A stretch of DNA of 64,000 nucleotides from Actinomycetota bacterium (GTDB taxonomy: Bacteria; Actinomycetota; Acidimicrobiia; Acidimicrobiales; MedAcidi-G1), in assembly GCA_018673475.1 (NCBI GenBank), contig JABHCN010000048.1, positions 1-64,000 of the forward strand, written 5' to 3'. Position 1 is the first letter of the stretch. Every line of letters starts with the position of its first letter. The position numbers were made by a program, and so were the translations under genes. The notes under the pieces were generated by a model that searched no databases, was not told the DNA's origin, and was given only the letters and a program-made list of their open reading frames with translations. Positions 1 to 64,000 of this stretch are shown piece by piece.

Positions 1-309
1 GAGACCAGGGCTGGCATGGTCCCATGCCCCGGACCCTCAGGCTCGGCCTGTCTGATGCACGGTCGCACCCTGCATGGCTCGGCGCCAAACCTCTCCGACA
101 GGCCCCGGACCCTGTTCATCTGTGCATACAAGGCCGAGGACTGTCGACCGCTGCAGGTCTGCCACGTACCGTCCATCCACGAGGGTGAGTTGGTGCGCGG
201 GAAGGCAACCAACCGGGTCCGCTGCAGCGAATCCGACATGGAGTACCCCGAGGTCCCAACGGGGGCCTCCTTCTTCAACCAGCAGGAACGCCATACGGTG
301 GACATGTGA
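1..309 (+). CDS. Phytanoyl-CoA dioxygenase (PhyH) family protein, C-terminal fragment
   Basis: The reading frame is open from base 1, so only the last 102 codons are visible and the start lies outside the window. The segment with LHGSAPN followed by DRPRT (visible residues 24-37) fits the last part of a PhyH-type Fe(II)/2-oxoglutarate dioxygenase, where the His before Gly-Ser is the distal metal ligand and the following Arg holds 2-oxoglutarate. The family hydroxylates small molecules including phytanoyl-CoA and ectoine, and the substrate here cannot be read from the fragment. The stop codon overlaps the next gene's GTG by three bases, so the genes are translationally coupled. The neighbouring EutA-like and M24 proteins hint at ectoine or similar compatible-solute metabolism, which is inference. 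Confidence 0.75.
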   Translation, partial: ETRAGMVPCPGPSGSACLMHGRTLHGSAPNLSDRPRTLFICAYKAEDCRPLQVCHVPSIHEGELVRGKATNRVRCSESDMEYPEVPTGASFFNQQERHTVDM

Positions 310-1085
310 GCGGAGCCGAACTGGTCCAACTTGAGTTCAGCACCGACAGCGGTCTTGGAGAGCGCGCCCGCCTGGGTGTGATCGTTCTCGAATCTGATCA
401 CACGCTCGAGGCAGAACTTCGGGCACCCAACATCGACGGTGTCGATCACTATGTGTCCCGCATTGCCAACGACTCGACCATCACGCCTGACTCGCTGACG
501 GCGATGGAGCAGAGGTTGCCCGTGGCTGCTGCCCTGCTACCTGTCGAACTCCGACTGGACGCCATCGGCTACGGCTGTACGTCGGCAGCCACGCTCATCG
601 GCGAGGCAGGGATTGAGGCGGCCCTCAACTCGGCCCACCCGGGTGTGCCCTGCACCAATCCCATCACAGCAGCCGCAGCCGCGTTTACGGCCCTTGGGGT
701 CAGCCGCATCAGCGTCGTGACGCCGTACACGGCCGATGTCACGGATCGAATCGTCCGGCATCTCGAGTCCGCTGGGTTGGAGGTTGTGGCTGTCGGATCC
801 TTCCTTGAACCCGACGACCACGTTGTCGCGCGGATCACCGAAGGCGCCGTTGCCGACGGTGCGGCCATCGTTGCAGGTGCAGACGGGTGCGAGGGCGTAT
901 TCGTCTCCTGCACCAGCCTCAGGACCTTCGGCGTCCTCGCCGACCTGGAGAAGCGCCTCGGTAAACCGGTCGTGTCAAGCAACCTGGCGTTCACATGGCA
1001 CCTCTTGCGGCTTGCCGGGGTCGACGATCAGGTTCCCGGTCTGGGTCGCCTGTTCGACGTAGGGATCGATCGGGGCGACGGTTGA
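306..1085 (+). CDS. Maleate cis-trans isomerase / EutA-like Asp-Glu racemase superfamily protein
   Basis: This 259-residue protein has the two half-sites of the Asp/Glu racemase superfamily, each with a cysteine: Cys91 in GYGCTSA and Cys202 in VSCTSLRT. Maleate isomerase, arylmalonate decarboxylase and the ectoine-utilisation protein EutA belong to this group, and two active-site cysteines match the isomerase/EutA type rather than the one-cysteine decarboxylase. It starts with GTG overlapping the stop of the dioxygenase, and its own stop overlaps the TTG start of the M24 peptidase. EutA and the M24 ectoine hydrolase EutD/DoeA occur together in ectoine degradation clusters, so an ectoine-like role is plausible; maleate isomerisation in N-heterocycle breakdown is the alternative. 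Confidence 0.7.
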   Translation: MSGAELVQLEFSTDSGLGERARLGVIVLESDHTLEAELRAPNIDGVDHYVSRIANDSTITPDSLTAMEQRLPVAAALLPVELRLDAIGYGCTSAATLIGEAGIEAALNSAHPGVPCTNPITAAAAAFTALGVSRISVVTPYTADVTDRIVRHLESAGLEVVAVGSFLEPDDHVVARITEGAVADGAAIVAGADGCEGVFVSCTSLRTFGVLADLEKRLGKPVVSSNLAFTWHLLRLAGVDDQVPGLGRLFDVGIDRGDG

Positions 1086-2251
1086 CAGGGCAGCCCCCAC
1101 CCCGGGGCTTTCCTGAGGCCGAGTACCTGCGCCGGACCGAGGCCGCCCAGGAGATGATGGTCGACTCCGGTATCGGCTGCCTCCTCGTGTGTACCGAACC
1201 CGAGGTCAGGTACTTCACCGGCTTTCACACGCCGTTCTGGCAGAGTCCCACCCGATCGTGGTTCGTGATCGTGCCCACGACCGGTAGGCCCATAGCGGTC
1301 ATACCGGCAATCGGGGCGGACTCGATGTCGGCCACCTGGGTCGACTCCATCCTCACATGGCCCGCACCACAGCCAGACGACGACGGCATCTCCCTGCTTG
1401 CTTCCGCCCTGGGCGATGTGGTCGGTCCGAGCGGCACTGTCGGCATTCCGATGGGCCACGAGACCCACCTGCGTATGCCCCTGAACGACTACGCCGCTCT
1501 CCGGGCCCGCCTGGGAGGCGTCGATTTCGTGGATGCGACCCAGATCGTCCGCTCACTGCGCATGGTCAAATCCGAGGCAGAAATCGCCAAGGTTGCTCAC
1601 ATCTGCTCCATAGTGTCCGACTCCTTTGCGGCGCTGCCCGCTCTCGTTCATGTCGGCATGAGCGAGAGAGAGGCATTCAGGGCCTTCAAGGTCGACCTCC
1701 TGCAGAGGGGAGCCGACGACGTTCCCTACCTCGTTGGTGCCACCGGCCCGGGTTTCGCTGATGTGATCAAACAACCCGGCGGCAGGCTGATCGAACACGG
1801 TGACCTGCTCATGTTCGACACCGGCTCGATGTTCGACGGCTACTCCAGTGACTTCGACCGCTACTACGCCTTCGGAGAGGCCGACCCGGGTGCCGAAAAG
1901 GCCTACCGGACGGTCTGGGAGGCCACCGAGGCCGGCCTCGAGGCCATGCGTCCCGGTGCTACCACAAGCGATGCGTGGACGGCGATGGCCGATGTCCTTA
2001 CAGCAGGTGGATCCCTCGGCAACTCGGTTGGGCGGCTCGGCCACGGACTGGGCATGCAGGTCACCGAATGGCCGTCGAACACGGCCGACGACGGTACTGA
2101 GATCGTGGAGGGCATGGTCCTCACCCTGGAACCCGGCCTCACCTGGGAGCCAGGCAAGCTGATGCTCCACGAGGAGAACGTGGTTATCCGCAGCAACGGT
2201 CCCGAGCTGCTCTCACAGCGCGCCCAGCCAATATTGCCGGTCCTCACCTGA
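1082..2251 (+). CDS. M24 family metallopeptidase (Xaa-Pro aminopeptidase / ectoine hydrolase-like)
   Basis: This 389-residue creatinase/aminopeptidase-fold enzyme has an N-terminal creatinase-like domain and a C-terminal pita-bread domain. All five metal ligands are visible: Asp246 in FDTGS, an Asp in SSDFDRYY, His321 in GHGLGM, Glu350 in TLEPGL and Glu365 in HEENVV. It should therefore be an active dinuclear metal hydrolase. The only sensible start is the TTG at 1082, which overlaps the previous stop. M24 members split Xaa-Pro peptides, creatine or the ectoine ring; the family alone does not decide. The partners EutA-like and PhyH suggest the EutD/DoeA role, but the sequence is divergent and this is inference. 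Confidence 0.8.
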   Translation: MTGQPPPRGFPEAEYLRRTEAAQEMMVDSGIGCLLVCTEPEVRYFTGFHTPFWQSPTRSWFVIVPTTGRPIAVIPAIGADSMSATWVDSILTWPAPQPDDDGISLLASALGDVVGPSGTVGIPMGHETHLRMPLNDYAALRARLGGVDFVDATQIVRSLRMVKSEAEIAKVAHICSIVSDSFAALPALVHVGMSEREAFRAFKVDLLQRGADDVPYLVGATGPGFADVIKQPGGRLIEHGDLLMFDTGSMFDGYSSDFDRYYAFGEADPGAEKAYRTVWEATEAGLEAMRPGATTSDAWTAMADVLTAGGSLGNSVGRLGHGLGMQVTEWPSNTADDGTEIVEGMVLTLEPGLTWEPGKLMLHEENVVIRSNGPELLSQRAQPILPVLT

Positions 2252-2291
2252 CTAGAGCCGCGTTGGGGACCCTCGAAGAAGCCCTGTGGCG

Positions 2292-2321
2292 TTGACCGGC
2301 ACTCCGGTGAGGTCCTAGCAT
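2292..2321 (+). promoter_or_regulatory. Promoter of the luciferase-monooxygenase operon
   Basis: TTGACC at 2292-2297 and TAGCAT at 2316-2321 are separated by 18 bases, a good sigma70-type promoter. Transcription would start near 2329 and leave a 5' UTR of about 70 bases before the ATG at 2401. It separates the operon from the upstream EutA/M24 genes. Confidence 0.6.
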
Positions 2322-2400
2322 CCTCCAACCTCGAGTCGGGCAGGCAGCGAGGTAAACCGGTGTGTGCCCAGGACCCAGTCGCCTGACAGAGAGCACGGAC

Positions 2401-3567
2401 ATGCACTTCGGATACTTCCTCAACCAGAACAACCTCGGCCTCGCCAAGCCGTTCCACGAGGTAGTCGATGAGGGCCGCCAGATAGCCACCTACTGCGACC
2501 GCAACGGATGGCACTCCATCTGGACCACCGAACACCACTTCGGCCACGAGGGGCTAGAGGTCTGCCCCAACCCGATTCTCATGACAGCCGACCTGGCTGC
2601 ACGCACAGAACAGATCCGGATCGGACAGGCAGCCAGCATCATCACCTTCCATCACCCGATCAGGCTCGCCGAGGATCTGGCAATGCTCGACCACATGAGC
2701 GGTGGCCGTCTCGAGGTCGGTGTGGGTCGAGGTATCTATCCCCGTGAGGCCGTGAACATGAACCCGACGTCAGATGTCAGGAACTCCGACGTGAACCGCG
2801 CACTCTTTGCCGAGACCCTCGAGGTGATGAGACGCTGCTGGACCGAGGAGTTCTTCTCCTTTGAGGGAGAGCACTTCACGTTTCCCCAGCCGGGCCTCAC
2901 CTTCAACCACTCGATGAGCCCGCCCACAGCGGCGAACACCGATCCAGAGACCGGTGAGATCACCGCCCTGGCTGTGGTTCCGAGACCTCTGCAACAGCCC
3001 CACCCTCCGCTGTGGCAGGTGATCGACACGCCGCCATCCATCCAGTTCGCAGCCCAGAACGATCTGAAGGGCATGTTCTGGATTCCACCGACAGACGCAA
3101 TGGCCCCACGATTTGAGATGTACCGCGACGCCGCATCAGTGGCCAGGGGCCAGGAGGTTGAGATGGGAGAGGGCGTGGCCCTGGTTCGGGACCTCTTCGT
3201 GACAGAGACCATGGAAGAGGCTGAGAGGCTGGGCGGGCCCGGGATGCTCACCTACCTGGAGTGGGTCTGTCACTTCAGAGGCCTCGGGAACCACCTGTAC
3301 CCCGGTGAGGAGCTGCCCGACACGATCGGAAACCTTGATCTCCTCACCTACGAATGGCTCCACCCGCGCAACATGTTGTTCGGTACTCCCGAGTACATCG
3401 CCGAGAAGATCCAGGAGATGAGGGACAAGCTGAACCTGAAGACCCTCCTGTTGTGGTCCAACTTCCCAGGTGTGCCGCACGAGGCCGTAATGGACAGCAT
3501 CACCATGTTCACCGAACAGGTCATGCCACTCTTTCCAGAGGAATCGACACAGGGGAGTCCGGCCTGA
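2401..3567 (+). CDS. Luciferase-like (LLM class) flavin-dependent monooxygenase
   Basis: This is a full-length (388 residue) bacterial-luciferase-fold monooxygenase. The N-terminus (MHFGYFLNQNN) and the stretch TEHHFG, followed by NPILMTADLAARTEQIRIG and HMSGGRLEVGVGRG, are the standard landmarks of this FMNH2- or F420-dependent family. Members oxidise alkanes, sulfonates and amines, and some (RutA type) open pyrimidine rings. It is the first gene of a tightly overlapping run, and its TGA overlaps the ATG of the next gene by one base. No flavin reductase is present, so reduced flavin must come from elsewhere. The initial monooxygenase role in a catabolic operon is inference; the substrate is unknown. 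Confidence 0.85.
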   Translation: MHFGYFLNQNNLGLAKPFHEVVDEGRQIATYCDRNGWHSIWTTEHHFGHEGLEVCPNPILMTADLAARTEQIRIGQAASIITFHHPIRLAEDLAMLDHMSGGRLEVGVGRGIYPREAVNMNPTSDVRNSDVNRALFAETLEVMRRCWTEEFFSFEGEHFTFPQPGLTFNHSMSPPTAANTDPETGEITALAVVPRPLQQPHPPLWQVIDTPPSIQFAAQNDLKGMFWIPPTDAMAPRFEMYRDAASVARGQEVEMGEGVALVRDLFVTETMEEAERLGGPGMLTYLEWVCHFRGLGNHLYPGEELPDTIGNLDLLTYEWLHPRNMLFGTPEYIAEKIQEMRDKLNLKTLLLWSNFPGVPHEAVMDSITMFTEQVMPLFPEESTQGSPA

Positions 3568-4154
3568 TGGCACTGCAGGTACGCAAGCTGGTCACATACT
3601 CCGAAGAGGTGCACATCGAGGGAGGCAGGGCGGCTGACCCACCGCTGTCGCTCTTCGGTGTGGTCGCCGTCATCGCAAACCCGTGGGCCGGGGCAGGGTT
3701 CGTCGACGACCTACGACCGGAGATCCTCAAGGTGGCGCCTGAACTCGGTGCACTGGTTGTGCCCAGGCTGGTCGACGCTGCAGGCGGCGGCGACGCCGTA
3801 GAGGCCTACGGCAAGGCTGCGATGGTAGGCACCTCAGGCGAGGTGGAGCACGGGTCTGCCCTGATCCACACGCTTCGCTTCGGGAACGTGTTCAGGGATG
3901 CAGTTGGTGGCACCTCATACCTCTCGTTCACCAACACCAGAGGTGGCCCAGGGGCGACCATCTCCATTCCGATGATGCACAAGGCTGACCCGGGCTGGAG
4001 ATCCCACTACCTCACCCTTGAGATGACAGTTGCCGACGCACCGGGCCCCGACGAGATCGTCGTGGCCATAGGAGCGTCGGTTGGCGGCAGGCCGCACCAC
4101 CGAATCGGCAACCGTTACTCCGATATGGAGGAGATGGGTCTAAACCCTGAATGA
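3567..4154 (+). CDS. AA_synth (DUF1185) family protein
   Basis: This 195-residue protein resembles the PF06684 'amino acid synthesis' family, whose true function is not established. Recognisable parts are the N-terminal VRKLVTYSEEVHIEGGR, the stretch VVAVIANPWAGAGFVDDL, and GKAAMVGTSGEVEHGSALIH in the middle. The ATG at 3567 overlaps the upstream TGA, so the longer in-frame extension upstream is rejected because it runs through the monooxygenase gene. From memory, AA_synth genes often lie beside luciferase-like monooxygenases and hydrolases in catabolic clusters, which agrees with the layout here. I cannot assign a reaction; ring or amide chemistry in the same pathway is a guess. Confidence 0.75.
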   Translation: MALQVRKLVTYSEEVHIEGGRAADPPLSLFGVVAVIANPWAGAGFVDDLRPEILKVAPELGALVVPRLVDAAGGGDAVEAYGKAAMVGTSGEVEHGSALIHTLRFGNVFRDAVGGTSYLSFTNTRGGPGATISIPMMHKADPGWRSHYLTLEMTVADAPGPDEIVVAIGASVGGRPHHRIGNRYSDMEEMGLNPE

Positions 4155-4930
4155 GGCATGAACCCTTCATTCGGGTGGATGGTGGGGGCCCGCCCCTGGT
4201 TCTCATCCATGGTGTGGGTCTGGACCACACCATGTGGGACCTGGTGGTCTGTCGCCTTGCGCAGATCAGGACAGTTGTCCGTTACGACATGGCCGGCCAT
4301 GGCCGCACGCCCGACCAGCCCGGCGACCGCAGCATCGAAGACTTCGTGGGGGAACTCCTGCACGTACTAGACACGCAGGGACTGGATCACCCTGAGGTGG
4401 TCGGAATCTCAATGGGTGGCATGGTCGCACTTGCAGCGGCGATGAGGAACCCAGGCCTCTTTGACAAGGTGGCCCTCCTGAACACCGTGTACGGCAGAAG
4501 CGCCGACCAGCTGGAGGGACTGAGGGGGCGCCTGACCTCGGCTGAGACTGATGGCATGCCGGTAGTGGCCGAGATGGCAATCGACCGGTGGTTCGAGCCG
4601 GGTTGGCAGGCCGATCACCCCGACCGGATTACGGCGGTAAGGGAGCGTCTGCTTACGACGGATCTCGCTGGCTATCTGAAGGCCTACCGACTGTTCATCG
4701 CCGGTGACCCGTTGGTGCCGGATGGCATGGCCCAACTCGATGATCCGGTTCTGGCAATGACAGGGGAGTTCGATGCCGGCTCAACACCGGCGATGTCCAC
4801 CGCATTGGCAGAATCCGTGCAGAGCGGGCAGGCTCATGTACTGAGCGGCTTGCGCCACCTTCCACCGATTGAGGACCCGGACGTGTTCGCAACAGCCCTG
4901 ATCGACTTCCTGGAAACGGAGACGCTGTGA
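4151..4930 (+). CDS. Alpha/beta hydrolase, 3-oxoadipate enol-lactonase-like
   Basis: This is a 259-residue alpha/beta-fold hydrolase with a complete triad: Ser87 in GISMGG, Asp208 in GEFDAG and His236 in LRHLPP. The oxyanion segment is LIHGVGLDHTMW near residues 18-29. The closest general type is the enol-lactonase/esterase group used in aromatic and N-heterocycle breakdown. The ATG overlaps the previous TGA by four bases and the stop overlaps the GTG of the aldehyde dehydrogenase, so it belongs to the operon. It probably hydrolyses an ester, lactone or amide made by the monooxygenases; the exact substrate is not visible. Confidence 0.8.
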   Translation: MRHEPFIRVDGGGPPLVLIHGVGLDHTMWDLVVCRLAQIRTVVRYDMAGHGRTPDQPGDRSIEDFVGELLHVLDTQGLDHPEVVGISMGGMVALAAAMRNPGLFDKVALLNTVYGRSADQLEGLRGRLTSAETDGMPVVAEMAIDRWFEPGWQADHPDRITAVRERLLTTDLAGYLKAYRLFIAGDPLVPDGMAQLDDPVLAMTGEFDAGSTPAMSTALAESVQSGQAHVLSGLRHLPPIEDPDVFATALIDFLETETL

Positions 4931-6402
4931 TCGACTATCAGATGTACATAGACGGTGGATTCTGTGATGCCTCCGACGGCGGCCGCTTCGACTCCATCAA
5001 CCCGGCTACCGGCGAAGCCTGGGCGACTGCCCCGGCAGCCACCGAGGAGGACGTCGACCGGGCCGTGCATGCTGCGCGGCGTGCCCTCCACGAGGGTGAG
5101 TGGGCCGAAATGACCCCAACCCGACGTGGGAGGCTGCTCTACGCCCTCGCCGACCTGATGGCCGAGCGATCTGAGCACCTGGGGTCAGTCGAGACACAGG
5201 ACAGCGGAAAGTTGGCCGTCGAGACCCGTGGACAATCGGCCTACGTCGCCGAGTACTACCGCTACTACGCCGGCCTGGCCGACAAGATCCAGGGCGACAC
5301 GCTGCCGATCGACAAGCCGGACCTCCATGTATTCACCACCCGGGAGCCGATTGGTGTCGTAGCCGGAATCGTCCCGTGGAATGCAGAGATGCTCCTGACG
5401 GCAACAAAGGCCGCGCCTGCGCTGGCTGCCGGCAACACGGTCGTCATCAAGTCCTCTGAGGAGGCTCCGGCTCCGGTGCTGGAGTTCGCCAAACTGGTTG
5501 ACGAGGTCGGGTTTCCTCCCGGGGTGTTCAACCTGATCACAGGTTTCGGAGAACCCTGCGGCCGGGCCCTGACCAGTCATCCACTGGTGAGCCGCGTGGC
5601 ATTCACCGGCGGTGTCGACGCTGCTCGTCATGTGGTGGCCAACACGGCCGCCAACTTCGCCCCTGTCTCGTTGGAACTGGGCGGCAAGTCGCCCATCGTG
5701 GTCTTCGACGACGCCGACCTCGAGGGTGCGGTAAACGGCGCCGTTGCTGGCAACTTCGGTGCCAGTGGCCAGAGTTGCGTAGCCGGTTCACGGGTGTTCG
5801 TCCAGGCTGGCATCCACGATGAGTTCATTGCAGAGGTGGTCAGGCGCGCCGAGGCCGTCCGGATTGGTGACCCGCTCGACGAGGACACCCAGATGGGACC
5901 CCTGGCAACCGAGGCCCAGCGGGACCGGATCGAGGCTGTCCTCGCCGAATCGAGATCCCAGGGTGCAACCGTCCACACCGGTGGTCAGAGGCCCGAGGGA
6001 CTGGACTCGGGCTGGTACTTCCAGCCGACCGTCATCGGCTGTGACGACCAGACGATTCGCAGCACCCAGGTGGAACTGTTCGGACCTGTCATGTCAGTTC
6101 TCCCGTTCGAGACCGAGGACGAGGGCGTTGCACTCGCCAACGACACCGAGTTCGGGCTCGGTGCCGGCGTCTTCACGAGGGATGTGGCCCGGGCACACCG
6201 GGTTGCCAAGGCGATCAGGTCCGGAATCGTGTGGGTCAACACGTACCGGGCGATCTCACCGGTCGCCCCCTTCGGAGGCTTCGGGCAGAGCGGCTACGGG
6301 CGTGAAGCCGGCATGGACGCCATCTATGAGTACACGCGGACCAAGAGCGTCTGGATCAACACCTCGGACAAGCCGATGTCCAACCCCTTCGTGATGCGGT
6401 GA
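4927..6402 (+). CDS. NAD(P)+-dependent aldehyde dehydrogenase
   Basis: This 491-residue aldehyde dehydrogenase is full length. The general base Glu250 lies in LELGGKSP, the nucleophile Cys284 in GQSCVAG, and the oxyanion Asn in VPWNAEM near residue 151. It oxidises an aldehyde to a carboxylic acid with NAD(P)+. Translation starts at a GTG overlapping the hydrolase stop, and the gene ends overlapping the GTG of the TesB-like gene, so expression is tightly coupled. In the proposed pathway it would oxidise a semialdehyde released by ring opening or ester cleavage; this placement is inference from context. Confidence 0.9.
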   Translation: MIDYQMYIDGGFCDASDGGRFDSINPATGEAWATAPAATEEDVDRAVHAARRALHEGEWAEMTPTRRGRLLYALADLMAERSEHLGSVETQDSGKLAVETRGQSAYVAEYYRYYAGLADKIQGDTLPIDKPDLHVFTTREPIGVVAGIVPWNAEMLLTATKAAPALAAGNTVVIKSSEEAPAPVLEFAKLVDEVGFPPGVFNLITGFGEPCGRALTSHPLVSRVAFTGGVDAARHVVANTAANFAPVSLELGGKSPIVVFDDADLEGAVNGAVAGNFGASGQSCVAGSRVFVQAGIHDEFIAEVVRRAEAVRIGDPLDEDTQMGPLATEAQRDRIEAVLAESRSQGATVHTGGQRPEGLDSGWYFQPTVIGCDDQTIRSTQVELFGPVMSVLPFETEDEGVALANDTEFGLGAGVFTRDVARAHRVAKAIRSGIVWVNTYRAISPVAPFGGFGQSGYGREAGMDAIYEYTRTKSVWINTSDKPMSNPFVMR

Positions 6403-7208
6403 CTCACCTGTTCGATCTGGAGACTGCTGCTGAACCGAGCGGGGATGGCCGCTGGAAGGCGCAGTTGACCGACCGCTGGAATATCGGCGACAACCCCAAC
6501 GGCGGCTATCTGGTTGCGACGGCCCTGCAACCCGTGCGGCAACTCTGCTCCCATCCCGACCCGATCTCGGTGACAGCCCACTTCCTGCGACCTGGAACGG
6601 GTGGCGCCGAGGCTGACCTGACAGCGTCGGTTCTTCGAGCCGGACGCAGTGTCACGACGGCTAGAGCCAGCCTCAGCCAGGGCGGCACCAACCGTCTGGA
6701 GGTCCTCGCAGCCTTTGGCCAGTTGGACGGAGGCTCAGGGCACGGGCATGTGGTCACCGAGTCGATGCCTGATATCCCGCCACCCGAGGAGTGCGTTGAC
6801 CGCTCCGGTTTTGATCAGGGCGTCGAACTGCATATCCAGAGCCGTGTGGACATGCGCGTCCATCCTGACTATGTGACCGCTGTGGGTGTGAAGCAGGCAA
6901 GGACCCTGGGTTGGATCCGGTTCAGTGACGGCCGCCAACCGGACACGCTCTCGGCGGCGCTCTTCGCCGATGCCTTTCCACCGCCCATTTTCGGTCTGCT
7001 CGGACGGATTGGATGGGTACCCACAATCGAGTTGACGGTCCACGTCCGCCAGAGGCCGGCCCCCGGATGGGTGTGTGGGCAGTTCGTGACCGAGGACCTA
7101 CACGACGGCCGGATGATCGAGTCAGGAACCCTCTGGGACTCGAACGGTGCCCTGTTCGCCAGGTCCCGCCAGCTGGCGATGCTGCTGCCGGACGCCGGTG
7201 GCAACTAG
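6399..7208 (+). CDS. Acyl-CoA thioesterase II (TesB-like) family protein
   Basis: The 269-residue protein looks like a double hotdog thioesterase of the TesB/4HBT_3 type: NPNGGYLVATALQPV is the first hotdog helix, and a second hotdog follows with FADAFPPPIFG. The family cleaves acyl-CoA thioesters. It starts with a GTG overlapping the aldehyde dehydrogenase stop. Its presence after the aldehyde dehydrogenase suggests that a CoA ester is an end or side product, perhaps to recover CoA or export an acid. Catalytic residues of this subfamily are weakly conserved and I cannot confirm them by eye. Confidence 0.75.
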   Translation: MTHLFDLETAAEPSGDGRWKAQLTDRWNIGDNPNGGYLVATALQPVRQLCSHPDPISVTAHFLRPGTGGAEADLTASVLRAGRSVTTARASLSQGGTNRLEVLAAFGQLDGGSGHGHVVTESMPDIPPPEECVDRSGFDQGVELHIQSRVDMRVHPDYVTAVGVKQARTLGWIRFSDGRQPDTLSAALFADAFPPPIFGLLGRIGWVPTIELTVHVRQRPAPGWVCGQFVTEDLHDGRMIESGTLWDSNGALFARSRQLAMLLPDAGGN

Positions 7209-7499
7209 GTGCCTCCACCAGAGCCTTTCCGTTTCCCGGTGCGCATCAGGCCGCGGGCCAGGAGTGAGCATGTGGGCGGAACCTGGGGACCAGATGGTGT
7301 ATTGCTGGCAGCGGTGCAGGCCCCAGCCGTAGATGGGAAGGCCAACAAGGCTGTCGTCCGGGCTCTCGCCACCGCTCTGGGGGTCTCTCGCCGCAGCCTG
7401 AGAATCGTTGGAGGGGAGCGGAGCAGGGACAAACTCCTTGAGGTCTCAGACCCACCGGCCGACATATCCGAGCGTCTGGATCGCCTCCGCTCGTCCTGA
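7209..7499 (+). CDS. YggU / DUF167 family protein
   Basis: This 96-residue protein carries the YggU-family signature VQAPAVDGKANKAVVRALA followed by VGGERSRDKLLEV. The family is small and widespread and has no agreed function. It begins with a GTG immediately after the stop of the thioesterase, so it is in the operon although it is not a typical catabolic gene. Its position may be accidental, since in other bacteria it sits beside unrelated housekeeping genes. The call of the family is firm; the role is open. Confidence 0.85.
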   Translation: MPPPEPFRFPVRIRPRARSEHVGGTWGPDGVLLAAVQAPAVDGKANKAVVRALATALGVSRRSLRIVGGERSRDKLLEVSDPPADISERLDRLRSS

Positions 7500-7551
7500 G
7501 CAGGCTGGTCAGGGAGGCAGCGTGGGCAACGTGGGCGGAGTAGGGGCGCAG

Positions 7552-8805
7552 ATGCACGAACATCGTCGTGTTCTGATTGCCGGAGGCGGCATCTGCGGCC
7601 TGACCCTGGCCCTCTGCCTGAACCGTTCCGGACACGACGTAACGGTCTTCGAATCGGTGACAGAACCACGTGAGTTGGGCGTAGGCATCAACCTGCTTCC
7701 GCACTGCGTGCGGGTACTCCATGACCTCGGCCTCGAGGAGGCCCTGGCGGACAATGCGGTCATGACCGGCGAACTTCGTTTCTGCAGCGACGACGGAACC
7801 CTCATCTGGTCTGAGCCGCGGGGCCTAGAGGCCGACAACCCCTGGCCCCAGTACTCGATCCACCGTGGACGCCTTCAACTGCTGTTGCTCGACGCCGTGC
7901 GTCGGGAACTCGGATCAGATCGGGTGATGACCGGCCACCACCTGGCCGGCTTCGAACAAGACGACAGGGGAGTGACCGCAAGCTTCGTGGACAGGAGCAC
8001 CGAAACCACGTTGGAACGCGTGCAGGGAGACACCCTGATCGGCTGCGACGGACTCCACTCCACCGTCAGACGCCTGCTGTTTCCTGACGAGGGACCGATG
8101 CACTACTCAGGGCTGGTTCTCTGGCGAGGGGCAGTAGAAGCTGAGCCGTTTCTGGACGGGCGAACCATGTTCATGGCCGGTCACGATCAGCAGAAGGCGG
8201 TCGTCTACCCGATCCGAAATCGTCTGGCCCCGGGAGGTAAGGCCCTTATCAACTGGGTGGCGGAACGACCGGTGGACCTTGACGTGTCCACCGCAGACTG
8301 GAACACGCAGGTTGATCCAGCCGACATAGCACCCTGGTTCGCGGACTGGGACTTCGGCTGGATACACGTAGGTGACCTGATTGCGTCCAGCGAGACGGCC
8401 TACGAATTTCCGATGGTCGACAGGAACCCCCTTGAGCGCTGGTCGCACGGACGTGTCACCCTCCTCGGCGACGCTGCCCATCCGATGCGGCCGAATGGAA
8501 GCAACGGAGCGAGCCAGGGAATCCTGGATGCAGAAACCCTGACACATGCACTTGATTCCGAGCCAGACGCCGTCGCAGCACTTGTCTCCTACGAGGCGGA
8601 CCGCAGGGAGGCGACCAGCCGCCTGGTCCTGGCAAACAGACAGGCCGGCCCTGAGCGTGTGATGCAGTGGGTGAAGGAACGTTGTGACGGGTCATGCACC
8701 GATCACCACACCTGTGTTGATGCGCGCGACCTTGAACGCGAGGCCAACGCCTACAAGGAGCTTGCCGGCTTCGACATCGCACGTCTACAGGCCATGACAG
8801 ACTGA
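7552..8805 (+). CDS. FAD-dependent aromatic-type monooxygenase
   Basis: A class A flavoprotein monooxygenase of about 417 residues. The FAD dinucleotide motif IAGGGICGLTLA is at the N-terminus and the second FAD motif LLGDAAHPMRPNGSNGAS is near residue 303. Such enzymes hydroxylate aromatic rings using NAD(P)H and O2; the PhzS-like 'flavin-dependent oxidoreductase' group is the nearest I recognise. The ATG at 7552 places the motif where the family has it, but a GTG at 7522 has a better Shine-Dalgarno (AGGGAGG) and would add ten residues. It follows the YggU gene by about 50 bases and is probably co-transcribed. It could perform the activating hydroxylation of the operon's substrate. Confidence 0.88.
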   Translation: MHEHRRVLIAGGGICGLTLALCLNRSGHDVTVFESVTEPRELGVGINLLPHCVRVLHDLGLEEALADNAVMTGELRFCSDDGTLIWSEPRGLEADNPWPQYSIHRGRLQLLLLDAVRRELGSDRVMTGHHLAGFEQDDRGVTASFVDRSTETTLERVQGDTLIGCDGLHSTVRRLLFPDEGPMHYSGLVLWRGAVEAEPFLDGRTMFMAGHDQQKAVVYPIRNRLAPGGKALINWVAERPVDLDVSTADWNTQVDPADIAPWFADWDFGWIHVGDLIASSETAYEFPMVDRNPLERWSHGRVTLLGDAAHPMRPNGSNGASQGILDAETLTHALDSEPDAVAALVSYEADRREATSRLVLANRQAGPERVMQWVKERCDGSCTDHHTCVDARDLEREANAYKELAGFDIARLQAMTD

Positions 8806-8829
8806 GAAACCTCAAACCCGGGAGGCTCC

Positions 8830-9105
8830 GTGTACTTCGTGGTCTACAACGTCGATCGCTCCGACGCAGGCAACCTCCGCGCAGATACCCGTGCAGGACA
8901 CCTCGACTACGTCAACGGGTACGAGGTGGTGTTTGGTGGTCCACTGGTGGATCCAGAGGGCGAGATGTGCGGTTCTCTCATCGTCGTCGACCTACCCAGC
9001 CACGATGCTGCAGTCGCGTTTGCAGCCGGGGACCCCTACGCCCTGGCTGGTCTGTTTGAACAGAGCTCTGTCACCGCGTTCAGGCAGGTGATGGGCCCCG
9101 CCTGA
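8830..9105 (+). CDS. YCII-related (YciI) domain protein
   Basis: A 91-residue dimeric alpha+beta barrel-type protein of the YciI family: the N-terminal FVVYNVDR strand, RAGHLDYVNG helix and VVFGGPLVDPEG segment are typical. GGGAGG at 8820-8825 precedes the GTG start at a normal distance. YciI-like proteins act as small lyases, isomerases or dehydrochlorinases in aromatic catabolism, so its place after the FAD monooxygenase is consistent with a pathway role. It is the last plus-strand gene here; the next gene converges on it with no gap. Function is inferred from family and context only. Confidence 0.8.
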   Translation: MYFVVYNVDRSDAGNLRADTRAGHLDYVNGYEVVFGGPLVDPEGEMCGSLIVVDLPSHDAAVAFAAGDPYALAGLFEQSSVTAFRQVMGPA

Positions 9106-9891
9106 TCAGTCCAGGGTGCCCAGGAATTCCAGGAGTGCGGGGTTGACGACCGTCGGGTTCTCGAGGTTGCTCGAGTGCCCCGCACCCGGCACCGGCACGA
9201 AGGTCGTGGCACCACCGAATCCGTCAGCCATCGCCCGACCACGTTCGAGTGGTATGGCGGCGTCCACCTCGCCATGGAACACAATCGCCGGACACGTGAT
9301 CTCCCCCAGGCGCGAGTCTGTGGCGTCGCGCTCGAACAGACACTCCTTGGCAGCCATCCAGGCCGAAACGGGCTTGGCGTTCCACTTGGCCCGCCAGATG
9401 GTTGCATCAAAGCCCGGAGCAAACAGCACCGCAGCGAGGATGTCTCCTACCGGACCCGCGAGGCCATCGGCAGTGGCAGCATCGAACAAACCCTGGAACT
9501 GCGCACGCTCCTCGTCGTTCAGGGCGGTGGCGTCGCTGTCGACAATGACCATGGCGCGAACCCTCTCAGGGGCGGTGAGAGCCGCCCTGACAGTCAGGAA
9601 ACCACCCTGGGACATGCCACCGAGGACTGCAGAGTCCACCCCAAGGTGATCCAGCAGAGCCAGGGCGTCGTCGGCAAGGTCCCAGTAGGTGAACGGCTCG
9701 GTGTATTCCGTCTGACCCCAGCCCCTCTCGTCATAGGTGACGACACGCCAGCCGGCCTCGGTCAGGGGCCCCACCTGTGGTGCCCACATCTCATGACCCA
9801 TGGAGAAGCCGTGGCTGAGGAGGATGACGGGCCCGTCGCCACCCGAATCCACGTAGTGGATTGTCTGGTTGTTTACCTCTGCGAACGGCAT
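9106..9891 (-). CDS. Alpha/beta hydrolase
   Basis: A 261-residue alpha/beta hydrolase with the full triad Ser94 (GGMSQGG), Asp210 (GEVDAA) and His239 (GAGHSS), and an oxyanion segment LLSHGFSMG. The ATG at 9891 is chosen because GGAG lies just upstream; an in-frame extension to 9957 lacks such a site. The motifs resemble haloperoxidase-like or enol-lactonase-like hydrolases, whose substrates vary widely. It is transcribed convergently to the catabolic operon and divergently from the GlpD-like gene, so it has its own promoter. Confidence 0.8.
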   Translation of the reverse strand: MPFAEVNNQTIHYVDSGGDGPVILLSHGFSMGHEMWAPQVGPLTEAGWRVVTYDERGWGQTEYTEPFTYWDLADDALALLDHLGVDSAVLGGMSQGGFLTVRAALTAPERVRAMVIVDSDATALNDEERAQFQGLFDAATADGLAGPVGDILAAVLFAPGFDATIWRAKWNAKPVSAWMAAKECLFERDATDSRLGEITCPAIVFHGEVDAAIPLERGRAMADGFGGATTFVPVPGAGHSSNLENPTVVNPALLEFLGTLD

Positions 9892-9927
9892 GGCTTCTCC
9901 TTCATACCGGGCGGGTGCTACGGATCG

Positions 9928-9933
9928 ACCGTA
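9928..9933 (-). promoter_or_regulatory. Candidate -10 box of the 9106-9891 hydrolase
   Basis: TACGGT on the minus strand would place the transcript start near 9921, about 30 bases before the ATG and upstream of its GGAG site. No good -35 is visible. Confidence 0.35.
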
Positions 9934-9999
9934 GTCGGAGGCGGCGTGCCGACCCACAGCGGCCGCGCCTGCAACCCGCTATGCCGCTAGAAAGATGGT

Positions 10000-11625
10000 G
10001 TGCATCTGGATAAGCCCCACCGCCACGGCGAACCATTGTCGAGAGAAGCCTCTCTTGAGAGGCTGTCGAGTACCAGATTCGACGTGATCGTCGTTGGCGG
10101 CGGAATCAACGGTGCCGTGTCGGCCCTCTCCCTGTCAGCACACGGGCTGAAGGTTGCTCTCGTCGAGGCCGACGACTTCGCCTCGGGCACAAGCCAGGAG
10201 TCGTCCAACATGATCTGGGGCGGCTTCAAGTACCTGGAGAGCTACGACATACGGCTCGTGGCCGGGCTCTGCCGGTCTCGCAACCGTCTTGCCGCGGCCT
10301 ACCCGACACGGATTCTCGAGACCCGGTTCATGGCAGTTCTCGAACAGGGAGCGCCCTTCGCCCCGTGGTTCGCCGCCCTCGGAGCCAATGCCTACTGGGG
10401 GCTTGGCCGCCTTCACACCGAGCGACCCCGCCACAGGTCCAGGCCGACCATCCGCCGGTTGGAGCCTGCCGTTGAGGCCAGCCAGATCAGGGGAGGAGTC
10501 GAGTACTCCGACTACCTTCTGGCCGACAACGATTCACGTTTCGTCTCCGAGTTTGTCATTGACGCCGAACAACACGGTGCGGTGGTGGCCAACTACCTCA
10601 AGCTGGTCTCTGCCGACCTCCGGGATGGGGCATGGAACCTGACTCTGTGCGATCGCTCCACCGATTCAACCTTCGAGGCAGATGCAAGGGTTTTCGTGAA
10701 TGCAGCGGGACCTCGACTTCCCGAAATCGGCACGCTCGCCGGGTCCGAGACTGAAAGCCACCTGGTCTTTTCGAAGGGCGTGCACCTCACCGTGCCCCAG
10801 GTAACCGACTCTGGGCGCATCCTGGCCTTCTTCGATGACGCCGAGCGACTCTTCTACGTTCTCCCAATGGGACATCGTTCTGTGATTGGTACCACCGATA
10901 CTCCGGTCGATGATCCCGAGGTGGCGGTCACAGATGAGGACAGGTCGTTTCTGCTCGAACAGATGAGTCAGAGACTCAACCTCGACAGGGAACTTGAGGC
11001 ATCCGACGTCATCTCCGAGAGATGCGGTGTACGGGCTCTCGTTGTTCCCCCGGGTGGATCGGCACGACGACGCGACTGGACGGAGTTGTCACGACGACAT
11101 GCAGTCGAGACCGACGAAGAGCGAGGAGTGGTCTCCATTCTGGGTGGCAAGCTCTCCGACTGCCTGAACGTCGGCGCCGAGGTGGTAGATGCCGTTCGCC
11201 TCTGTGGGTTGCGACCGATGCCACCTGCTCAGAAGTGGTTCGGAGAACCATCACAGGAGGAGCGCCGGTCGTGCATTTCGCGTGCAGCCAGATTGAGCAT
11301 TGCACCCGGTGACGCTTCACTCATGTGGCGCCGCCACGGAAGGCGCATGGACGAGGTCCTCGATCTGGTGCGTGACGATTCTGACCTGGGTGGCCCGCTC
11401 GGTGATCTTGACACGCTGAGCATGGCCGAGGTGATGGTGATGGGTCGCCATGAGCGGATTGTCCGGCCCGATGACCTGTTGAGGCGGCGCACGATGCTTT
11501 CGATGCTGCACCGTTCCGAGACCCTGGCGACTGACAGCGGGGTCAGGAAAGCGGTTGAGATGCTCCTGGGCCCGAAAGGCCTTGGGGGTTTTGACGGAGC
11601 TTCAGCTGTGCTCGACGATGGTTGA
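10000..11625 (+). CDS. Glycerol-3-phosphate dehydrogenase (GlpD/GlpA-like FAD protein)
   Basis: A 541-residue FAD oxidoreductase of the DAO fold. The FAD motif VIVVGGGINGAVSALSL is at residues 29-45, followed by ASGTSQESSNMIWGGFKYLE, which corresponds to the ASSKLIHGG-type region of GlpD. PMGHRSVIGTTDTP and the later ILGGKLSDCLNV are also GlpD hallmarks. It oxidises sn-glycerol 3-phosphate to dihydroxyacetone phosphate, passing electrons to quinones at the membrane. The GTG start is preceded by AGAAAG, complementary to the 16S tail. The stop overlaps the start of the methyltransferase gene by eight bases. No glycerol kinase or facilitator is nearby. Confidence 0.85.
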   Translation: MHLDKPHRHGEPLSREASLERLSSTRFDVIVVGGGINGAVSALSLSAHGLKVALVEADDFASGTSQESSNMIWGGFKYLESYDIRLVAGLCRSRNRLAAAYPTRILETRFMAVLEQGAPFAPWFAALGANAYWGLGRLHTERPRHRSRPTIRRLEPAVEASQIRGGVEYSDYLLADNDSRFVSEFVIDAEQHGAVVANYLKLVSADLRDGAWNLTLCDRSTDSTFEADARVFVNAAGPRLPEIGTLAGSETESHLVFSKGVHLTVPQVTDSGRILAFFDDAERLFYVLPMGHRSVIGTTDTPVDDPEVAVTDEDRSFLLEQMSQRLNLDRELEASDVISERCGVRALVVPPGGSARRRDWTELSRRHAVETDEERGVVSILGGKLSDCLNVGAEVVDAVRLCGLRPMPPAQKWFGEPSQEERRSCISRAARLSIAPGDASLMWRRHGRRMDEVLDLVRDDSDLGGPLGDLDTLSMAEVMVMGRHERIVRPDDLLRRRTMLSMLHRSETLATDSGVRKAVEMLLGPKGLGGFDGASAVLDDG

Positions 11626-12307
11626 AGATGCACCCGACGCACCGGAGCCAGTGGCCGAGCCCCATATCGGCCTGGACGAGGCCTACTCGCTGAAGACCCC
11701 CGAGGACAATCGCCGGCTCTACAAGAAGTGGGCCACCAGCTACGAGGCTGGCTTCGTTTCAGACAACGGGTACATCTACCCGCTTCAGGTTGCAGCAGCT
11801 TTCATGGATAGGGCCGACAGCGCTGCCCGGCGTGTCCTCGACGTCGGCTGCGGAACCGGACTGGTTGGGGTGGGTCTGGCGGAGCTCGGGGGGCCCAGGC
11901 CCGACGGCCTCGACCTCTCCCCGGAGATGCTCGACGAGGCAGGCCGCAAGACAGACTCCCAGGGTCGGCCAATCTACGGAGACCTGATCGTGGGCGACCT
12001 CACGGCAAGCCTCAGCCTGCCTGACGGGGCCTATGACGGAATCGTGAGCGCCGGGACCTTCACCCACGGCCATGTTGGAACCGGGGCGTTTGACGAGCTC
12101 TATCGAGTTGCTGCAGACGGCGCGCTTTTCGCTGTCGGGATCAATTCGGACCACTACGAAGAACGGGGGTTCTCGGAGCGATTCCGGGACGACTGCGATT
12201 CTGGGCGAATCAGCGAACCGGAGATCCGTCGGGTCCCGATATTCGAGGCTCGAGAGCACGTCGACGATCGCGCCATCGTGGTGAGCTTCCGGTCAACGGG
12301 CAGATAG
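11618..12307 (+). CDS. Class I SAM-dependent methyltransferase
   Basis: A 229-residue Rossmann methyltransferase. Motif I VLDVGCGTGLVG binds S-adenosylmethionine, DGLDLSPEML is the acidic loop after strand 2, and YDGIVSAGTFTHGH is motif IV. The ATG at 11618 lies within the end of the GlpD-like gene, giving an eight-base overlap and likely coupling. The substrate is unknown; the motif order resembles WBSCR27-type and other small-molecule methyltransferases. It ends directly against the convergent MFS gene with no spacer. Confidence 0.8.
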   Translation: MVEDAPDAPEPVAEPHIGLDEAYSLKTPEDNRRLYKKWATSYEAGFVSDNGYIYPLQVAAAFMDRADSAARRVLDVGCGTGLVGVGLAELGGPRPDGLDLSPEMLDEAGRKTDSQGRPIYGDLIVGDLTASLSLPDGAYDGIVSAGTFTHGHVGTGAFDELYRVAADGALFAVGINSDHYEERGFSERFRDDCDSGRISEPEIRRVPIFEAREHVDDRAIVVSFRSTGR

Positions 12308-13609
12308 TCAGGCCCGGTCCTGCCCGGCAGAGGTGTCACGATTCCACTCTGCGAGGGGATGCTTCACCCACTTGGTTACGGAGTGGGCGATTGCACCCGA
12401 CCTGGCGAGCACCGGCTGGAACGCCGACTGTCTGTCCAGAGGTACGGCATCGCGGACCTGACTGCGGTATCCGAGGTAGAAGACAAGCATGGCGAGCACG
12501 GCAGCGAGCGACAGGTAGTAGCCGCGAGGTCCGAACAGTTCTATCGCCGCGCCCAGGGTCATGGGGGCAGCCACAGCACCGGTGCTTGAGGCAAGGATCA
12601 GGGCAGAGGCGGCCGCAACACGCTTCTGTGGTGCAACCCAGTCATTTGCAAGGGCCACGAACTGCCCGTACATGGGGAACACAAAGGCCCCGAAGGCCAG
12701 GTTCAACGGGAGGAGGAGAAGACTGCTTGGTGGGATGAGGGCTCCGACAAGCGCCAGACCGAGGGCAATCGAGGCCACCACCAGGATCACGGCTCGCCGG
12801 GGGTGGCGGTCAGACAGTTGGCCGAGCGGCATCTGCAGGAGAACGGCACCGACAACCGCAGCAGAGGTGAACAGCGTGATGCGCTGGGTACTGAGACCGG
12901 CAGCAGTACCGAAGACGGCCGCCATGCTCGTGGAGGCTGACTGGACGAACGAACAGAGAATGATCCCTACGACAGCCGAGGGAATGGTCTGGTACAACTC
13001 TCTCATCCGCATCGTCTCGCTGCTGGGTATCGGCGCAGAAGCTCCTGCCGAGAGGGTCACGGGAATGACGGCAATCGAGATCAGAACAGAGGAGAGCACG
13101 AACAACTGGAAGCCCTCAGATGGGGCGACGTTCACGAGCAGCTGCCCAAGCGCTGTGCCGGCCATCATGATCATCATGTAGATGCCGAGTATCTGACCCC
13201 GTGTCTCGTTGGTGGCCTTGTCGTTCAGCCAGCTCTCAAGCACCACAAACACTCCGGCGTTGCAGATTCCGCCCACGAAGTAGATGGCGCTCCATGCCGC
13301 CGGAAGGACCAGAACAGCGTTGAGAAGCACCGCTGTGGAGGCCAGTGAGGCCAGAGCTGCAAAGACCCGGATGTGACCGACGGAGTTGAGCGCCCGGGTT
13401 ATCAGTTTGGCCCCGGCAAGGTATCCGGCGAAGTGGAAGGCCATGACGGCACCCATCGCGCCGGCGCTGAAGCCCTCCGACTCGGCCCGGATCGGAAGGA
13501 GGATGCGCTGCAGGCCGTTGCCGACCTGCAGGAAGGCAAAGCCCAGGAACAGTGCCCAGACGCCCACGAGGGCAGAAGGGGTGGTCCTCTCGGTGGTGGT
13601 CCTGCTCAA
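12308..13609 (-). CDS. MFS transporter (YcaD-like)
   Basis: A 433-residue major facilitator with about twelve hydrophobic segments, including ALVGVWALFLGFAFLQVG at the N-terminus and LSDRHPRRAVILVVASIALG, which carries the family's loop motif between helices 8 and 9. It probably exports or imports a small organic compound in the inner membrane. The TTG start overlaps the TGA of the upstream thioesterase gene, so the two form an operon. A cytosolic C-terminal tail of about 50 residues follows the last helix. The substrate cannot be inferred, except that the partner enzyme handles a CoA thioester. Confidence 0.85.
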   Translation of the reverse strand: MSRTTTERTTPSALVGVWALFLGFAFLQVGNGLQRILLPIRAESEGFSAGAMGAVMAFHFAGYLAGAKLITRALNSVGHIRVFAALASLASTAVLLNAVLVLPAAWSAIYFVGGICNAGVFVVLESWLNDKATNETRGQILGIYMMIMMAGTALGQLLVNVAPSEGFQLFVLSSVLISIAVIPVTLSAGASAPIPSSETMRMRELYQTIPSAVVGIILCSFVQSASTSMAAVFGTAAGLSTQRITLFTSAAVVGAVLLQMPLGQLSDRHPRRAVILVVASIALGLALVGALIPPSSLLLLPLNLAFGAFVFPMYGQFVALANDWVAPQKRVAAASALILASSTGAVAAPMTLGAAIELFGPRGYYLSLAAVLAMLVFYLGYRSQVRDAVPLDRQSAFQPVLARSGAIAHSVTKWVKHPLAEWNRDTSAGQDRA

Positions 13610-14097
13610 CGCAGGTCCCGGATGCCACGGCCGGCATGGCCCGGGGGAGAATCGCCGGCATGGGTATCGGCGGCGGCCATTGCACGCTTAAGGACCGGGT
13701 CGACCATCGGGGATGTGCGGGGGGCTGCACCGTCGGGTGACTGGGATACATGCAGGAGCATTGCCTCCTGTGTTGCAGCGGGCTCCGGATCCCCATCGAC
13801 CAACAGGTCATGGTGGAGGTGGAGCCTCTTCTCGTCCGCTCCCAGCACGTACGTGTCCGTCGATATCGAGGATCCCTCATGAATCTCCCGCAGGAAGCGG
13901 ATGTGCGTCTCGACGCAGTAGAAGGTCCCGTTCTGGCTCCGGTACGCCTCTCCGAAACCGAGATGGACCAGCAACTCATCGGAGGCGGCGCCGAAGGCAA
14001 CGCCATAGAAGCCCTCTGTCAGGTGCCCGTTGTAGTCGATCCACTCCGATGGCACGACCGTCTGCCAGACCCTGAGAGGTTCTGATTTCGTTGACAT
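13606..14097 (-). CDS. 4HBT-family acyl-CoA thioesterase, betainyl-CoA thioesterase-like
   Basis: A 163-residue single hotdog protein. The motif WIDYNGHLTEGFYGVAF near residues 19-35 is the catalytic helix region and closely resembles the thioesterase domain fused to L-carnitine dehydrogenases, which cleaves betainyl-CoA to glycine betaine. That resemblance is from memory of the family. The ATG at 14097 follows an excellent Shine-Dalgarno (GGGAGGTG) and the longer frame is rejected for this reason. Betaine degradation leads to sarcosine, and a sarcosine oxidase operon lies a little upstream on the same strand, which supports a methylated-amine role. The C-terminal 40 residues are poorly conserved. 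Confidence 0.75.
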   Translation of the reverse strand: MSTKSEPLRVWQTVVPSEWIDYNGHLTEGFYGVAFGAASDELLVHLGFGEAYRSQNGTFYCVETHIRFLREIHEGSSISTDTYVLGADEKRLHLHHDLLVDGDPEPAATQEAMLLHVSQSPDGAAPRTSPMVDPVLKRAMAAADTHAGDSPPGHAGRGIRDLR

Positions 14098-14149
14098 CTG
14101 ACACACCTCCCTGTCGGGCTGTTTCCTGTCTGGCGATGTAGCCGCGCGC

Positions 14150-14179
14150 AATCTAGGCCCGGAGGGTGTGTCCTACAAC
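14150..14179 (-). promoter_or_regulatory. Promoter of the thioesterase-MFS operon
   Basis: On the minus strand TTGTAG (14174-14179) and TAGATT (14150-14155) are 18 bases apart. Transcription would start near 14143, leaving a leader of about 45 bases that contains the Shine-Dalgarno. Confidence 0.45.
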
Positions 14180-14201
14180 GCATACCCGTGTGCTATCGGG
14201 C

Positions 14202-15596
14202 TCAGGCGGTTGGGCCCCTAGGGAGGGCGGCAGGATCCAGCCCTGAGAGCCGGCCGATCGGCGGGTGCGAAGAGGTCCCCAGCACGGCCTCGGCCAACTC
14301 GGCGGCAGCCAGCAGGTGGGCATCGGCGCCCCGTTGACCTGAGAGCTGGATGCCTACAGGAAGGCCTTCGTCGGTGAGACCAGCCGGAAGAGAGATGGAT
14401 GGTCCGCCGGGAACAGTCAGGCGCGAGCAGGACCGCATCCAGTCGGTGTAGACGTCGAGCCTCGTCCCGTCGATCTCAGCCACCCACTCGTTGCCCACGG
14501 GGAACGGCGGGACCTGGCTGGTGGCGGTCAGGACCAGGTCGACCGTGTCGAACATCTGGTCAAAGGTCGCCCGAATCCGGATCTCATCAGCGAGGGCGGT
14601 CCTGATCTCCTCCTCGCCCAGCGCCATACCCCGCGCAATCTCGAACCTGACGGTCTCCTTGACCCGGTGGTCACCTAGAAGGCCTGGCTGCATCAGGCAG
14701 TAGGCCAACGATCGCAAGGTCTCAAAGCACCTGTCAACACCGGGAAGCGGTAGATCGCCCGACTCGACGCTCCAGCCGGCGGCCTCAAGTTGTCGAGCCG
14801 CGTGTTCGACCACCTCGACAACACCCGGAGCGAGAGGTAGATCGCCGTGGTCGATCGAGAAGAGCACGCGGGGAGTCCCAATTTGAGGCGGTGTGGCCGA
14901 CACTCCGGTCATTGCATTCAACAGCAGCATCACATCGGAGACGCAACGACCCATGGGCCCGCTGGTGGGCATGGTGATCCGGTCATCTGCACCCTCTGTT
15001 CCCGGAACAGTTCCCGAAGATGGCCTGAACCCGACGATTCCACAAAAGGATGCGGGATTGCGGAGGGAACCACCCAGATCGGAGCCGGCGGCTATAGACA
15101 GCGAGCCGCATGCAAGGGCTGCTGCGGCTCCGCCACTCGAACCGCCAGCGCTCCGTGCAGGGTTCCAGGGGTTCCGGGTCAGCCCGTGAACCCTGTTGAA
15201 CGTGTGGGACCCGGCCCCGAACTCGGGGGTATTGGTCTTCCCGACCACGACAACGCCGGCGGAGGCGAGCACATCAACCAGAGGGCTGTTGGCCGCAGGT
15301 ACGTGATCGGCATACACCGTGCTTCCGTAGGTTGTAACTACGCCAGCGGTGTCTAGGAGGTCCTTGTGGGCCGTGACCAGCCCCCGCAGGGAGGCACCGA
15401 CACAGAGAGATCTGTCCGAGTCGAGCGCTCGGGCCCGGTCGGCCGCCCTCTCCCAGTCAACCGAGACCAGGGCGTTCACGACCGGCTCAGTCAGTTGGGC
15501 ACGGTCCCGGCAGGCTGCCAGCAGTTCAGTTGCCGAGAGAGCCCCGGCGTTCAGTAGCGCAATTTGCTCGGTGGCCGGCCGGTCGACGAGTTCCAC
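14202..15596 (-). CDS. Amidase signature family amidase
   Basis: A 464-residue amidase with the Ser-cisSer-Lys triad: Lys78 in AHKDL, the Gly/Ser-rich loop SAGGSSGG (Ser153/154) and nucleophile Ser177 in GSDLGGS. The family hydrolyses amides to acid and ammonia; GatA is a relative but gatB/gatC are absent, so this is a stand-alone catabolic amidase. It lies 47 bases downstream of soxG on the same strand but has a TAGGGT box seven bases before its GTG start and no Shine-Dalgarno, so it may be transcribed separately as a leaderless mRNA. The substrate is unknown. Confidence 0.88.
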   Translation of the reverse strand: MELVDRPATEQIALLNAGALSATELLAACRDRAQLTEPVVNALVSVDWERAADRARALDSDRSLCVGASLRGLVTAHKDLLDTAGVVTTYGSTVYADHVPAANSPLVDVLASAGVVVVGKTNTPEFGAGSHTFNRVHGLTRNPWNPARSAGGSSGGAAAALACGSLSIAAGSDLGGSLRNPASFCGIVGFRPSSGTVPGTEGADDRITMPTSGPMGRCVSDVMLLLNAMTGVSATPPQIGTPRVLFSIDHGDLPLAPGVVEVVEHAARQLEAAGWSVESGDLPLPGVDRCFETLRSLAYCLMQPGLLGDHRVKETVRFEIARGMALGEEEIRTALADEIRIRATFDQMFDTVDLVLTATSQVPPFPVGNEWVAEIDGTRLDVYTDWMRSCSRLTVPGGPSISLPAGLTDEGLPVGIQLSGQRGADAHLLAAAELAEAVLGTSSHPPIGRLSGLDPAALPRGPTA

Positions 15597-15603
15597 CGAG
15601 GTG

Positions 15604-15609
15604 ACCCTA
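15604..15609 (-). promoter_or_regulatory. Leaderless-type -10 box of the amidase
   Basis: TAGGGT ends seven bases before the GTG at 15596, so the transcript would begin at or near the start codon. No Shine-Dalgarno is present in between. Confidence 0.5.
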
Positions 15610-15643
15610 TTGCAGGGAATGTCCGCAACTGGAACACATGAAC

Positions 15644-16219
15644 TCAGTGGATCGTGAGATCCGCAGGCACGTCGATGCCGAATTCGGAACAGGCATCGGC
15701 GATCGCAGCGAACAGGTAAGCCCCGAATGAGCGTTCACAGGAGACGAGGTAGGAGCGCCTGTCGGCTAGGTCGTTGCGAACAAGGTCGCAGGTCACCTTT
15801 GCGACAGAGCCAGAAAATACGGCACCGTCGGGCGTCATGTCGTCGGTCAGGTCGATGTTGCAGACCTTGGCTAGAACGCCAACCGTGTCGAGGCCGGAGA
15901 GGCGGAACATGGCCCGCCCGTGGGTGATGTCGACAACGCTCACAAACCCCTCGTCGGGCAGGGAGGCAAGCAACTCGGTGCCCTGACCTGGATCAGCGAG
16001 AAGGGTCCACTCGTCGGGCCTACTGCCACAGATGAGTGCGCCGTCCCTCCGGCGGCGGCTCCGGCCGTAGGTGACCTTGAGGTGGGTTCCTGCGGCCGTG
16101 TCGCGCCCTGCGCGTACCAGGACCTTGGTGCGGTCGGACACGTCTTCAAGGGAGATGCCGCCACCGGCTGCCGACAGGGGCCCCGAGGCGACCGGGCTCA
16201 CGAATTCGAGTTCAGACAC
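15644..16219 (-). CDS. soxG: Sarcosine oxidase gamma subunit
   Basis: A 191-residue protein at the end of a complete soxBDAG order. Its C-terminal part (VVDITHGRAMFRLSGLDTV and SYLVSCERSFGAYLF) matches the gamma subunit, which shares the GcvT/YgfZ-like fold. The subunit is needed for the heterotetrameric enzyme that demethylates sarcosine to glycine, making H2O2 and 5,10-methylene-THF. The GTG at 16219 is chosen because GGAAGGAG lies about nine bases upstream; it overlaps the end of soxA by eight bases. The gamma subunit is the least conserved of the four, so position supports the call as much as sequence. Confidence 0.85.
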   Translation of the reverse strand: MSELEFVSPVASGPLSAAGGGISLEDVSDRTKVLVRAGRDTAAGTHLKVTYGRSRRRRDGALICGSRPDEWTLLADPGQGTELLASLPDEGFVSVVDITHGRAMFRLSGLDTVGVLAKVCNIDLTDDMTPDGAVFSGSVAKVTCDLVRNDLADRRSYLVSCERSFGAYLFAAIADACSEFGIDVPADLTIH

Positions 16220-19070
16220 GTTGCCGTGCTCCTTCCGGATCCACGTGGGCGTGGTGTTCTTGAACTGTTGCCGTGATCCGTCGGCCATCGACCAGTTGCA
16301 CGGTGACCGAGGTGCCGGCAGCTGCAAGGGAGGGGTCGACCTGTGCCAGGCAGATTGACCTCTCGAGCGTTGGTGACATTCGGCTCGAGGTGACCCGCCC
16401 GAGGATCTGGTTGCTTCCGGCTTCAACGATCTGGCATGCCTCATCGGGCACAATCGTGGGGTCATCAGGCTGCAGGCCAACCAGCACCGGCAGATCAGTT
16501 CGCTCGAAGGCGGCACGCAGTTCGGGAAGGCCGATGGTGTCGGCCTTGTCCAGCCTCACCAGCCCATCGAGGCCTGCAGTTGGTGCCTTGCTGAGCCCAT
16601 CGGTGTCCTGCCCGACTATGTAGTGACCTTTTTCAAGGCGGAGGATGCGCTGCGCCTCGATGCCGAACGGTGCCACACCGAGGTCGGAGCCGTTCGAGAG
16701 AAGCGACTCCCACACGTGAAGTGCATGACCAGATGGAACGTGCACCTCGTAGGAGAGCTCTCCGGTGAAGCCGATACGCCAGATGATGCAGTCCGCTACT
16801 CCGGCGACGATGCCTGTCCTCACGCTGAAATAGGGGAATGCATCGGCGGACAGGTCGACGTTGTCGACAAGCCTCTCCAGGAGTTCTCTGGACCTGGGGC
16901 CGGCAACGTTGATGCTTGTGAGCCCTCCCGTTACCGGGGTTACGTGTACCTCCCAGTCGGGTCTGTAGGTCTGTAGCCAGTCCTCGAGCATCTCCCAGAC
17001 TGCGCCTGCTCCAGACGATGTGGTCGTCATCAGGTAGTGGTCTTCAGCGAGCCGACCCGTGACCCCGTCATCAGAGACCACGCCGTCCTCGGCGACCATG
17101 GCGCCGTAGCGGACCCTTCCGACCTCGAGCTTCTGCCACCGATTCACGTACACCAGGTCGAGAAGATTGGCGACGTCCGGGCCGCGGAGGTCCAACTTGC
17201 CGAGTGGCGTGACATCGATGAGGCCGACGTTCTCCCGAACGTTGGAGGCCTCGGCCATGGGGTCGCCGTAGTGGTCGGGGCGTACCCACTGGCCGGCGAG
17301 AAGGTTCGTAGCCCCGTTTGCCTCGTGCCAGTCCTGGAGTGCCGAGCGCCTGACAGGTTCAAAGATACGGCCGGCCAGTGCCCCCAACGAGACAGGTGAG
17401 AACGGTGGCCGCCAAACGGTGGTCCCGATATCGGCCATCTCCACAGCCATGGCCTCTGCCAGAACCGCCGCAGCATTCACGGTCTCAAGCTTGCCCTGAC
17501 CTGGGCCCATGGTCACGGTCGTGTAGCGCTTCATCAACTCGATCGAGTCGAAGCCCTCTCCGGCAGCCTGAATCAGGTCCTTTGAGGAAACGTCCTCGGA
17601 GTAGTCGACGAGACCGTGTGTGGTGCTGCGGTAGCACTCGGGATGAGGGGAGCGCCTCAGGGGAATGCGGCTGTCGGCGATCGCAGCTGGCCGATCCGAC
17701 TCGGGCGCGGGTGAGCGGGGTGTCTGTGCCCTGCGGTCGTGTCGGAGGCGCAATGCACGCTGAGCAGCAAGAAGTCCGGTCTCACGGCCGTGCGCTGTCA
17801 GCTCAGTGGTTGAGCCGTCACCTGCTATCCCGCCAGTCGCCAGGACGTTGTCTGGGAGCGCCTGCGGGAAGTAGCGGGCCGCAACCTTGTCGTAGACGGG
17901 CCGGTCGCCGGCCATGTTCAGCAGAGACGTGGGAGCAGTCCAGCCCGTGGCGGTAACCAGAAGGTCGGCTCTCAGGATGCGGCCATCGCCTGTCTGGACG
18001 GAAGACACCCGGCCCCGGCCCCGGGCTTCAACAACGTCTTCACCTGCGCGGGCATCAAGTACGGCAACCACCTCGACCCCTGCGGACTCCAGATCGAGAA
18101 CAGCGGCGTCACCCTCGGAGTTTGCGCTCAGAACCACCGCACGACTGCCGGGCTTGACTGCCCAGAGGTTGATCAGGCGTCTCACCGCACCGGCGAGCAT
18201 CACGCCGGGGATGTCGTTACCGGCAAAGACGTAGGGTCGCTCGACGAGGCCGGGGGCCACGATCAGGGACCCCACCCTGGCCTTGATCAGACGCTCGGGA
18301 GCTACCTCGTGGCTCCGCTGCAGGACAGCCACCCAGTTGTGGTCGTATCGGCCTGTGACTATCGAGTCGCAGAGGACCTCGATGGCCGGCGTGGAGTACA
18401 CGGCCTGCCTCAGGTCAGCCAGCACCGCCAGATCGTCAGGCCCGCCCCATCGGAGGTGACCGCCAAGTTCAGGCTCCTGTTCAACGAGCATCACCGAGGC
18501 TCCGGCCTCGGCGGCGGAGAGAGCCGCTGCCACACCAGCTGGACCGCCGCCGGCTACAAGCACATCGGGGTGTGCGTAGCGCTTGTCGTACTCGCCGTGG
18601 GTTCCGGTCTTCCAGTTGACTCGGCCGCCGGGTGCGAACTTGCGCAGGATGCGCTGGTAGAGGTTGTGCCACAGGAACTGTGGGCGCATAAACGTCTTGT
18701 AGTAGAAGCCCACCGAGAGGAAGCGTCCGACGAGCCGGTTGGCGGTACCGAGGTCCCAGCGGAGGCTGGGCCACACGTTCTGGGCACTCACCTGCATGCC
18801 GTCGACGAGCCGGCGACTGCCGGCCCGCACGTTTGGCTCGTCGCCTACCTGGACCGACAGGTTCGGGTCCCAGTGGTTGGCGGTCAGGATGCCCCGGCGC
18901 CTGTGATACTTCATCCCCCTTGAGAAGACCTCGACACCTGCGGCGGCGAGGGCAGAGGCGATGGTGTCACCCTCGTGGCCAACGTAGGCACGACCATTCC
19001 AGGTGAACGAGAGGCTGGTTGAGCGGTCGATCAACTCACTGCTACGGATGGGGAGACGATGACTGCTCAT
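16212..19070 (-). CDS. soxA: Sarcosine oxidase alpha subunit
   Basis: A 952-residue alpha subunit of normal length. The N-terminal ~150 residues form the small ferredoxin-like domain, VLVAGGGPAGVAAALS (residues 170-185) is the NAD+-binding motif, and the C-terminal third is an aminomethyltransferase (GcvT) domain that binds tetrahydrofolate, starting near VWRPPFSPVSLG. It catalyses folate-dependent capture of the methyl group released from sarcosine. The start overlaps the soxD stop by four bases and its end overlaps soxG. Glycine and methylene-THF produced here feed one-carbon metabolism. Confidence 0.95.
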   Translation of the reverse strand: MSSHRLPIRSSELIDRSTSLSFTWNGRAYVGHEGDTIASALAAAGVEVFSRGMKYHRRRGILTANHWDPNLSVQVGDEPNVRAGSRRLVDGMQVSAQNVWPSLRWDLGTANRLVGRFLSVGFYYKTFMRPQFLWHNLYQRILRKFAPGGRVNWKTGTHGEYDKRYAHPDVLVAGGGPAGVAAALSAAEAGASVMLVEQEPELGGHLRWGGPDDLAVLADLRQAVYSTPAIEVLCDSIVTGRYDHNWVAVLQRSHEVAPERLIKARVGSLIVAPGLVERPYVFAGNDIPGVMLAGAVRRLINLWAVKPGSRAVVLSANSEGDAAVLDLESAGVEVVAVLDARAGEDVVEARGRGRVSSVQTGDGRILRADLLVTATGWTAPTSLLNMAGDRPVYDKVAARYFPQALPDNVLATGGIAGDGSTTELTAHGRETGLLAAQRALRLRHDRRAQTPRSPAPESDRPAAIADSRIPLRRSPHPECYRSTTHGLVDYSEDVSSKDLIQAAGEGFDSIELMKRYTTVTMGPGQGKLETVNAAAVLAEAMAVEMADIGTTVWRPPFSPVSLGALAGRIFEPVRRSALQDWHEANGATNLLAGQWVRPDHYGDPMAEASNVRENVGLIDVTPLGKLDLRGPDVANLLDLVYVNRWQKLEVGRVRYGAMVAEDGVVSDDGVTGRLAEDHYLMTTTSSGAGAVWEMLEDWLQTYRPDWEVHVTPVTGGLTSINVAGPRSRELLERLVDNVDLSADAFPYFSVRTGIVAGVADCIIWRIGFTGELSYEVHVPSGHALHVWESLLSNGSDLGVAPFGIEAQRILRLEKGHYIVGQDTDGLSKAPTAGLDGLVRLDKADTIGLPELRAAFERTDLPVLVGLQPDDPTIVPDEACQIVEAGSNQILGRVTSSRMSPTLERSICLAQVDPSLAAAGTSVTVQLVDGRRITATVQEHHAHVDPEGARQRV

Positions 19071-19315
19071 GAGTTCTCTGATTCCCGGATCTCGTTGGTG
19101 GCGGTGTTGCGCTCAATGGTGAAGTAGCGGCGACATCCGCTACGGCAGTACCAGGTCTCGGTCACCCAACCGGCCGGGTTCTCCCGAAGGTAGAGATAGG
19201 AGCGCCACTCGGTGAGGCTGGCGGTCTCCGGATCGGGTCGGGGTGCGACCTCGCCGGCATTTCGCAGGTCCGAGGAGTTGCGTGGGCCGCAGTTGGGGCA
19301 GGGTACGACGATCAT
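19067..19315 (-). CDS. soxD: Sarcosine oxidase delta subunit
   Basis: An 82-residue zinc-binding subunit. The N-terminal VPCPNCGPRN supplies two cysteines and WYCRSGCRRYF near residues 55-65 supplies further ligands; ESENS closes the chain. The delta subunit bridges the other chains in the heterotetramer. The ATG overlaps the soxB TGA by one base and the stop overlaps the start of soxA, giving one translationally coupled message. Confidence 0.95.
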   Translation of the reverse strand: MIVVPCPNCGPRNSSDLRNAGEVAPRPDPETASLTEWRSYLYLRENPAGWVTETWYCRSGCRRYFTIERNTATNEIRESENS

Positions 19316-20604
19316 CAGTGACCCACCGCCGCAGCGCCCTTTTCGCCGACAAGGTCCCCGTCGGTGAAGCGGTCGATAGTGAACGCTGCGATCAGTTCGG
19401 CAGTTCGGCCGGTGGCGATGGTCTCGGCCATGGTCTCTCCGGCCACAGGTCCGGCCTTGAAGCCGTAGGTTCCCCAGCCGACGTCGACGAGGTATCCCTC
19501 GACAGGCGTGTGACCCATGATGGGGGAGTAGTCAGGGGTCATGTCACAGAGCCCGGACCACTGGCGCATAAGACGCATCTTGGAAATTCCCGGCATCAAC
19601 TCCAGGACGTGGCCAGCCAACTCCTCTGTGAACTCGAGCGTGCCGTTCACCCGGTACGTGCCGACCGGATCGACCGACGCACCGAATACCAGCTCGCCCC
19701 GATCGGTCTGGCTCACGTAGACGTGCAGGGAGCCGGACACCACCACCGTGGGCAGGAAAACCTTGCAGGGTTCAGTCACGGCGGCCTGAAGCGGATGCGT
19801 CGTGATTGCCAGCGGCACCCCCGCCATGTTCGAGATGAGAGACGCCCATCCGGCGGTGCAGTTGACGACCACCGGGGAACTGATGTCGCCACGGCTGGTT
19901 CGGACACCGGTCACCTTTCCACCGGGTCCCTTGCCGTCGGGTCCATCACCGCCGTCGCAGGTGATGTCGAGCACCTCGGTCTCCTGGAGAAGATGTACGC
20001 CAAGGTGGTCTGCGGCCCGGGCGTAGCCCCAGACAACGGCGTCGTGTCTGACGATGCCGCCAGGTGGATGGTAGAGGGCCCCGAGAATCGGGTACCTGGT
20101 GTTCGGAGAGACATCGAGGCTCGGGGTCAGGCGCTTGACCTCGGCGGGTCCGATGACAGCGGAATCGATGTCGAGAAGCTTGTTGACCTCGGCACGCCAG
20201 TTCATCGTGCGCAGTGCCGAGTCGGTGTGGGCCAGGGTCAGGTGTCCCCGCCGCGACAACATGACGTTGAGGTTCAGGTCAGCGGCCATGGTGTTGTACA
20301 GGTGGAGTGACCGGTCATAAAAGGCCACCCCTTCAGGGGTGAGGTAGTTGGAACGCACGATCCCCGTGTTGCGTCCGGAGCCTCCGCCGCCGAGGTAGCC
20401 CTTGTCGACCACGGCGACATTGGTGATGCCGTGGTTCTGGGCGAGGTAGTAGGCCGTTGCCAGACCGTGGAGACCTCCTCCGATGATGATGACGTCATAG
20501 GAATCACGCCGCTCGGGCCTGTTCCACATGCGGGGCCACGCACCGCGGGTCAGGCCATGCCTGAGCAACTTGCCTGCCGAGTACGTGTAGCCGTGGCGGG
20601 ACAC
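19315..20604 (-). CDS. soxB: Sarcosine oxidase beta subunit
   Basis: A 429-residue FAD flavoprotein. DVIIIGGGLHGLATAYYLA (residues 37-55) is the FAD dinucleotide motif, and GSGRNTGIVRSNY and VGWGTYGFKAGP near the end are typical of SoxB. It oxidises the N-methyl group of sarcosine at the non-covalent FAD and passes electrons to covalent FMN, with O2 as acceptor. The GTG at 20604 has AGGAG about nine bases upstream, so a longer in-frame extension is rejected. The N-terminal GLTRGAWPRMW segment is normal for the family. It is the first gene of soxBDAG. Confidence 0.95.
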   Translation of the reverse strand: MSRHGYTYSAGKLLRHGLTRGAWPRMWNRPERRDSYDVIIIGGGLHGLATAYYLAQNHGITNVAVVDKGYLGGGGSGRNTGIVRSNYLTPEGVAFYDRSLHLYNTMAADLNLNVMLSRRGHLTLAHTDSALRTMNWRAEVNKLLDIDSAVIGPAEVKRLTPSLDVSPNTRYPILGALYHPPGGIVRHDAVVWGYARAADHLGVHLLQETEVLDITCDGGDGPDGKGPGGKVTGVRTSRGDISSPVVVNCTAGWASLISNMAGVPLAITTHPLQAAVTEPCKVFLPTVVVSGSLHVYVSQTDRGELVFGASVDPVGTYRVNGTLEFTEELAGHVLELMPGISKMRLMRQWSGLCDMTPDYSPIMGHTPVEGYLVDVGWGTYGFKAGPVAGETMAETIATGRTAELIAAFTIDRFTDGDLVGEKGAAAVGH

Positions 20605-20688
20605 TTGCGGCTCCTGTCTGGAGAGCTCGCCTAGTACCCGCACTGGGCAGGTAAGTGGCGACTTCCCAATCGGTCGGTGACAGCGGGA

Positions 20689-20694
20689 AGAATA
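20689..20694 (-). promoter_or_regulatory. Candidate -10 box of soxBDAG
   Basis: TATTCT on the minus strand would start transcription near 20682, about 78 bases before the soxB GTG. No clear -35 is visible. The box lies between soxB and the divergent upp gene. Confidence 0.35.
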
Positions 20695-20743
20695 GGGGTT
20701 GGAGCGCTGTTTGGCGCGGCACGAAGGCAGAGTTCTGACGGCA

Positions 20744-20749
20744 TATGGT
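20744..20749 (+). promoter_or_regulatory. Leaderless-type -10 box of upp
   Basis: TATGGT ends six bases before the ATG at 20756, which suggests the mRNA begins at the start codon. The GGTGGG between is a poor and badly spaced Shine-Dalgarno. Confidence 0.5.
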
Positions 20750-20755
20750 GGGCCG

Positions 20756-21406
20756 ATGCCTGAGACCTCAACCACCGTGCCATCACCTCGTCTTCACGTC
20801 GTCGACCATCCTCTCGTACAGCACAAGCTGACGCAGATGCGCAGGGTCGAAACCCCGAGCGAGCGTTTCCGGCAGCTCCTCAGCGAGACCAGCCTGTTGC
20901 TCACCTACGAGATCACGAGAGAACTCGCACTCCAGCAGGTCGAGATCCAGACACCCCTGACAACCACATCAGCCCCCGAGCTCGTCGACGACCCGGTTGT
21001 CGTGTCGATCCTGCGGGCCGGCAACGGGCTTCTCGACGGTGTCCTCAGGGTCGTTCCCGGTGCAAGGGTCGGGTTCGTCGGCCTGTACAGGGATCACGAC
21101 ACCCTTGAGGCTGTCGAGTACTACTGCAAGTTCCCTCCAATGGAGGGGCGAACCGTAATTGTCGTAGACCCGATGCTGGCCACCGGAAACTCGGCTGCAG
21201 CAGCGCTCGATCGTGTGAAGGCCGAGAATCCCGAGGCGATCCGCTTCCTCTGCCTCCTGGCCGCACCCGAGGGGGTCGCTTCCCTCCACTCGGCCCACCC
21301 CGATGTGGATATCTGGACCGGTGCTGTCGATGAGTGCCTGAACGAGGTCGGCTACATCGTGCCGGGCCTGGGCGATGCCGGTGACCGGATCTACGGCACC
21401 ACCTGA
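20756..21406 (+). CDS. upp: Uracil phosphoribosyltransferase
   Basis: This 216-residue enzyme converts uracil and PRPP to UMP in pyrimidine salvage. The PRPP loop [16 protein letters not shown] is at about residue 138, [15 protein letters not shown] forms the substrate flap region, and the C-terminal [17 protein letters not shown] is the uracil-binding signature. Length and motifs are those of the standard bacterial enzyme. It is divergent from soxB and overlaps the next gene by about 30 bases if that gene's first ATG is used. Confidence 0.97.
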
Positions 21407-22430
21407 CAGGCGGCCGCCGGGCCGCCACAACAGTGCTGGCCGCCTCCTGGTCACACTCATGGCCATCCTGTTGGCTGTAGCAGTGAGCGAACCTGCAGGC
21501 GGGTCAGAGGTCGTCCAGGTGCCCGACGTCGATGCTGCCCCGGTCATGCACCTGAGCTTTGACGACGGCCCGCACTGGATGTTCACCCCGATGCTCCTCG
21601 ACCTGCTCGACAGCTACGGCGCACGGGCCTCGTTCTTTCCGACCGGCGAGGCAATAGCAGCGCGCTGGGATCCAGTGACCACACAGGACCTCTTGAATCG
21701 CGGTCACACCGTTGGCAACCACACCTGGGGGCACAGCGACCTCTCCAAGTTGTCATCCGAGAGTGCCATTGCCGAGGTCGCACGGGCATCGGCCGGGCTC
21801 GAGACGCTGACCGGCTTCAAGCCCAGCTGCTTTCGAGCCCCCTACGGAGAGGTGGGACCAATTCGGACTCGACTGCACCCTGATCTGGGAATGTCTCTGG
21901 CCGGGTGGACGGCAGATCCCCAGGAGTGGCGCGACCCCCCGATCGAGGAGGTCCTCTCGTATCTGAAGAGCCGTGAGAGTGACGGAATGGTCGTGTTGCT
22001 GCATGACCGCAAGTGGCTGACCCTCCACATCGTCCAACGGGTGCTGGCCGACTACTCCGCAAGAGGTTGGGTATTCGAAGAACTTCCTGCCTGTCATGCA
22101 GCCAGTGAACGCGATTCCAGGATGGCCGCCATGGAGTCCGGTTATCCGCCGGTCGGCCGGGTCGAGGTCTACGAGAATGGCGATGGGCCTATGCGGCTCG
22201 AAGGCTGGGCCTTCGATGCAGACCTGCCCGAGGGTGGCCTGCCGATCCGAGTGACTGTGGACGGACTCGAACCCGCAATTTCTGATCGGACGACCGAGGA
22301 TCATCGCTTCTCGATGACTGTGTCCCGGGCATCGGGCGACAGCTCCGGTCTCGTCTGCGTCTGGGCGGCCAACGTCGGAGCGCAGGGCCACGATTCGTCG
22401 CTGGGTTGTCACAAACTGTCTGCTGGCTGA
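21375..22430 (+). CDS. Secreted polysaccharide deacetylase (NodB domain)
   Basis: A 351-residue protein with a signal-type N-terminus (hydrophobic [14 protein letters not shown], residues 25-38) and a NodB domain. The metal-binding and catalytic residues are present: SFDDG (Asp63, Asp64), [10 protein letters not shown] (His116, His120) and RAPYGE. It should remove N-acetyl groups from peptidoglycan or another polysaccharide outside the membrane. The last ~100 residues form an extra beta-rich domain of unknown role ([19 protein letters not shown]). The start is uncertain, because the ATG at 21375 overlaps upp by 32 bases and codons nearer 21459 also fit a signal peptide. Confidence 0.8.
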
Positions 22431-22434
22431 GATC

Positions 22435-23118
22435 ATGGAACAGATGACACCCCAATCAGAATCGGCGGAACAGGCCGCTCTAATCTCGACCCTGCGGTTG
22501 GTAGATTCCGTGATGCGTATATTCGCCCGCTCCGACATCGGTCCACCACCGGACGTTCAATCGAGGCCTGCCATATATGCGGGCAACCACCGGAGCCTGG
22601 CCGACCTGTTGCTGGCGTCAATCGCGTTCCACTCCTGGGGCCTGCCAATCCGCCCACTGGTCGCATCGTCCTACTTTCGCAAGCCGGTTATCGGACCGCT
22701 GCTCGGCCGCCTCAGGTGCATCCCAGTTGGTGGTTCCGAGGCACTTGAGTTGGCGACTGCAGAGATTCAGGCCGGCTGGTCGGTGGCGATAATGCCTGAA
22801 GGCCGCGTCGTTCCAGTTGAGGATTGGAAGGCCGATGGCGTGGGTCAGCTCCGCTCCGGGGTTGGGCGGCTTGCGCTCGAGACGGGCCTACCGGTGGTGG
22901 CCACCGGGGCGAGCGGAACCGAGGCCTTCTGGCCGCGGGGTGCCACAGGGCCGCGTGTCCGGCCGTGGAGGCGCTACCCCCTCGCGGTACGAAGTGAGGT
23001 GGTGGGCGTGATCGATGCAGGCAGCCCCCGTGAGGCCACCGAGGTCGTCCGGACTGCTCTGGTCCGTTGTGTCGAGCGCGCGGATACAGCCACAGAACTG
23101 ATGCGTCAGAGCCGCTAG
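22435..23118 (+). CDS. 1-acyl-sn-glycerol-3-phosphate acyltransferase (PlsC-like)
   Basis: A 227-residue acyltransferase with block I NHRSLADLLL, the HX4D motif with His52 and Asp57, and block III MPEGRVVP. The family transfers an acyl chain to lysophosphatidic acid or related lipids at the inner membrane. It lies four bases downstream of the deacetylase gene and probably shares its transcript. The sequence is shorter than classical PlsC and may act on another lipid acceptor. It converges on menB with a gap of 12 bases. Confidence 0.85.
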   Translation: MEQMTPQSESAEQAALISTLRLVDSVMRIFARSDIGPPPDVQSRPAIYAGNHRSLADLLLASIAFHSWGLPIRPLVASSYFRKPVIGPLLGRLRCIPVGGSEALELATAEIQAGWSVAIMPEGRVVPVEDWKADGVGQLRSGVGRLALETGLPVVATGASGTEAFWPRGATGPRVRPWRRYPLAVRSEVVGVIDAGSPREATEVVRTALVRCVERADTATELMRQSR

Positions 23119-23130
23119 GTCAGGCCAGCC

Positions 23131-24036
23131 TCAGAAGTGGTACGGGTATTCTGAGTAGTCCTGAGGGCGCTTCTCCAGGAAGGCGTCGCGGCCCTCTGCG
23201 GCCTCGTCGGTCCCGTAGGCGAGCCGCGTCGCCTCGCCGGCAAACATCTGCTGCCCCACCAGCCCGTCGTCGATCAGGTTAAATGCGAACTTGAGCATCC
23301 GCTGGGCGGTCGGGCTCTTGGCGTTCACCTCTGCCGCCCATTCCAGCGCAACGTTCTCGAGGTCGGTATGGTCAACGGCTGCATTGACCATGCCCATGGC
23401 AGACGCCTCCTCGGCTGAGTAGTCGCGCCCAAGAAAGAAGATCTCCCGGGCACGCTTCTGTCCGATCTGGCGGGCCAGATATGCGGACCCGAACCCGCCG
23501 TCGAAGCTCGCGACATCGGCATCGGTCTGCTTGAACACGCCATGCTGGCGGCTGGCAAGGGTCAGGTCGCAGACGACATGGAGGCTGTGGCCACCACCCA
23601 CCGCCCACCCCGGGACCACGGCGATCACAACCTTGGGCATGAACCGGATCAGGCGCTGCACCTCGAGGATGTGCAGCCTTCCAGTACGGGCCGGGTCGAC
23701 CACGCCATCGTCATCCGAGTACCTGTAGCCATCAGTTCCACGGATGCGCTGGTCTCCACCTGAACAAAAGGCCCAGCCGCCATCGGTTGGAGAAGGGCCG
23801 TTGCCGGTGAGGAGAATCGTGCCGACATCGGTCCACATCCTGGCATGGTCCAGAGCCCTGTAGAGCTCATCGACCGTGGATGGCCTAAAGGCGTTGCGAA
23901 CCTCTGGCCGATCAAAGGCGATCCGAACCGTTCCCTGGTCGACACAGCGGTGGTAGGTCACGTCGACAAGGTCGAAACCGTCGACGGGCAACCAGCGCTC
24001 CGGATCGAACAGGTCTGATACTGCTGCAGGTTCCAC
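23131..24036 (-). CDS. menB: 1,4-dihydroxy-2-naphthoyl-CoA synthase
   Basis: This 301-residue crotonase-fold enzyme closes the naphthoquinone ring in menaquinone synthesis. FCSGGDQRIRG and VPGWAVGGGHSLHVVCDLT are the crotonase and oxyanion-hole segments, and QTDADVASFDGGFGSAYLA is the MenB signature. As in the mycobacterial enzyme, an Asp occupies the position where the bicarbonate-dependent type has Gly. The GTG at 24036 follows GGGAGC. No other men gene is in the window, so the gene is isolated from its pathway here. Confidence 0.95.
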   Translation of the reverse strand: MEPAAVSDLFDPERWLPVDGFDLVDVTYHRCVDQGTVRIAFDRPEVRNAFRPSTVDELYRALDHARMWTDVGTILLTGNGPSPTDGGWAFCSGGDQRIRGTDGYRYSDDDGVVDPARTGRLHILEVQRLIRFMPKVVIAVVPGWAVGGGHSLHVVCDLTLASRQHGVFKQTDADVASFDGGFGSAYLARQIGQKRAREIFFLGRDYSAEEASAMGMVNAAVDHTDLENVALEWAAEVNAKSPTAQRMLKFAFNLIDDGLVGQQMFAGEATRLAYGTDEAAEGRDAFLEKRPQDYSEYPYHF

Positions 24037-24062
24037 GGCATCGCTCCCGGTAGTCCTGTCGG

Positions 24063-24068
24063 AGCATA
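24063..24068 (-). promoter_or_regulatory. Candidate -10 box of menB
   Basis: TATGCT on the minus strand would start transcription near 24056, leaving a leader of about 20 bases with the GGGAGC ribosome-binding site. Confidence 0.4.
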
Positions 24069-24101
24069 CGGCCCGACGCTGGCCGGCAACGTGCCGACAT
24101 C

Positions 24102-24107
24102 TAGCAT
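24102..24107 (+). promoter_or_regulatory. Candidate -10 box of the SRPBCC-sulfatase genes
   Basis: TAGCAT lies 21 bases before the ATG at 24129, with GGAGG at 24118-24122 as ribosome-binding site. A clear -35 is not visible. Confidence 0.4.
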
Positions 24108-24128
24108 CATGGTGCGCGGAGGGACCTG

Positions 24129-24560
24129 ATGGCCGAGTTCACAAATGAGATTCTCATAGACGCCCCTGCCGACGAGGTGTGGGCCGTGGTGGCAGCCGCT
24201 GAGCGACAGGCAGAGTGGTTCCCGGGGATGCTGTCATCGACTGTCGAGGATGGAATCAGGACCATTGGGACCGCTGCAGGGGGGTTCCTCTTCGAGAAGA
24301 TCCTCTCCGTTGACCATGAACAGATGCGGTTCGAGTACACCATCACCGGCCCGCTTCAGTTCGACCACCACCTCGGAGCCCTTCAGGTGGATACGGAAGG
24401 GGACAGTTCGCGGGTGAGCTACACGCAGGAAATCCGACCTGAGGCCCTTACCTATGCGCTGCGCGCCGCCACAGGAGATGCCCTCATTGGACTCAAGGAC
24501 CTGGTTGAGACCGGGACATATTCCCGTGGATTCCAGGCAGCAGACGGTGAGGGGGCCTGA
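24129..24560 (+). CDS. SRPBCC (polyketide cyclase / START-like) protein
   Basis: A 143-residue protein with the START-like layout: ILIDAPADEVWAVVA forms the first strand and helix, ERQAEWFPGM the second helix region, and the C-terminal helix is ALIGLKDLVE. The family binds hydrophobic ligands or catalyses cyclisation and dehydration; no catalytic residues can be claimed here. The TGA overlaps the ATG of the sulfatase by one base, so the two are coupled. A ligand-binding role related to the sulfatase substrate is possible but not shown. Confidence 0.75.
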   Translation: MAEFTNEILIDAPADEVWAVVAAAERQAEWFPGMLSSTVEDGIRTIGTAAGGFLFEKILSVDHEQMRFEYTITGPLQFDHHLGALQVDTEGDSSRVSYTQEIRPEALTYALRAATGDALIGLKDLVETGTYSRGFQAADGEGA

Positions 24561-26110
24561 TGGGACGCAAGATTCTGTTCGTAACCACTGACCAGCAGCG
24601 CTACGACGCCCTCGGATGCAACGGTGGCGTGGTGGCGCGGACCCCGGTAGTCGACGCACTGGCGGCCAATGGAATCCGCTACGAGAGGGCCCATCCGCAA
24701 AACGTGGTCTGTATGCCCTCCAGGGCCACGATGCTGACCGGCCAGCACATCCGGAACCACGGGGTCTGGATGAACGGCGTTCCACTTCCCGCCGAGGCAC
24801 CCACGGTCGCAGGACTTCTGCACGATTCCGGGTACCGCACCGGCCTCTTCGGAAAGGCCCACTTCGAGCCATTTCTTGATCCCTTCCTGCGTTTTCCAGA
24901 GAACCGAATGGGCGTGTCCGGAGCCACCCACGACGAGGCTGGGCCACATCGTGGATTTGAGCGCATGGAGTTCGCCGGCCACGGGGCGGCCGGCCTCGTG
25001 CACTACGGCAGTTGGCTGAGAGACAACCACCCGGAGCACATGGCCGGGTACTTTCCGGTTCTTGACATGACCCTCGAGGTGAACCACGAAGGCGGGGGAG
25101 ACACAGGCGCTCCACAGGTCAAGCACAATACGGTTCCACGGGGCATCTATCACACGGACTGGGTGGCCGATCGGGCCATCTCATGGCTCGACGGGCTCGA
25201 CAGCGCCGAGGACTGGTTCTGCTGGCTCAGCTTTCCAGACCCGCACCATCCGTGGAATCCACCGCAGTCAGAACTGCACCGGGTCCCATGGCGCGATCTC
25301 GACCTGCCGGAGGGGTATCCGGAGGACGCATCTGAGAGGGAGCGCCTGCTTGACTCGAAGCCGGCCCACTGGCGCCGCTGGTACGACGGAGACCTCGTCT
25401 CCAACTATGAGGCACCCGCCAGATGGGTGCCTGCCACCCTCACCGCGGATCAGGTTCGCGAAGTCAACGCCATGGTGCACATCCAAAATGAACTCGTCGA
25501 CGAGGCGCTCGGCAGGGTGCTGTCGGCGATCGATGCCAGAGGATGGGACGACGACCTCGACGTGATCTACACGACCGACCATGGCGAGTTCCAGGGCGAC
25601 TTTGGACTGTTGTTCAAGGGCCCCTACCACGTGGACTCTCTGATGCGTCTGCCCCTTGTCTGGCGCCCGGCCCCATCCAGCACGGGTCAGCCGGCAGTTG
25701 TGAGTGAGCCCGTGGGCCTGATGGACCTGGCGCCCACCTTCTGCAGCATCGCCGGCCTCGATGTGCCCTCATGGATGGATGGCGTTCCACTACCACTCTC
25801 AGGTGCCGATGCCGCCAACAGCGGACGGTCAGGTGTGATTACCGAATGGGACAGCCTCCATCCCAACGGAACCGAGGTTCATCTGCAGAGCATCGTCGCC
25901 GACCAGATGCTCTGCACGCGCTACGAGGCCGGCACATGTCATGAAGGCACCGAGGGAGAGCTGTACGACCTCACCGAGGATCCACTCCAGAGGGTGAACC
26001 TGTGGGATGACCCGGCTATGGGGGCCACTCGACATGACCTCGTCGGGGCACTCGACGAGACCCTTCCAGAACGACCCGCCATCCTGCTACCGGCCGAAGC
26101 GGCGGTGTAG
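24560..26110 (+). CDS. Type I sulfatase
   Basis: A 516-residue alkaline-phosphatase-fold sulfatase. The active-site motif CMPSR (Cys51) fits the C-x-P/A-S/T-R rule for conversion to formylglycine, followed by ATMLTGQ. Metal ligands include the N-terminal TTDQQRYDALG and TTDHGEF later in the chain. It should hydrolyse a sulfate (or phosphonate/phosphate) ester after activation by a formylglycine-generating enzyme, which is not in this window. No signal peptide is seen, so it appears cytoplasmic. It starts on a one-base overlap with the SRPBCC gene. Confidence 0.88.
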   Translation: MGRKILFVTTDQQRYDALGCNGGVVARTPVVDALAANGIRYERAHPQNVVCMPSRATMLTGQHIRNHGVWMNGVPLPAEAPTVAGLLHDSGYRTGLFGKAHFEPFLDPFLRFPENRMGVSGATHDEAGPHRGFERMEFAGHGAAGLVHYGSWLRDNHPEHMAGYFPVLDMTLEVNHEGGGDTGAPQVKHNTVPRGIYHTDWVADRAISWLDGLDSAEDWFCWLSFPDPHHPWNPPQSELHRVPWRDLDLPEGYPEDASERERLLDSKPAHWRRWYDGDLVSNYEAPARWVPATLTADQVREVNAMVHIQNELVDEALGRVLSAIDARGWDDDLDVIYTTDHGEFQGDFGLLFKGPYHVDSLMRLPLVWRPAPSSTGQPAVVSEPVGLMDLAPTFCSIAGLDVPSWMDGVPLPLSGADAANSGRSGVITEWDSLHPNGTEVHLQSIVADQMLCTRYEAGTCHEGTEGELYDLTEDPLQRVNLWDDPAMGATRHDLVGALDETLPERPAILLPAEAAV

Positions 26111-26117
26111 GTGGGCT

Positions 26118-28388
26118 ATGGGCGTCAAAGGAGAGGATGGCGACTTCAAAGGGGTGATAGGGCGAACTCACGCCGAATCCGAACCATGGTGGCCCGACCC
26201 GGCTACAGCACCCGAAGGCAGCCCCAACGTCGTGGTGATCCTGCTTGACGACACCGGCTTCGCCCACCTCGGCTGTTACGGGTCAAGCATCGACACACCC
26301 AACATCGACGGCCTCGCTGCAGGAGGCCTCAGGTACACGAACTTCCACACGACAGCGCTCTGTTCCCCGACCCGTGCCTGTCTGCTCACGGGAAGAAACC
26401 ACCATGCCGTCGGCATGCGGGCCGTGTCCAACTTCGACAGCGGATACCCGCACATGCGCGGCTACATAGCCGACCATGCAGCGACCATCGCCGAGGTGCT
26501 CCAGGACAACGGGTACGCGACCGCCTGCGTCGGCAAGTGGCACCTGGCCCCGATGGCGCAGGCGTCGGCAGCGGGACCATTCGACCACTGGCCACTGCAG
26601 CGGGGATTTGACCGCTTCTACGGCTTCCTGCAGGGCGAAACCGATCAGTTCCACCCCGAATTGACGGCTGACAACCACCACATCGATCCACCCTCTGGAC
26701 CGGAAGACGGATACCACGTCAGCGAGGATCTGGTCGACAGGGCCATCGGTTTCGTGAACGACACCACGTCGGTGAGACCGGATCGACCATTCTTCATGTA
26801 CCTGGCCTTCGGAGCGACGCACGCACCGCATCAGGCTCCGGATGCCTATCGCGAGAAGTACCGGGGGTGCTTTGACGCCGGCTGGGACGTCGTCCGCCAG
26901 GAGTGGTTCCAGAACCAGATAGACCTTGGTGTGGTGCCAGAGGACACGGTCCTCGCAGCCAGAAACCCCGGGGTTGAGCCCTGGGAGGATCTCAGCCTCA
27001 ACCAGCAGAACTTCGCCTGCCGCCTACAGGAGGCCTTTGCGGCGATGCTCGATCACACCGATGCCCAGATCGGTCGCCTGGTCGAGCACCTTGAGGGCCT
27101 CGGCCTTCTCGATGACACCGTGATCATGCTCCTGTCCGACAACGGTGCCAGCCAGGAAGGTGGTCCCACCGGGGTGACCGACGAGATGAAGTACTTCAAC
27201 GTGGTCCCGGAGGACGTCGATGCCGCCGTTGAGCGGCTGGACGAGATCGGTGGGCCCCGTTCACACAGCAACTACCCGTGGGGATGGGCGCAGGCAGGCA
27301 ACACGCCGATGCGGTGGTACAAGCAGACGACACACGGTGGAGGGGTCCGAGATCCGCTGATCGTCCACTGGCCCGCTGGGATTGCCGAGACGGGGGAGCG
27401 GCGTAACCAGTTCCACCACATCACCGACCTGACACCGACCCTCCTCGACCTGATCGGCCTCGACATGCCCGCCGAGCGTCACGGCCGGGCACAGTCTCCG
27501 ATGACCGGAACCAGCCTCGCCTACACCTTCAACGCTCCGAATGAACCGACCCGAAAGGGTCCCCAGTACTTCGAGATGTTCGGCCACAGGGCGATCTGCA
27601 GCGATGGATGGAAGGCGGTTACACGCCACTCCCCGGGTTCCTCCTACGAAGAGGAGCGCTGGGAACTGTTCCACCTGGACAGCGATGTGTCTGAGACGAA
27701 CAACCTGGCCGAATCAGAACCCGAGCGGCTCAGGGCCATGATCGCTCTCTGGTGGAGCGAGGCCGAAGCCAACGGCGTCCTTCCCCTCGATGACCGCACT
27801 CTCGAACTGTTCCGGATCCCGATGCGTCCAGGTACACCCCATCAGGGCCGGAGCTACCGGTACATACCTCCCATCTCCCACATTCCGGCCGGTGCCGCAG
27901 CCATCCTGGGCAACCGCTCCTTTCTCGTAGAGGCCTCGATCATGCGGCCTCCCGGCGGCGAGGGCGTGCTGATGGCCGTCGGAACCGGAAACCTGGGTCT
28001 GTCACTGTTCATCAGGGACGACCGCCTGGTGTTTGACTACAACATCTTCACAGATCACCACGTTGTACGGACCCAACACCCTCTACCCGTAGGCGAGACC
28101 TCCGTGGGTGTCCACTTCCACCGCGACGGTGATGCTGGTACTGCCACCTTGTTCGTGGACGGCGAGGCTTCTGTGTCGATGTCAGTTCCGTTCGTTGTCA
28201 GGGTGCTGGGCTCTACGGGCCTCGATGTCGGCCGTGACGCCCTGTCGACCATCTCCGAGGAGTATCAGGGGCCCTTCCCGTTCACCGGAACCCTCCACGA
28301 GTTGACAATCCACCTTCCAGAACGCGGTGCCGACGAGCTGACCGAGGACGCAGTTCTGGCAATGCGGACAGAGCTGGCACGGGAATAG
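26118..28388 (+). CDS. Arylsulfatase-type sulfatase with C-terminal beta domain
   Basis: A long, 756-residue sulfatase. VVVILLDDTGFAHLGCYG supplies the first metal ligands, CSPTRACLLTGR holds Cys82, the predicted formylglycine residue, and GKWHLAP and LLSDNGASQEGG are further sulfatase landmarks. This is the large arylsulfatase (AtsA-like) subgroup. The final ~180 residues after the catalytic domain are beta-rich and resemble a lectin or LamG-like sandwich, by eye only. No signal peptide is evident. It lies seven bases after the first sulfatase and is likely co-transcribed. Confidence 0.9.
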   Translation: MGVKGEDGDFKGVIGRTHAESEPWWPDPATAPEGSPNVVVILLDDTGFAHLGCYGSSIDTPNIDGLAAGGLRYTNFHTTALCSPTRACLLTGRNHHAVGMRAVSNFDSGYPHMRGYIADHAATIAEVLQDNGYATACVGKWHLAPMAQASAAGPFDHWPLQRGFDRFYGFLQGETDQFHPELTADNHHIDPPSGPEDGYHVSEDLVDRAIGFVNDTTSVRPDRPFFMYLAFGATHAPHQAPDAYREKYRGCFDAGWDVVRQEWFQNQIDLGVVPEDTVLAARNPGVEPWEDLSLNQQNFACRLQEAFAAMLDHTDAQIGRLVEHLEGLGLLDDTVIMLLSDNGASQEGGPTGVTDEMKYFNVVPEDVDAAVERLDEIGGPRSHSNYPWGWAQAGNTPMRWYKQTTHGGGVRDPLIVHWPAGIAETGERRNQFHHITDLTPTLLDLIGLDMPAERHGRAQSPMTGTSLAYTFNAPNEPTRKGPQYFEMFGHRAICSDGWKAVTRHSPGSSYEEERWELFHLDSDVSETNNLAESEPERLRAMIALWWSEAEANGVLPLDDRTLELFRIPMRPGTPHQGRSYRYIPPISHIPAGAAAILGNRSFLVEASIMRPPGGEGVLMAVGTGNLGLSLFIRDDRLVFDYNIFTDHHVVRTQHPLPVGETSVGVHFHRDGDAGTATLFVDGEASVSMSVPFVVRVLGSTGLDVGRDALSTISEEYQGPFPFTGTLHELTIHLPERGADELTEDAVLAMRTELARE

Positions 28389-28442
28389 ACGCCAGGATCC
28401 AGATGGGTCGGCCCGCTGTCCGAGCCTGACCCTGTATGAGGA

Positions 28443-29663
28443 GTGATCCGGGCGCGCAGTACCCTGCAGCCAGACCCAACAGCCCAACCACCCCGACCAA
28501 TGCCAACTGCCCGAACACACCGGATTCGTATCCTGACAGCCCTGCTTGTGGCTCTCGGCGTTCTGATGCCGACCGGAGCAGCTGGCGACACCGAGTCGAT
28601 TCGCGATGCCAGAGACCGCAGGGAGGCTGCCAAGGACCTCGCTGCCGATGCCGCAGAGGCACTCGAACTCATCGAGGCCGAGGATGCCGAGGTCTCCGGG
28701 GCGCTAGGGGCCCTCGACGATGCCGTTGCCCTACAACAGGCGAAGATCGCAGCATCACGTCAGGCAATCGAGGCCGCCGAAGCCGAGGCGACCCTTCGGT
28801 GGGTCGAGGTGGAGCAGGTTGGCGTGGAGATCCGCGAGGCCCGTGCCCGTGTCGAGGAGTTGGCGGTAGATGTCTACATCTCGGGTCTACGACCCGGGAT
28901 CCTGCTTGAATCCGAGGACCTCTCAGCAGGCATACGGAAGTCGGCAATCCTGGATGTCGTAACAGGAAACCGTTCCGACATCCTGGACAGGCTGCGGTCC
29001 CTTGAATCCGAGATGGAGAACATCGCCAGGGCGGCTGATGCCGCCATCCTCGACGCCGACCTGCAACAGAGGGAGCTGGAGTCCTCGATGCTCGTACTGG
29101 ACCGGCGCATCAGCTCCCAGGTGGAGGTGAAGGAGGAACTCGAAGATCGGATCGGGGAACACGAGGCAGCCGTCAAGCAGTACGAGCGCGAGCAGTACCA
29201 GATGGCCGTTCTCATAGACAACCTGATTGCAGAGGAACTACGACAGTCAGCCCCCGACCTGACCAAGGAATCCGGCGCAGGCTTCATCATGCCGATCCAG
29301 GGCAAGATCGGCTCAGGATTCGGCCTTCGGGTCCACCCCATCTTCGGCACAAGCCGCCAGCACAACGGCGTCGACATCAGCTGTGTCAGAAACCAACCCG
29401 TCTGGACGGCCAAGGCCGGCGAGGTGATATTCGCAGGCTGGAAGAACGGTTACGGAAACGTCGTTCTCATCGAGCACGAAGGTCCGGTAATCACCGTCTA
29501 TGCACACCAGGAGGAACTTCTGGTCTCAAAGGGCCACACGCTCAAGACCGGTGACGTCATCGGCCGTTGCGGCTCCACCGGCTGGTCGACCGGCCCACAC
29601 CTGCACTTCGAGGTAAGAACCGGTGGAGAGCCGAAAGATCCCATGATCGTCCTTCCGGGCTGA
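28443..29663 (+). CDS. M23 family murein peptidase with coiled coil (EnvC/NlpD-like)
   Basis: The protein has a signal-like hydrophobic segment (ILTALLVALGVLMPTGAAG), a long Ala/Glu-rich coiled coil covering roughly residues 50-260, and a C-terminal LytM/M23 domain. Zn ligands are seen in QHNGVDISC (His, Asp) and HLHFEV. Such proteins cleave peptide crosslinks in peptidoglycan or activate amidases during cell division. The start is uncertain: GTG 28443 has no well-spaced ribosome-binding site, while ATG 28500 gives the more usual signal peptide length. It stands 54 bases after the sulfatase gene. Confidence 0.88.
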   Translation: MIRARSTLQPDPTAQPPRPMPTARTHRIRILTALLVALGVLMPTGAAGDTESIRDARDRREAAKDLAADAAEALELIEAEDAEVSGALGALDDAVALQQAKIAASRQAIEAAEAEATLRWVEVEQVGVEIREARARVEELAVDVYISGLRPGILLESEDLSAGIRKSAILDVVTGNRSDILDRLRSLESEMENIARAADAAILDADLQQRELESSMLVLDRRISSQVEVKEELEDRIGEHEAAVKQYEREQYQMAVLIDNLIAEELRQSAPDLTKESGAGFIMPIQGKIGSGFGLRVHPIFGTSRQHNGVDISCVRNQPVWTAKAGEVIFAGWKNGYGNVVLIEHEGPVITVYAHQEELLVSKGHTLKTGDVIGRCGSTGWSTGPHLHFEVRTGGEPKDPMIVLPG

Positions 29664-29697
29664 TCGTGGTTCAGTTGATCCAGGCCAGGAGGAGCGC

Positions 29698-30477
29698 ATG
29701 AGCAGGCTTGCCGGGAAGATTGCACTGGTCACAGGAGCGGCGTCGGGGATCGGGCGCGAATCTGCACTCCTGTTTGCTGCCAACGGTGCCAGGGTCGTCT
29801 GCGTGGACCTCTCAGGCGACGACAACGCTGCTACCGCTGCCGACATCAAGAGGACCGGCGGTAGTGCCATCGCACTCACAGCCGACGTCTCGCTTGCGTC
29901 CGACATGGAGGGCGTGGTAGCAGCGACGGTTGAGGAGTTCGGTGCTCTTCACGTCGCCTTCAACAACGCAGGCATCATGCACTCAGAGGACAGTGATGCC
30001 ATCGAGACCCAGGAGGGCATCTGGGACCTGACCATGGGGGTCAATGCAAAGGGCGTATTCCTTGGCTGCAAGTACGAGATACCGGCAATGCTCGAATCTG
30101 GTGGAGGGTCGATCATCAACACGGCCTCCTTCGTGGCCGTGATGGGTGCGGCCACACCGCAGATCGCATATACGGCATCCAAGGGCGCAGTCCTCGCACT
30201 GACCCGTGAGTTGGCCGTCGTCCACGCCCGCCAGAACATCCGGATCAACTCCCTGTGCCCTGGGCCCCTCCGCACCGAACTTCTCATGAACTTCCTCGAC
30301 ACCGACGAGAAGAAGAAACGACGCCTCGTGCACGTGCCGATGGGACGCTTCGGTGAGGCCGCCGAGATGGCTCAGGCAGCGCTCTGGCTGGCGTCAGACG
30401 AGGCCTCCTACGTGACCGGAACTGATCTGATGGTCGACGGAGGCCTGAGCGCCGCCTACGTGACACCCGAGGGCTGA
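29698..30477 (+). CDS. Short-chain dehydrogenase/reductase (SDR)
   Basis: A classical SDR of 259 residues. The cofactor motif is ALVTGAASGIGRE, NNAG lies at about residue 90, the catalytic YTASK near residue 160, and the C-terminus has the usual GTDLMVDGG. It oxidises or reduces a hydroxyl or carbonyl group with NAD(P)(H). A strong GGAGG precedes the ATG. The gene ends two bases from the convergent phnX. The substrate is not predictable from the sequence. Confidence 0.92.
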   Translation: MSRLAGKIALVTGAASGIGRESALLFAANGARVVCVDLSGDDNAATAADIKRTGGSAIALTADVSLASDMEGVVAATVEEFGALHVAFNNAGIMHSEDSDAIETQEGIWDLTMGVNAKGVFLGCKYEIPAMLESGGGSIINTASFVAVMGAATPQIAYTASKGAVLALTRELAVVHARQNIRINSLCPGPLRTELLMNFLDTDEKKKRRLVHVPMGRFGEAAEMAQAALWLASDEASYVTGTDLMVDGGLSAAYVTPEG

Positions 30478-30479
30478 CT

Positions 30480-31319
30480 TCAGGGAGTGTCGCCGACAGC
30501 CAACCGCGTGTTGATCTCCTCTATGACCGCCGGTAGTTCCATCGGCTCGTCGATCACGTAGTGGGCACCGGCCTCCCACAGCTGCTCGCGTGTGAACGCA
30601 AGCCTCTCTGCAAACTCAGCGGCAGACATCTCAGCGGCCTCCTGCAGTGAGTTGATATTGAGGTAATTGCTGTAGCGGGCGATCCCGACGGACCAGCAGC
30701 CCGCCTCGACACCCTCACCAACACCTGACCCGGTGTCATCGACCTTCACCACCGCCTGGACTGGATGCACGTCCAGCAGGTCCATGTTCCTGAAGACCAT
30801 GAACGGTCTGGGTCGCGCACCATGTTCGACGTCGTCGCCGGCGACGGCGCAGTCAGGCCGGAAACCCTGTTCTGATGCATGCTCGAGAAGGACGTCGACC
30901 ATCGGTCGCGTAAACCCGGTCGATACGCCGATACGTATGTCGTGGTCGCTTCGGAGGCGCTCTGCCATCTCGACCACACCTGGCAACAACTCCGCGTACC
31001 GTGGAAGACACTCAACCTGTCGCGGCACGAAGTCCTCGAACATGGCAGCGACGTCAGCCTGGTCGGGATGGCGGCCATGGACGGTGAACCACCGTTCCCG
31101 AATGGCCGGCAACTCGGTGAGGGCCGCTATGTGGAGGTCCTTGCGCAGCCCCATGGGGCCACGAGCCTCCTTCATCGAGATCTCAACACCCTGGTTGTGG
31201 AACACCTCGACGAACACAATCGCCGGTGCAATCACATATGCGTCGACGGTCGTTCCGCTCCAGTCCAGTACAACGCCCCTGACCGATCCCCGGTAGCTGC
31301 GCGCAGCTGGGCGTTCCAC
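30480..31319 (-). CDS. phnX: Phosphonoacetaldehyde hydrolase
   Basis: A 279-residue HAD-superfamily enzyme that splits phosphonoacetaldehyde into acetaldehyde and phosphate. The nucleophile Asp19 lies in VVLDWSGTTVD and the Schiff-base Lys60 in GPMGLRKDLHI, both specific to PhnX. Later landmarks are GVSTGFTRPMV and VVKVDDTGSGVGEG. The gene usually acts after 2-aminoethylphosphonate transaminase (PhnW), which is not in the window. It begins ten bases after the stop of hppA on the same strand and may be co-transcribed with it. The identification is firm from the Lys and Asp motifs. Confidence 0.92.
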   Translation of the reverse strand: MERPAARSYRGSVRGVVLDWSGTTVDAYVIAPAIVFVEVFHNQGVEISMKEARGPMGLRKDLHIAALTELPAIRERWFTVHGRHPDQADVAAMFEDFVPRQVECLPRYAELLPGVVEMAERLRSDHDIRIGVSTGFTRPMVDVLLEHASEQGFRPDCAVAGDDVEHGARPRPFMVFRNMDLLDVHPVQAVVKVDDTGSGVGEGVEAGCWSVGIARYSNYLNINSLQEAAEMSAAEFAERLAFTREQLWEAGAHYVIDEPMELPAVIEEINTRLAVGDTP

Positions 31320-31329
31320 GGGTCTGGCC

Positions 31330-33426
31330 CTAACCCACGAAGGCCGAGGCGAATACCAGTGACACGATCGTCATGACCTTGATGAGGATGTTCATCGCCG
31401 GCCCGGAGGTGTCCTTGAAGGGGTCGCCGACGGTGTCACCGACGACTGCCGCCTTGTGGTTGTCGGATCCCTTGCCTCCGAGTGCGCCGGCCTCGATGTA
31501 CTTTTTGGCGTTGTCCCATGCGCCACCGGCGTTGGCCATGAAGATCGCAAGGCAGAAGCCCGAAACCAGCGCTCCGGCGAGGAAACCTCCAAGGGCGTTG
31601 ATGTTCACGAACCCGATTACCAGGGGAACCACCACGGCGAGTGCGCCGGGGATGAGCATCTCCTTCAGGGATGCCTCGGTGGAGATCTCGACACAGCGGG
31701 CCGAGTCGGGGTTGACGCCCGGTTCGCCCTCGCGAAGGCCGGGAATCTCCCTGAACTGGCGTCGAACCTCCTCGATCATCTCCTGAGCAGCACGTCCCAC
31801 AGCATCGATCGTGAGGGCTGCGAACAGGAACGGGAGCATCGCCCCAAGGAAGAGCCCGACAAAGACATCAACCTCACCAATGTTCAACGAGAGCGTTCCA
31901 CCTGCCTGCACCACCGCGAACTCGAAGCTCTTGAACAGGGCGAGGGCCGTGAGGGCGGCAGATCCGACAGCAAATCCCTTTGCGACCGCGGCCGTGGTGT
32001 TGCCCAGGGAATCCAGTGCATCGGTCACCTCGCGGACGCTCGGGTCCAGCTCGGCCATCTCGGCGATCCCGCCGGCGTTGTCGGCGATCGGGCCGTAGGC
32101 GTCGACAGAGACGACCACTCCGAGTGTCGCCAACATTCCAATGGCAGCCACTGCGATGCCGTAGATGCCGCCATCCAGATTCCCGATCGAGTCAAAGGCC
32201 ATCTCTCCACCCCAGTAGGCAAGTGCCACGCCAACTGCCAGGAGAACCACCGAGGCGGCGACCGAGATCATGCCCGCCGAGATGCCACCGAGAATGGTGG
32301 TTGCGGGACCTGTCTCTGTCTGACCTGCGATCTTCTTCACGGGACCGAAGTGGTCAGAGGTGTAGTACTCAGCGGTCTTTCCGAGAGCCCAACCGACTAC
32401 AAGGCCACCAACGACTGCGATGGCGAGTCCAAGGGGGTTGTCGAACGCCGAGTCGGAGCCGAACAGCCAGTATGCGATCCCAACGGTTGCCACAGCGGTG
32501 ATGGCCATGGCCGAGTTGGTCCCCATGTGGAGGGCCCTGCTGAGCGCCTTGGTGTCGGTCGAGTCGCCACCCTTCACGAGGAACGACCCGAGAATCGAGG
32601 CAAGCATGCCGACGAAGGCGATAGCAATGGGAAACGACAGCAGCGAGATATTTGTTGCGACAGATGCATCCTCAGCGCCGAGTCCGAGGGCAAAGGCCAC
32701 AAGCGAGATCGGCGCAATGATCGAGCCGGCGTAGCTCTCAAAGAGGTCGGCGCCCATGCCGGCAACGTCGCCGACGTTGTCGCCCACGTTGTCAGCGATG
32801 GTGGCCGGGTTTCGTGGGTCGTCCTCGGGGATGCCAGCCTCGACCTTTCCGACCAGGTCGGCACCGACGTCGGCGGCTTTTGTGTAGATGCCCCCGCCCA
32901 CACGGGAGAACAGGGCAATGGATGAGGCACCCAGGCCGTAGGCGGTAACCACCTCGAATGCATCTTCCACGCCGAGAACCAGCACGAAGAGGATGTAGAC
33001 CAGCATGAGCCCGCCGAGGGCAAGGCCCGCCACCGAGAATCCCATCACGGCGCCACCACGGAAGGCGATTGGGAGGGCCTTGCCGGGTCCCTCCTTGGCG
33101 GCCTGGGTGGTTCTGGCGTTCGCCATTGTGGCAACGGTCATTCCGACGTATCCGGCAGTTGCCGACAGGACGGCTCCGAGGACGTAGGTAAGGGCCGCTG
33201 TAGGGGCGATCAGGAGGGCAATCAGGACCGCCATGGCTGCGACGAAGCCGGAAACCCACGTGTATTCCTTCTTCAGGAAGGCACGGGCCCCCTTTTGGAT
33301 CTCGGTCATGAGGAAGACCATCCGCTCGTCTCCGGGATCGGCAGCCCGCACCGAGCTGTAGAAGTAGGCGGCCAGCATGAGGCCCATTACGGACGAGGCT
33401 GCTGCCAGGTAGGGGATTGCTTCCAA
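31330..33426 (-). CDS. hppA: Membrane-bound ion-pumping pyrophosphatase, K+-dependent type
   Basis: A 698-residue integral membrane protein with about sixteen helices that hydrolyses pyrophosphate and pumps H+ or Na+. KAADVGADLVGKVEAG and DNVGDNVGDVAGMGADLFES are the substrate and Mg-binding motifs. The segment GNTTAAVAKG (residues 475-484) has Ala where K+-independent enzymes have Lys, and Ala instead of Thr three residues later, so this is the K+-dependent type. The TTG at 33426 follows AGGAG at good distance, and the longer upstream frame is rejected. Whether Na+ or H+ is moved cannot be decided by eye. Confidence 0.94.
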   Translation of the reverse strand: MEAIPYLAAASSVMGLMLAAYFYSSVRAADPGDERMVFLMTEIQKGARAFLKKEYTWVSGFVAAMAVLIALLIAPTAALTYVLGAVLSATAGYVGMTVATMANARTTQAAKEGPGKALPIAFRGGAVMGFSVAGLALGGLMLVYILFVLVLGVEDAFEVVTAYGLGASSIALFSRVGGGIYTKAADVGADLVGKVEAGIPEDDPRNPATIADNVGDNVGDVAGMGADLFESYAGSIIAPISLVAFALGLGAEDASVATNISLLSFPIAIAFVGMLASILGSFLVKGGDSTDTKALSRALHMGTNSAMAITAVATVGIAYWLFGSDSAFDNPLGLAIAVVGGLVVGWALGKTAEYYTSDHFGPVKKIAGQTETGPATTILGGISAGMISVAASVVLLAVGVALAYWGGEMAFDSIGNLDGGIYGIAVAAIGMLATLGVVVSVDAYGPIADNAGGIAEMAELDPSVREVTDALDSLGNTTAAVAKGFAVGSAALTALALFKSFEFAVVQAGGTLSLNIGEVDVFVGLFLGAMLPFLFAALTIDAVGRAAQEMIEEVRRQFREIPGLREGEPGVNPDSARCVEISTEASLKEMLIPGALAVVVPLVIGFVNINALGGFLAGALVSGFCLAIFMANAGGAWDNAKKYIEAGALGGKGSDNHKAAVVGDTVGDPFKDTSGPAMNILIKVMTIVSLVFASAFVG

Positions 33427-33545
33427 GGGTCGATCTCCTGAGGTATCGGGATACGTCTGTCGTATGAATCCGGCAACGACGCCGGTCGACGGGTTCCTGG
33501 ACTCCGGTAGGCATTTGAATGGCCCCCGGAACAAGAACCGACGTG

Positions 33546-33574
33546 ACGCTAGTGACCGGACGGGGGCGCTTCAA
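33546..33574 (-). promoter_or_regulatory. Promoter of hppA
   Basis: TTGAAG (33569-33574) and TAGCGT (33546-33551) on the minus strand are 17 bases apart. Transcription would start near 33538, leaving a leader of about 110 bases. Confidence 0.5.
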
Positions 33575-33641
33575 ACACCAGTCCGGCGACATTTGTCACC
33601 CGGTACTGGAATCGGGACGTTCCCTGAGCGAACATCATTCC

Positions 33642-34214
33642 ATGAAGTCCGATCCCGTGCGGGACCAGATGATCAAACAGAGACGCTCTCTCGCAGATGA
33701 CGCTGTTCAACGGGCGAGCGCCAGAACAATGACTCGCGTCATGGAACTTGACGAGTTCCAGGCGGCAGGCAGACTCGCTGCGTACGTTGGAATGCGTGGT
33801 GAGATCGACCCCTGGCCATCCCTGCTTGCAGAGGATCTGTGCGTCGCACTTCCCGTTATCCAGCCGCGCGGAGACCTTGAGTTCGTGATACCCGAAGGAC
33901 CGCTGCAACCCGGACCGTTCGGTACCAGTCAACCCGCCAGCGGCGAACGGGTACGTCCTGAACGCCTCGATGTCGTCCTGGTTCCTCTGGTGGCGGCTGA
34001 CCGCAGGGGCAACCGCATTGGCCACGGAGCGGGCTACTACGACCGGACCTTCGCATTTCGACTCAGCCAGCCCACGCCGCCGACCCTGATCGGCATTGCG
34101 CACAGCTTCCAGGTTGTACCAGTGCTTGAACCCCGCTCCTGGGACGTGCCCCTCGACATCCTCGTGACAGACAAGGGCATCCTCCGTCCGAAGCCACCGA
34201 TCGGCGAGGATTAG
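33642..34214 (+). CDS. 5-formyltetrahydrofolate cyclo-ligase
   Basis: A 190-residue protein of the 5-FCL/YgfA family, which converts 5-formyl-THF to 5,10-methenyl-THF with ATP. The signature GNRIGHGAGYYDR near residue 128 corresponds to the family's GxRLGxGGGYYDR loop, and VVLVPLVAADRRG precedes it. The N-terminal basic segment DQMIKQRRSLADD is the usual start of the family. No good Shine-Dalgarno is seen before the ATG. It lies upstream of trkA with a three-base gap, so the folate enzyme and the potassium genes may share a transcript. Confidence 0.9.
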   Translation: MKSDPVRDQMIKQRRSLADDAVQRASARTMTRVMELDEFQAAGRLAAYVGMRGEIDPWPSLLAEDLCVALPVIQPRGDLEFVIPEGPLQPGPFGTSQPASGERVRPERLDVVLVPLVAADRRGNRIGHGAGYYDRTFAFRLSQPTPPTLIGIAHSFQVVPVLEPRSWDVPLDILVTDKGILRPKPPIGED

Positions 34215-34217
34215 CCG

Positions 34218-35621
34218 GTGTACATCATCGTTGTGGGTGCCGGCGAGGTCGGCAGTTATGTCGCGGAGCGATTGAGCGGTCAGGAACACGACATCGCCCT
34301 GATCGAGGTCGACCCGGCCCGGTTCCGCGAGATCGACAAGGACCTCGACGTGCTGGCCGTCAGAGGTAGCGGCACGGACCCCGGCTGTCTGAAGCAGGCT
34401 GGCCTCGACAAGGCGGATCTGCTCGTAGCTGTAACCGCCAACGACGAGGCCAACCTGTTGTCTGCCCTGCTCGCCCGACAGGCAGGCGTGAAGAAGACGA
34501 TCGTCAGGGTCGAGTCCCGCCGCCTCAGGAGGCCCGAGGTGAACTCACTGTTCAAGGGCGTAGCGGACCATCTCGTTATCGATCCCGACGAAGAGGTCGC
34601 CGAGCAGGTCCTGAAGCTGATGGAGTACCCGGGTGCCCTCGATGTGGCCCGGATGGCAGGCGGCGAGGTGGTGGTGATCGGTGCGAGGCTTCCCGCGCAC
34701 GCTCCGCTTGTCGGTGTCACCCTTGGTGCCCTCGGTAGGGACCTGGAACCCGACTGGGACTTCATCGTCGGATCGATCACACGCCAGGCCGATGCCCATG
34801 ACCACTCCAGCAAGGAGATGACCTTCATCCCCAGGGCCGACGCGGTCCTTGTCGAGGGAGACCTGCTTCGGATCATCTGCAAGCATCGAGCCCTCAAGGA
34901 TGTCACCCACCGTCTGGGGATAGCCCGCGACATGCCGACCCGTGCCCTGCTGCTCGGTGGAGGCCGTACCGCCCAGATGCTGTCCGAGGCGCTCATCGAC
35001 CGCGGTATCGACGTGGCCATAATCGAACTTGATGAGCGACGGGCCGAGGAACTCGCTGCGGAGCTGCCACGCACCCTCGTGTTCAGGGGCGACATAGTCG
35101 ATGCCGACATGCTCGAAGAGGCCGACGTGGGTGGTCAGGACGTCGTGATCGCACTCACGGGCGAGGACGACTCCAACGTCCTGGCCTGCCTCTATGCACA
35201 GGCAGCCGGAGCCATTCGCAACGGAACCGACGGAGCCCTGAAGACCATCGCCGTGGTTCACAGGCTCAAGCTCCTGGACCTCCTGGAGACACACCAGGTT
35301 GGAGCGACCCTCAGCCCCAGAACCGCTACGGCCAACAGCGTCCTCAGGTTCGTACGCGGCGATGTTGGAACGGTTGCGGCTGTTGCCACATACCTCCAGG
35401 GTGACGTCGAGATTCTGGAGTTCGCCGTATCGGACTCCTGTCCATGTGCCGGGAGCACGGTGGCAGAACTGCACATGCCTCATGACTCCCTGATCGGAGC
35501 CATCGTCAGAGACGGAAAGGCTCAGATAGCACGCGGACGGAGCACCCTGCGCGCCCGGGACCATGTTGTGGTCCTCGCCAAACCGGAGTCTGTCGACAGG
35601 GTCACCGCCCTGTTCGCCTGA
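34218..35621 (+). CDS. trkA: Trk potassium uptake NAD-binding regulatory subunit
   Basis: A 467-residue peripheral membrane protein with two RCK_N/RCK_C repeats. The first Rossmann motif VGAGEVGSYVAERL is at the N-terminus and a second (LLLGGGRTAQMLSEAL) begins near residue 239. It gates TrkH channels in response to nucleotides. GAGGA lies upstream of the GTG start, and the gene is followed by two trkH genes. The second Rossmann motif is weaker (GGGRTA), as is often the case in the second half of TrkA. Confidence 0.95.
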   Translation: MYIIVVGAGEVGSYVAERLSGQEHDIALIEVDPARFREIDKDLDVLAVRGSGTDPGCLKQAGLDKADLLVAVTANDEANLLSALLARQAGVKKTIVRVESRRLRRPEVNSLFKGVADHLVIDPDEEVAEQVLKLMEYPGALDVARMAGGEVVVIGARLPAHAPLVGVTLGALGRDLEPDWDFIVGSITRQADAHDHSSKEMTFIPRADAVLVEGDLLRIICKHRALKDVTHRLGIARDMPTRALLLGGGRTAQMLSEALIDRGIDVAIIELDERRAEELAAELPRTLVFRGDIVDADMLEEADVGGQDVVIALTGEDDSNVLACLYAQAAGAIRNGTDGALKTIAVVHRLKLLDLLETHQVGATLSPRTATANSVLRFVRGDVGTVAAVATYLQGDVEILEFAVSDSCPCAGSTVAELHMPHDSLIGAIVRDGKAQIARGRSTLRARDHVVVLAKPESVDRVTALFA

Positions 35622-35644
35622 CCCTTTCGGGGCTCGCCGACCCT

Positions 35645-37144
35645 GTGGCCACCGGTACCAGCAGTCGCCCATGGGCGTCATGGACAGCCGCCACTGCATG
35701 GGCCGTGTCTGCCGCCCTTCTCATGGTTGGGGCTCTGGCCGTGTGCTCAGGGCTTATCGACCTGATCGAACATGGTGCCGACTCGTCGACCCTGCTGATC
35801 ACCGGGAGCGGAATGGGCCTGCTCGGAGCCCTGCTGTTTGGTCGTGTAGCCGGTCCGGACAAGGCCAGGCCTGTCGACATCATTGCGGCGACAACCTTGG
35901 CGATGACACTTGGAATTCTCCTCGTAGCCGGCCTGTACGTCATGACCGGTGCGGCTCAGCGGCCCGACGACGCCCTCTTCGAGGCGACCACCGGCATTAC
36001 GACCACGGCAATGAGCGTTATCGATCCGACGGGCCTCGGATACGGACTGCGCTTCCTGCGGTCAGGTAGTCAGTGGTTGGGGGGCTTCGCCGCCCTGCTG
36101 GTTGGCATAGTGATTCTTCCGTTCTTCGGCTTCGGGAGGGAGTTTGCCGACCGCTCCAGTTCCGGCGGGTTCCGACCGCTGGCGCCCGACGAGATGTCCG
36201 CAACACGCAACATCCTCCGGTTGTACATCCCCGGCACAGGCCTCATCTGGGGTGGCTACATGCTCGCAGGCATGTCAGCGTTCGACGGTCTCCTGCTTGC
36301 AATGTCCACCGTTTCCACTGGCGGCTTCACGAACGGTGCCAACGAATTCGCAGACCCGTCGGTTCAGTGGGTGGCGATTGTAGGGATGCTCCTCGCTGGA
36401 TCGAGCATGGTGACGCTGTGGCACCTTGTCGTAGGCAGGGGAGGGCTCCACCGTCAGACAGGTCTGGCGATGTACCTGGGCCTGCATGTGACGGGTGTTC
36501 TCCTGTTGGTGCTCCTATCGACAGGAATCGACCTGGCCGCGGCCCGTCGCCTGTTGTTCGTGGTAGCGGCATCGGTTTCAACTACGGGCTTCCCAATGGG
36601 CGTTCCTGTCGGATGGCCGGCAGGAGCACCGGTGCTACTGCTTCTTCTGGTTTCGATTGGGGCCATGAGCGGATCAGCCGGGGGTGGTCTCCAGATACGT
36701 CAGCACAGGGCACTCATGAAGCTGGCACTCCGTGAGATGGCCCGACAACTCCACCCCAGAGCGGTCCTGAAGGTGCGTCTGGCCGGGCGCGTCGCCGGTG
36801 AGGACACGCTGCGCCAGATCGTCGTCCTCCAGTTCCTATTCGTGGCGGTGATCTTCTCCACCGCATTCCTGGTCGCCGTGTTCGGCCTCGACCTGGCCAG
36901 CGCCATCTCGGCAGCCGTACACGCCACCGCAACTGCCGGGCCGGTACGCGGCCTCGATGGAGTCATGGTTGATCCAACCGAGTGGTCCCGCTCGGTACGT
37001 CTGGCCCTGCTCCCGGCGATGGTGTTCGGCCGACTGTCCATCTATCCAGCTGTTGTTGCAGTCGCCGCGCTCTTGAACCTCCTTCGCGACAAGGCCAGGG
37101 TCAGGCGTCGCTACAGGGCACACAGACATGGTGGAAGCCTGTGA
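35645..37144 (+). CDS. TrkH-family potassium channel subunit with altered first filter
   Basis: A 499-residue membrane protein with the fourfold M1-P-M2 layout of TrkH. The pore loops after the first keep their filter Gly (STVSTGGFTNG, ASVSTTGFPMG, TATAGPVRG), but the first loop reads GITTTAMSV, with Ala122 where the neighbour paralogue has Gly123 in GFSCTGSTV. That Gly forms part of the K+ filter, so this subunit may conduct poorly, pass another ion, or serve as a regulatory partner. It lies 23 bases after trkA, and its stop overlaps the GTG of the second trkH. Sequencing error at one codon cannot be excluded. Confidence 0.9.
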   Translation: MATGTSSRPWASWTAATAWAVSAALLMVGALAVCSGLIDLIEHGADSSTLLITGSGMGLLGALLFGRVAGPDKARPVDIIAATTLAMTLGILLVAGLYVMTGAAQRPDDALFEATTGITTTAMSVIDPTGLGYGLRFLRSGSQWLGGFAALLVGIVILPFFGFGREFADRSSSGGFRPLAPDEMSATRNILRLYIPGTGLIWGGYMLAGMSAFDGLLLAMSTVSTGGFTNGANEFADPSVQWVAIVGMLLAGSSMVTLWHLVVGRGGLHRQTGLAMYLGLHVTGVLLLVLLSTGIDLAAARRLLFVVAASVSTTGFPMGVPVGWPAGAPVLLLLLVSIGAMSGSAGGGLQIRQHRALMKLALREMARQLHPRAVLKVRLAGRVAGEDTLRQIVVLQFLFVAVIFSTAFLVAVFGLDLASAISAAVHATATAGPVRGLDGVMVDPTEWSRSVRLALLPAMVFGRLSIYPAVVAVAALLNLLRDKARVRRRYRAHRHGGSL

Positions 37145-38670
37145 AGCGTCCAGCAGGCAGGTGGGAGACCACGACTGGGCAGGTAACCGGAATCGCCCTC
37201 CTCTTTGTCTCCGCAGGCATGCTCGGATCGGCAGTAATCGAATCCATCGGTGGAGACCAGGGGCTGGCAATGACGCTGGCTGCCCTGGTGACTCTCGTAC
37301 CCGGGGCGGCGCTGTGGCTGTCGACTCGACCCGGCCAGATTGACAGGGCAGCGGTCTTTTCGGCAGTGGCCGGAACGTGGCTCATCGTGTCGGTATTCGG
37401 CGCACTTCCGTATCTCTTTGCCGGCACTTTCAATCGGTCCGGAATCGGCTTTCCGGTTGTCCTCGCCGATGCACTGTTCGAATCGGTTTCCGGGTTCTCC
37501 TGCACCGGCTCAACGGTCTTCGGGTCTCACAACCTGATTGCGGACCAGGGGCCGGGCATCTTGATGTACCGCCAGTTCACCCAGTGGATCGGCGGCATGG
37601 GAATCGTCGTGTTGGTTGTGACCGTGCTACCCGCCCTGCGCGCGAGCGGTCTCGGCCTCATCGGGGCGGAGGCCCCCGGGGAGGGTGGTGACCGACTCGC
37701 CCCCCGAATGGCCCAGACCGCCAGGCGGTTCTGGTATCTCTATGCCGGCCTGACGGGCCTGATCGCAGTCGCCCTCATTGCAGTGGGCATGTCACTGTTC
37801 GACGCCGTAGCACATGCATTCACCACGGCGTCAACCGGTGGCTTCTCCACGAGAGACGCCTCGATCGGCTACTGGGACAGCGTCGCTGTAGAGATGGTCA
37901 TCATGATCGGCCTCATACTCGGTGCAGCAAACTTCACACTTCACTCGAGATCCCTTGTCGCAAGGCGTCCGGTCCACCACCACGACCCGGAGTTCCGAGG
38001 CTATATCTGGCTCCTCACCGGAGCCACCCTGGTTGTAACCATCCTGTTGGTGGACGACGGAATGGGGTTCACGCGGTCGCTTCGCTCGGCTGCCTTCAAC
38101 GTCGTCACGCTCGGTACCAGCGGTGGCTTCGGCAATGCCACAGGCCCCGGCAGCGACGGAGACTTCGTGAGATGGGCTGCTGGCCCCCAACTCATTCTGC
38201 TGATCCTTTTGATGACAGGTGGCTGCACCGGTTCGACCTCAGGTGGGGTGAAGGTCATGCGGTTGATAATTGGCATTTCCCACGCCCGCAGAACCCTCCG
38301 CGGTATTCGCCACCCACGCGCTGTTCTACCTGTGCGACACGGAACCGGGGTCATGGCTGAGCCCATGGTTGAACGGATTGCGGGCTTCATGGTCGTCTAC
38401 GGAATGCTCGTGGTGTCCGGGACGCTCGTGGTAGCCGCTCTCGGAACCGATCTGGTGACTGCCATGGGCGGGGTAGTCGGATCTCTCGGCAATATGGGTC
38501 CCGCCCTGAACAGGGCCGGACCAACTGCGTCTTTCGTCGACGGGTTCTCAACACCGGCCCGCATGGTGCTGGCATTCCTGATGCTCGTCGGGCGCCTGGA
38601 ACTCTTCCCCATGCTGTTGATGCTGGTGGCTCCGTACAGGACTCTCCACGATCGGGTCCGCTCCCGCTGA
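37141..38670 (+). CDS. trkH: TrkH-family potassium uptake protein
   Basis: A 509-residue channel subunit of the K+ uptake system. All four pore loops keep their filter Gly: GFSCTGSTV (Gly123), TTASTGGFST, LGTSGGFGN and SLGNMGPALN. The rest has the usual TrkH elements such as QWIGGMGIVVLVV and MTGGCTGSTSGGVKVMR, and GRLELFPML close to the end. The GTG at 37141 overlaps the stop of the preceding paralogue by four bases. Two TrkH genes behind one TrkA suggest either a heteromeric channel or two channels sharing a regulator. Confidence 0.95.
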   Translation: MKRPAGRWETTTGQVTGIALLFVSAGMLGSAVIESIGGDQGLAMTLAALVTLVPGAALWLSTRPGQIDRAAVFSAVAGTWLIVSVFGALPYLFAGTFNRSGIGFPVVLADALFESVSGFSCTGSTVFGSHNLIADQGPGILMYRQFTQWIGGMGIVVLVVTVLPALRASGLGLIGAEAPGEGGDRLAPRMAQTARRFWYLYAGLTGLIAVALIAVGMSLFDAVAHAFTTASTGGFSTRDASIGYWDSVAVEMVIMIGLILGAANFTLHSRSLVARRPVHHHDPEFRGYIWLLTGATLVVTILLVDDGMGFTRSLRSAAFNVVTLGTSGGFGNATGPGSDGDFVRWAAGPQLILLILLMTGGCTGSTSGGVKVMRLIIGISHARRTLRGIRHPRAVLPVRHGTGVMAEPMVERIAGFMVVYGMLVVSGTLVVAALGTDLVTAMGGVVGSLGNMGPALNRAGPTASFVDGFSTPARMVLAFLMLVGRLELFPMLLMLVAPYRTLHDRVRSR

Positions 38671-38718
38671 CCCGTCCAGTGAGCACCACCCGGGATGGGC
38701 TAGAGCCACCACCCGGCC

Positions 38719-38724
38719 TATATT
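38719..38724 (+). promoter_or_regulatory. gltB: Candidate -10 box of gltBD
   Basis: TATATT is the most A+T-rich element between trkH and gltB. It would give a transcript start near 38731 and a leader of about 180 bases before the gltB ATG. The -35 region is not clear. Confidence 0.4.
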
Positions 38725-38730
38725 GGTTGC

Positions 38731-38911
38731 TCAGATTCGGGAGACGGATGCAGGTTCTGCACCTCTCCGCCCCAGGTGCCGGCCCAGCCGGCGGGGAGCC
38801 CCACTGTCGTGGCCGCATCCGAGGTTGCCCCCGGCAGCCGTGACTCTGGCCGACGACGCCCAGGTCCGGAGAGCCTCAGTCTTGAACACAGCTGCGTACA
38901 GGTAGGAACCG
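38731..38911 (+). promoter_or_regulatory. Structured 5' leader of gltBD
   Basis: This leader is G+C-rich and holds small hairpins: GCAG-GTT-CTGC at 38750-38760 and GCCGGC-CCA-GCCGGC at 38778-38792, with flanking CCCC (38770-38773) able to pair with GGGG (38793-38796). AGGTAGGA near 38900-38907 is the gltB ribosome-binding site. I do not recognise a known riboswitch. A short ORF inside it is listed separately. Confidence 0.35.
38748..38843 (+). CDS. Possible 31-residue leader peptide upstream of gltB
   Basis: An ATG at 38748 with GGGAG four bases upstream opens a 31-codon frame ending at TGA 38841-38843, inside the long gltB leader. The peptide begins MQVLHLSAPGAGP and is rich in Gly, Pro and Arg. 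The GCCGGC hairpin lies within its coding part, so translation could affect folding and so gltB expression. It is short and its codon use is not diagnostic, so this may be chance. Confidence 0.25.
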   Translation: MQVLHLSAPGAGPAGGEPHCRGRIRGCPRQP

Positions 38912-41900
38912 ATGTCAACACATGGGCCGCAGGCCAGGGGTCTCTACGATCCCCGCTTCGAACACGACGCATGCGGCGTCAACTTCGTGTGCCACCTGCG
39001 CGGTGAGGCCAGCCATGAGATCGTGGACCTTGGAATCGGAGCCCTGTGCAACATGGCCCATCGAGGTGCACTGGGTGCCGAGATGAACACCGGCGACGGG
39101 GCCGGCATTCTCATTCAGGTTCCTGATGCCTTCTACCGCGACGTTGTCGACTTCGAGTTGCCGGATGCTGGCGAGTACGCAACCGGAATCGCCTTTCTCC
39201 CGCGCGATCCCCGTGATGCAGCGTCGGTGGAAGCGACCATCGCCTCGCTGGCCGCGGACGAGGGCCTCGAGATTCTCGGCTGGCGCGACCTGCCCGTTGA
39301 CAACTCGATGATCGGATCGGCAGCCAAGGCTGCTGAACCGACCTTCCGGCAGGTGTTCATCGCGTGCTGCGACACCGGAGGCACGAGGTTGGCTGGGCTC
39401 CACCTTGACCGACTCGCCTACATGCTCCGAAAGAGGTCTGAACACGAGATCAGCCTCAACCAGAGCGACGACGCTGCGGTTGGCATGGGAGGCGCAGGTG
39501 CTGGACATGACGGTGTGTACTTCGCATCCCTCTCGTCACGGACCATCGTCTACAAGGGGATGCTCACCACAGATCAGCTCGCTGCATTCTTCCCAGACCT
39601 GACCGATCCGCGCATGAAGAGCGCAATGGCGCTGGTTCACTCCCGCTTCTCGACGAACACGTTTCCCTCCTGGCCGCTTGCGCATCCCTATCGTCTCGTC
39701 GCCCACAACGGCGAGATCAACACGGTGCAGGGGAACAGGAACTGGATGCGTGCACGGGAGGCACTCCTCGAGACCGATCTGCTTCCCGGTGACCTGGAGC
39801 GGATCTTCCCGATCTGCACCCCGGGCGCCAGCGACACCGCCGGCTTCGACGAAGCCCTCGAACTCCTCTACCTGGGCGGCTACCCGTTGCCCGAGGCCGT
39901 CATGATGATGATCCCAGAGCCCTGGGAGAACCACCGGGAAATGGATCCTGACCGGCTGGCCTTCTATGAGTACCACTCCTCCCTGATTGAGCCATGGGAT
40001 GGCCCGGCCTCGATCGCGTTCACCGATGGCTCGGTGATCGGGGCTGTCCTGGACCGCAACGGTCTGCGACCGAGCCGCTACTGGGTAACCGACGACGATC
40101 TGGTGGTTATGGCCAGCGAGGTCGGCGTGGTCGACATCGCATCATCGAAGGTCATCGAGAAGGGCCGCCTTGAGCCCGGCCGAATGTTTCTCATCGACAC
40201 ACTCCAGGGAAGGATCATCCGGGACGACGAGATCAAGGCGAATCTGGCATCCGCCCGGCCATACAGACAATGGCTCGACGACAACCTGGTTCATCTGGCC
40301 GACCTCCCTGCAGGTAATGCTGCGCCGGGACCGGACGGCCGGGTGGTCCGTCGACAGCAGGCCTTCGGCTACACGCTCGAGGAACTGAAGTTGCTCGTCG
40401 CTCCAATGGCCAGAGACGCCAAGGAGGCGATCGGCTCCATGGGCTCGGACACCCCGGTGGCCGCTCTGTCGGGACGTGCCAGGCTCGTCTACGACTACTT
40501 CCAGCAGTTGTTTGCACAGGTAACCAACCCACCGCTCGATGCAATGCGCGAGGAACTCATCACCTCGGTTGCTGGAAACATTGGTGCCGAGGCAAACCTG
40601 CTTCGTCCAACTGCCGAGAGCTGTCGACAGATCCGCCTACCTCATCCGGTTCTAACCGAGGCGGAGTTGGCCTCGATCATCAGACTCGACGGTGCGGCTG
40701 ACCCCTCGAACTTCAAGACGACGGTGCTCGATGCCTGCTACCCGGTCGAGGACGGTGGTTCCGGCCTCACCAGAGCACTCGAACGTCTGGCAGTCGAGGC
40801 ATCGGAGGCAATCCGCAGCGGTTCCAACGTGATCGTCATCAGCGACCGTGGCGCCGATGTCGACATGGCTCCAGTTCCCTCCCTGCTCGCCACCGGAGCA
40901 GTCCACCACCACCTGATAGCCGAAAAGACGCGGACGCTCGTGGGCCTTGTGGTCGAGAGCGGCGATGCCAGAGAGGTCCACCATGTTGCGCTGCTCCTCG
41001 GCTTCGGTGCCGGGGGCGTCTGCCCGTATGTCGCATTTGAGTCCATAGACCTGATGCTCACGACGGGAGCACACGGGCTACCTGCGACGCTGACCCCAGA
41101 GGCAGCCAGACAGAACTTCATCCGGGCGTGTGACAAGGGCATCTTGAAGGTGATGTCCAAGATGGGCATCTCCACGGTGGCCTCCTACACGGGAGCCCAG
41201 ATCTTTGAGGCCATTGGCCTCGGTGGCGAGGTGGTCGACCGCTGCTTCAGGGGAGTGGTCAGCCGGCTGGGCGGTGTCGGCTTCGATGTCCTGGCCGACG
41301 AGGTGGCCCATCGCCACGCTGCGGCGTTTCCCGAGCGTCCCGAGGAGAGGGCGCACAGAACCCTCGAGGTGGGAGGTGAATACCAGTGGCGCCGTGAGGG
41401 TGAACACCATCTGTTCAACCCTGAGACCGTCTTTCGCCTCCAGCATGCAACCCGGACAGGTCGCTATGACATCTTCAGGGAGTACACCCGGATGGTCGAC
41501 GATCAGGCACGGAACCTGGCGACGCTCCGGGGTCTGTTCCGATTCCGCGACAACCTGCGACCCGCCATAGACATTGAGGAGGTCGAACCGGTCAGCGAAA
41601 TCGTCAGACGCTTTGCCACCGGTGCAATGTCGTACGGATCGATCTCGGCCGAAGCCCACGAGACACTGGCCATCGCAATGAACCGACTCGGCGGCAAGTC
41701 CAATACCGGTGAGGGGGGCGAGGACCCTTCCCGCTACCTGCCCGAACGGAACGGCGACCTGCGCAGGTCTGCGATAAAGCAGGTCGCCTCAGGGCGTTTC
41801 GGCGTGACAAGCGAGTACCTCGTCAACAGCGACGACCTTCAGATCAAGATGGCCCAGGGCGCCAAGCCGGGGGAGGGCGGGCAACTTCCAGGCCACAAGG

Positions 41901-43528
41901 TGTACCCATGGATCGCCCGTACACGCCACTCCACACCGGGTGTTGCCCTCATCTCGCCTCCACCTCACCACGACATCTACTCAATCGAAGATCTGGCGCA
42001 GCTGGTTCACGACCTCAAGAACTCCAATCCGTCCAGCCGGGTGCATGTCAAGCTCGTAGCAGAGGTGGGCGTCGGCACGGTTGCTGCCGGCGTCTCCAAG
42101 GCGCACGCAGACGTCGTCTTGATATCGGGCCACGATGGCGGAACGGGTGCCTCCCCCCTGACCTCCATCAAGCATGCCGGAGCGCCCTGGGAGTTGGGCC
42201 TGGCCGAAACCCAACAGACCCTCCTGATGAACAATCTTAGGGACAGGATCGTCGTCCAGGTGGACGGCCAACTCAAGACCGGCCGTGACGTCGTTATCGC
42301 CGCTCTGCTGGGAGCCGATGAGTTCGGGTTCGCCACGGCACCGCTTGTTGTCTCCGGCTGCGTGATGATGCGGGTCTGTCACCTGGACACCTGCCCCGTT
42401 GGCGTAGCAACACAGAATCCTGAACTCCGGAAGAAGTTCTCCGGAAAGCCGGAGTTCGTGGTGACATTCTTTGAGTTCCTGGCAGAGGAGGTGAGAGAGA
42501 TCCTGGCGTCTCTCGGCTTCCGGAGTATCCAGGAGGCGATCGGACAGGTCGAGGTACTCGACACGGTTGACGCCATCGACCACTGGAAGGCATCGCACCT
42601 GGATCTCAAACCGATCCTGCATATGCCCGACCTGCCCGAAGCCGCCGACCGCTGCAACACCGGCGGACAGGACCACGGACTCGATGCAGCCCTCGACAAT
42701 GACCTGATCAGGATGGCGGCAGCCTCACTGGAGAGCGGATCACCGACCACCATCACCTGCCCTGTTCGGAACGTGAACAGGGCAGTCGGCACGATGCTCG
42801 GCTACGAGTTGACCAGGCGCTACGGCGGCAGTGGTCTGCCGGATGACACGATCCGAGTCAACCTCGAGGGCTCGGCCGGCAACAGCCTCGGGGCATTTGT
42901 ACCGAAGGGCATAACTCTTCGGCTGTCCGGCGATGCAAACGACTATGTGGGCAAGGGCCTCTCCGGTGGACGGATCATCATCAGCCCTCCTGGCGACTCA
43001 CCCTTCCTTGCCGAGGAGCAGGTGATTGCCGGCAACGTCATCCTCTACGGAGCGACTTCGGGAGAGGCGTTCATCAGGGGCAGGGTCGGCGAACGCTTCT
43101 GCGTCCGCAACTCGGGTGCCCTGGCTGTGGTTGAGGGAGTTGGTGACCATGGATGTGAGTACATGACCGGCGGTCGGGCTGTGGTTCTGGGTGGAATCGG
43201 ACGCAACTTCGCTGCAGGCATGTCGGGTGGAGTCGCCTTCGTCTATGACCCGACAGGCATGGCGCGGACACGGGTGAATCCTGAGATGGTGATCCTGGAG
43301 GATCCAGACGACGAGGACCGCGACTGGCTGCGTGTCGTGGTCGAACGCCATCACGTGGAGACCAGCTCTGGCCTCGCCGAGGCACTGCTCGGCGACTGGA
43401 GCACTACGGCCAACTCCTTCTTCAGGGTCATGCCGGTCGACTACAAACGCGTCCTCGAGGCCGCAGCGGCAGCTCGCGCCGCTGGAGGCGACGAGGTCGA
43501 GGCGATCATGGCCTCGACCCGGGACTGA
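38912..43528 (+). CDS. gltB: Glutamate synthase large subunit
   Basis: A 1538-residue full-length GOGAT large subunit. Cys21 in HDACGVNF becomes the N-terminal nucleophile of the glutaminase domain after removal of a 20-residue propeptide. The central and FMN-binding domains follow ([18 protein letters not shown] and [12 protein letters not shown]), then the 3Fe-4S cysteines in [15 protein letters not shown] and the C-terminal GXGXG beta-helix domain. It makes two glutamates from glutamine and 2-oxoglutarate with electrons from GltD. The stop is nine bases before gltD. Confidence 0.98.
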
Positions 43529-43537
43529 GGGGGAACA

Positions 43538-44998
43538 GTGGGAGACATAAGGGGCTTCATCAAGCACGACCGCCAGCTACCTGAGCGCCGCTCGGTTCCC
43601 GTGAGGCTCAGAGACTGGCGAGAGGTCTACGAACCCTTCCCCGAGCCGGACCTGAGACGTCAGGCGAGCAGGTGCATGGACTGCGGTATTCCCTTCTGCA
43701 ACCACGGCTGCCCTCTCGGCAACCTGATCCCGGACTGGAACGACCTCACCTTCCGGGGCCAGTGGCGCGAGGCCATCGAGCGGCTTCATTCAACAAACAA
43801 CTTCCCGGAGTTCACAGGACGTCTGTGCCCTGCCCCATGCGAGGCCGCCTGCGTGCTCGGCATCAACGAACCAGCGGTAACCATCAAACAGGTTGAGGTC
43901 TCAATCGTGGACAGAGCCTGGGAGGAGGGCTGGATCAGACCAGTACCGGCGTCGAGGCGCAGTGGCCGGCGCGTTGCGGTAGTCGGTTCCGGTCCAGCTG
44001 GCCTTGCAGCGGCGCAGCAGTTGACTCGGGCTGGTCACGAGGTGGTGGTCTTTGAACGCGCCGACCGGATTGGAGGCCTGCTCCGGTTCGGCATCCCCGA
44101 GTTCAAGCTGGAGAAGCGCCACCTTGACCGGCGCTTGGCCCAGATGGAGGCAGAGGGCACAGAGTTCCGAACCAGGACCAACGTGGGCAGTGATCTGGCC
44201 TTGCATGAACTCAGGGAGGACTACGACGCAGTTGTCCTCGCCTGTGGTGCAACCAGGTGCCGTGACCTGCCCATCCCGGGCCGGAACCTTGACGGGATCA
44301 TGCAGGCCATGGAGTTCCTTCCGTGGGCAAACCGTGTCCAGGAGGGCGACCTTGATCGGTCGCCCGTGTCAGCGGAGGGCAAGCACGTCGTAATCATCGG
44401 TGGAGGCGATACCGGAGCGGACTGCCTTGGAACGGCACTCCGACAGGGTGCAGCGAGCGTGCACCAGTTCGAGATCATGCCGCGCCCCGCTGACGAACGC
44501 CCCGAGGCCAACCCATGGCCGACGTGGCCAACTCTCTTCAGGGTCTCATCAGCCCACGAGGAGGGCGGTCGGCGGCGGTTCGCCATCAACACCGAGGAGT
44601 TTCTTGGCGAGGAGGGACACGTGGCCTTCCTTCGAACCCACGGGGTAACTGTCGGGAGCGTCGATGGCCGACCCTCGTTTGAGAAGATCGACGGCTCCGA
44701 AGAGACTTTCAGGGCGGACCTTGTGCTGTTGGCCATGGGCTTCACGGGACCAGAGACAGATGAGCTGGCCGATGGAGTGGACCTCGCTCTGGACCAGCGC
44801 GGAAACGTTGCCCGTGACGGGTTCTTCGCTGCTTCGGCAGGCGGTGTGTTCGTCTGCGGCGACATGGGACGGGGACAGTCGCTCATTGTCTGGGCCATAG
44901 CCGAGGGCAGGTCCTGTGCTGCTGCCGTCGACGAGTTCCTGGTCGGGTCGACCTCGCTTCCGGCCCCGATAGTGCCTGACGCATCGCCACTTCGCTGA
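43538..44998 (+). CDS. gltD: Glutamate synthase small subunit
   Basis: A 486-residue flavoprotein that passes electrons from NADPH to GltB. The N-terminus has the two four-cysteine clusters for 4Fe-4S centres (CMDCGIPFCNHGCPLG and CPAPCEAAC), then the FAD motif VVGSGPAGLAAAQQL and the NADPH motif VIIGGGDTGADCLG. The GTG start is preceded by GAGGGGGA. It forms an operon with gltB and ends before a hairpin that could be a terminator. Confidence 0.98.
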   Translation: MGDIRGFIKHDRQLPERRSVPVRLRDWREVYEPFPEPDLRRQASRCMDCGIPFCNHGCPLGNLIPDWNDLTFRGQWREAIERLHSTNNFPEFTGRLCPAPCEAACVLGINEPAVTIKQVEVSIVDRAWEEGWIRPVPASRRSGRRVAVVGSGPAGLAAAQQLTRAGHEVVVFERADRIGGLLRFGIPEFKLEKRHLDRRLAQMEAEGTEFRTRTNVGSDLALHELREDYDAVVLACGATRCRDLPIPGRNLDGIMQAMEFLPWANRVQEGDLDRSPVSAEGKHVVIIGGGDTGADCLGTALRQGAASVHQFEIMPRPADERPEANPWPTWPTLFRVSSAHEEGGRRRFAINTEEFLGEEGHVAFLRTHGVTVGSVDGRPSFEKIDGSEETFRADLVLLAMGFTGPETDELADGVDLALDQRGNVARDGFFAASAGGVFVCGDMGRGQSLIVWAIAEGRSCAAAVDEFLVGSTSLPAPIVPDASPLR

Positions 44999-45004
44999 TG
45001 CTGT

Positions 45005-45027
45005 AGCCCACCTGGCACCAGTGGGTT
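45005..45027. terminator. Candidate bidirectional terminator between gltD and a convergent hydrolase
   Basis: AGCCCAC and GTGGGTT form a 7-bp stem with one G-U pair around a 9-base loop. It lies in the 30-base gap between two convergent genes. There is no long T tract, so termination efficiency is unknown. Confidence 0.4.
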
Positions 45028-45028
45028 C

Positions 45029-45724
45029 CTAGAAGGGCTGAGCCCCTATGAACTCCAGTGCAGCATCAATGAAGCCGAAGTTCTCAGGGGTAGCGAAGTG
45101 GTCGACTCCGACAAGCGTCGTGAGGGTGGCATCGGGAAGAGCCGCAACGAGCTGGTCAGGTGGTCCTGCAAAGTCCTGGTCACCCAGGACGACGAGTACC
45201 GGCACGCTCACACCCGCAAGGCTCTCCTCGGTGATGGGAGGTGGATCGGGCCTGGCCAGGAATGCGGCCAGCGCAGCCCGGTCGGCTCCCGGCGACTCCG
45301 GAAGACGGGCGAAATACGCCAACTCTGGATCCGCTGCGTTGCCGGTCCTCACTGCCTCGATCACTGCCTTTCGGCGGACCCGATCGTCCTCGAACAGGTT
45401 TCGGCCGACACCAGCAACGACCATGCGATTGAAGCGCTCTGGACTGGCGGCAGCCAGGACCAGGAGCACACGGGCACCCATCGAGAATCCGATCGCATCC
45501 ACGGGTTCCGCGGGCAGCTGCTCCAGAACCAGGCTCTCAACCTCTGCGTAGTCCTCAGGGTCAGTGGGCTTAGCTGCCTCGCCATGACCCAGGAGGTCCA
45601 CTGGAATTACCTGTCTTCCGGCGTCGGACAAGAGGGCCGACCAGCCGCTCTGCTCCCAGGTGGTCGTGAACGAGGTACCAAAACCGTGCAGGAGGACTAC
45701 TGGCGGCCCACCGGTCGATGTCAT
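45029..45724 (-). CDS. Alpha/beta hydrolase
   Basis: A 231-residue alpha/beta hydrolase with Ser in GFSMGAR (near residue 100), Asp in LGDQDFAG and His in GVDHFAT near the end, which make a complete triad. LLHGFGTSFTTTWEQ supplies the oxyanion region. The substrate is unknown. The ATG at 45724 has a TAACGT box seven bases upstream and no Shine-Dalgarno, so it is probably a leaderless message. It stands alone between the convergent gltD and an MFS gene. Confidence 0.8.
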   Translation of the reverse strand: MTSTGGPPVVLLHGFGTSFTTTWEQSGWSALLSDAGRQVIPVDLLGHGEAAKPTDPEDYAEVESLVLEQLPAEPVDAIGFSMGARVLLVLAAASPERFNRMVVAGVGRNLFEDDRVRRKAVIEAVRTGNAADPELAYFARLPESPGADRAALAAFLARPDPPPITEESLAGVSVPVLVVLGDQDFAGPPDQLVAALPDATLTTLVGVDHFATPENFGFIDAALEFIGAQPF

Positions 45725-45731
45725 ATCCCAG

Positions 45732-45737
45732 ACGTTA
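45732..45737 (-). promoter_or_regulatory. Leaderless-type -10 box of the 45029-45724 hydrolase
   Basis: TAACGT ends seven bases before the ATG, so transcription would begin at the start codon. Confidence 0.5.
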
Positions 45738-45781
45738 GCGGGGGCCGGTGTGGGGGCGCATCCCGCCGGGTGGCCCGGCGG

Positions 45782-47056
45782 TCAGCTGGTGAGGCGATTT
45801 CTGCGGCGGGCCCTCAGGCGCATCGTGAGGACCGCTGCTGTCGGGAACAGGCCGACCAGGGCACTTCCGTGGGCGAGCGTCGCATAGTCGCTGAATGTCA
45901 CAAACACGCCCGACCCAACTCCTGCAAGCGCCCCTGCAGCGGTCATACCGACATCAGCGAGACCCTGAACCCTTACCCGTTCAGGGCCATCGAACTCGTC
46001 CACCAGGAGGGCCGACGAGGCGATAAGGCCGAAACTCCAGCCCAGGCCGATCAGGAAAAGGCCTACGAATATCCCCAGGGAGTCCTCGGGTCGGGTACGG
46101 CCTGCCATCTCAGATCCTGCGAACAGGATCATCCCACCGACGGCGAGAACAGTCAGCGGGCCAAGGCGGTCGGCCAGCCATCCGACTATCGGTGCACAGG
46201 CGTACATGCCGATGATGTGAAGGGAGATCACCAGGCCGATGATCTTCAGTTGATGGGCCCCTTCGCGAAGGTGCAGTGGGGTCATGGTCATGACACCCAC
46301 CATGACAACGTGCCCCACGACCATTGAGAGCACGGCCAGACGCCCGGTGGCCGACACAGCGAGAGTGCGTGCGGCGTCAATCAGGTGACGACCTTCGCTT
46401 GTGTCGCTACCGCCGACACCGCCGGCAACCACCAGGGGGTCTGGCCTCAGCCACCTGCCGACAACGAGGGCTGCTGTCAGGAACAGGGCCGTCGCGAACA
46501 TGTAGGGACCCGCAAGCTCGGATGTCCCGACTGAACTGGCCAGCGACTTTGCGGGACCGAACCCGATGGACGGCCCGACTACCGCCCCGATTGTTGAGGC
46601 CCATACGAGGGTTCCGATTGCCCGTGCACGCCCGACCTCGGGAGCAAGGTCGGCCGCTGCGTATCGAGCCGCAAGGTTGGCTGCGTTACCTGAGCCCACC
46701 CCGAGCATCCCGGGTATGAGCAGCGGGTACCACCCGGTAACGGCCGCCAACATGCACAGGGTCGCTCCGATGGCCGCCACCAGATAGCCCACCAGCAGGC
46801 CAGGGCGTCGACCCCTCCTGGACATGAGCCGCGCCAGAGGAAGGATCGCCAGAGCCGACCCGGTTGTCATCCCGGATGCTGCGAGGCCACCCAGCAACTC
46901 ACTACCGGTCAGGTCCTCGCCCAGAACCGCTGCAGCCGAGTAGGCGCTGGTCATGGCAGCACCAGCAGGAATCAGTCCGGCCATCAGGACCCGTAGAGTC
47001 CGGCGCTGCAGAGCTTCGTGCGGGTGGGTGCCTGTTGCGCCGTCGGTGCCTGTCAC
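45782..47056 (-). CDS. MFS transporter
   Basis: A 424-residue major facilitator with about twelve membrane helices, including LARLMSRRGRRPGLLVGYLVAA, which has the loop motif between helices 2 and 3, and GWLADRLGPLTVLAVGG in the second half. The C-terminus is basic (LRARRRNRLTS). The GTG at 47056 is preferred because a TACGGT box lies seven bases upstream; an in-frame TTG at 47140 would add 28 residues without helices. It is divergent from the exonuclease gene. The transported compound is unknown. Confidence 0.85.
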   Translation of the reverse strand: MTGTDGATGTHPHEALQRRTLRVLMAGLIPAGAAMTSAYSAAAVLGEDLTGSELLGGLAASGMTTGSALAILPLARLMSRRGRRPGLLVGYLVAAIGATLCMLAAVTGWYPLLIPGMLGVGSGNAANLAARYAAADLAPEVGRARAIGTLVWASTIGAVVGPSIGFGPAKSLASSVGTSELAGPYMFATALFLTAALVVGRWLRPDPLVVAGGVGGSDTSEGRHLIDAARTLAVSATGRLAVLSMVVGHVVMVGVMTMTPLHLREGAHQLKIIGLVISLHIIGMYACAPIVGWLADRLGPLTVLAVGGMILFAGSEMAGRTRPEDSLGIFVGLFLIGLGWSFGLIASSALLVDEFDGPERVRVQGLADVGMTAAGALAGVGSGVFVTFSDYATLAHGSALVGLFPTAAVLTMRLRARRRNRLTS

Positions 47057-47060
47057 CGGC

Positions 47061-47113
47061 GGGACCGTACCGGCAGGAGGGCCGTTGCGGTTGCACCGGG
47101 CGACTACGGTCCC
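47061..47113. promoter_or_regulatory. Mirror-image divergent promoters with a 9-bp inverted repeat
   Basis: GGGACCGTA at 47061-47069 and TACGGTCCC at 47105-47113 are perfect inverted copies. On the minus strand TACGGT (47064-47069) ends seven bases before the MFS GTG; on the plus strand TACGGT (47105-47110) ends six bases before the ATG at 47117. Both look like leaderless -10 boxes and the repeat may also be a protein-binding site. Confidence 0.5.
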
Positions 47114-47116
47114 GGC

Positions 47117-47167
47117 ATGGCCAGCCGTGAGGATCCTCAACCGCCTACTGGCTCGCTTCTCCCCTGA
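47117..47167 (+). CDS. 16-residue leader ORF overlapping the exonuclease start
   Basis: ATG at 47117 lies six bases after a TACGGT -10 box and opens a 16-codon frame that reads MASREDPQPPTGSLLP and ends with a TGA at 47165-47167. That TGA overlaps the ATG of the exonuclease by one base (TGATG). The exonuclease has no ribosome-binding site of its own, so ribosomes finishing the leader could re-initiate there. This is read from the sequence; translation is not proven. Confidence 0.45.
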   Translation: MASREDPQPPTGSLLP

Positions 47168-47757
47168 TGCGTGACACGGTGTATTCCTGCTTCGACGTCG
47201 AGACGACCGGCCTCGACTCTCGTCGTGCCCGTGTGATCGAGATAGCTGTCGTGAAGGTGACGCCCGCTGGAGAGACGGTGGGGGAGTGGAGCACCCTCAT
47301 CGATGCGGGTGCCTCCGACCTGGGAAGGATCGACATTCACGGCATCCGACCCAGCCTGCTGGTTGATGCCCCTACCTTCAGCGAGATCGCTGGAGACCTC
47401 ATGGCTGAGCTGGCCGGCTGTGTTCCCGTTGCGCACAACGCCTCGTTCGACGTGGGCTTTGTGACAGCCGAGTGGGCCCGTGCGGGGCTCGGGCCGCTCG
47501 CACTCTCGGCAATCGACACCGTGCCGATGGCCCGGGGCATGGGGTTTCCCGGGCGCCTCGGTGCCCTGTCTCAGGCACTCGGCGTTGAGTTGAACGGAGC
47601 CCACAGGGCCCTCGACGACAGCCGGGCGCTGGCGGCTGTCCTGGTACATCTACTCGATCGCGGAGCGACGCCACGTGAGGTTCCCCCGTTCATTCCGCCT
47701 GACCCACAACTCCTGCCCAGTGGTCGATCCAGGCAGCGATCCGGGGTGTCCACCTGA
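47167..47757 (+). CDS. DEDDh 3'-5' exonuclease (DnaQ / Pol III epsilon-like)
   Basis: A 196-residue exonuclease with all three motifs: FDVETTG (Asp10, Glu12) for Exo I, HNASFD for Exo II, and HRALDD for Exo III epsilon, which gives the DEDDh set. It may proofread or trim DNA or RNA; stand-alone homologues are called DnaQ-like. The ATG is coupled to a short upstream frame. The C-terminal Pro/Arg-rich tail after the domain is disordered. Whether it binds the replicative polymerase cannot be told. Confidence 0.88.
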   Translation: MRDTVYSCFDVETTGLDSRRARVIEIAVVKVTPAGETVGEWSTLIDAGASDLGRIDIHGIRPSLLVDAPTFSEIAGDLMAELAGCVPVAHNASFDVGFVTAEWARAGLGPLALSAIDTVPMARGMGFPGRLGALSQALGVELNGAHRALDDSRALAAVLVHLLDRGATPREVPPFIPPDPQLLPSGRSRQRSGVST

Positions 47758-47788
47758 TCTTTCCCGTCTTGGCGGGTAGAAAGGGGAG

Positions 47789-48691
47789 GTGGGCTACCGA
47801 GTTCGGATCCTCATCACGGCACTGCTGCTCCCAGCTGGACTTCTTCTGGGTTGCGCCACCGAGGAGCCGTGGGCAGAACGTGTCGGAATGGTCAGCCTCG
47901 GCCCTGTTCCAACGGTGACCATTCCGGTGGTGACATTTCCGTCCACCACGCCCACCACGATCACCACGACTACGACGCTGCCGACACCAGACACGACAGC
48001 CGCACCGGTGCCGACCCCGCCCGTAGCGACAACGTCGACGGTTCCATCGACCACAACCGAACCTGAGGCCGACGTGGCCGACCCGACCCCCGATGTCCCC
48101 TTTACCGTCGCAACCGCCACGGTCGGACTGCTTGAGACATTCCGCACACCGGATGCTGAGGAACCGTGGTGGGAACTACCCAACCCTGGGCCCTTTACCG
48201 GAGTCCGCATCGTTGCGGTGGTCCGGGACCTGGGTGAGATGCTCGAGGTTGCGCTGCCGGTGCGCCCCAACGGCACCACGGGGTTCGTGCGCCGCTCCGA
48301 TGTATCGCTGTCGACCCACCGTGCAAGGGTGCTCGTCGACCTGGACACCCACCGGATCACAGCCTGGGAGGACGGTGTCATGGTTGCCGAGGGGGCCGTG
48401 GCACTCGGGGCCGACGGAACCCCGACCCCGGTGGGGGAGTTCTACATGAATGAGGTCAGCGAGCAGGAGGATCCGGACACGATCTTCGGCTCGTGGATAA
48501 TCGGCCTGTCCGGCTTCTCTGAGACCCTGCCCCTTGTCGACGGCATGGATCCTGCCATTGCCCTGCATGGAACCAACGACACCTCCGTGCTGGGCTCTGA
48601 CGTCTCCGAGGGCTGCATCCGCATGCACGACGACGTCGTGGAGCGCCTTTCGAAGTTACCGCCTGGAACCCCTGTCGAGATCAGGTCCTGA
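47789..48691 (+). CDS. L,D-transpeptidase lipoprotein (YkuD domain)
   Basis: A 300-residue exported protein. The lipobox LLGC gives lipid-anchored Cys22, followed by a Thr/Pro-rich linker (residues about 40-100) that should span the wall. A small beta domain precedes the YkuD catalytic domain, where His260 (ALHGTND) and Cys276 (SEGCIRM) form the active site. Such enzymes make 3-3 peptide crosslinks in peptidoglycan. The GTG at 47789 is preceded by AGAAAGG, complementary to the 16S rRNA end. It lies 31 bases after the exonuclease gene. Confidence 0.92.
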   Translation: MGYRVRILITALLLPAGLLLGCATEEPWAERVGMVSLGPVPTVTIPVVTFPSTTPTTITTTTTLPTPDTTAAPVPTPPVATTSTVPSTTTEPEADVADPTPDVPFTVATATVGLLETFRTPDAEEPWWELPNPGPFTGVRIVAVVRDLGEMLEVALPVRPNGTTGFVRRSDVSLSTHRARVLVDLDTHRITAWEDGVMVAEGAVALGADGTPTPVGEFYMNEVSEQEDPDTIFGSWIIGLSGFSETLPLVDGMDPAIALHGTNDTSVLGSDVSEGCIRMHDDVVERLSKLPPGTPVEIRS

Positions 48692-48704
48692 AGCAGGTGG
48701 CGGC

Positions 48705-49253
48705 TCAGTTGAGGGACGGATCGTCGGGGTAGGTTCCCATCTGTCCCAACAGGCCGGGCTGTCGCCCCAGCACGGCACCCCAGAGGCCAACCGGGTCCGC
48801 AGAAATTGCATCTGAGGCCTCGGCGTCCACGATGATCCACGAGCCCACAGCCATCTCAACCTCAAGCTGGCCGGCTGACCAGCCTGAATAGCCCGCAAAT
48901 AGGCGCACCGACGAGATCCCGGGCAGATCTGATGGATCGGTGTGGAGGTCCAGAACCCCCAGGTTCTCGAGAAGAGGGCTGACACACGGGTGGCCACCGT
49001 CCGGGGCCCTTCCCAGTCCGACGATGGACTCCAGCGATACCGGCCCACCCGAGTGGACGAGGCCCGGTGGCTCGAGCAGGTCGGCCCATTCAGGAACAGC
49101 ATCGGCAGCTGAGATGTCCGTCGGCCGATTCAGGACAAGTCCCAGCGCACCGTCGGCGGTGTGTTCGATCATGAGCAGGACCGATCGAGAGAAGTTGGGG
49201 TCAGCCAGTTCCGGTGAGGAGACCAGCAGCCTTCCCCTCGTGGAACTGCTCAT
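48705..49253 (-). CDS. YqgE/AlgH (UPF0301) family protein
   Basis: A 182-residue protein of the widespread YqgE family. The N-terminal GRLLVSSPELADPNFSRSVL and the segments GALGLVLNRPT, HSGGPVS and LFAGYSGWSAGQLE are its signatures. The function is uncertain; the family has been linked to alginate regulation in Pseudomonas only. The ATG overlaps the TGA of the tyrosine recombinase by three bases, so it is co-translated with it. It converges on the L,D-transpeptidase gene. Confidence 0.93.
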   Translation of the reverse strand: MSSSTRGRLLVSSPELADPNFSRSVLLMIEHTADGALGLVLNRPTDISAADAVPEWADLLEPPGLVHSGGPVSLESIVGLGRAPDGGHPCVSPLLENLGVLDLHTDPSDLPGISSVRLFAGYSGWSAGQLEVEMAVGSWIIVDAEASDAISADPVGLWGAVLGRQPGLLGQMGTYPDDPSLN

Positions 49254-50287
49254 TCCTCGTTGCCCTTGAGAGCTTGACCGAGGAGGGTGTTTGCGTCCGA
49301 CTGGGATACGGCCCCGACCAGCTCACCGCCGGCGATGGCCGTGTAGATACCGGTGGTTGCGATGCTGGCGTGACCCAGAAAGCTCTGAATCACGTTCATC
49401 GGCACCCCCTGGGCTGCCAACTGGACGCCGGCCGTGTGGCGCAGGGAGTGCAGCGAGCGACCGCCGCTGTCCGGATGGGATTTGCCAGCCAGGCCAGCCT
49501 GACCATAGAGGGTCCTGAGCCAGTAGCGCAGGCGGCGATAGTTGAACCGCTCACCGTCGTTGGTCAAGAACAGGGGATCCTCCGAGCCGGCACGCCCATA
49601 GCGGTCTTCGCGCTCTTTGTGCCAGGACCTGTTGGCATCAGCCAGCTCAGGTGACAGCGGAAGGCGTCGGATCTTGTGACCCTTGCCCATGACATGCATC
49701 ATCCACGTCGCCCTGTCAGCCCTGTCGTCGACCCGCTCCCTGGTTACCCAGCCCAGGTCGGCCGAGGTCAACTCTGAGGCGCGGAGACCCAGGACCGCCA
49801 GAAAGGCGCACATTGCCAGATCCCGTGCGGGCCATCTGACGCTGCTGACAGGTTCCCGGGGGTTCTTGGCCTCCCTGTAGAGCCTTCCGATCTCATCGGG
49901 GCGGAGATACTCGGGATCAACCTGAGGAACCGCCAACTTGGCGATCTTTCGTATCCGGTTGATGTCCGGCACGGTCTCAGCGTGACCATCGGCGATGCAG
50001 TAGTCAAAAAAGGACTTCAGGGCGGCGAGCGTCTGGGTGAGGGTCGCCTTGGAGACCTTGCCGCTGGCTCGCAGTTCCCGAACCACATCGGTCAGAGAGA
50101 CCTGGTCGAGCGAGCCTGGACCAAACTGGTCAGGTTGGATACCTGCAAAGGAGACCACCCTGCGAACGCCCTGACTGTAGGCGCGGACCGTCGTGGCGGG
50201 TTTGTCCTCATAGAGGGGCAGCCACCGGAGCCACTGATGGAAGACGGTGGCCATGTCCTCCGGGTCAGGTAGGCGGCGATGTGGCAA
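49250..50287 (-). CDS. Tyrosine recombinase (XerC/XerD-like)
   Basis: A 345-residue tyrosine recombinase with an N-terminal SAM-like DNA-binding domain (residues about 15-105) and a catalytic domain. Arg169 (GLRASEL), Lys202 (MGKGHKIR), His280/Arg283 (HSLRHTAG), His306 (LGHASIA) and Tyr315 (GIYTAI) form the full active site. It could be a Xer-type resolvase or a stand-alone integrase. The TTG at 50287 is preferred because GGAGG is eight bases upstream; ATG 50254 is possible. The C-terminus ends SDANTLLGQALKGNEE, and the stop overlaps yqgE. No mobile element borders are visible. Confidence 0.9.
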   Translation of the reverse strand: MPHRRLPDPEDMATVFHQWLRWLPLYEDKPATTVRAYSQGVRRVVSFAGIQPDQFGPGSLDQVSLTDVVRELRASGKVSKATLTQTLAALKSFFDYCIADGHAETVPDINRIRKIAKLAVPQVDPEYLRPDEIGRLYREAKNPREPVSSVRWPARDLAMCAFLAVLGLRASELTSADLGWVTRERVDDRADRATWMMHVMGKGHKIRRLPLSPELADANRSWHKEREDRYGRAGSEDPLFLTNDGERFNYRRLRYWLRTLYGQAGLAGKSHPDSGGRSLHSLRHTAGVQLAAQGVPMNVIQSFLGHASIATTGIYTAIAGGELVGAVSQSDANTLLGQALKGNEE

Positions 50288-50308
50288 GGGCTATCCCTCC
50301 GGGAAGCA

Positions 50309-50338
50309 ATTGATCAATGGATGATAACATTCGTTATC
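50309..50338. promoter_or_regulatory. Two palindromes in the recombinase promoter region
   Basis: ATTGATCAAT at 50309-50318 is a perfect 10-base palindrome and GATAAC-ATTC-GTTATC at 50323-50338 is a 6-base inverted repeat around four bases. They flank a minus-strand TATCAT (50321-50326), a good -10 box for the recombinase with a leader of about 27 bases. The patch is much more A+T-rich than its surroundings. The repeats could be operators, for example for autoregulation. Confidence 0.4.
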
Positions 50339-50405
50339 TACACAACTGGTGGATGCGTGCCGGGAAAGTCCACGGCGTTCAGGTCGCCATCCCCCTCCTG
50401 ACGGC

Positions 50406-50411
50406 TAGCGT
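50406..50411 (+). promoter_or_regulatory. Leaderless-type -10 box of the 50420 gene
   Basis: TAGCGT ends eight bases before the ATG at 50420. No Shine-Dalgarno is present between them. Confidence 0.45.
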
Positions 50412-50419
50412 TGTAGGCC

Positions 50420-51706
50420 ATGCCACGCATCGAGATCGAACTGACAAGCAACCGTGACGACGGCTCCTGGACATGGAGGGCCGCCGGTGCACGCGAACCC
50501 CGTGGTGCAGTCGACGCCACCCTGCTGCCAGACGGTGTTTCGGTGGGAGACCTCCTCCGTGCCGAGACCGAACAGTTCGTGGACGGCATCGAGATCACAG
50601 CAGTCCTGGCTCCAAAGGCGGGCAGCGGCAAGCCGGACCTGCTCGAGATGCTCGGCAGCGGCCGCAACGAACCCGATGTCATCACCACCCTGGCAAAGAA
50701 GGGGCGCTCAGGGCGCAGGGACGACAAGCCCCGCCGAGATGGCGACTCAAGGGGACGGCGCAGGGACGACAAGAAGGGAGGCAGCGGCCGAAGGGAACGC
50801 GGTGATCGCCGCAGTGCATCCGACAAGCGCAGCGACAGAGCCTCCGGTCCCGAAGACAAGGGCAACGGCCGTCGCAGGTCCGGCAAGGGCACCGAAAGCG
50901 GCAAGCGGCGCTCCCCCACCGCATCGACAGCACCCAGGCCAAAGCGCCTTCGTCCACGCCGCAAGCACCGAAAGGCCGCTCTCGCAGCCCTCCCCGAGGA
51001 GATGCGGCTCATCGGCCAGCATCTGGCCCGTGCCGGCATCCCGGGTCTGCGTGACGCGATCACCACCCAGAACAAGGGTGCAGCCGAGGCCGGTGAGCCC
51101 GAGATCCCAGTGGATCTGCTGCTCCAGCTCGCAGAACGGATTCAGCCGAACCTCCGCACCGCCGACTGGCATGACCGCGCTGAGGCCGCCCTTGCCGGTA
51201 TGTCCGAGGTTGACCTCCGTGACCTCCGGTCAGTGGTCGTGGCAGCCGATACAGCGGCACGGACCGACGAGACGCGGGATCTGGCCGAGAAACTCCGAGA
51301 GGGCCTGGTGGCACGCGTCGAACATGAGCACACGGAGTGGATGAACGAGGTCCGGACCACCCTCGACGACGGCCGCATTGTGCGTGCCCTCCGGCTCAGC
51401 TCTCGACCGCCGAAGGCCGGCTCTCCCCTACCCGCGCCAGAACTGGAGCGTCTGGCCGAGGCGGCCAACGCCAGCCTGACATCTCAGATCAGCCAGGAAC
51501 GGTGGGCCACGATCATCGATGCAGTGGCCCTTTCGCCCGTGCACCTACGCGTTGTCCCCGAGGGCATCCCGGCCGAGCCGGCCGAGGAACTTCTAGAGGT
51601 TGTCCGACGCGTGTCAATGAGCATTCCTGACGTGGCTACCAGCTTCGGAATCAAGCCCACTCCCCCGCGACGCAACCGTCGGCCCCGGCGACCTGCAGCC
51701 TCCTAG
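50420..51706 (+). CDS. Unknown protein with strongly basic Arg/Lys-rich linker
   Basis: A 428-residue protein I do not recognise. Residues 1-90 form a small beta-rich domain with a TWRAAGAREPRG segment. Residues about 93-186 are very rich in Arg, Lys, Gly and Asp (many RR and RD pairs) and look disordered and nucleic-acid binding. Residues 187-410 are helical, with LPEEMRLIGQHLARAGIPGLRDAI near the start and TSQISQERWATIIDAVAL later. The tail is again basic. The architecture suggests an RNA- or ribosome-associated protein; this is inference. The next gene starts about 50 bases downstream, with its own candidate leaderless promoter. Confidence 0.7.
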   Translation: MPRIEIELTSNRDDGSWTWRAAGAREPRGAVDATLLPDGVSVGDLLRAETEQFVDGIEITAVLAPKAGSGKPDLLEMLGSGRNEPDVITTLAKKGRSGRRDDKPRRDGDSRGRRRDDKKGGSGRRERGDRRSASDKRSDRASGPEDKGNGRRRSGKGTESGKRRSPTASTAPRPKRLRPRRKHRKAALAALPEEMRLIGQHLARAGIPGLRDAITTQNKGAAEAGEPEIPVDLLLQLAERIQPNLRTADWHDRAEAALAGMSEVDLRDLRSVVVAADTAARTDETRDLAEKLREGLVARVEHEHTEWMNEVRTTLDDGRIVRALRLSSRPPKAGSPLPAPELERLAEAANASLTSQISQERWATIIDAVALSPVHLRVVPEGIPAEPAEELLEVVRRVSMSIPDVATSFGIKPTPPRRNRRPRRPAAS

Positions 51707-51746
51707 AGACCTTGGCCCGACACCGGGGCCGTCTGGAACCGCTGGC

Positions 51747-51752
51747 TAGAGT
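51747..51752 (+). promoter_or_regulatory. Leaderless-type -10 box of the 51760 hydratase
   Basis: TAGAGT ends seven bases before the GTG at 51760, with no Shine-Dalgarno between. Confidence 0.45.
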
Positions 51753-51759
51753 CGCTGGC

Positions 51760-52521
51760 GTGATCGTTGAATACGAACTGCTGGAACGGGTCGGCATCAT
51801 CAGGCTGAACAGGCCCGAAGCGCGTAATGCAGTCAACGGAGCAATGGCTGCCGCTATCGAGGCTGCAGTCGACCGACTCGAAGACGACGACGAGGCGTGG
51901 GCTGGCGTGATCTGCGCCAACGGACCCGCTTTTTGCGCCGGGGCAGACCTGAAGGCGATCGCCGCCGGAGAGACCGACCTGGCGACCGAACGCGGTGGAT
52001 TCGCAGGCGTGGTTGACCGCACCAGGAACAAACCCCTCATCGCTGCCGTCGAGGGTCCAGCCGTGGCCGGTGGCACCGAGATCATCCTGGCCTGCGATCT
52101 GGTCGTCGCATCGACCGGGGCCCACTTCGGCATACCAGAGGTGAAGCGGTCGCTGATCGCTGCTGCCGGTGGACTCTTTCGCCTTCCCCGGGTACTTCCA
52201 CCGAGTATCGCAATGGAACTGGCCCTCACCGGTGCGGACCTGAGCGCCACCGAGGCCCACCGTCACGGAATGGTCAACCGACTCGTTGAACCCGGCAGCG
52301 CACTCGAGAAGGCGCTGGAACTCGCTGCAGAGATCAACGCGAATGCCCCACTTGCGGTGCGTGCATCGCGACGTTCGATTCTTGCTACCCGGCTACTGCC
52401 CGACGACGAGGCAAACACCGTGGTCATGGAGGAGAGCCGTGCTGTCTGGCGCAGTGAGGACTTCCAGGAGGGGCCGCTGGCCTTCATCGAGAAGCGGCCG
52501 CCCGTCTGGAAGGGCCGATAG
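51760..52521 (+). CDS. Enoyl-CoA hydratase/isomerase family protein (crotonase)
   Basis: A 253-residue crotonase. IIRLNRPEARNAVN opens the fold, NGPAFCAGADLKAI and VEGPAVAGGTEIILACDL form the oxyanion-hole segments, and ESRAVWRSEDFQEGPLAFIEKRPPVWKG is the usual C-terminus. The Glu pair typical of classical hydratases is not certain, so hydratase or isomerase activity cannot be chosen. The GTG at 51760 is preferred over an in-frame ATG at 51712 because of its -10 box and the family's usual N-terminus. It converges on the NUDIX gene. Confidence 0.88.
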   Translation: MIVEYELLERVGIIRLNRPEARNAVNGAMAAAIEAAVDRLEDDDEAWAGVICANGPAFCAGADLKAIAAGETDLATERGGFAGVVDRTRNKPLIAAVEGPAVAGGTEIILACDLVVASTGAHFGIPEVKRSLIAAAGGLFRLPRVLPPSIAMELALTGADLSATEAHRHGMVNRLVEPGSALEKALELAAEINANAPLAVRASRRSILATRLLPDDEANTVVMEESRAVWRSEDFQEGPLAFIEKRPPVWKGR

Positions 52522-52529
52522 GAGCCTTC

Positions 52530-52955
52530 TCAGAGAACTCCCAGCACCGGTCCGTCCGCAATGACACCGTGCTCGATGAGGAACCTCTCCATTCCCTCAA
52601 CCAGGTCGATCCCAGATACCTCCTCGAGAGATACCCATCGGGCCTCAGCTGCATCGTCACCGGCCACCGGTTCTGCATCTCCCAGGATCGTGACCCTGAA
52701 GTTGAGGATCACGTAGTGGTGGTCCACCCCGGAACGCTCCACCCATCCAATCAACTCGCCACAGAGCCCCTCCAGGTCTGTCTCCTCCTCCAACTCGCGC
52801 AATACAGCCGAGACCACCGACTCGGCCGCCTCGACGCGCCCACCCGGAAGAGACCACATGCCCAGCCCAGGCTCCGTCCCGCGACGGATCATCAACAGGC
52901 TGCCTTCCCTGACAGCCACCGCTCCAACACAGAGTTCGGGCCTACCGACGCTCAC
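52530..52955 (-). CDS. NUDIX hydrolase
   Basis: A 141-residue NUDIX protein. The Nudix box is visible as GGRVEAAESVVSAVLRELEE, with the catalytic REL-x-EE core and an Asp in the place of the usual last Gly. The family hydrolyses nucleoside diphosphates linked to another group, such as dNTPs, ADP-ribose or capped molecules. The GTG overlaps the stop of the GNAT gene by four bases, so both are coupled. Substrate specificity is not readable. It ends eight bases before the convergent hydratase. Confidence 0.9.
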   Translation of the reverse strand: MSVGRPELCVGAVAVREGSLLMIRRGTEPGLGMWSLPGGRVEAAESVVSAVLRELEEETDLEGLCGELIGWVERSGVDHHYVILNFRVTILGDAEPVAGDDAAEARWVSLEEVSGIDLVEGMERFLIEHGVIADGPVLGVL

Positions 52956-53425
52956 CGGCCATCCAACCAGCGGTGCACCACAATGGCCCGCGCCACCATG
53001 CCCTGTATCTCGAAGAAGTTCTTGGTAGCACGGTCGCCGGGTAGCGCTGTCGCCTCAATCCCGAGGGCGCCCCGTTCCTCTGCCTCCGTCACCAGGAATG
53101 CCATGAGGGCCTCGCCCACTCCAACCGATCTGGCTTCGGGATACACGAAGAGTTCCTCCACAACAGCATGAGGAGCGCCGTCGGCCGCCTCTGAGACCCG
53201 CATCACCCCGTAGCCGACCGACACTCCGTCGATTGTGCCGAGGGCGACGGTCACGTCGGGCGAGGCGAGACACTCGAAAACCCTCGCTGGCAGATCAGGG
53301 GCGCTCTGGTCCAGACGCGTGAGAACCTCACCGCCACGCTTGTGTGCCATTTCCCTTCGGGATGCTGCAAGCAGTTCCTCGAGGTCTGTGCTGTCGGCGG
53401 AGGTCGCCCGTCTGGCTGCCTCCAC
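52952..53425 (-). CDS. GNAT family N-acetyltransferase
   Basis: A 157-residue acetyltransferase of the GNAT fold. VVEELFVYPEARSVGVGEALMAFL contains the acetyl-CoA pyrophosphate loop (R-x-x-G-x-G variant) near residue 105, and GDRATKNFFEIQGMVARAIVVHRWL is the C-terminal part. It transfers an acetyl group from acetyl-CoA to an amine or protein. The GTG at 53425 has GGGGAC a few bases upstream and gives the natural start; GTG 53473 would overlap the zinc-ribbon gene by 29 bases. It is coupled to the NUDIX gene. Confidence 0.82.
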   Translation of the reverse strand: MEAARRATSADSTDLEELLAASRREMAHKRGGEVLTRLDQSAPDLPARVFECLASPDVTVALGTIDGVSVGYGVMRVSEAADGAPHAVVEELFVYPEARSVGVGEALMAFLVTEAEERGALGIEATALPGDRATKNFFEIQGMVARAIVVHRWLDGR

Positions 53426-53444
53426 GCTCAGGTCCCCGACCGGG

Positions 53445-53882
53445 TCACGTAATGGGGCCGCCGCAGTGCCCACATTCGCCGGTCTCAGCTACCGCAGTTG
53501 CCTGAACCAGGAGGAAGCAGTGGGGACAGTGCATCTCTGTCTCCTGGCGCTCCTCGACACTTCCTGGTGGCGCCTGGCTCCGCTGGACGCCCTCTTCCTC
53601 GTCATCATCGTCGTCGTCGCCAGCGGCGAGCCGTTCCTTGAGGATTGCATCAAGTTCGGCCTCGACGTCGTCTGGATCAGGGTCGTCCTCGTCGTCGACT
53701 ACAGCTGCCTTGGCCGGCCTCGGCCCGTCCTCGTCATCTTCGTCATCTTCTTCGCCGCTGTCTTCGTTGCCCTCACCCGAGTCACCATCCTCGGCAAACT
53801 CATCCTCGGCCGCGGCCTCCTCGTCGAAGTCCTCGTCGGACTCGTCGTCTGGCAGCTCATCGGTGGTTTCGTCGTCGCTCAT
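53445..53882 (-). CDS. Acidic protein with C-terminal zinc ribbon (DUF4193-like)
   Basis: A 145-residue protein. Residues 1-55 and 62-98 are almost all Asp and Glu and must be disordered; between them is EAELDAILKERLA, a short helix found in actinobacterial DUF4193-type proteins. The C-terminus has a zinc ribbon with Cys119, Cys122 (CPHCFLL), Cys137 and Cys140 (CGHC). The acidic tail could mimic DNA or bind basic proteins; function is unknown. The ATG has GAGGA upstream and a TATGCT -10 box. It lies just upstream of the GNAT gene on the same strand. Confidence 0.8.
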   Translation of the reverse strand: MSDDETTDELPDDESDEDFDEEAAAEDEFAEDGDSGEGNEDSGEEDDEDDEDGPRPAKAAVVDDEDDPDPDDVEAELDAILKERLAAGDDDDDDEEEGVQRSQAPPGSVEERQETEMHCPHCFLLVQATAVAETGECGHCGGPIT

Positions 53883-53915
53883 TGTTTCCTCGGCTGATCT
53901 GTGGATCGCGGCCGG

Positions 53916-53921
53916 AGCATA
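53916..53921 (-). promoter_or_regulatory. Candidate -10 box of the acidic zinc-ribbon gene
   Basis: TATGCT on the minus strand would start transcription near 53909, about 27 bases before the ATG and before its GAGGA site. Confidence 0.4.
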
Positions 53922-53991
53922 GACAGGTTCCGGTGCTGTTGGGCGCCACAGGGGAATCCAACTATGGAGACGATCAAGATGTCCTCGGATC

Positions 53992-55626
53992 TCATGTGAT
54001 CGAGGAGTCGGAACCGTCCATGGTCATGACCCTCTTCTGCTCGCTTCTGCGCTCCGAATCGAGACGCTCCAGGTCTGATCCGGAAGAGTGGTCCACGTAG
54101 GACATCATCTCGGCAATGGCGCGGTGTCCGGCAACATCGCGGATCAGGGTGTGCATCTCCTGGCAGACCCGTCTGTAGGCGGGATGTCCCTGTGGAGATG
54201 TGCGTAGCTCGAGAACATGCATGGCCTCTCTGGCGTTCATGTGCATCATGTAGCGGACCCGGTAGGCAAGGGCTGCCGCATACGGAGCCTGATCGGGGAG
54301 AGCCGGTTCGAGAGCATCATGTAGGGCCGCTGAGCGCTCCATGGAGGCGTCGAAACGGTCAGCAAGACCTGCGTCGCCGACCTCCGGAGGCCGCACGAAG
54401 CCGTGCGAGGTGCTTAGGCGCTGCCAGTCGAGGGTCAGCATCCGGTGGCGTTGCAGGTCGCGGAACGCCCCGTAGTCGGAGAGGATGTCGAATCGGTAGG
54501 AGGGCCGCTCGAGCGCCCGGCCCGGTCGGTGGCGCCGGTTGGAGCGGTCTCCTACGAGAGCCCTCAGAACGCTGAGGCGTTCATCGACGGTCATGGTCCT
54601 GACGCGCTCTTCGACAAATCGGTCCGACTGGTTCGTGAACGGGTACAGCGCTGCGGCCACCAGCTTGACCTCGGCATCAGGATCAAAGTCGGTCAGGTCG
54701 ACAAGAGGCCCGGCATCAGGAACTTCCCTGTCGGGGAACAGGCCTTCGGCCACGTCGGCGAGCCGGTCCCTGCAGTCGGCCCCGTAGGCACCGGTGGCCT
54801 CTCCCCTGTCGGGCAGGTCGACACGCTTGAGGAATGACGGAATGACCTTCCGAAGCTCGGCCAGCATCAACTCGGCGTAGGACCTGGCCTCTGGAAGAAC
54901 ATGCGCACGCATGCGGATGAGCAGTGCCTCGTAGGCCTGTCCTGAGGCGTAGATGCCGACATTTGACAGCGATGCCGCAGGGAGCATTCCCCTCACAGAG
55001 TCGAATGCCTTGGCCGCCACCGCCTGGCGATAGACGAAGTCCGAGTCGCTGTCAGCCTTCGGTGCCACGGTGCGGAAATGATTGGCCATGAGCGGGACCA
55101 TCTCGGCGTAGTTCTCAAACAGCCTGTCCATGTCTGAGATGTACCTGGCTCCGAGGGCCGAGGACAAGATCTCCGGATCGCGGTAGTAGCGGTACCTTCC
55201 GCCGAGCCTCGAGTCGTAGGCGATGTAGCGCGTCGACTGTTCGAGATAGGACATCAGGCGTCCCCACTCGAGCACCTTTGTCAGGAGGTTGGAAGCCTGC
55301 TCACAGGCGAGGTGCACACCTCCCAGCTGGGCAACGCTGTCGTCTCCGTACTCGAAGAAGACACGGTCATAGAGCTCCTCGGCACGACGCAGGCCGACAG
55401 TTGCGTCGATCGTCTCGTCGCCGGAGATATCCAGTTCGCCCACGAACTCTTCAAGAAACAGACGACGAAGGCTCTTGTCGGAACGGGAGTAGCGTGCGAA
55501 GAGGGCTCCCTTGACCACCTCCGGCAGGTTGACGAGGGCAAATACCGGCTGGTCAAGGTTGGTGAAGTAGCGCCGCAGGACGTCGGCTTCCTCGGAGCTG
55601 AAACCCTCGGCGATGTAGGTGGACAC
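53992..55626 (-). CDS. Double ThyX-like protein (FAD-dependent thymidylate synthase fold)
   Basis: A 544-residue protein, about twice the usual ThyX length. The first half (to about residue 270) has SVAQLGGVHLACEQ and WGRLMSYLEQSTRY (residues 121-134), matching the ThyX motif RHR...S...S.RY except that RH has become WG. It also has ARSYAELMLAELR following VLPE. The second half has RHR (393-395) but lacks the S..RY part, and the C-terminal LELRTSP-type segment is kept. The two halves thus split one motif between them. True ThyX activity is doubtful; a flavin-binding role is inferred. The GTG start has a TAGCCT box eight bases upstream. Confidence 0.75.
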   Translation of the reverse strand: MSTYIAEGFSSEEADVLRRYFTNLDQPVFALVNLPEVVKGALFARYSRSDKSLRRLFLEEFVGELDISGDETIDATVGLRRAEELYDRVFFEYGDDSVAQLGGVHLACEQASNLLTKVLEWGRLMSYLEQSTRYIAYDSRLGGRYRYYRDPEILSSALGARYISDMDRLFENYAEMVPLMANHFRTVAPKADSDSDFVYRQAVAAKAFDSVRGMLPAASLSNVGIYASGQAYEALLIRMRAHVLPEARSYAELMLAELRKVIPSFLKRVDLPDRGEATGAYGADCRDRLADVAEGLFPDREVPDAGPLVDLTDFDPDAEVKLVAAALYPFTNQSDRFVEERVRTMTVDERLSVLRALVGDRSNRRHRPGRALERPSYRFDILSDYGAFRDLQRHRMLTLDWQRLSTSHGFVRPPEVGDAGLADRFDASMERSAALHDALEPALPDQAPYAAALAYRVRYMMHMNAREAMHVLELRTSPQGHPAYRRVCQEMHTLIRDVAGHRAIAEMMSYVDHSSGSDLERLDSERRSEQKRVMTMDGSDSSIT

Positions 55627-55634
55627 GGCCGCTG

Positions 55635-55640
55635 AGGCTA
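55635..55640 (-). promoter_or_regulatory. Leaderless-type -10 box of the ThyX-like gene
   Basis: TAGCCT ends eight bases before the GTG at 55626 and overlaps the TAG stop of the M20 gene. This overlap makes chance more likely than for the other boxes. Confidence 0.3.
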
Positions 55641-56852
55641 CGTCGTCCGAGGGTCGCCTTCGCGGACTGCAACGGCGGAGGCCAACTCGTCCCTGGCCGC
55701 CTCGAGGACGCCGTTGTCCGCCCAGCAGTCCAGCACCGTCAGCGCCATCGACCGGGCGCCGTGGAGGATGGCCTGATCGGCTTCGTCGCTGATTGCAGCT
55801 GCCGCGAAGTCGTTGGTGTGGATGGCTGTTCCCATGGGAGCCGTCTTGATCATCGGATGGATCGCCGGAACCACGTAGCTCACATTTCCGAGGTCGGTGC
55901 TGCCGACTACCTGATGGTCGTCGGTGGGGTGGACATCGCGGCCGAGGCTGACCGAGTTGGCCACGTATCGATCAAGCAGGGCCTGGTTGTCGCGGACCTC
56001 GTTGTAGCTGGGCTGGATCAGTTCATGGCTCACCGAACAGCCGCTCGCCAGTGCGCCAGCATCGAGACAGGCAATCACCCTCTGCGCCAGGGCATCGGCA
56101 CCTGCCCGATTGGGTGAACGCACATACCAGCTGGCCGCCGCCCGTTCGGGCACGATGTTGGCCCGCTGGCCGGCATCGGTGAAGATGCCGTGGATCCGCT
56201 CCTCAGGAGCAATGTGTTGCCGGAGGGCGGCAACGTTCATGTAGCCGAGGACTGCTGCATCGAGTGCGTTGAGACCACGCTCGGGGGCTGCCGCTGCATG
56301 TGCTGCCCTACCGGTGAAGACCGCCTGAATCTGCTGGACGGCAAGGCTGGTGATGTTTCGCAGGTCAGCGTCAGCGGGGTGCACCATCAGCGCGGCATCG
56401 ACATCGTCGAATGCCCCCCGCTCGAGCATCAGAACCTTGCCACCGCCACCCTCTTCGGCCGGAGTGCCGAGGATGCGAACACGTCCACCCAGTTCTGTCG
56501 CTACGGCTGCGGCAGCCAGACCTGCGCCCAGGCCGGCTGTGGCGATGATGTTGTGGCCACAGGCGTGGCCAATTCCTGGTAGAGCGTCGTATTCGCACAG
56601 CACCGCTATCAGCGGCCCCTCGCTGCCGGCTGATGCCTCGAACGCCGTCTCAAGGCTGTAGGCGGACCTGACCACGTCCATTCCCTCGGCCTCGAGGACC
56701 CCTGTGAGGAGTTCGTGTGCGAGGTGTTCCTTGAATCCGAGTTCCGGTTGGGCGTGTATCTGGTGCGATGCGGATATCAGGGTGTCGGCCAGATCATCGA
56801 TCTTCTCAAGAACCCTCTGTCTTGCCCCGACCACGGTTGCGTCGTCTGCCAT
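55638..56852 (-). CDS. M20 family amidohydrolase (AbgB/HipO-like)
   Basis: A 404-residue metallopeptidase of the M20D type. GHACGHN near residue 80 holds the metal-binding Cys and His, GTPAEEGGGGK has the Glu pair, and the dimerisation domain starts near AVFTGRAAHAAAAPERG. It hydrolyses N-acyl amino acids or aminobenzoyl-glutamate-like amides. The ATG at 56852 has a TACGAT box six bases upstream and no Shine-Dalgarno. It lies upstream of the ThyX-like gene. The substrate is unknown. Confidence 0.9.
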   Translation of the reverse strand: MADDATVVGARQRVLEKIDDLADTLISASHQIHAQPELGFKEHLAHELLTGVLEAEGMDVVRSAYSLETAFEASAGSEGPLIAVLCEYDALPGIGHACGHNIIATAGLGAGLAAAAVATELGGRVRILGTPAEEGGGGKVLMLERGAFDDVDAALMVHPADADLRNITSLAVQQIQAVFTGRAAHAAAAPERGLNALDAAVLGYMNVAALRQHIAPEERIHGIFTDAGQRANIVPERAAASWYVRSPNRAGADALAQRVIACLDAGALASGCSVSHELIQPSYNEVRDNQALLDRYVANSVSLGRDVHPTDDHQVVGSTDLGNVSYVVPAIHPMIKTAPMGTAIHTNDFAAAAISDEADQAILHGARSMALTVLDCWADNGVLEAARDELASAVAVREGDPRTT

Positions 56853-56858
56853 CGGCGG

Positions 56859-56864
56859 ATCGTA
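56859..56864 (-). promoter_or_regulatory. Leaderless-type -10 box of the M20 amidohydrolase
   Basis: TACGAT ends six bases before the ATG at 56852. Confidence 0.5.
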
Positions 56865-56907
56865 CCGCTACAGGCCGGCCCGATCGTCACAGGCCACTCA
56901 GGCAGGC

Positions 56908-57516
56908 TCAGAGGACAAGGCGCAGTACGGCCGGTTCCACACGCACAGAGATGATTCTGTGGGCACCCACAGGCTCAGAATCAAGGTAGACCGGCATTGG
57001 ATGACCGAACGACACCTGTCCAGCCGGCTGTCGTGTGTAGGTGATCCCGGGATGTGGCAGGTGGGTACCAGAGTGCAACCTCCGGCGAGCCTTCAGGCGT
57101 TGGCGGAACGACAGGTCCGAGTCGAGTAGGTCCAACAGGCCGTCACCGGGATGTGCTCTGGGTGCCAGGTTCCAGCGCCCCAGGTGGGCCCCGTTCGCAG
57201 CTATCCAGGAGCGACCCGTCAACCAGTTGTGGCGGGCGACGAGGTGGGCTACGAACCAGTGGATCCGGCCATCCAGAAGAGCCGATCCGATGTCGACGAG
57301 CACCCTGGTCGAGTTGTCTGAGAAGCCACTGCCTGAACTCCTGCCGCCGAGTGTCCGCCAGAGGTCACCCCCGGTGAGGCCGACTGTCGGAAGGTCGGTT
57401 CCAGCGGAGCGGGCTGCGGTAACGATGGCTCGAAGTTCGGAATCGGTGTCGGCCACCTCAGATCCGTTCGGCAGGCCGCCCAGCCCACCCCAGCTCTGTC
57501 CTCTTGAAAGCGACAT
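56908..57516 (-). CDS. Diacylglycerol kinase-like protein, shortened and partly degenerate
   Basis: A 202-residue protein whose C-terminal half (residues about 103-200) follows the DAGK/YegS lipid-kinase fold: AANGAHLGRWNLAPRAHPGD, GLLDLLD and YLDSEPVGAHRI, the last replacing the family's DGE. The N-terminal catalytic loop GGDGT appears only as GGDLWRTLGG (residues 49-58), so the Gly-Thr is lost and most of the nucleotide-binding domain is missing. It is probably not an active kinase, but may bind lipid. The ATG lies six bases after the helicase stop. The fold call is by eye. Confidence 0.65.
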   Translation of the reverse strand: MSLSRGQSWGGLGGLPNGSEVADTDSELRAIVTAARSAGTDLPTVGLTGGDLWRTLGGRSSGSGFSDNSTRVLVDIGSALLDGRIHWFVAHLVARHNWLTGRSWIAANGAHLGRWNLAPRAHPGDGLLDLLDSDLSFRQRLKARRRLHSGTHLPHPGITYTRQPAGQVSFGHPMPVYLDSEPVGAHRIISVRVEPAVLRLVL

Positions 57517-57522
57517 GGGCAG

Positions 57523-59553
57523 CTACGCAGCTTCGGGGCTGTCAGCCGTCTCGGCTAAGCCGGCATCATCCGGCTCCGATATGGCACCGGCCAGGGCCAC
57601 GACGCCTCGTTCCAGGCCGTCCACGGCCCTGCGTGCGGTAGTGGACAGTTCCGGGCCGGCCACCTTGCTCAGCTGGCCCAGGAGATCGGCAACCAGCCTC
57701 ACATTTCGGACGAACTCTCCGGCATTCATGCCATCCTCGAGAATGCTGGCGAGGCTTCCTCCGTCAACCCACTCCATGATCGTCTCGGCCAGGCCGTGGT
57801 CCGTCGTGAAATCCACCTCGACACCCATGCCTGCCCCCTCGGCATGGATCTCCTCACCGAGGTTGCCGATCTCCCTGATTCTGGATCCGATACGGCCCTG
57901 CGGCTCGGGAACAACGACACCGCGGGGTCCACGGCGCCGATAGGTCAGGCAGGACACGACCGCTGCGGTCTCGCCTGGGGCCAGATCGTCAAACAGGCCC
58001 GCCGCCAGGGCCTCGACAACCAGAAGGTCGGCCTCGTTGTGGATCCCGGCAAGAGGCGTACCTCGGCTGGTCAACTGCCACGACCGGGCCATTCCTCTCT
58101 GCTCGAGCACGCTTTCCATGCCGTCCATCCGCTCGACGAGGTTCGAGCCGGGCTTGTGTCGTCGACGGTCCTGGAACTGGGCGAACGAGCGCTCGACAAG
58201 GTCCATGGCATCGGCCCTCGTCCGGGTGACCATCAGGTTCGCCAGCATGTTGTACGTGGGGCGAAACGCCGACGTGAGAACAAAGTCTCGGCTACGGGCG
58301 AGCTCGGCAACCTTCCGGAACGGAACAAACGGCGTCCAGCAGATAAGGGCGTTTCCCTCGTCGTCGATGCCGCGCCTCCCGGCCCGCCCGGTCAGCTGGG
58401 CGAACTGTCCCGGGGTGAGAAGCTCGTGTGTCTCTCCGGTGAACTTGGTCAACTTCTCGATTACCACAGAGCGGGCCGGGAGGTTCACACCGAGTGCGAG
58501 GGTCTCGGTGGCGTAGACGATCTTCAGCAGGCCGGATGCAAACAGTTCCTCGGCCAACTCCTTGAATAGGGGCAGCATGCCGGCATGGTGTGCGGCGATT
58601 CCCCGACGGAGGCCCGTCTGCCACTGTCCAACGCCCAATGCCTCGAGGTCCTCGCCGGAGATGCCCTCGAGCCGTCTGGAGAGGAAGGAGTCGACCTCCT
58701 CCGACTCGCTGGGACTGTTCAGGTTTACGCCCTCCCGGATCAGAGAGTCGCGAGCGTCGTCGCATCCGGCCCGGCTGAAGATGAAGTGGATAGCCGGCAG
58801 CAGGTCGTTGCGCCGGAGTTCACCGAGCACCTCGCGTCGCCTGGGCGATGCCCAGCCGGGACCGTGTCGATTCCGGCCTCGCCGTCCCTCGACATCAAAC
58901 CGCTCACCCTTCTTGTTCGGGGCGCCTCCGGTCAGGACAGGTAACCGGTGCAGGCGTCTGGAGCCACGGCGTTCGACCACCAGGTAGTGGCTACGCAATG
59001 GGACCGGCCGACGCTTCTCCACGACAACATCGGTCTCTCCCCGGATTTCGCGCATCCACGCACCGAGTTCCTCGGCGTTTGAGACGGTGGCCGACAGGGC
59101 CACGATTCCGACCTGTGGCGGAAGGTTGAGCAGCACCTCCTCCCACACGGCTCCGCGGTACGGGTCTTCGAGGAAGTGAACCTCGTCGAGAATCACCCAG
59201 CCCAGATCGTCCAGAGCTTCGGAGCCCGAGTAGAGCATGTTCCTCAAGACCTCAGTGGTCATGACCACTACCGGAGCGTGGGGTGAGATGGTGTTGTCTC
59301 CGGTGAGAAGGCCTGTCTGGCTGCCTCCAAGGCTCCTGCTGAGATCCCGGTACTTCTGGTTGGAAAGGGCCTTGATGGGCGCCGTGTAGAAGGTGCGCAG
59401 CCCATTCTCCATAGCTCGGTCGATCGCATGCTCTGCGACAACCGTCTTTCCGCTTGATGTAGGCGCCGCCACAAGAACCGAGTGTCCGGCATCTACTGAG
59501 GCGATCGCCTCCCGCTGGAAGCGGTCAAGTTGGAACGACCACTTGTTGGTCAC
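57523..59553 (-). CDS. helY: DEAD/DEAH-box helicase of the HelY/Ski2-Mtr4 type
   Basis: A 676-residue superfamily 2 helicase. Walker A VAAPTSSGKT and the DEVH box (LDEVHFLED) mark domain 1. Domain 2 contains GVNLPARSVVIEK and QLTGRAGRRGIDDEG (motif VI), and the C-terminal part is a DSHCT-like domain (LVVEALAAGLFDDLAPGETAAVV). In actinobacteria this gene follows tatC, as here. It probably acts on RNA. The GTG at 59553 overlaps the TatC stop, so the longer frame to 59622 is rejected. Confidence 0.93.
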   Translation of the reverse strand: MTNKWSFQLDRFQREAIASVDAGHSVLVAAPTSSGKTVVAEHAIDRAMENGLRTFYTAPIKALSNQKYRDLSRSLGGSQTGLLTGDNTISPHAPVVVMTTEVLRNMLYSGSEALDDLGWVILDEVHFLEDPYRGAVWEEVLLNLPPQVGIVALSATVSNAEELGAWMREIRGETDVVVEKRRPVPLRSHYLVVERRGSRRLHRLPVLTGGAPNKKGERFDVEGRRGRNRHGPGWASPRRREVLGELRRNDLLPAIHFIFSRAGCDDARDSLIREGVNLNSPSESEEVDSFLSRRLEGISGEDLEALGVGQWQTGLRRGIAAHHAGMLPLFKELAEELFASGLLKIVYATETLALGVNLPARSVVIEKLTKFTGETHELLTPGQFAQLTGRAGRRGIDDEGNALICWTPFVPFRKVAELARSRDFVLTSAFRPTYNMLANLMVTRTRADAMDLVERSFAQFQDRRRHKPGSNLVERMDGMESVLEQRGMARSWQLTSRGTPLAGIHNEADLLVVEALAAGLFDDLAPGETAAVVSCLTYRRRGPRGVVVPEPQGRIGSRIREIGNLGEEIHAEGAGMGVEVDFTTDHGLAETIMEWVDGGSLASILEDGMNAGEFVRNVRLVADLLGQLSKVAGPELSTTARRAVDGLERGVVALAGAISEPDDAGLAETADSPEAA

Positions 59554-60320
59554 CCCTCGGCACGCCTGCGGCGACGCTCGTGGAGTGCACCGATCAGAAT
59601 CGATGCCTCGTAGAAGGCCCACATGGGCACTGAGAGGATCATGAGGGTGAAGGGGTCTCCGCTCGGGGTGAGGACGGCAACCAGTGCGACGATTCCCACA
59701 ATGGCGTAGCGGCGCGCACGCCTGAGTGCTGCAGGGCTGAGGATTCCGATCAACTGGAGGAATACCAGAACCAGTGGAAACTCGAAACCAATGCCGAATG
59801 CCATCGTCATCTTGATGACGAAGCTGATGTACTTGGCCGGCGAAAAGACGCTTACGAGGTCGGGGCCACCAATGTCCACAAGGAACTCGAGGGCCCTCGG
59901 GATGCTCCAGTAGGCGAGACCGCAGCCGGCTGCGAACAGGAGCATGCCGGCGAGCACGAAGGGGACGGCCCAGCGCCGCTCACGTGAGTAGAGCCCGGGG
60001 ACGACAAAGCGCCAGACCTGCCAGAGAAGTACGGGCATCGCCAGGGCCAGGCCGCCGTAGCCGGCGACGCTGAGGCGCACGGTGAACGGCTCCAACGGAT
60101 CGGTCACAAGTAACTCACACCCACTGCCGAACACCGCACTCGGGCCTGCGTCCAGACGGATGCTGCAGTACGGCCGGAGCAGCAGATCGAGGATCTGGGG
60201 ATAGAGGAACCAACAGGCCAGGGCGCCGGCACCGACGGCGACTACCGCGATGAGCAGGCGCTTCCGAAGTTCTTCGAGATGCGAGATGAGCGACATCGTT
60301 CCAGCGTTCTTGTCAGACAT
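59550..60320 (-). CDS. tatC: Sec-independent protein translocase TatC
   Basis: A 256-residue protein with six hydrophobic segments. The N-terminal SLISHLEELRKRLLIAVVAVG is the TatC signature, containing the Glu that receives the twin-arginine signal, and the conserved F-E-F-P segment appears as GFEFPLVLVFLQ near the fourth helix. It binds Tat signal peptides in the inner membrane. It is eight bases downstream of tatA and overlaps the helicase gene, so the three are one operon. The C-terminal tail is basic. Confidence 0.96.
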   Translation of the reverse strand: MSDKNAGTMSLISHLEELRKRLLIAVVAVGAGALACWFLYPQILDLLLRPYCSIRLDAGPSAVFGSGCELLVTDPLEPFTVRLSVAGYGGLALAMPVLLWQVWRFVVPGLYSRERRWAVPFVLAGMLLFAAGCGLAYWSIPRALEFLVDIGGPDLVSVFSPAKYISFVIKMTMAFGIGFEFPLVLVFLQLIGILSPAALRRARRYAIVGIVALVAVLTPSGDPFTLMILSVPMWAFYEASILIGALHERRRRRAEG

Positions 60321-60328
60321 CTCAGAAA

Positions 60329-60664
60329 TCAGTCGTCTTCTGCTGTTTCGGCATCGGGGATCTCTTGTGGGTCTGTCGTTCCCTCGTCGGGTTCCTGGGC
60401 CAATGGCGGATCGGGTCGGGTTCCTGCCGCCGGGTCCGGTCTGCCTTCGGAGGTCAGGGCATCTCCTCTGGCTCTTGCCTCCAGTTCAAGTCCAGGGTCT
60501 TCAACCGCAGCGCGCAACTCTTCCTGGAATCCGGTTGAGACCCTGCGCACCTCTCGCAGAACACGCCCGATCTGACGCGTCACCTCTGGCAGCCTCGCTG
60601 GGCCGAGAACCAGAAGGCCAACGAGGAGGATGACGAGAACCTCACTACCTCCCAAGTTGCCCAT
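60329..60664 (-). CDS. tatA: Sec-independent protein translocase TatA/TatB-like
   Basis: A 111-residue protein with one N-terminal membrane helix (EVLVILLVGLLVLGPARLP), then the amphipathic helix beginning TRQIGRVLREVRRVST, and a charged, acidic tail. The Pro-Leu-Gly-Pro-type hinge GPARLP is the family signature. Because it is followed by tatC only, one TatA/B-type protein is seen; its longer tail makes it TatB-like. The ATG lies six bases after a TAGGCT box with no Shine-Dalgarno. Confidence 0.9.
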   Translation of the reverse strand: MGNLGGSEVLVILLVGLLVLGPARLPEVTRQIGRVLREVRRVSTGFQEELRAAVEDPGLELEARARGDALTSEGRPDPAAGTRPDPPLAQEPDEGTTDPQEIPDAETAEDD

Positions 60665-60670
60665 CAGAGC

Positions 60671-60676
60671 AGCCTA
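60671..60676 (-). promoter_or_regulatory. Leaderless-type -10 box of tatA
   Basis: TAGGCT ends six bases before the ATG at 60664, and the same hexamer precedes pafB. Confidence 0.5.
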
Positions 60677-60722
60677 CCGGTGAGCACCAGTCGCAGAACT
60701 GGGCGGAAGACGCCGGGAAGGC

Positions 60723-61688
60723 TCAGAGACGGCCAACGTCCCCGAGAGGCCAGACCCGTAGGAATGCCCTTCCGACGATGGAGTCCTCGGGAATCGGCCC
60801 GAAGAAGCGGCCGTCCTTCGAGTTGGTCCGATTGTCGCCCAGAACGAAAACGTGACCCGGTGGCACCAGACAGGTGTCGGCAGCCGCGGTCGGGTTCTGG
60901 CATCCGGGAGGCAGGGTGAACCCGGAGGTCAGGTCCTGGGCGACAAGGTATGGCTCCAACAGGAGGCCGCCATCGATTCGAACCCTTCCTGCCTCAGTAC
61001 TGATGGTTTCCCCAGGTAGTGCAATGACGCGTTTGATCAGATCTTCAATGCCGTTCACCGCACCCTGTGGTGCCTTGAAGACAACGACGTCGCCCCTGTT
61101 GACCTCATGCAACCTGTAGCTCAACTTGTTTACGATGATCCGGTCACCGTTGCCCAGCGTCGGCTCCATCGAGGGCGACGGGATATAGAAGGCCTGGAAC
61201 AGGTAGGCCTTCACGAGAAGAGCCATGACCAGCGCTCCGACTATGACGCTCCCCCACTCGACGACTGCCTTACGGAAGCTGACTGCAGACCCGGGTATGC
61301 CCAGATCCACCTGATGCATGGGGTCCGGGCGAGTCTGTCCCGGCGGTTCAGCCGGCACCTGATGGGTGAACTGTGGAGGGGGTTGCTGCAGCTGTTCCTC
61401 AGGAAGGGCGGGGAAAGCTCCTGAGGAACCGTGAAGGTCCTCGAATGTCACCAGGGGCGGCCGGCGCTCAGCGGACTCTTCAGGTGCTACCGGCTGTGTG
61501 AGGCCTCCCTGCTGGAGGTCGGTGTATTCCCGAGGTGGCCCGGTGGCGCCCACAGGTGTGGACGCCTCAGCAATGGGTTCTGGTGATTCATCAGCGGTCC
61601 TGGCCCTGGCCCGTTCGATGAGCTCGTCTGCCCAGGCGTCATCGGCCGCCCGCTTGTCAGCACCGTCATCTCCGTAGTCACCGTCCAC
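60723..61688 (-). CDS. lepB: Signal peptidase I with long N-terminal extension
   Basis: A 321-residue type I signal peptidase. The single membrane helix (VVEWGSVIVGALVMALLVKA) is followed by the catalytic Ser in PSPSMEPTL, the general base Lys in IKRVIALPGE, and box E GDNRTNSKDGRFFG. It releases exported proteins from their signal peptides. About the first 170 residues are cytoplasmic, acidic and Pro/Gln-rich, and have no clear relatives. The GTG at 61688 has TAGGTT seven bases upstream; upstream frames enter pafC. It lies between pafC and tatA. Confidence 0.92.
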   Translation of the reverse strand: MDGDYGDDGADKRAADDAWADELIERARARTADESPEPIAEASTPVGATGPPREYTDLQQGGLTQPVAPEESAERRPPLVTFEDLHGSSGAFPALPEEQLQQPPPQFTHQVPAEPPGQTRPDPMHQVDLGIPGSAVSFRKAVVEWGSVIVGALVMALLVKAYLFQAFYIPSPSMEPTLGNGDRIIVNKLSYRLHEVNRGDVVVFKAPQGAVNGIEDLIKRVIALPGETISTEAGRVRIDGGLLLEPYLVAQDLTSGFTLPPGCQNPTAAADTCLVPPGHVFVLGDNRTNSKDGRFFGPIPEDSIVGRAFLRVWPLGDVGRL

Positions 61689-61695
61689 GGCGCCG

Positions 61696-61701
61696 AACCT
61701 A
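61696..61701 (-). promoter_or_regulatory. Leaderless-type -10 box of lepB
   Basis: TAGGTT ends seven bases before the GTG at 61688, in the gap after the stop of pafC. Confidence 0.5.
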
Positions 61702-61729
61702 GCCCCCGTGCACCTGCTCGCGGTGGCGC

Positions 61730-62683
61730 TCAGACTCCGTAAACGGCGAGAATGCGCCGGGCAGCCGTGGAACGGATCTCGATGCCCAGCCCAGCGGGTG
61801 CCTCGACCACCGATCCTGTCGGACCGAGGCGCAAAAGCAGGCGCTCCAACCACTGCGGAGATGAGACGGGCAGGCGTACGCGTACCCTGCCATCCGAGAG
61901 TTCCTGGACTCCGCTGTGTGGGTACTCCTCGACCACCCACCTCGCCTCTGCGGCGAGTTCGACAACCACCTCAGGGAGGTCTCCGTTGGTGGGTATGTGG
62001 TCGACTGTGTCATCAGGTGCGTCTGGTGCGTCGAAACCCAGAGAGGTGGATTCGCAGCGGCTGATGCGGTCAAGCCGGAACACCCGCTGGGATTCAGCCT
62101 TGTGGCAGTGGCCGCTCACATACCAGTGCCCCTTGTCGGCATAGAACCTGTAGGGATCCACGAGACGTTGTCCGGATGCATCCCTGCCGTACGAGTAGTA
62201 GTCGATGTCGACTGTTGTCTGGTCGGCTACAGCTGCACGGATGATGTCGATGGTGCCGGTGGACCCTGGCCCGAGACGCACCTCGACGGCCCGGTTGTCG
62301 CCTGGTGACATGCCGCTAGCCAGCTTCGTAAGGGCTCGTTCCAGCGGACCCAACTCATCGTCGTCTGTGATGGCTGCCACCGAGCGGCCGGCGGCGTAGA
62401 GCGCGATGGTCTCGGCGGACCCGAGGCGCATAGGCCTCCGGAACCAGTCGGCATACCGAATCCAGACCCGCTCCTCGGCGATGGTTACGTCGATCAGACA
62501 GTCGGGGGTGAACGGGTGGACTCCGACGAAAAAGAGAACGTGCTCAAGGTCCTCGAGCAGCTCGGATCGGCGATAGTCGAACCTCTCGACAATCTCGTCG
62601 ATCAGAGGACCGTCCCGCTCAACCACCCACGGGATTACGGCCAGAAGGCGTCGCAGGCGGTCGAGAGCCGTCAGGGAGGTCAT
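61730..62683 (-). CDS. pafC: WYL-domain transcriptional regulator PafC
   Basis: A 317-residue regulator with an N-terminal winged helix (LDRLRRLLAVIPWVVERDG) and a central WYL domain, seen in VDIDYYSYGRDASGQRLVDPYRFYADKGHWYVSGHC. PafB and PafC form a heterodimer that activates DNA-damage genes in mycobacteria. The start overlaps the stop of pafB by four bases. The WYL residues WY are kept in GHWYVSG. Identity rests on domain order and position beside pafA and pafB. Confidence 0.92.
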   Translation of the reverse strand: MTSLTALDRLRRLLAVIPWVVERDGPLIDEIVERFDYRRSELLEDLEHVLFFVGVHPFTPDCLIDVTIAEERVWIRYADWFRRPMRLGSAETIALYAAGRSVAAITDDDELGPLERALTKLASGMSPGDNRAVEVRLGPGSTGTIDIIRAAVADQTTVDIDYYSYGRDASGQRLVDPYRFYADKGHWYVSGHCHKAESQRVFRLDRISRCESTSLGFDAPDAPDDTVDHIPTNGDLPEVVVELAAEARWVVEEYPHSGVQELSDGRVRVRLPVSSPQWLERLLLRLGPTGSVVEAPAGLGIEIRSTAARRILAVYGV

Positions 62684-63603
62684 CGGAGCGCCTCAAGCCA
62701 CGTGACCATGTCGGTTCTGAGCTCATCCGGACCCAGGAGTTCGGCTCCGTCGAGGAAGGTGAGCACGAAGGAGCGGAAGGCATCGCGGTTTCGGACCGTC
62801 TCCGCGACTATTGCCGAACCGTCCTCCCTGCGCTCCTGAACGGCTTCTTCGCCGAGAAAGTCGACAATCCAGGGGACATGACGTGGGTGAACCAGCAGGC
62901 TGGCCAACAGGGGCTCGTCCTCGCCGTAGCGCCAGGCAGGCTCGACGTTGACCTTGACCGGATCCTCGGGCCTCGCAAAGCCCTCGGCCTCAGCGGCAGA
63001 AACGCGGCCTGCTATTCGATCCACCCTGAACTGTCTTGACTCGGCGGGTACCTGATCGTGACCGGCCAGGTACCAACGGCCCCGGGTGAAGACAAGGCTG
63101 TGTGGCTCCACGGTCCGGTTACGACCGTTGTACTCGAAGGTCACGATGCGCCGTTCCGCCGTGGCTGTCATGAGTTGTCTGACGGCCTCCCCTGCAGGCA
63201 CCTCGGCGACGGCTCCCACCTCGGGAGAATCGGCCTGCAGCACCCCTCCGAGCCTCCAGAACGGGTCCGAGCTGGGCGCATCCCTGAGGCGCACAAGGTT
63301 GGATGCCAGGTGCAGGGCCGCCAGTTCATCGGCCGTGAGCGCCGGCAGGTCAGCCTCGTAGTCAGCAGGGCGTATCCGGTAACCGTCGACAGGAGGATCA
63401 GTTCCGGGAACAGGTTCAACGGACAGGGGCAGGCCCATCGAGCGGAGTTCCTCCTTGTCTCGTTCAAATGTCCGCCGGAAGCTCTCGCTGTTGGCGGAGT
63501 AGGCCCCGTCGGGGAGTCGCCTGCGCAGGTCCTGTCGGCTGAGAGGCAGTTCGGTTGCCAGCATTGCAGCTACCAGGTTGAGCAACCGCTCCAACTTCTT
63601 CAC
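62680..63603 (-). CDS. pafB: WYL-domain transcriptional regulator PafB
   Basis: A 307-residue regulator with an N-terminal winged helix (residues 1-60, LLNLVAAMLATELPLSRQDL) and a WYL domain (RRIVTFEYNGRNRTVEPHSLVFTRGRWYLAGHD). It is the partner of PafC, lies directly after pafA, and has the standard actinobacterial order. The GTG at 63603 has a TAGGCT box six bases upstream and no ribosome-binding site, so it can be transcribed separately from pafA. Confidence 0.92.
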   Translation of the reverse strand: MKKLERLLNLVAAMLATELPLSRQDLRRRLPDGAYSANSESFRRTFERDKEELRSMGLPLSVEPVPGTDPPVDGYRIRPADYEADLPALTADELAALHLASNLVRLRDAPSSDPFWRLGGVLQADSPEVGAVAEVPAGEAVRQLMTATAERRIVTFEYNGRNRTVEPHSLVFTRGRWYLAGHDQVPAESRQFRVDRIAGRVSAAEAEGFARPEDPVKVNVEPAWRYGEDEPLLASLLVHPRHVPWIVDFLGEEAVQERREDGSAIVAETVRNRDAFRSFVLTFLDGAELLGPDELRTDMVTWLEALR

Positions 63604-63609
63604 GGCTGC

Positions 63610-63615
63610 AGCCTA
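63610..63615 (-). promoter_or_regulatory. Leaderless-type -10 box of pafB
   Basis: TAGGCT ends six bases before the GTG at 63603. It lies in the 31-base gap after the pafA stop, so pafBC may have its own promoter. Confidence 0.5.
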
Positions 63616-63634
63616 GGCGTGGCAGCATCTCGCC

Positions 63635-64000
63635 TCAGAGCGAGTCGATGAGTTTCTGGACCCGCTCGTCCTGGGATCTGAACGGGTCCTTACACAGAAC
63701 AGTTCGTTGTGCCTGGTCGTTCAACTTCAGGTGAACCCAGTCGACGGTGTAGTCACGCTTGCGTTCCTTGGCGCGCTTGATGAACTCGCCCCGAAGCCTT
63801 GCGCGGGTACTGGTGGGTGCATTGGCCATTGCCTCCTCGACAGCGGCGTCGGTGGTGGTCCGCCTCATGAGACCCCGGTCCTGCATCCGGTAGAAGAGGC
63901 CTCTGCGACGGTCGACGTCGTGGTACTGCAGGTCGACGAGGGCGACGGCGGGATCTGAGAGTGGCAGGTTGTGGCGGCCCATGTAGCCGTCGATCAGGTG
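63635..64000 (-). CDS. pafA: Pup-protein ligase PafA, C-terminal fragment
   Basis: The frame stays open to the end of the window, so only the last 121 codons are visible. [15 protein letters not shown] and DFIR-type segments (here [18 protein letters not shown]) are specific to PafA, and the final [11 protein letters not shown] is its C-terminus. PafA joins the small protein Pup to lysines, marking proteins for the actinobacterial proteasome. Its close relative Dop lacks the RTVLCKDPF type end. pafBC follows, as in other Actinobacteria. Confidence 0.95.

Follow-up and report, generated by a model that had tools for sequence, protein, structure and literature searches.

Can a protein that carries the thymidylate synthase ThyX motif in two incomplete pieces, one in each of two fused domains, still serve as the thymidylate synthase of a cell? 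The question is raised by a 544-residue ORF with a GTG start at positions 53992-55626 of the window (the whole 64,000-nucleotide stretch of DNA analysed here). A first-pass annotation had placed the ORF at exactly these coordinates, which stood, except that the gene lies on the minus strand. Its description of the protein as two ThyX-like halves is strongly supported by independent domain matches, invariant residues and published subunit assignments. The Pfam Thy1 profile (PF02511, cut-off 24.8 bits) matched each half by itself, the N half with 55.6 bits (E 2.6e-15, 54835-55389) and the C half with 66.7 bits (E 1e-18, 54130-54687), and Thymidylat_synt (PF00303), the ThyA domain, was absent among the Pfam matches. 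Since the protein scored 30.9 bits against the NCBIfam thyX equivalog model TIGR02170, below its cut-off of 87.9, and a single-sequence phmmer comparison with solved structures gave no match, it is a divergent member of the ThyX family. In NCBI annotation, these proteins already bear the name FAD-dependent thymidylate synthase; we refer to the two-domain form as the double ThyX.

The double was modelled with AlphaFold2 from 36 sequences; the N-half motif was poorly modelled until four more divergent sequences had been added. A fold unrelated to ThyX would have spoken against the first-pass reading. Instead, the C half aligned over the whole domain with T. maritima ThyX 1o26 (Z 16.8, rmsd 2.4, 192 residues). 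Among the matches listed, in which C-half rows dominate, the match to solved structures covers the C half only, and the ThyX fold of the N half is supported by its profile match (55.6 bits) and by the order of its predicted secondary structure. At full length, the model matched the predicted structures of two phage doubles.

A complete RHRx7SxRY motif was not found inside either domain: RHR occurs in the C half only and SxRY in the N half only (Table 1). As had been read from the sequence, the N half contains GRLMSYLEQSTRY with Trp121-Gly122 in place of Arg-His, and the C half has RHR at residues 393-395 and no Ser..Arg-Tyr. Beyond these observations, the N half also keeps the equivalent of the distal Arg147, and the equivalent of the catalytic Arg174 is kept by the C half alone. 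The fused chain as a whole contains the dUMP-site residues of either face (74/75/78/174 and 86/88/90/147), except Gln75.

Table 1. Features of the double ThyX gene in the window (residue equivalents in T. maritima ThyX numbering; n = 164 doubles).
Feature	Position	Strand	Basis
Double ThyX gene	53992..55626	-	ORF, two Thy1 domains; AlphaFold2 mean pLDDT 84.8, pTM 0.85
N half, ~residues 24-270, ThyX-like, keeps Glu/Ser/Arg/Arg face of dUMP site	54817..55557	-	own Pfam match, 55.6 bits; conservation
Ser47, aligned with flavin-contacting Ser30	55486..55488	-	164/164
Trp121-Gly122 replacing Arg78-His79	55261..55266	-	121: W 117, N 25, R 14; 122: G 132, T 24, His 0
GRLMSYLEQSTRY, residues 122-134: E129 (Glu86), S131 (Ser88), R133 (Arg90), Y134 (Tyr91)	55225..55263	-	E, S, R 164/164; Y 163/164
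Arg212, equivalent of phosphate-binding Arg147	54991..54993	-	R 164/164 in N half; C-half column variable
C half, ~residues 305-515, ThyX-like, keeps RHR and catalytic Arg174	54082..54714	-	structure match to T. maritima ThyX 1o26
R393-H394-R395, equivalent to Arg78-His79-Arg80	54442..54450	-	164/164
Residues 401-405, C half without Glu86/Ser88/Arg90	54412..54426	-	Glu86 column W 127, F 25; Ser88 and Arg90 columns variable
Arg475, equivalent of catalytic Arg174	54202..54204	-	C half 164/164; N-half gapless position M/L/F

The same division was seen across the family. We aligned 164 full-length doubles, of which 49 came from actinobacterial genomes (the window included), 12 from plasmids and phages, and 103 from named genome or viral contigs. 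Although some members are only 20-29% identical, 15 columns are invariant: A44, S47, R48, S97, E129, S131, R133, R212 and P216 in the N half, which include Ser30, Glu86, Ser88, Arg90, Arg147 and Pro151 of T. maritima ThyX, and R393, H394, R395, L474, R475 and R485 in the C half, which include Arg78, His79, Arg80 and Arg174. Neither His79 nor Arg174 (at the gapless position) occurs in any of the 164 N halves, and the Ser88, Arg90 and Arg147 columns of the C half are variable. The invariants were the same among 14 doubles that share only 20-29% identity with the first of them, and a separate alignment with 32 single-domain ThyX proteins gave the same contrast between halves. Two canonical contacts have changed: Asp takes the place of Gln75 in 160 of the 164 C halves, and that of His53 in 132 of the 164 N halves (the actinobacterial type), with His kept in the remaining 32. 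The FAD-side Arg165 belongs to the C half of actinobacterial-type doubles and to the N half of the Bacillus and Paenibacillus plasmid copies. The N half also contains a family-wide A-x-x-S-R motif (residues 44-48, window 55483-55497), whose Arg48 lacks an evident equivalent in single ThyX proteins.

Normal ThyX forms homotetramers, with each dUMP/FAD site common to several subunits. Published structures assign the residues of such sites to individual chains. In crystals of PolB, a ThyX-fold UMP/dUMP methylase, the nucleotide is bound by Phe79, Arg82, His83, Arg86 and Arg193 of one monomer, and the neighbouring monomer contributes Glu94', Ser96', Ala97', Arg98' and Arg166' (PMC5003785). According to a mapping made in this analysis (minus 8 up to residue 98; Arg166 and Arg193 by alignment), these contacts correspond to 71/74/75/78/174 and 86'/88'/89'/90'/147' in T. 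maritima ThyX. In PBCV-1 ThyX, Gln75 and Arg182 come from monomer A and Ser88 and Gln89 from monomer B (PMC3498832); docking to H. pylori ThyX placed A:Arg197 together with C:Arg109 and C:Tyr110 (PMC4632503), and Ser30 of ThyX contacts the flavin C4=O (PMC11940539). Since the crystals assign Glu86/Ser88/Arg90/Arg147 to one subunit and Arg78/Arg174 to its neighbour, the first of these faces falls in the N half and the second in the C half. When the residues are counted as four sequence blocks (74/78, 86-91, 147 and 174), one of eight random assignments would give the correct partition by chance; the blocks are not mutually independent, and the weight of the partition lies in the invariance of these positions and hardly any others. 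Recurring without exception in 164 homologues, the split lies far beyond chance. Although Arg147 and Arg174 are far along the chain from the motif, each is retained in the half predicted from structure. Together, the invariant residues and the published assignments strongly support the earlier suggestion of a composite site between the halves, and the sequence also favours the view that a half by itself would not be a normal thymidylate synthase.

We propose that the double is very probably the thymidylate synthase of the cell, a tandem-fused and subfunctionalised ThyX with a composite site. In a normal ThyX site, one subunit contributes Arg74, Gln75, Arg78 and the dUMP-activating Arg174, and its neighbour Glu86, Ser88, Arg90, Tyr91 and Arg147. 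After fusion, the C half would have retained the first face alone and the N half the second alone. Since each half retained a single face, every N-C interface would hold one live and one dead site, giving one composite site per chain; the live pairing would be either intra-chain or inter-chain. The predicted assembly is a homodimer, in effect a pseudo-tetramer, in which FAD and dUMP would each have two sites rather than four, and which would convert dUMP to dTMP with methylene-tetrahydrofolate and NAD(P)H. The reaction is probably ordinary, the novelty lying in the architecture.

A homologue of ThyX need not make thymidylate: the C. glutamicum homologue is reported to be dispensable for thymidylate synthesis (PDB titles 3ge9, 3fnn), so homology alone is no proof of the double's role. 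The first-pass annotation had proposed looking for another thyX or thyA, and profile matches in the genome of the window (94.6% complete) revealed no second Thy1 and no ThyA. Among 41 genomes (this one and 40 relatives, including the single-contig assemblies G026 and G030), 30 are near-complete; the double was found in 30/30 of these, all of an Acidimicrobiales-like order, and a second ThyX in none. This assignment of the window's organism is drawn from the nearest named contigs, with 93% identity to a MAG labelled Candidatus Microthrix. Neither ThyA nor DHFR was detected in any of the 41. ThyX, in contrast to ThyA, gives tetrahydrofolate (PMC4177761), and the absence of DHFR fits this chemistry. 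A member of the same class (G216) has no Thy1 and carries ThyA directly adjoining DHFR.

The pattern extended to a sample of 296 genomes from the phylum, 86 of which contain both halves. DHFR accompanied strong ThyA in 31/31 genomes, and was matched in three of the 86 double-bearing genomes, twice on small ThyA-carrying contigs and once marginally. We considered three cases of ThyA apparently coexisting with the double and rejected them. The only strong ThyA among the 86 (G238) lies on a 7-kb phage-like contig and is broken by an insert that bears a GIY-YIG ORF, that of G168 is a partial copy on a 3.8-kb contig, and that of G269 is a weak match. The G238 gene (L201:1965-3886, G238:C39) is split by about 1 kb containing the GIY-YIG endonuclease ORF and adjoins DHFR and a TROVE/Ro60-like gene; the split is likely due to an intron-like insert, in which no Rfam family was found at threshold. 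Two contigs labelled as Bifidobacterium breve MAG (L106, L150), probably in error for Acidimicrobiia, code for proteins that share 66-70% identity with the window protein.

Within the window, the neighbours of the double are ordinary chromosomal genes, none of which indicates a special pathway. Upstream, an M20-type peptidase gene on the same strand stops 12 bases short of the double. Close by are a small acidic ORF and genes for a GNAT acetyltransferase, a NUDIX hydrolase, an enoyl-CoA hydratase and a DEAD-box helicase. The minus strand also carries, 3.7 kb away (49250-50287), a tyrosine recombinase gene of the phage integrase type, with no sign that it belongs with the double.

Doubles also occur on phages and plasmids. 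As the genome searches covered one phylum, the spread elsewhere is a lower bound given by plasmid and phage matches; scans of viral contigs, in which the window protein and a number of further queries were used, gave no match. In jumbo phage Tunturi_5, the double (gp50) is close to genes for dCMP deaminase (gp49) and dUTPase (gp47), and the double of a Euzebya plasmid has dcd some 0.7 kb upstream. On Bacillus and Paenibacillus plasmids of about 200 kb (L164, L165, L166, L169), the double is near DUF1257/DUF2997, AAA ATPase or UvrD-type helicase genes; these plasmids may be phage-plasmids, since the one from P. rhizovicinus is also filed as viral in IMG/VR. A Parabacteroides distasonis record named 'plasmid 45' (L163, NZ_OY725790.1) carries an actinobacterial-type double with 45% identity. 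A split-gene double in Vibrio phages, suspected from two annotated names, was discarded, as the match falls inside a single 461-aa gene. In a tree of the halves, N halves formed one group (100/99) and C halves another (90/95). A single old fusion is the simplest reading, with finer placement unsure owing to long branches.

Could the double instead catalyse another flavin-dependent reaction, such as UMP methylation, as PolB does, or hydroxymethylation, with thymidylate coming from elsewhere? PolB shows that the ThyX fold can take UMP, and the replacement of His53 and Gln75 in actinobacterial doubles speaks for such a reaction. We nevertheless regard this as very improbable, since the 41 genomes have no other synthase and dUMP-producing genes lie near the phage and plasmid copies. 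Salvage is possible in the genus of the window, which has a thymidine kinase. However, salvage in place of synthesis was rejected: thymidylate kinase is present in 30/30 near-complete genomes and thymidine kinase in 20/30, so that ten double-bearing genomes, one of them reported as 100% complete, lack the latter. The first-pass idea of a flavoenzyme with a new reaction therefore found no support, the double being the only detectable thymidylate synthase in an order that lacks DHFR. A further reading, in which the asymmetry of an obligate pseudo-heteromeric synthase changed its chemistry as well as its architecture, is unlikely; in the actinobacterial type, Asp in place of His53 and Gln75 may alter the handling of folate or of another one-carbon donor.

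We give still less credence to a dead relic or regulatory protein, whether one half or the whole, with the real synthase drawn from an unrecognised family. Half of the ThyX motif is indeed missing from each half, the score against the NCBIfam equivalog model falls well short, and an atypical, non-essential ThyX is known in C. glutamicum (PDB titles). Yet the catalytic and dUMP-binding charged residues all survive, except Gln75, each in one half, and no other positions of the protein are as constrained; nor would a relic be expected throughout an order. Decay to a pseudogene was rejected in view of the universality of the double and the invariance of the split. Least credible of all is that the halves work independently, each with a rearranged site of its own and no composite one. 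The actinobacterial N half does keep Arg80 and has an Arg adjoining position 174 (Arg238 or Arg240), and 14 of 164 N halves have Arg at position 78. However, every N half lacks His79, the C half lacks a conserved Ser88 and Arg147, and the N halves of phages and Bacillota are also without Arg80 and mostly without the nearby Arg.

A composite-site synthase can be set against known relatives. The double shares with ThyX (EC 2.1.1.148; PF02511; T. maritima TM0449, M. tuberculosis ThyX) its fold and its catalytic and substrate residues, and is likewise distributed opposite to ThyA, without need of DHFR. It differs in having two fused domains with one face each, between which RHRx7SxRY is divided, in the replacement of Gln75 (and of His53 in actinobacterial-type doubles), and in a predicted assembly with two sites instead of four. 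PolB, from polyoxin biosynthesis, has the ThyX fold, a two-monomer dUMP site and the residue partition seen in the double, but is a single-domain homotetramer with four equal sites and turns over UMP faster than dUMP. Double architecture and partition are both shared by long phage ThyX proteins (Microcystis phage Ma-LMM01 gp020, 491 aa; PHROG 36506), annotated simply as thymidylate synthase. Their predicted fold matches the window double over the full length, whereas identity is only 20-30% and His53 is kept in the phage N half. The atypical C. glutamicum ThyX has the same fold but is a single domain, and its host uses ThyA (3ge9, 3fnn).

No paper describing the double ThyX architecture was found in a literature search that covered few subscription journals, so an earlier account may exist. 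For the recognition of ThyX genes, the consequence is that single-domain motif searches and the NCBIfam equivalog model miss doubles. The double also makes the ThyX mechanism testable, as the faces of the site can be mutated singly within one chain, which is impossible in a homotetramer. Altogether, a widespread bacterial lineage appears, from its gene content and conserved residues, to depend on a fused enzyme each half of which lacks half of its active site. The double would be a natural version of inter-subunit complementation, in essential thymidylate synthesis.
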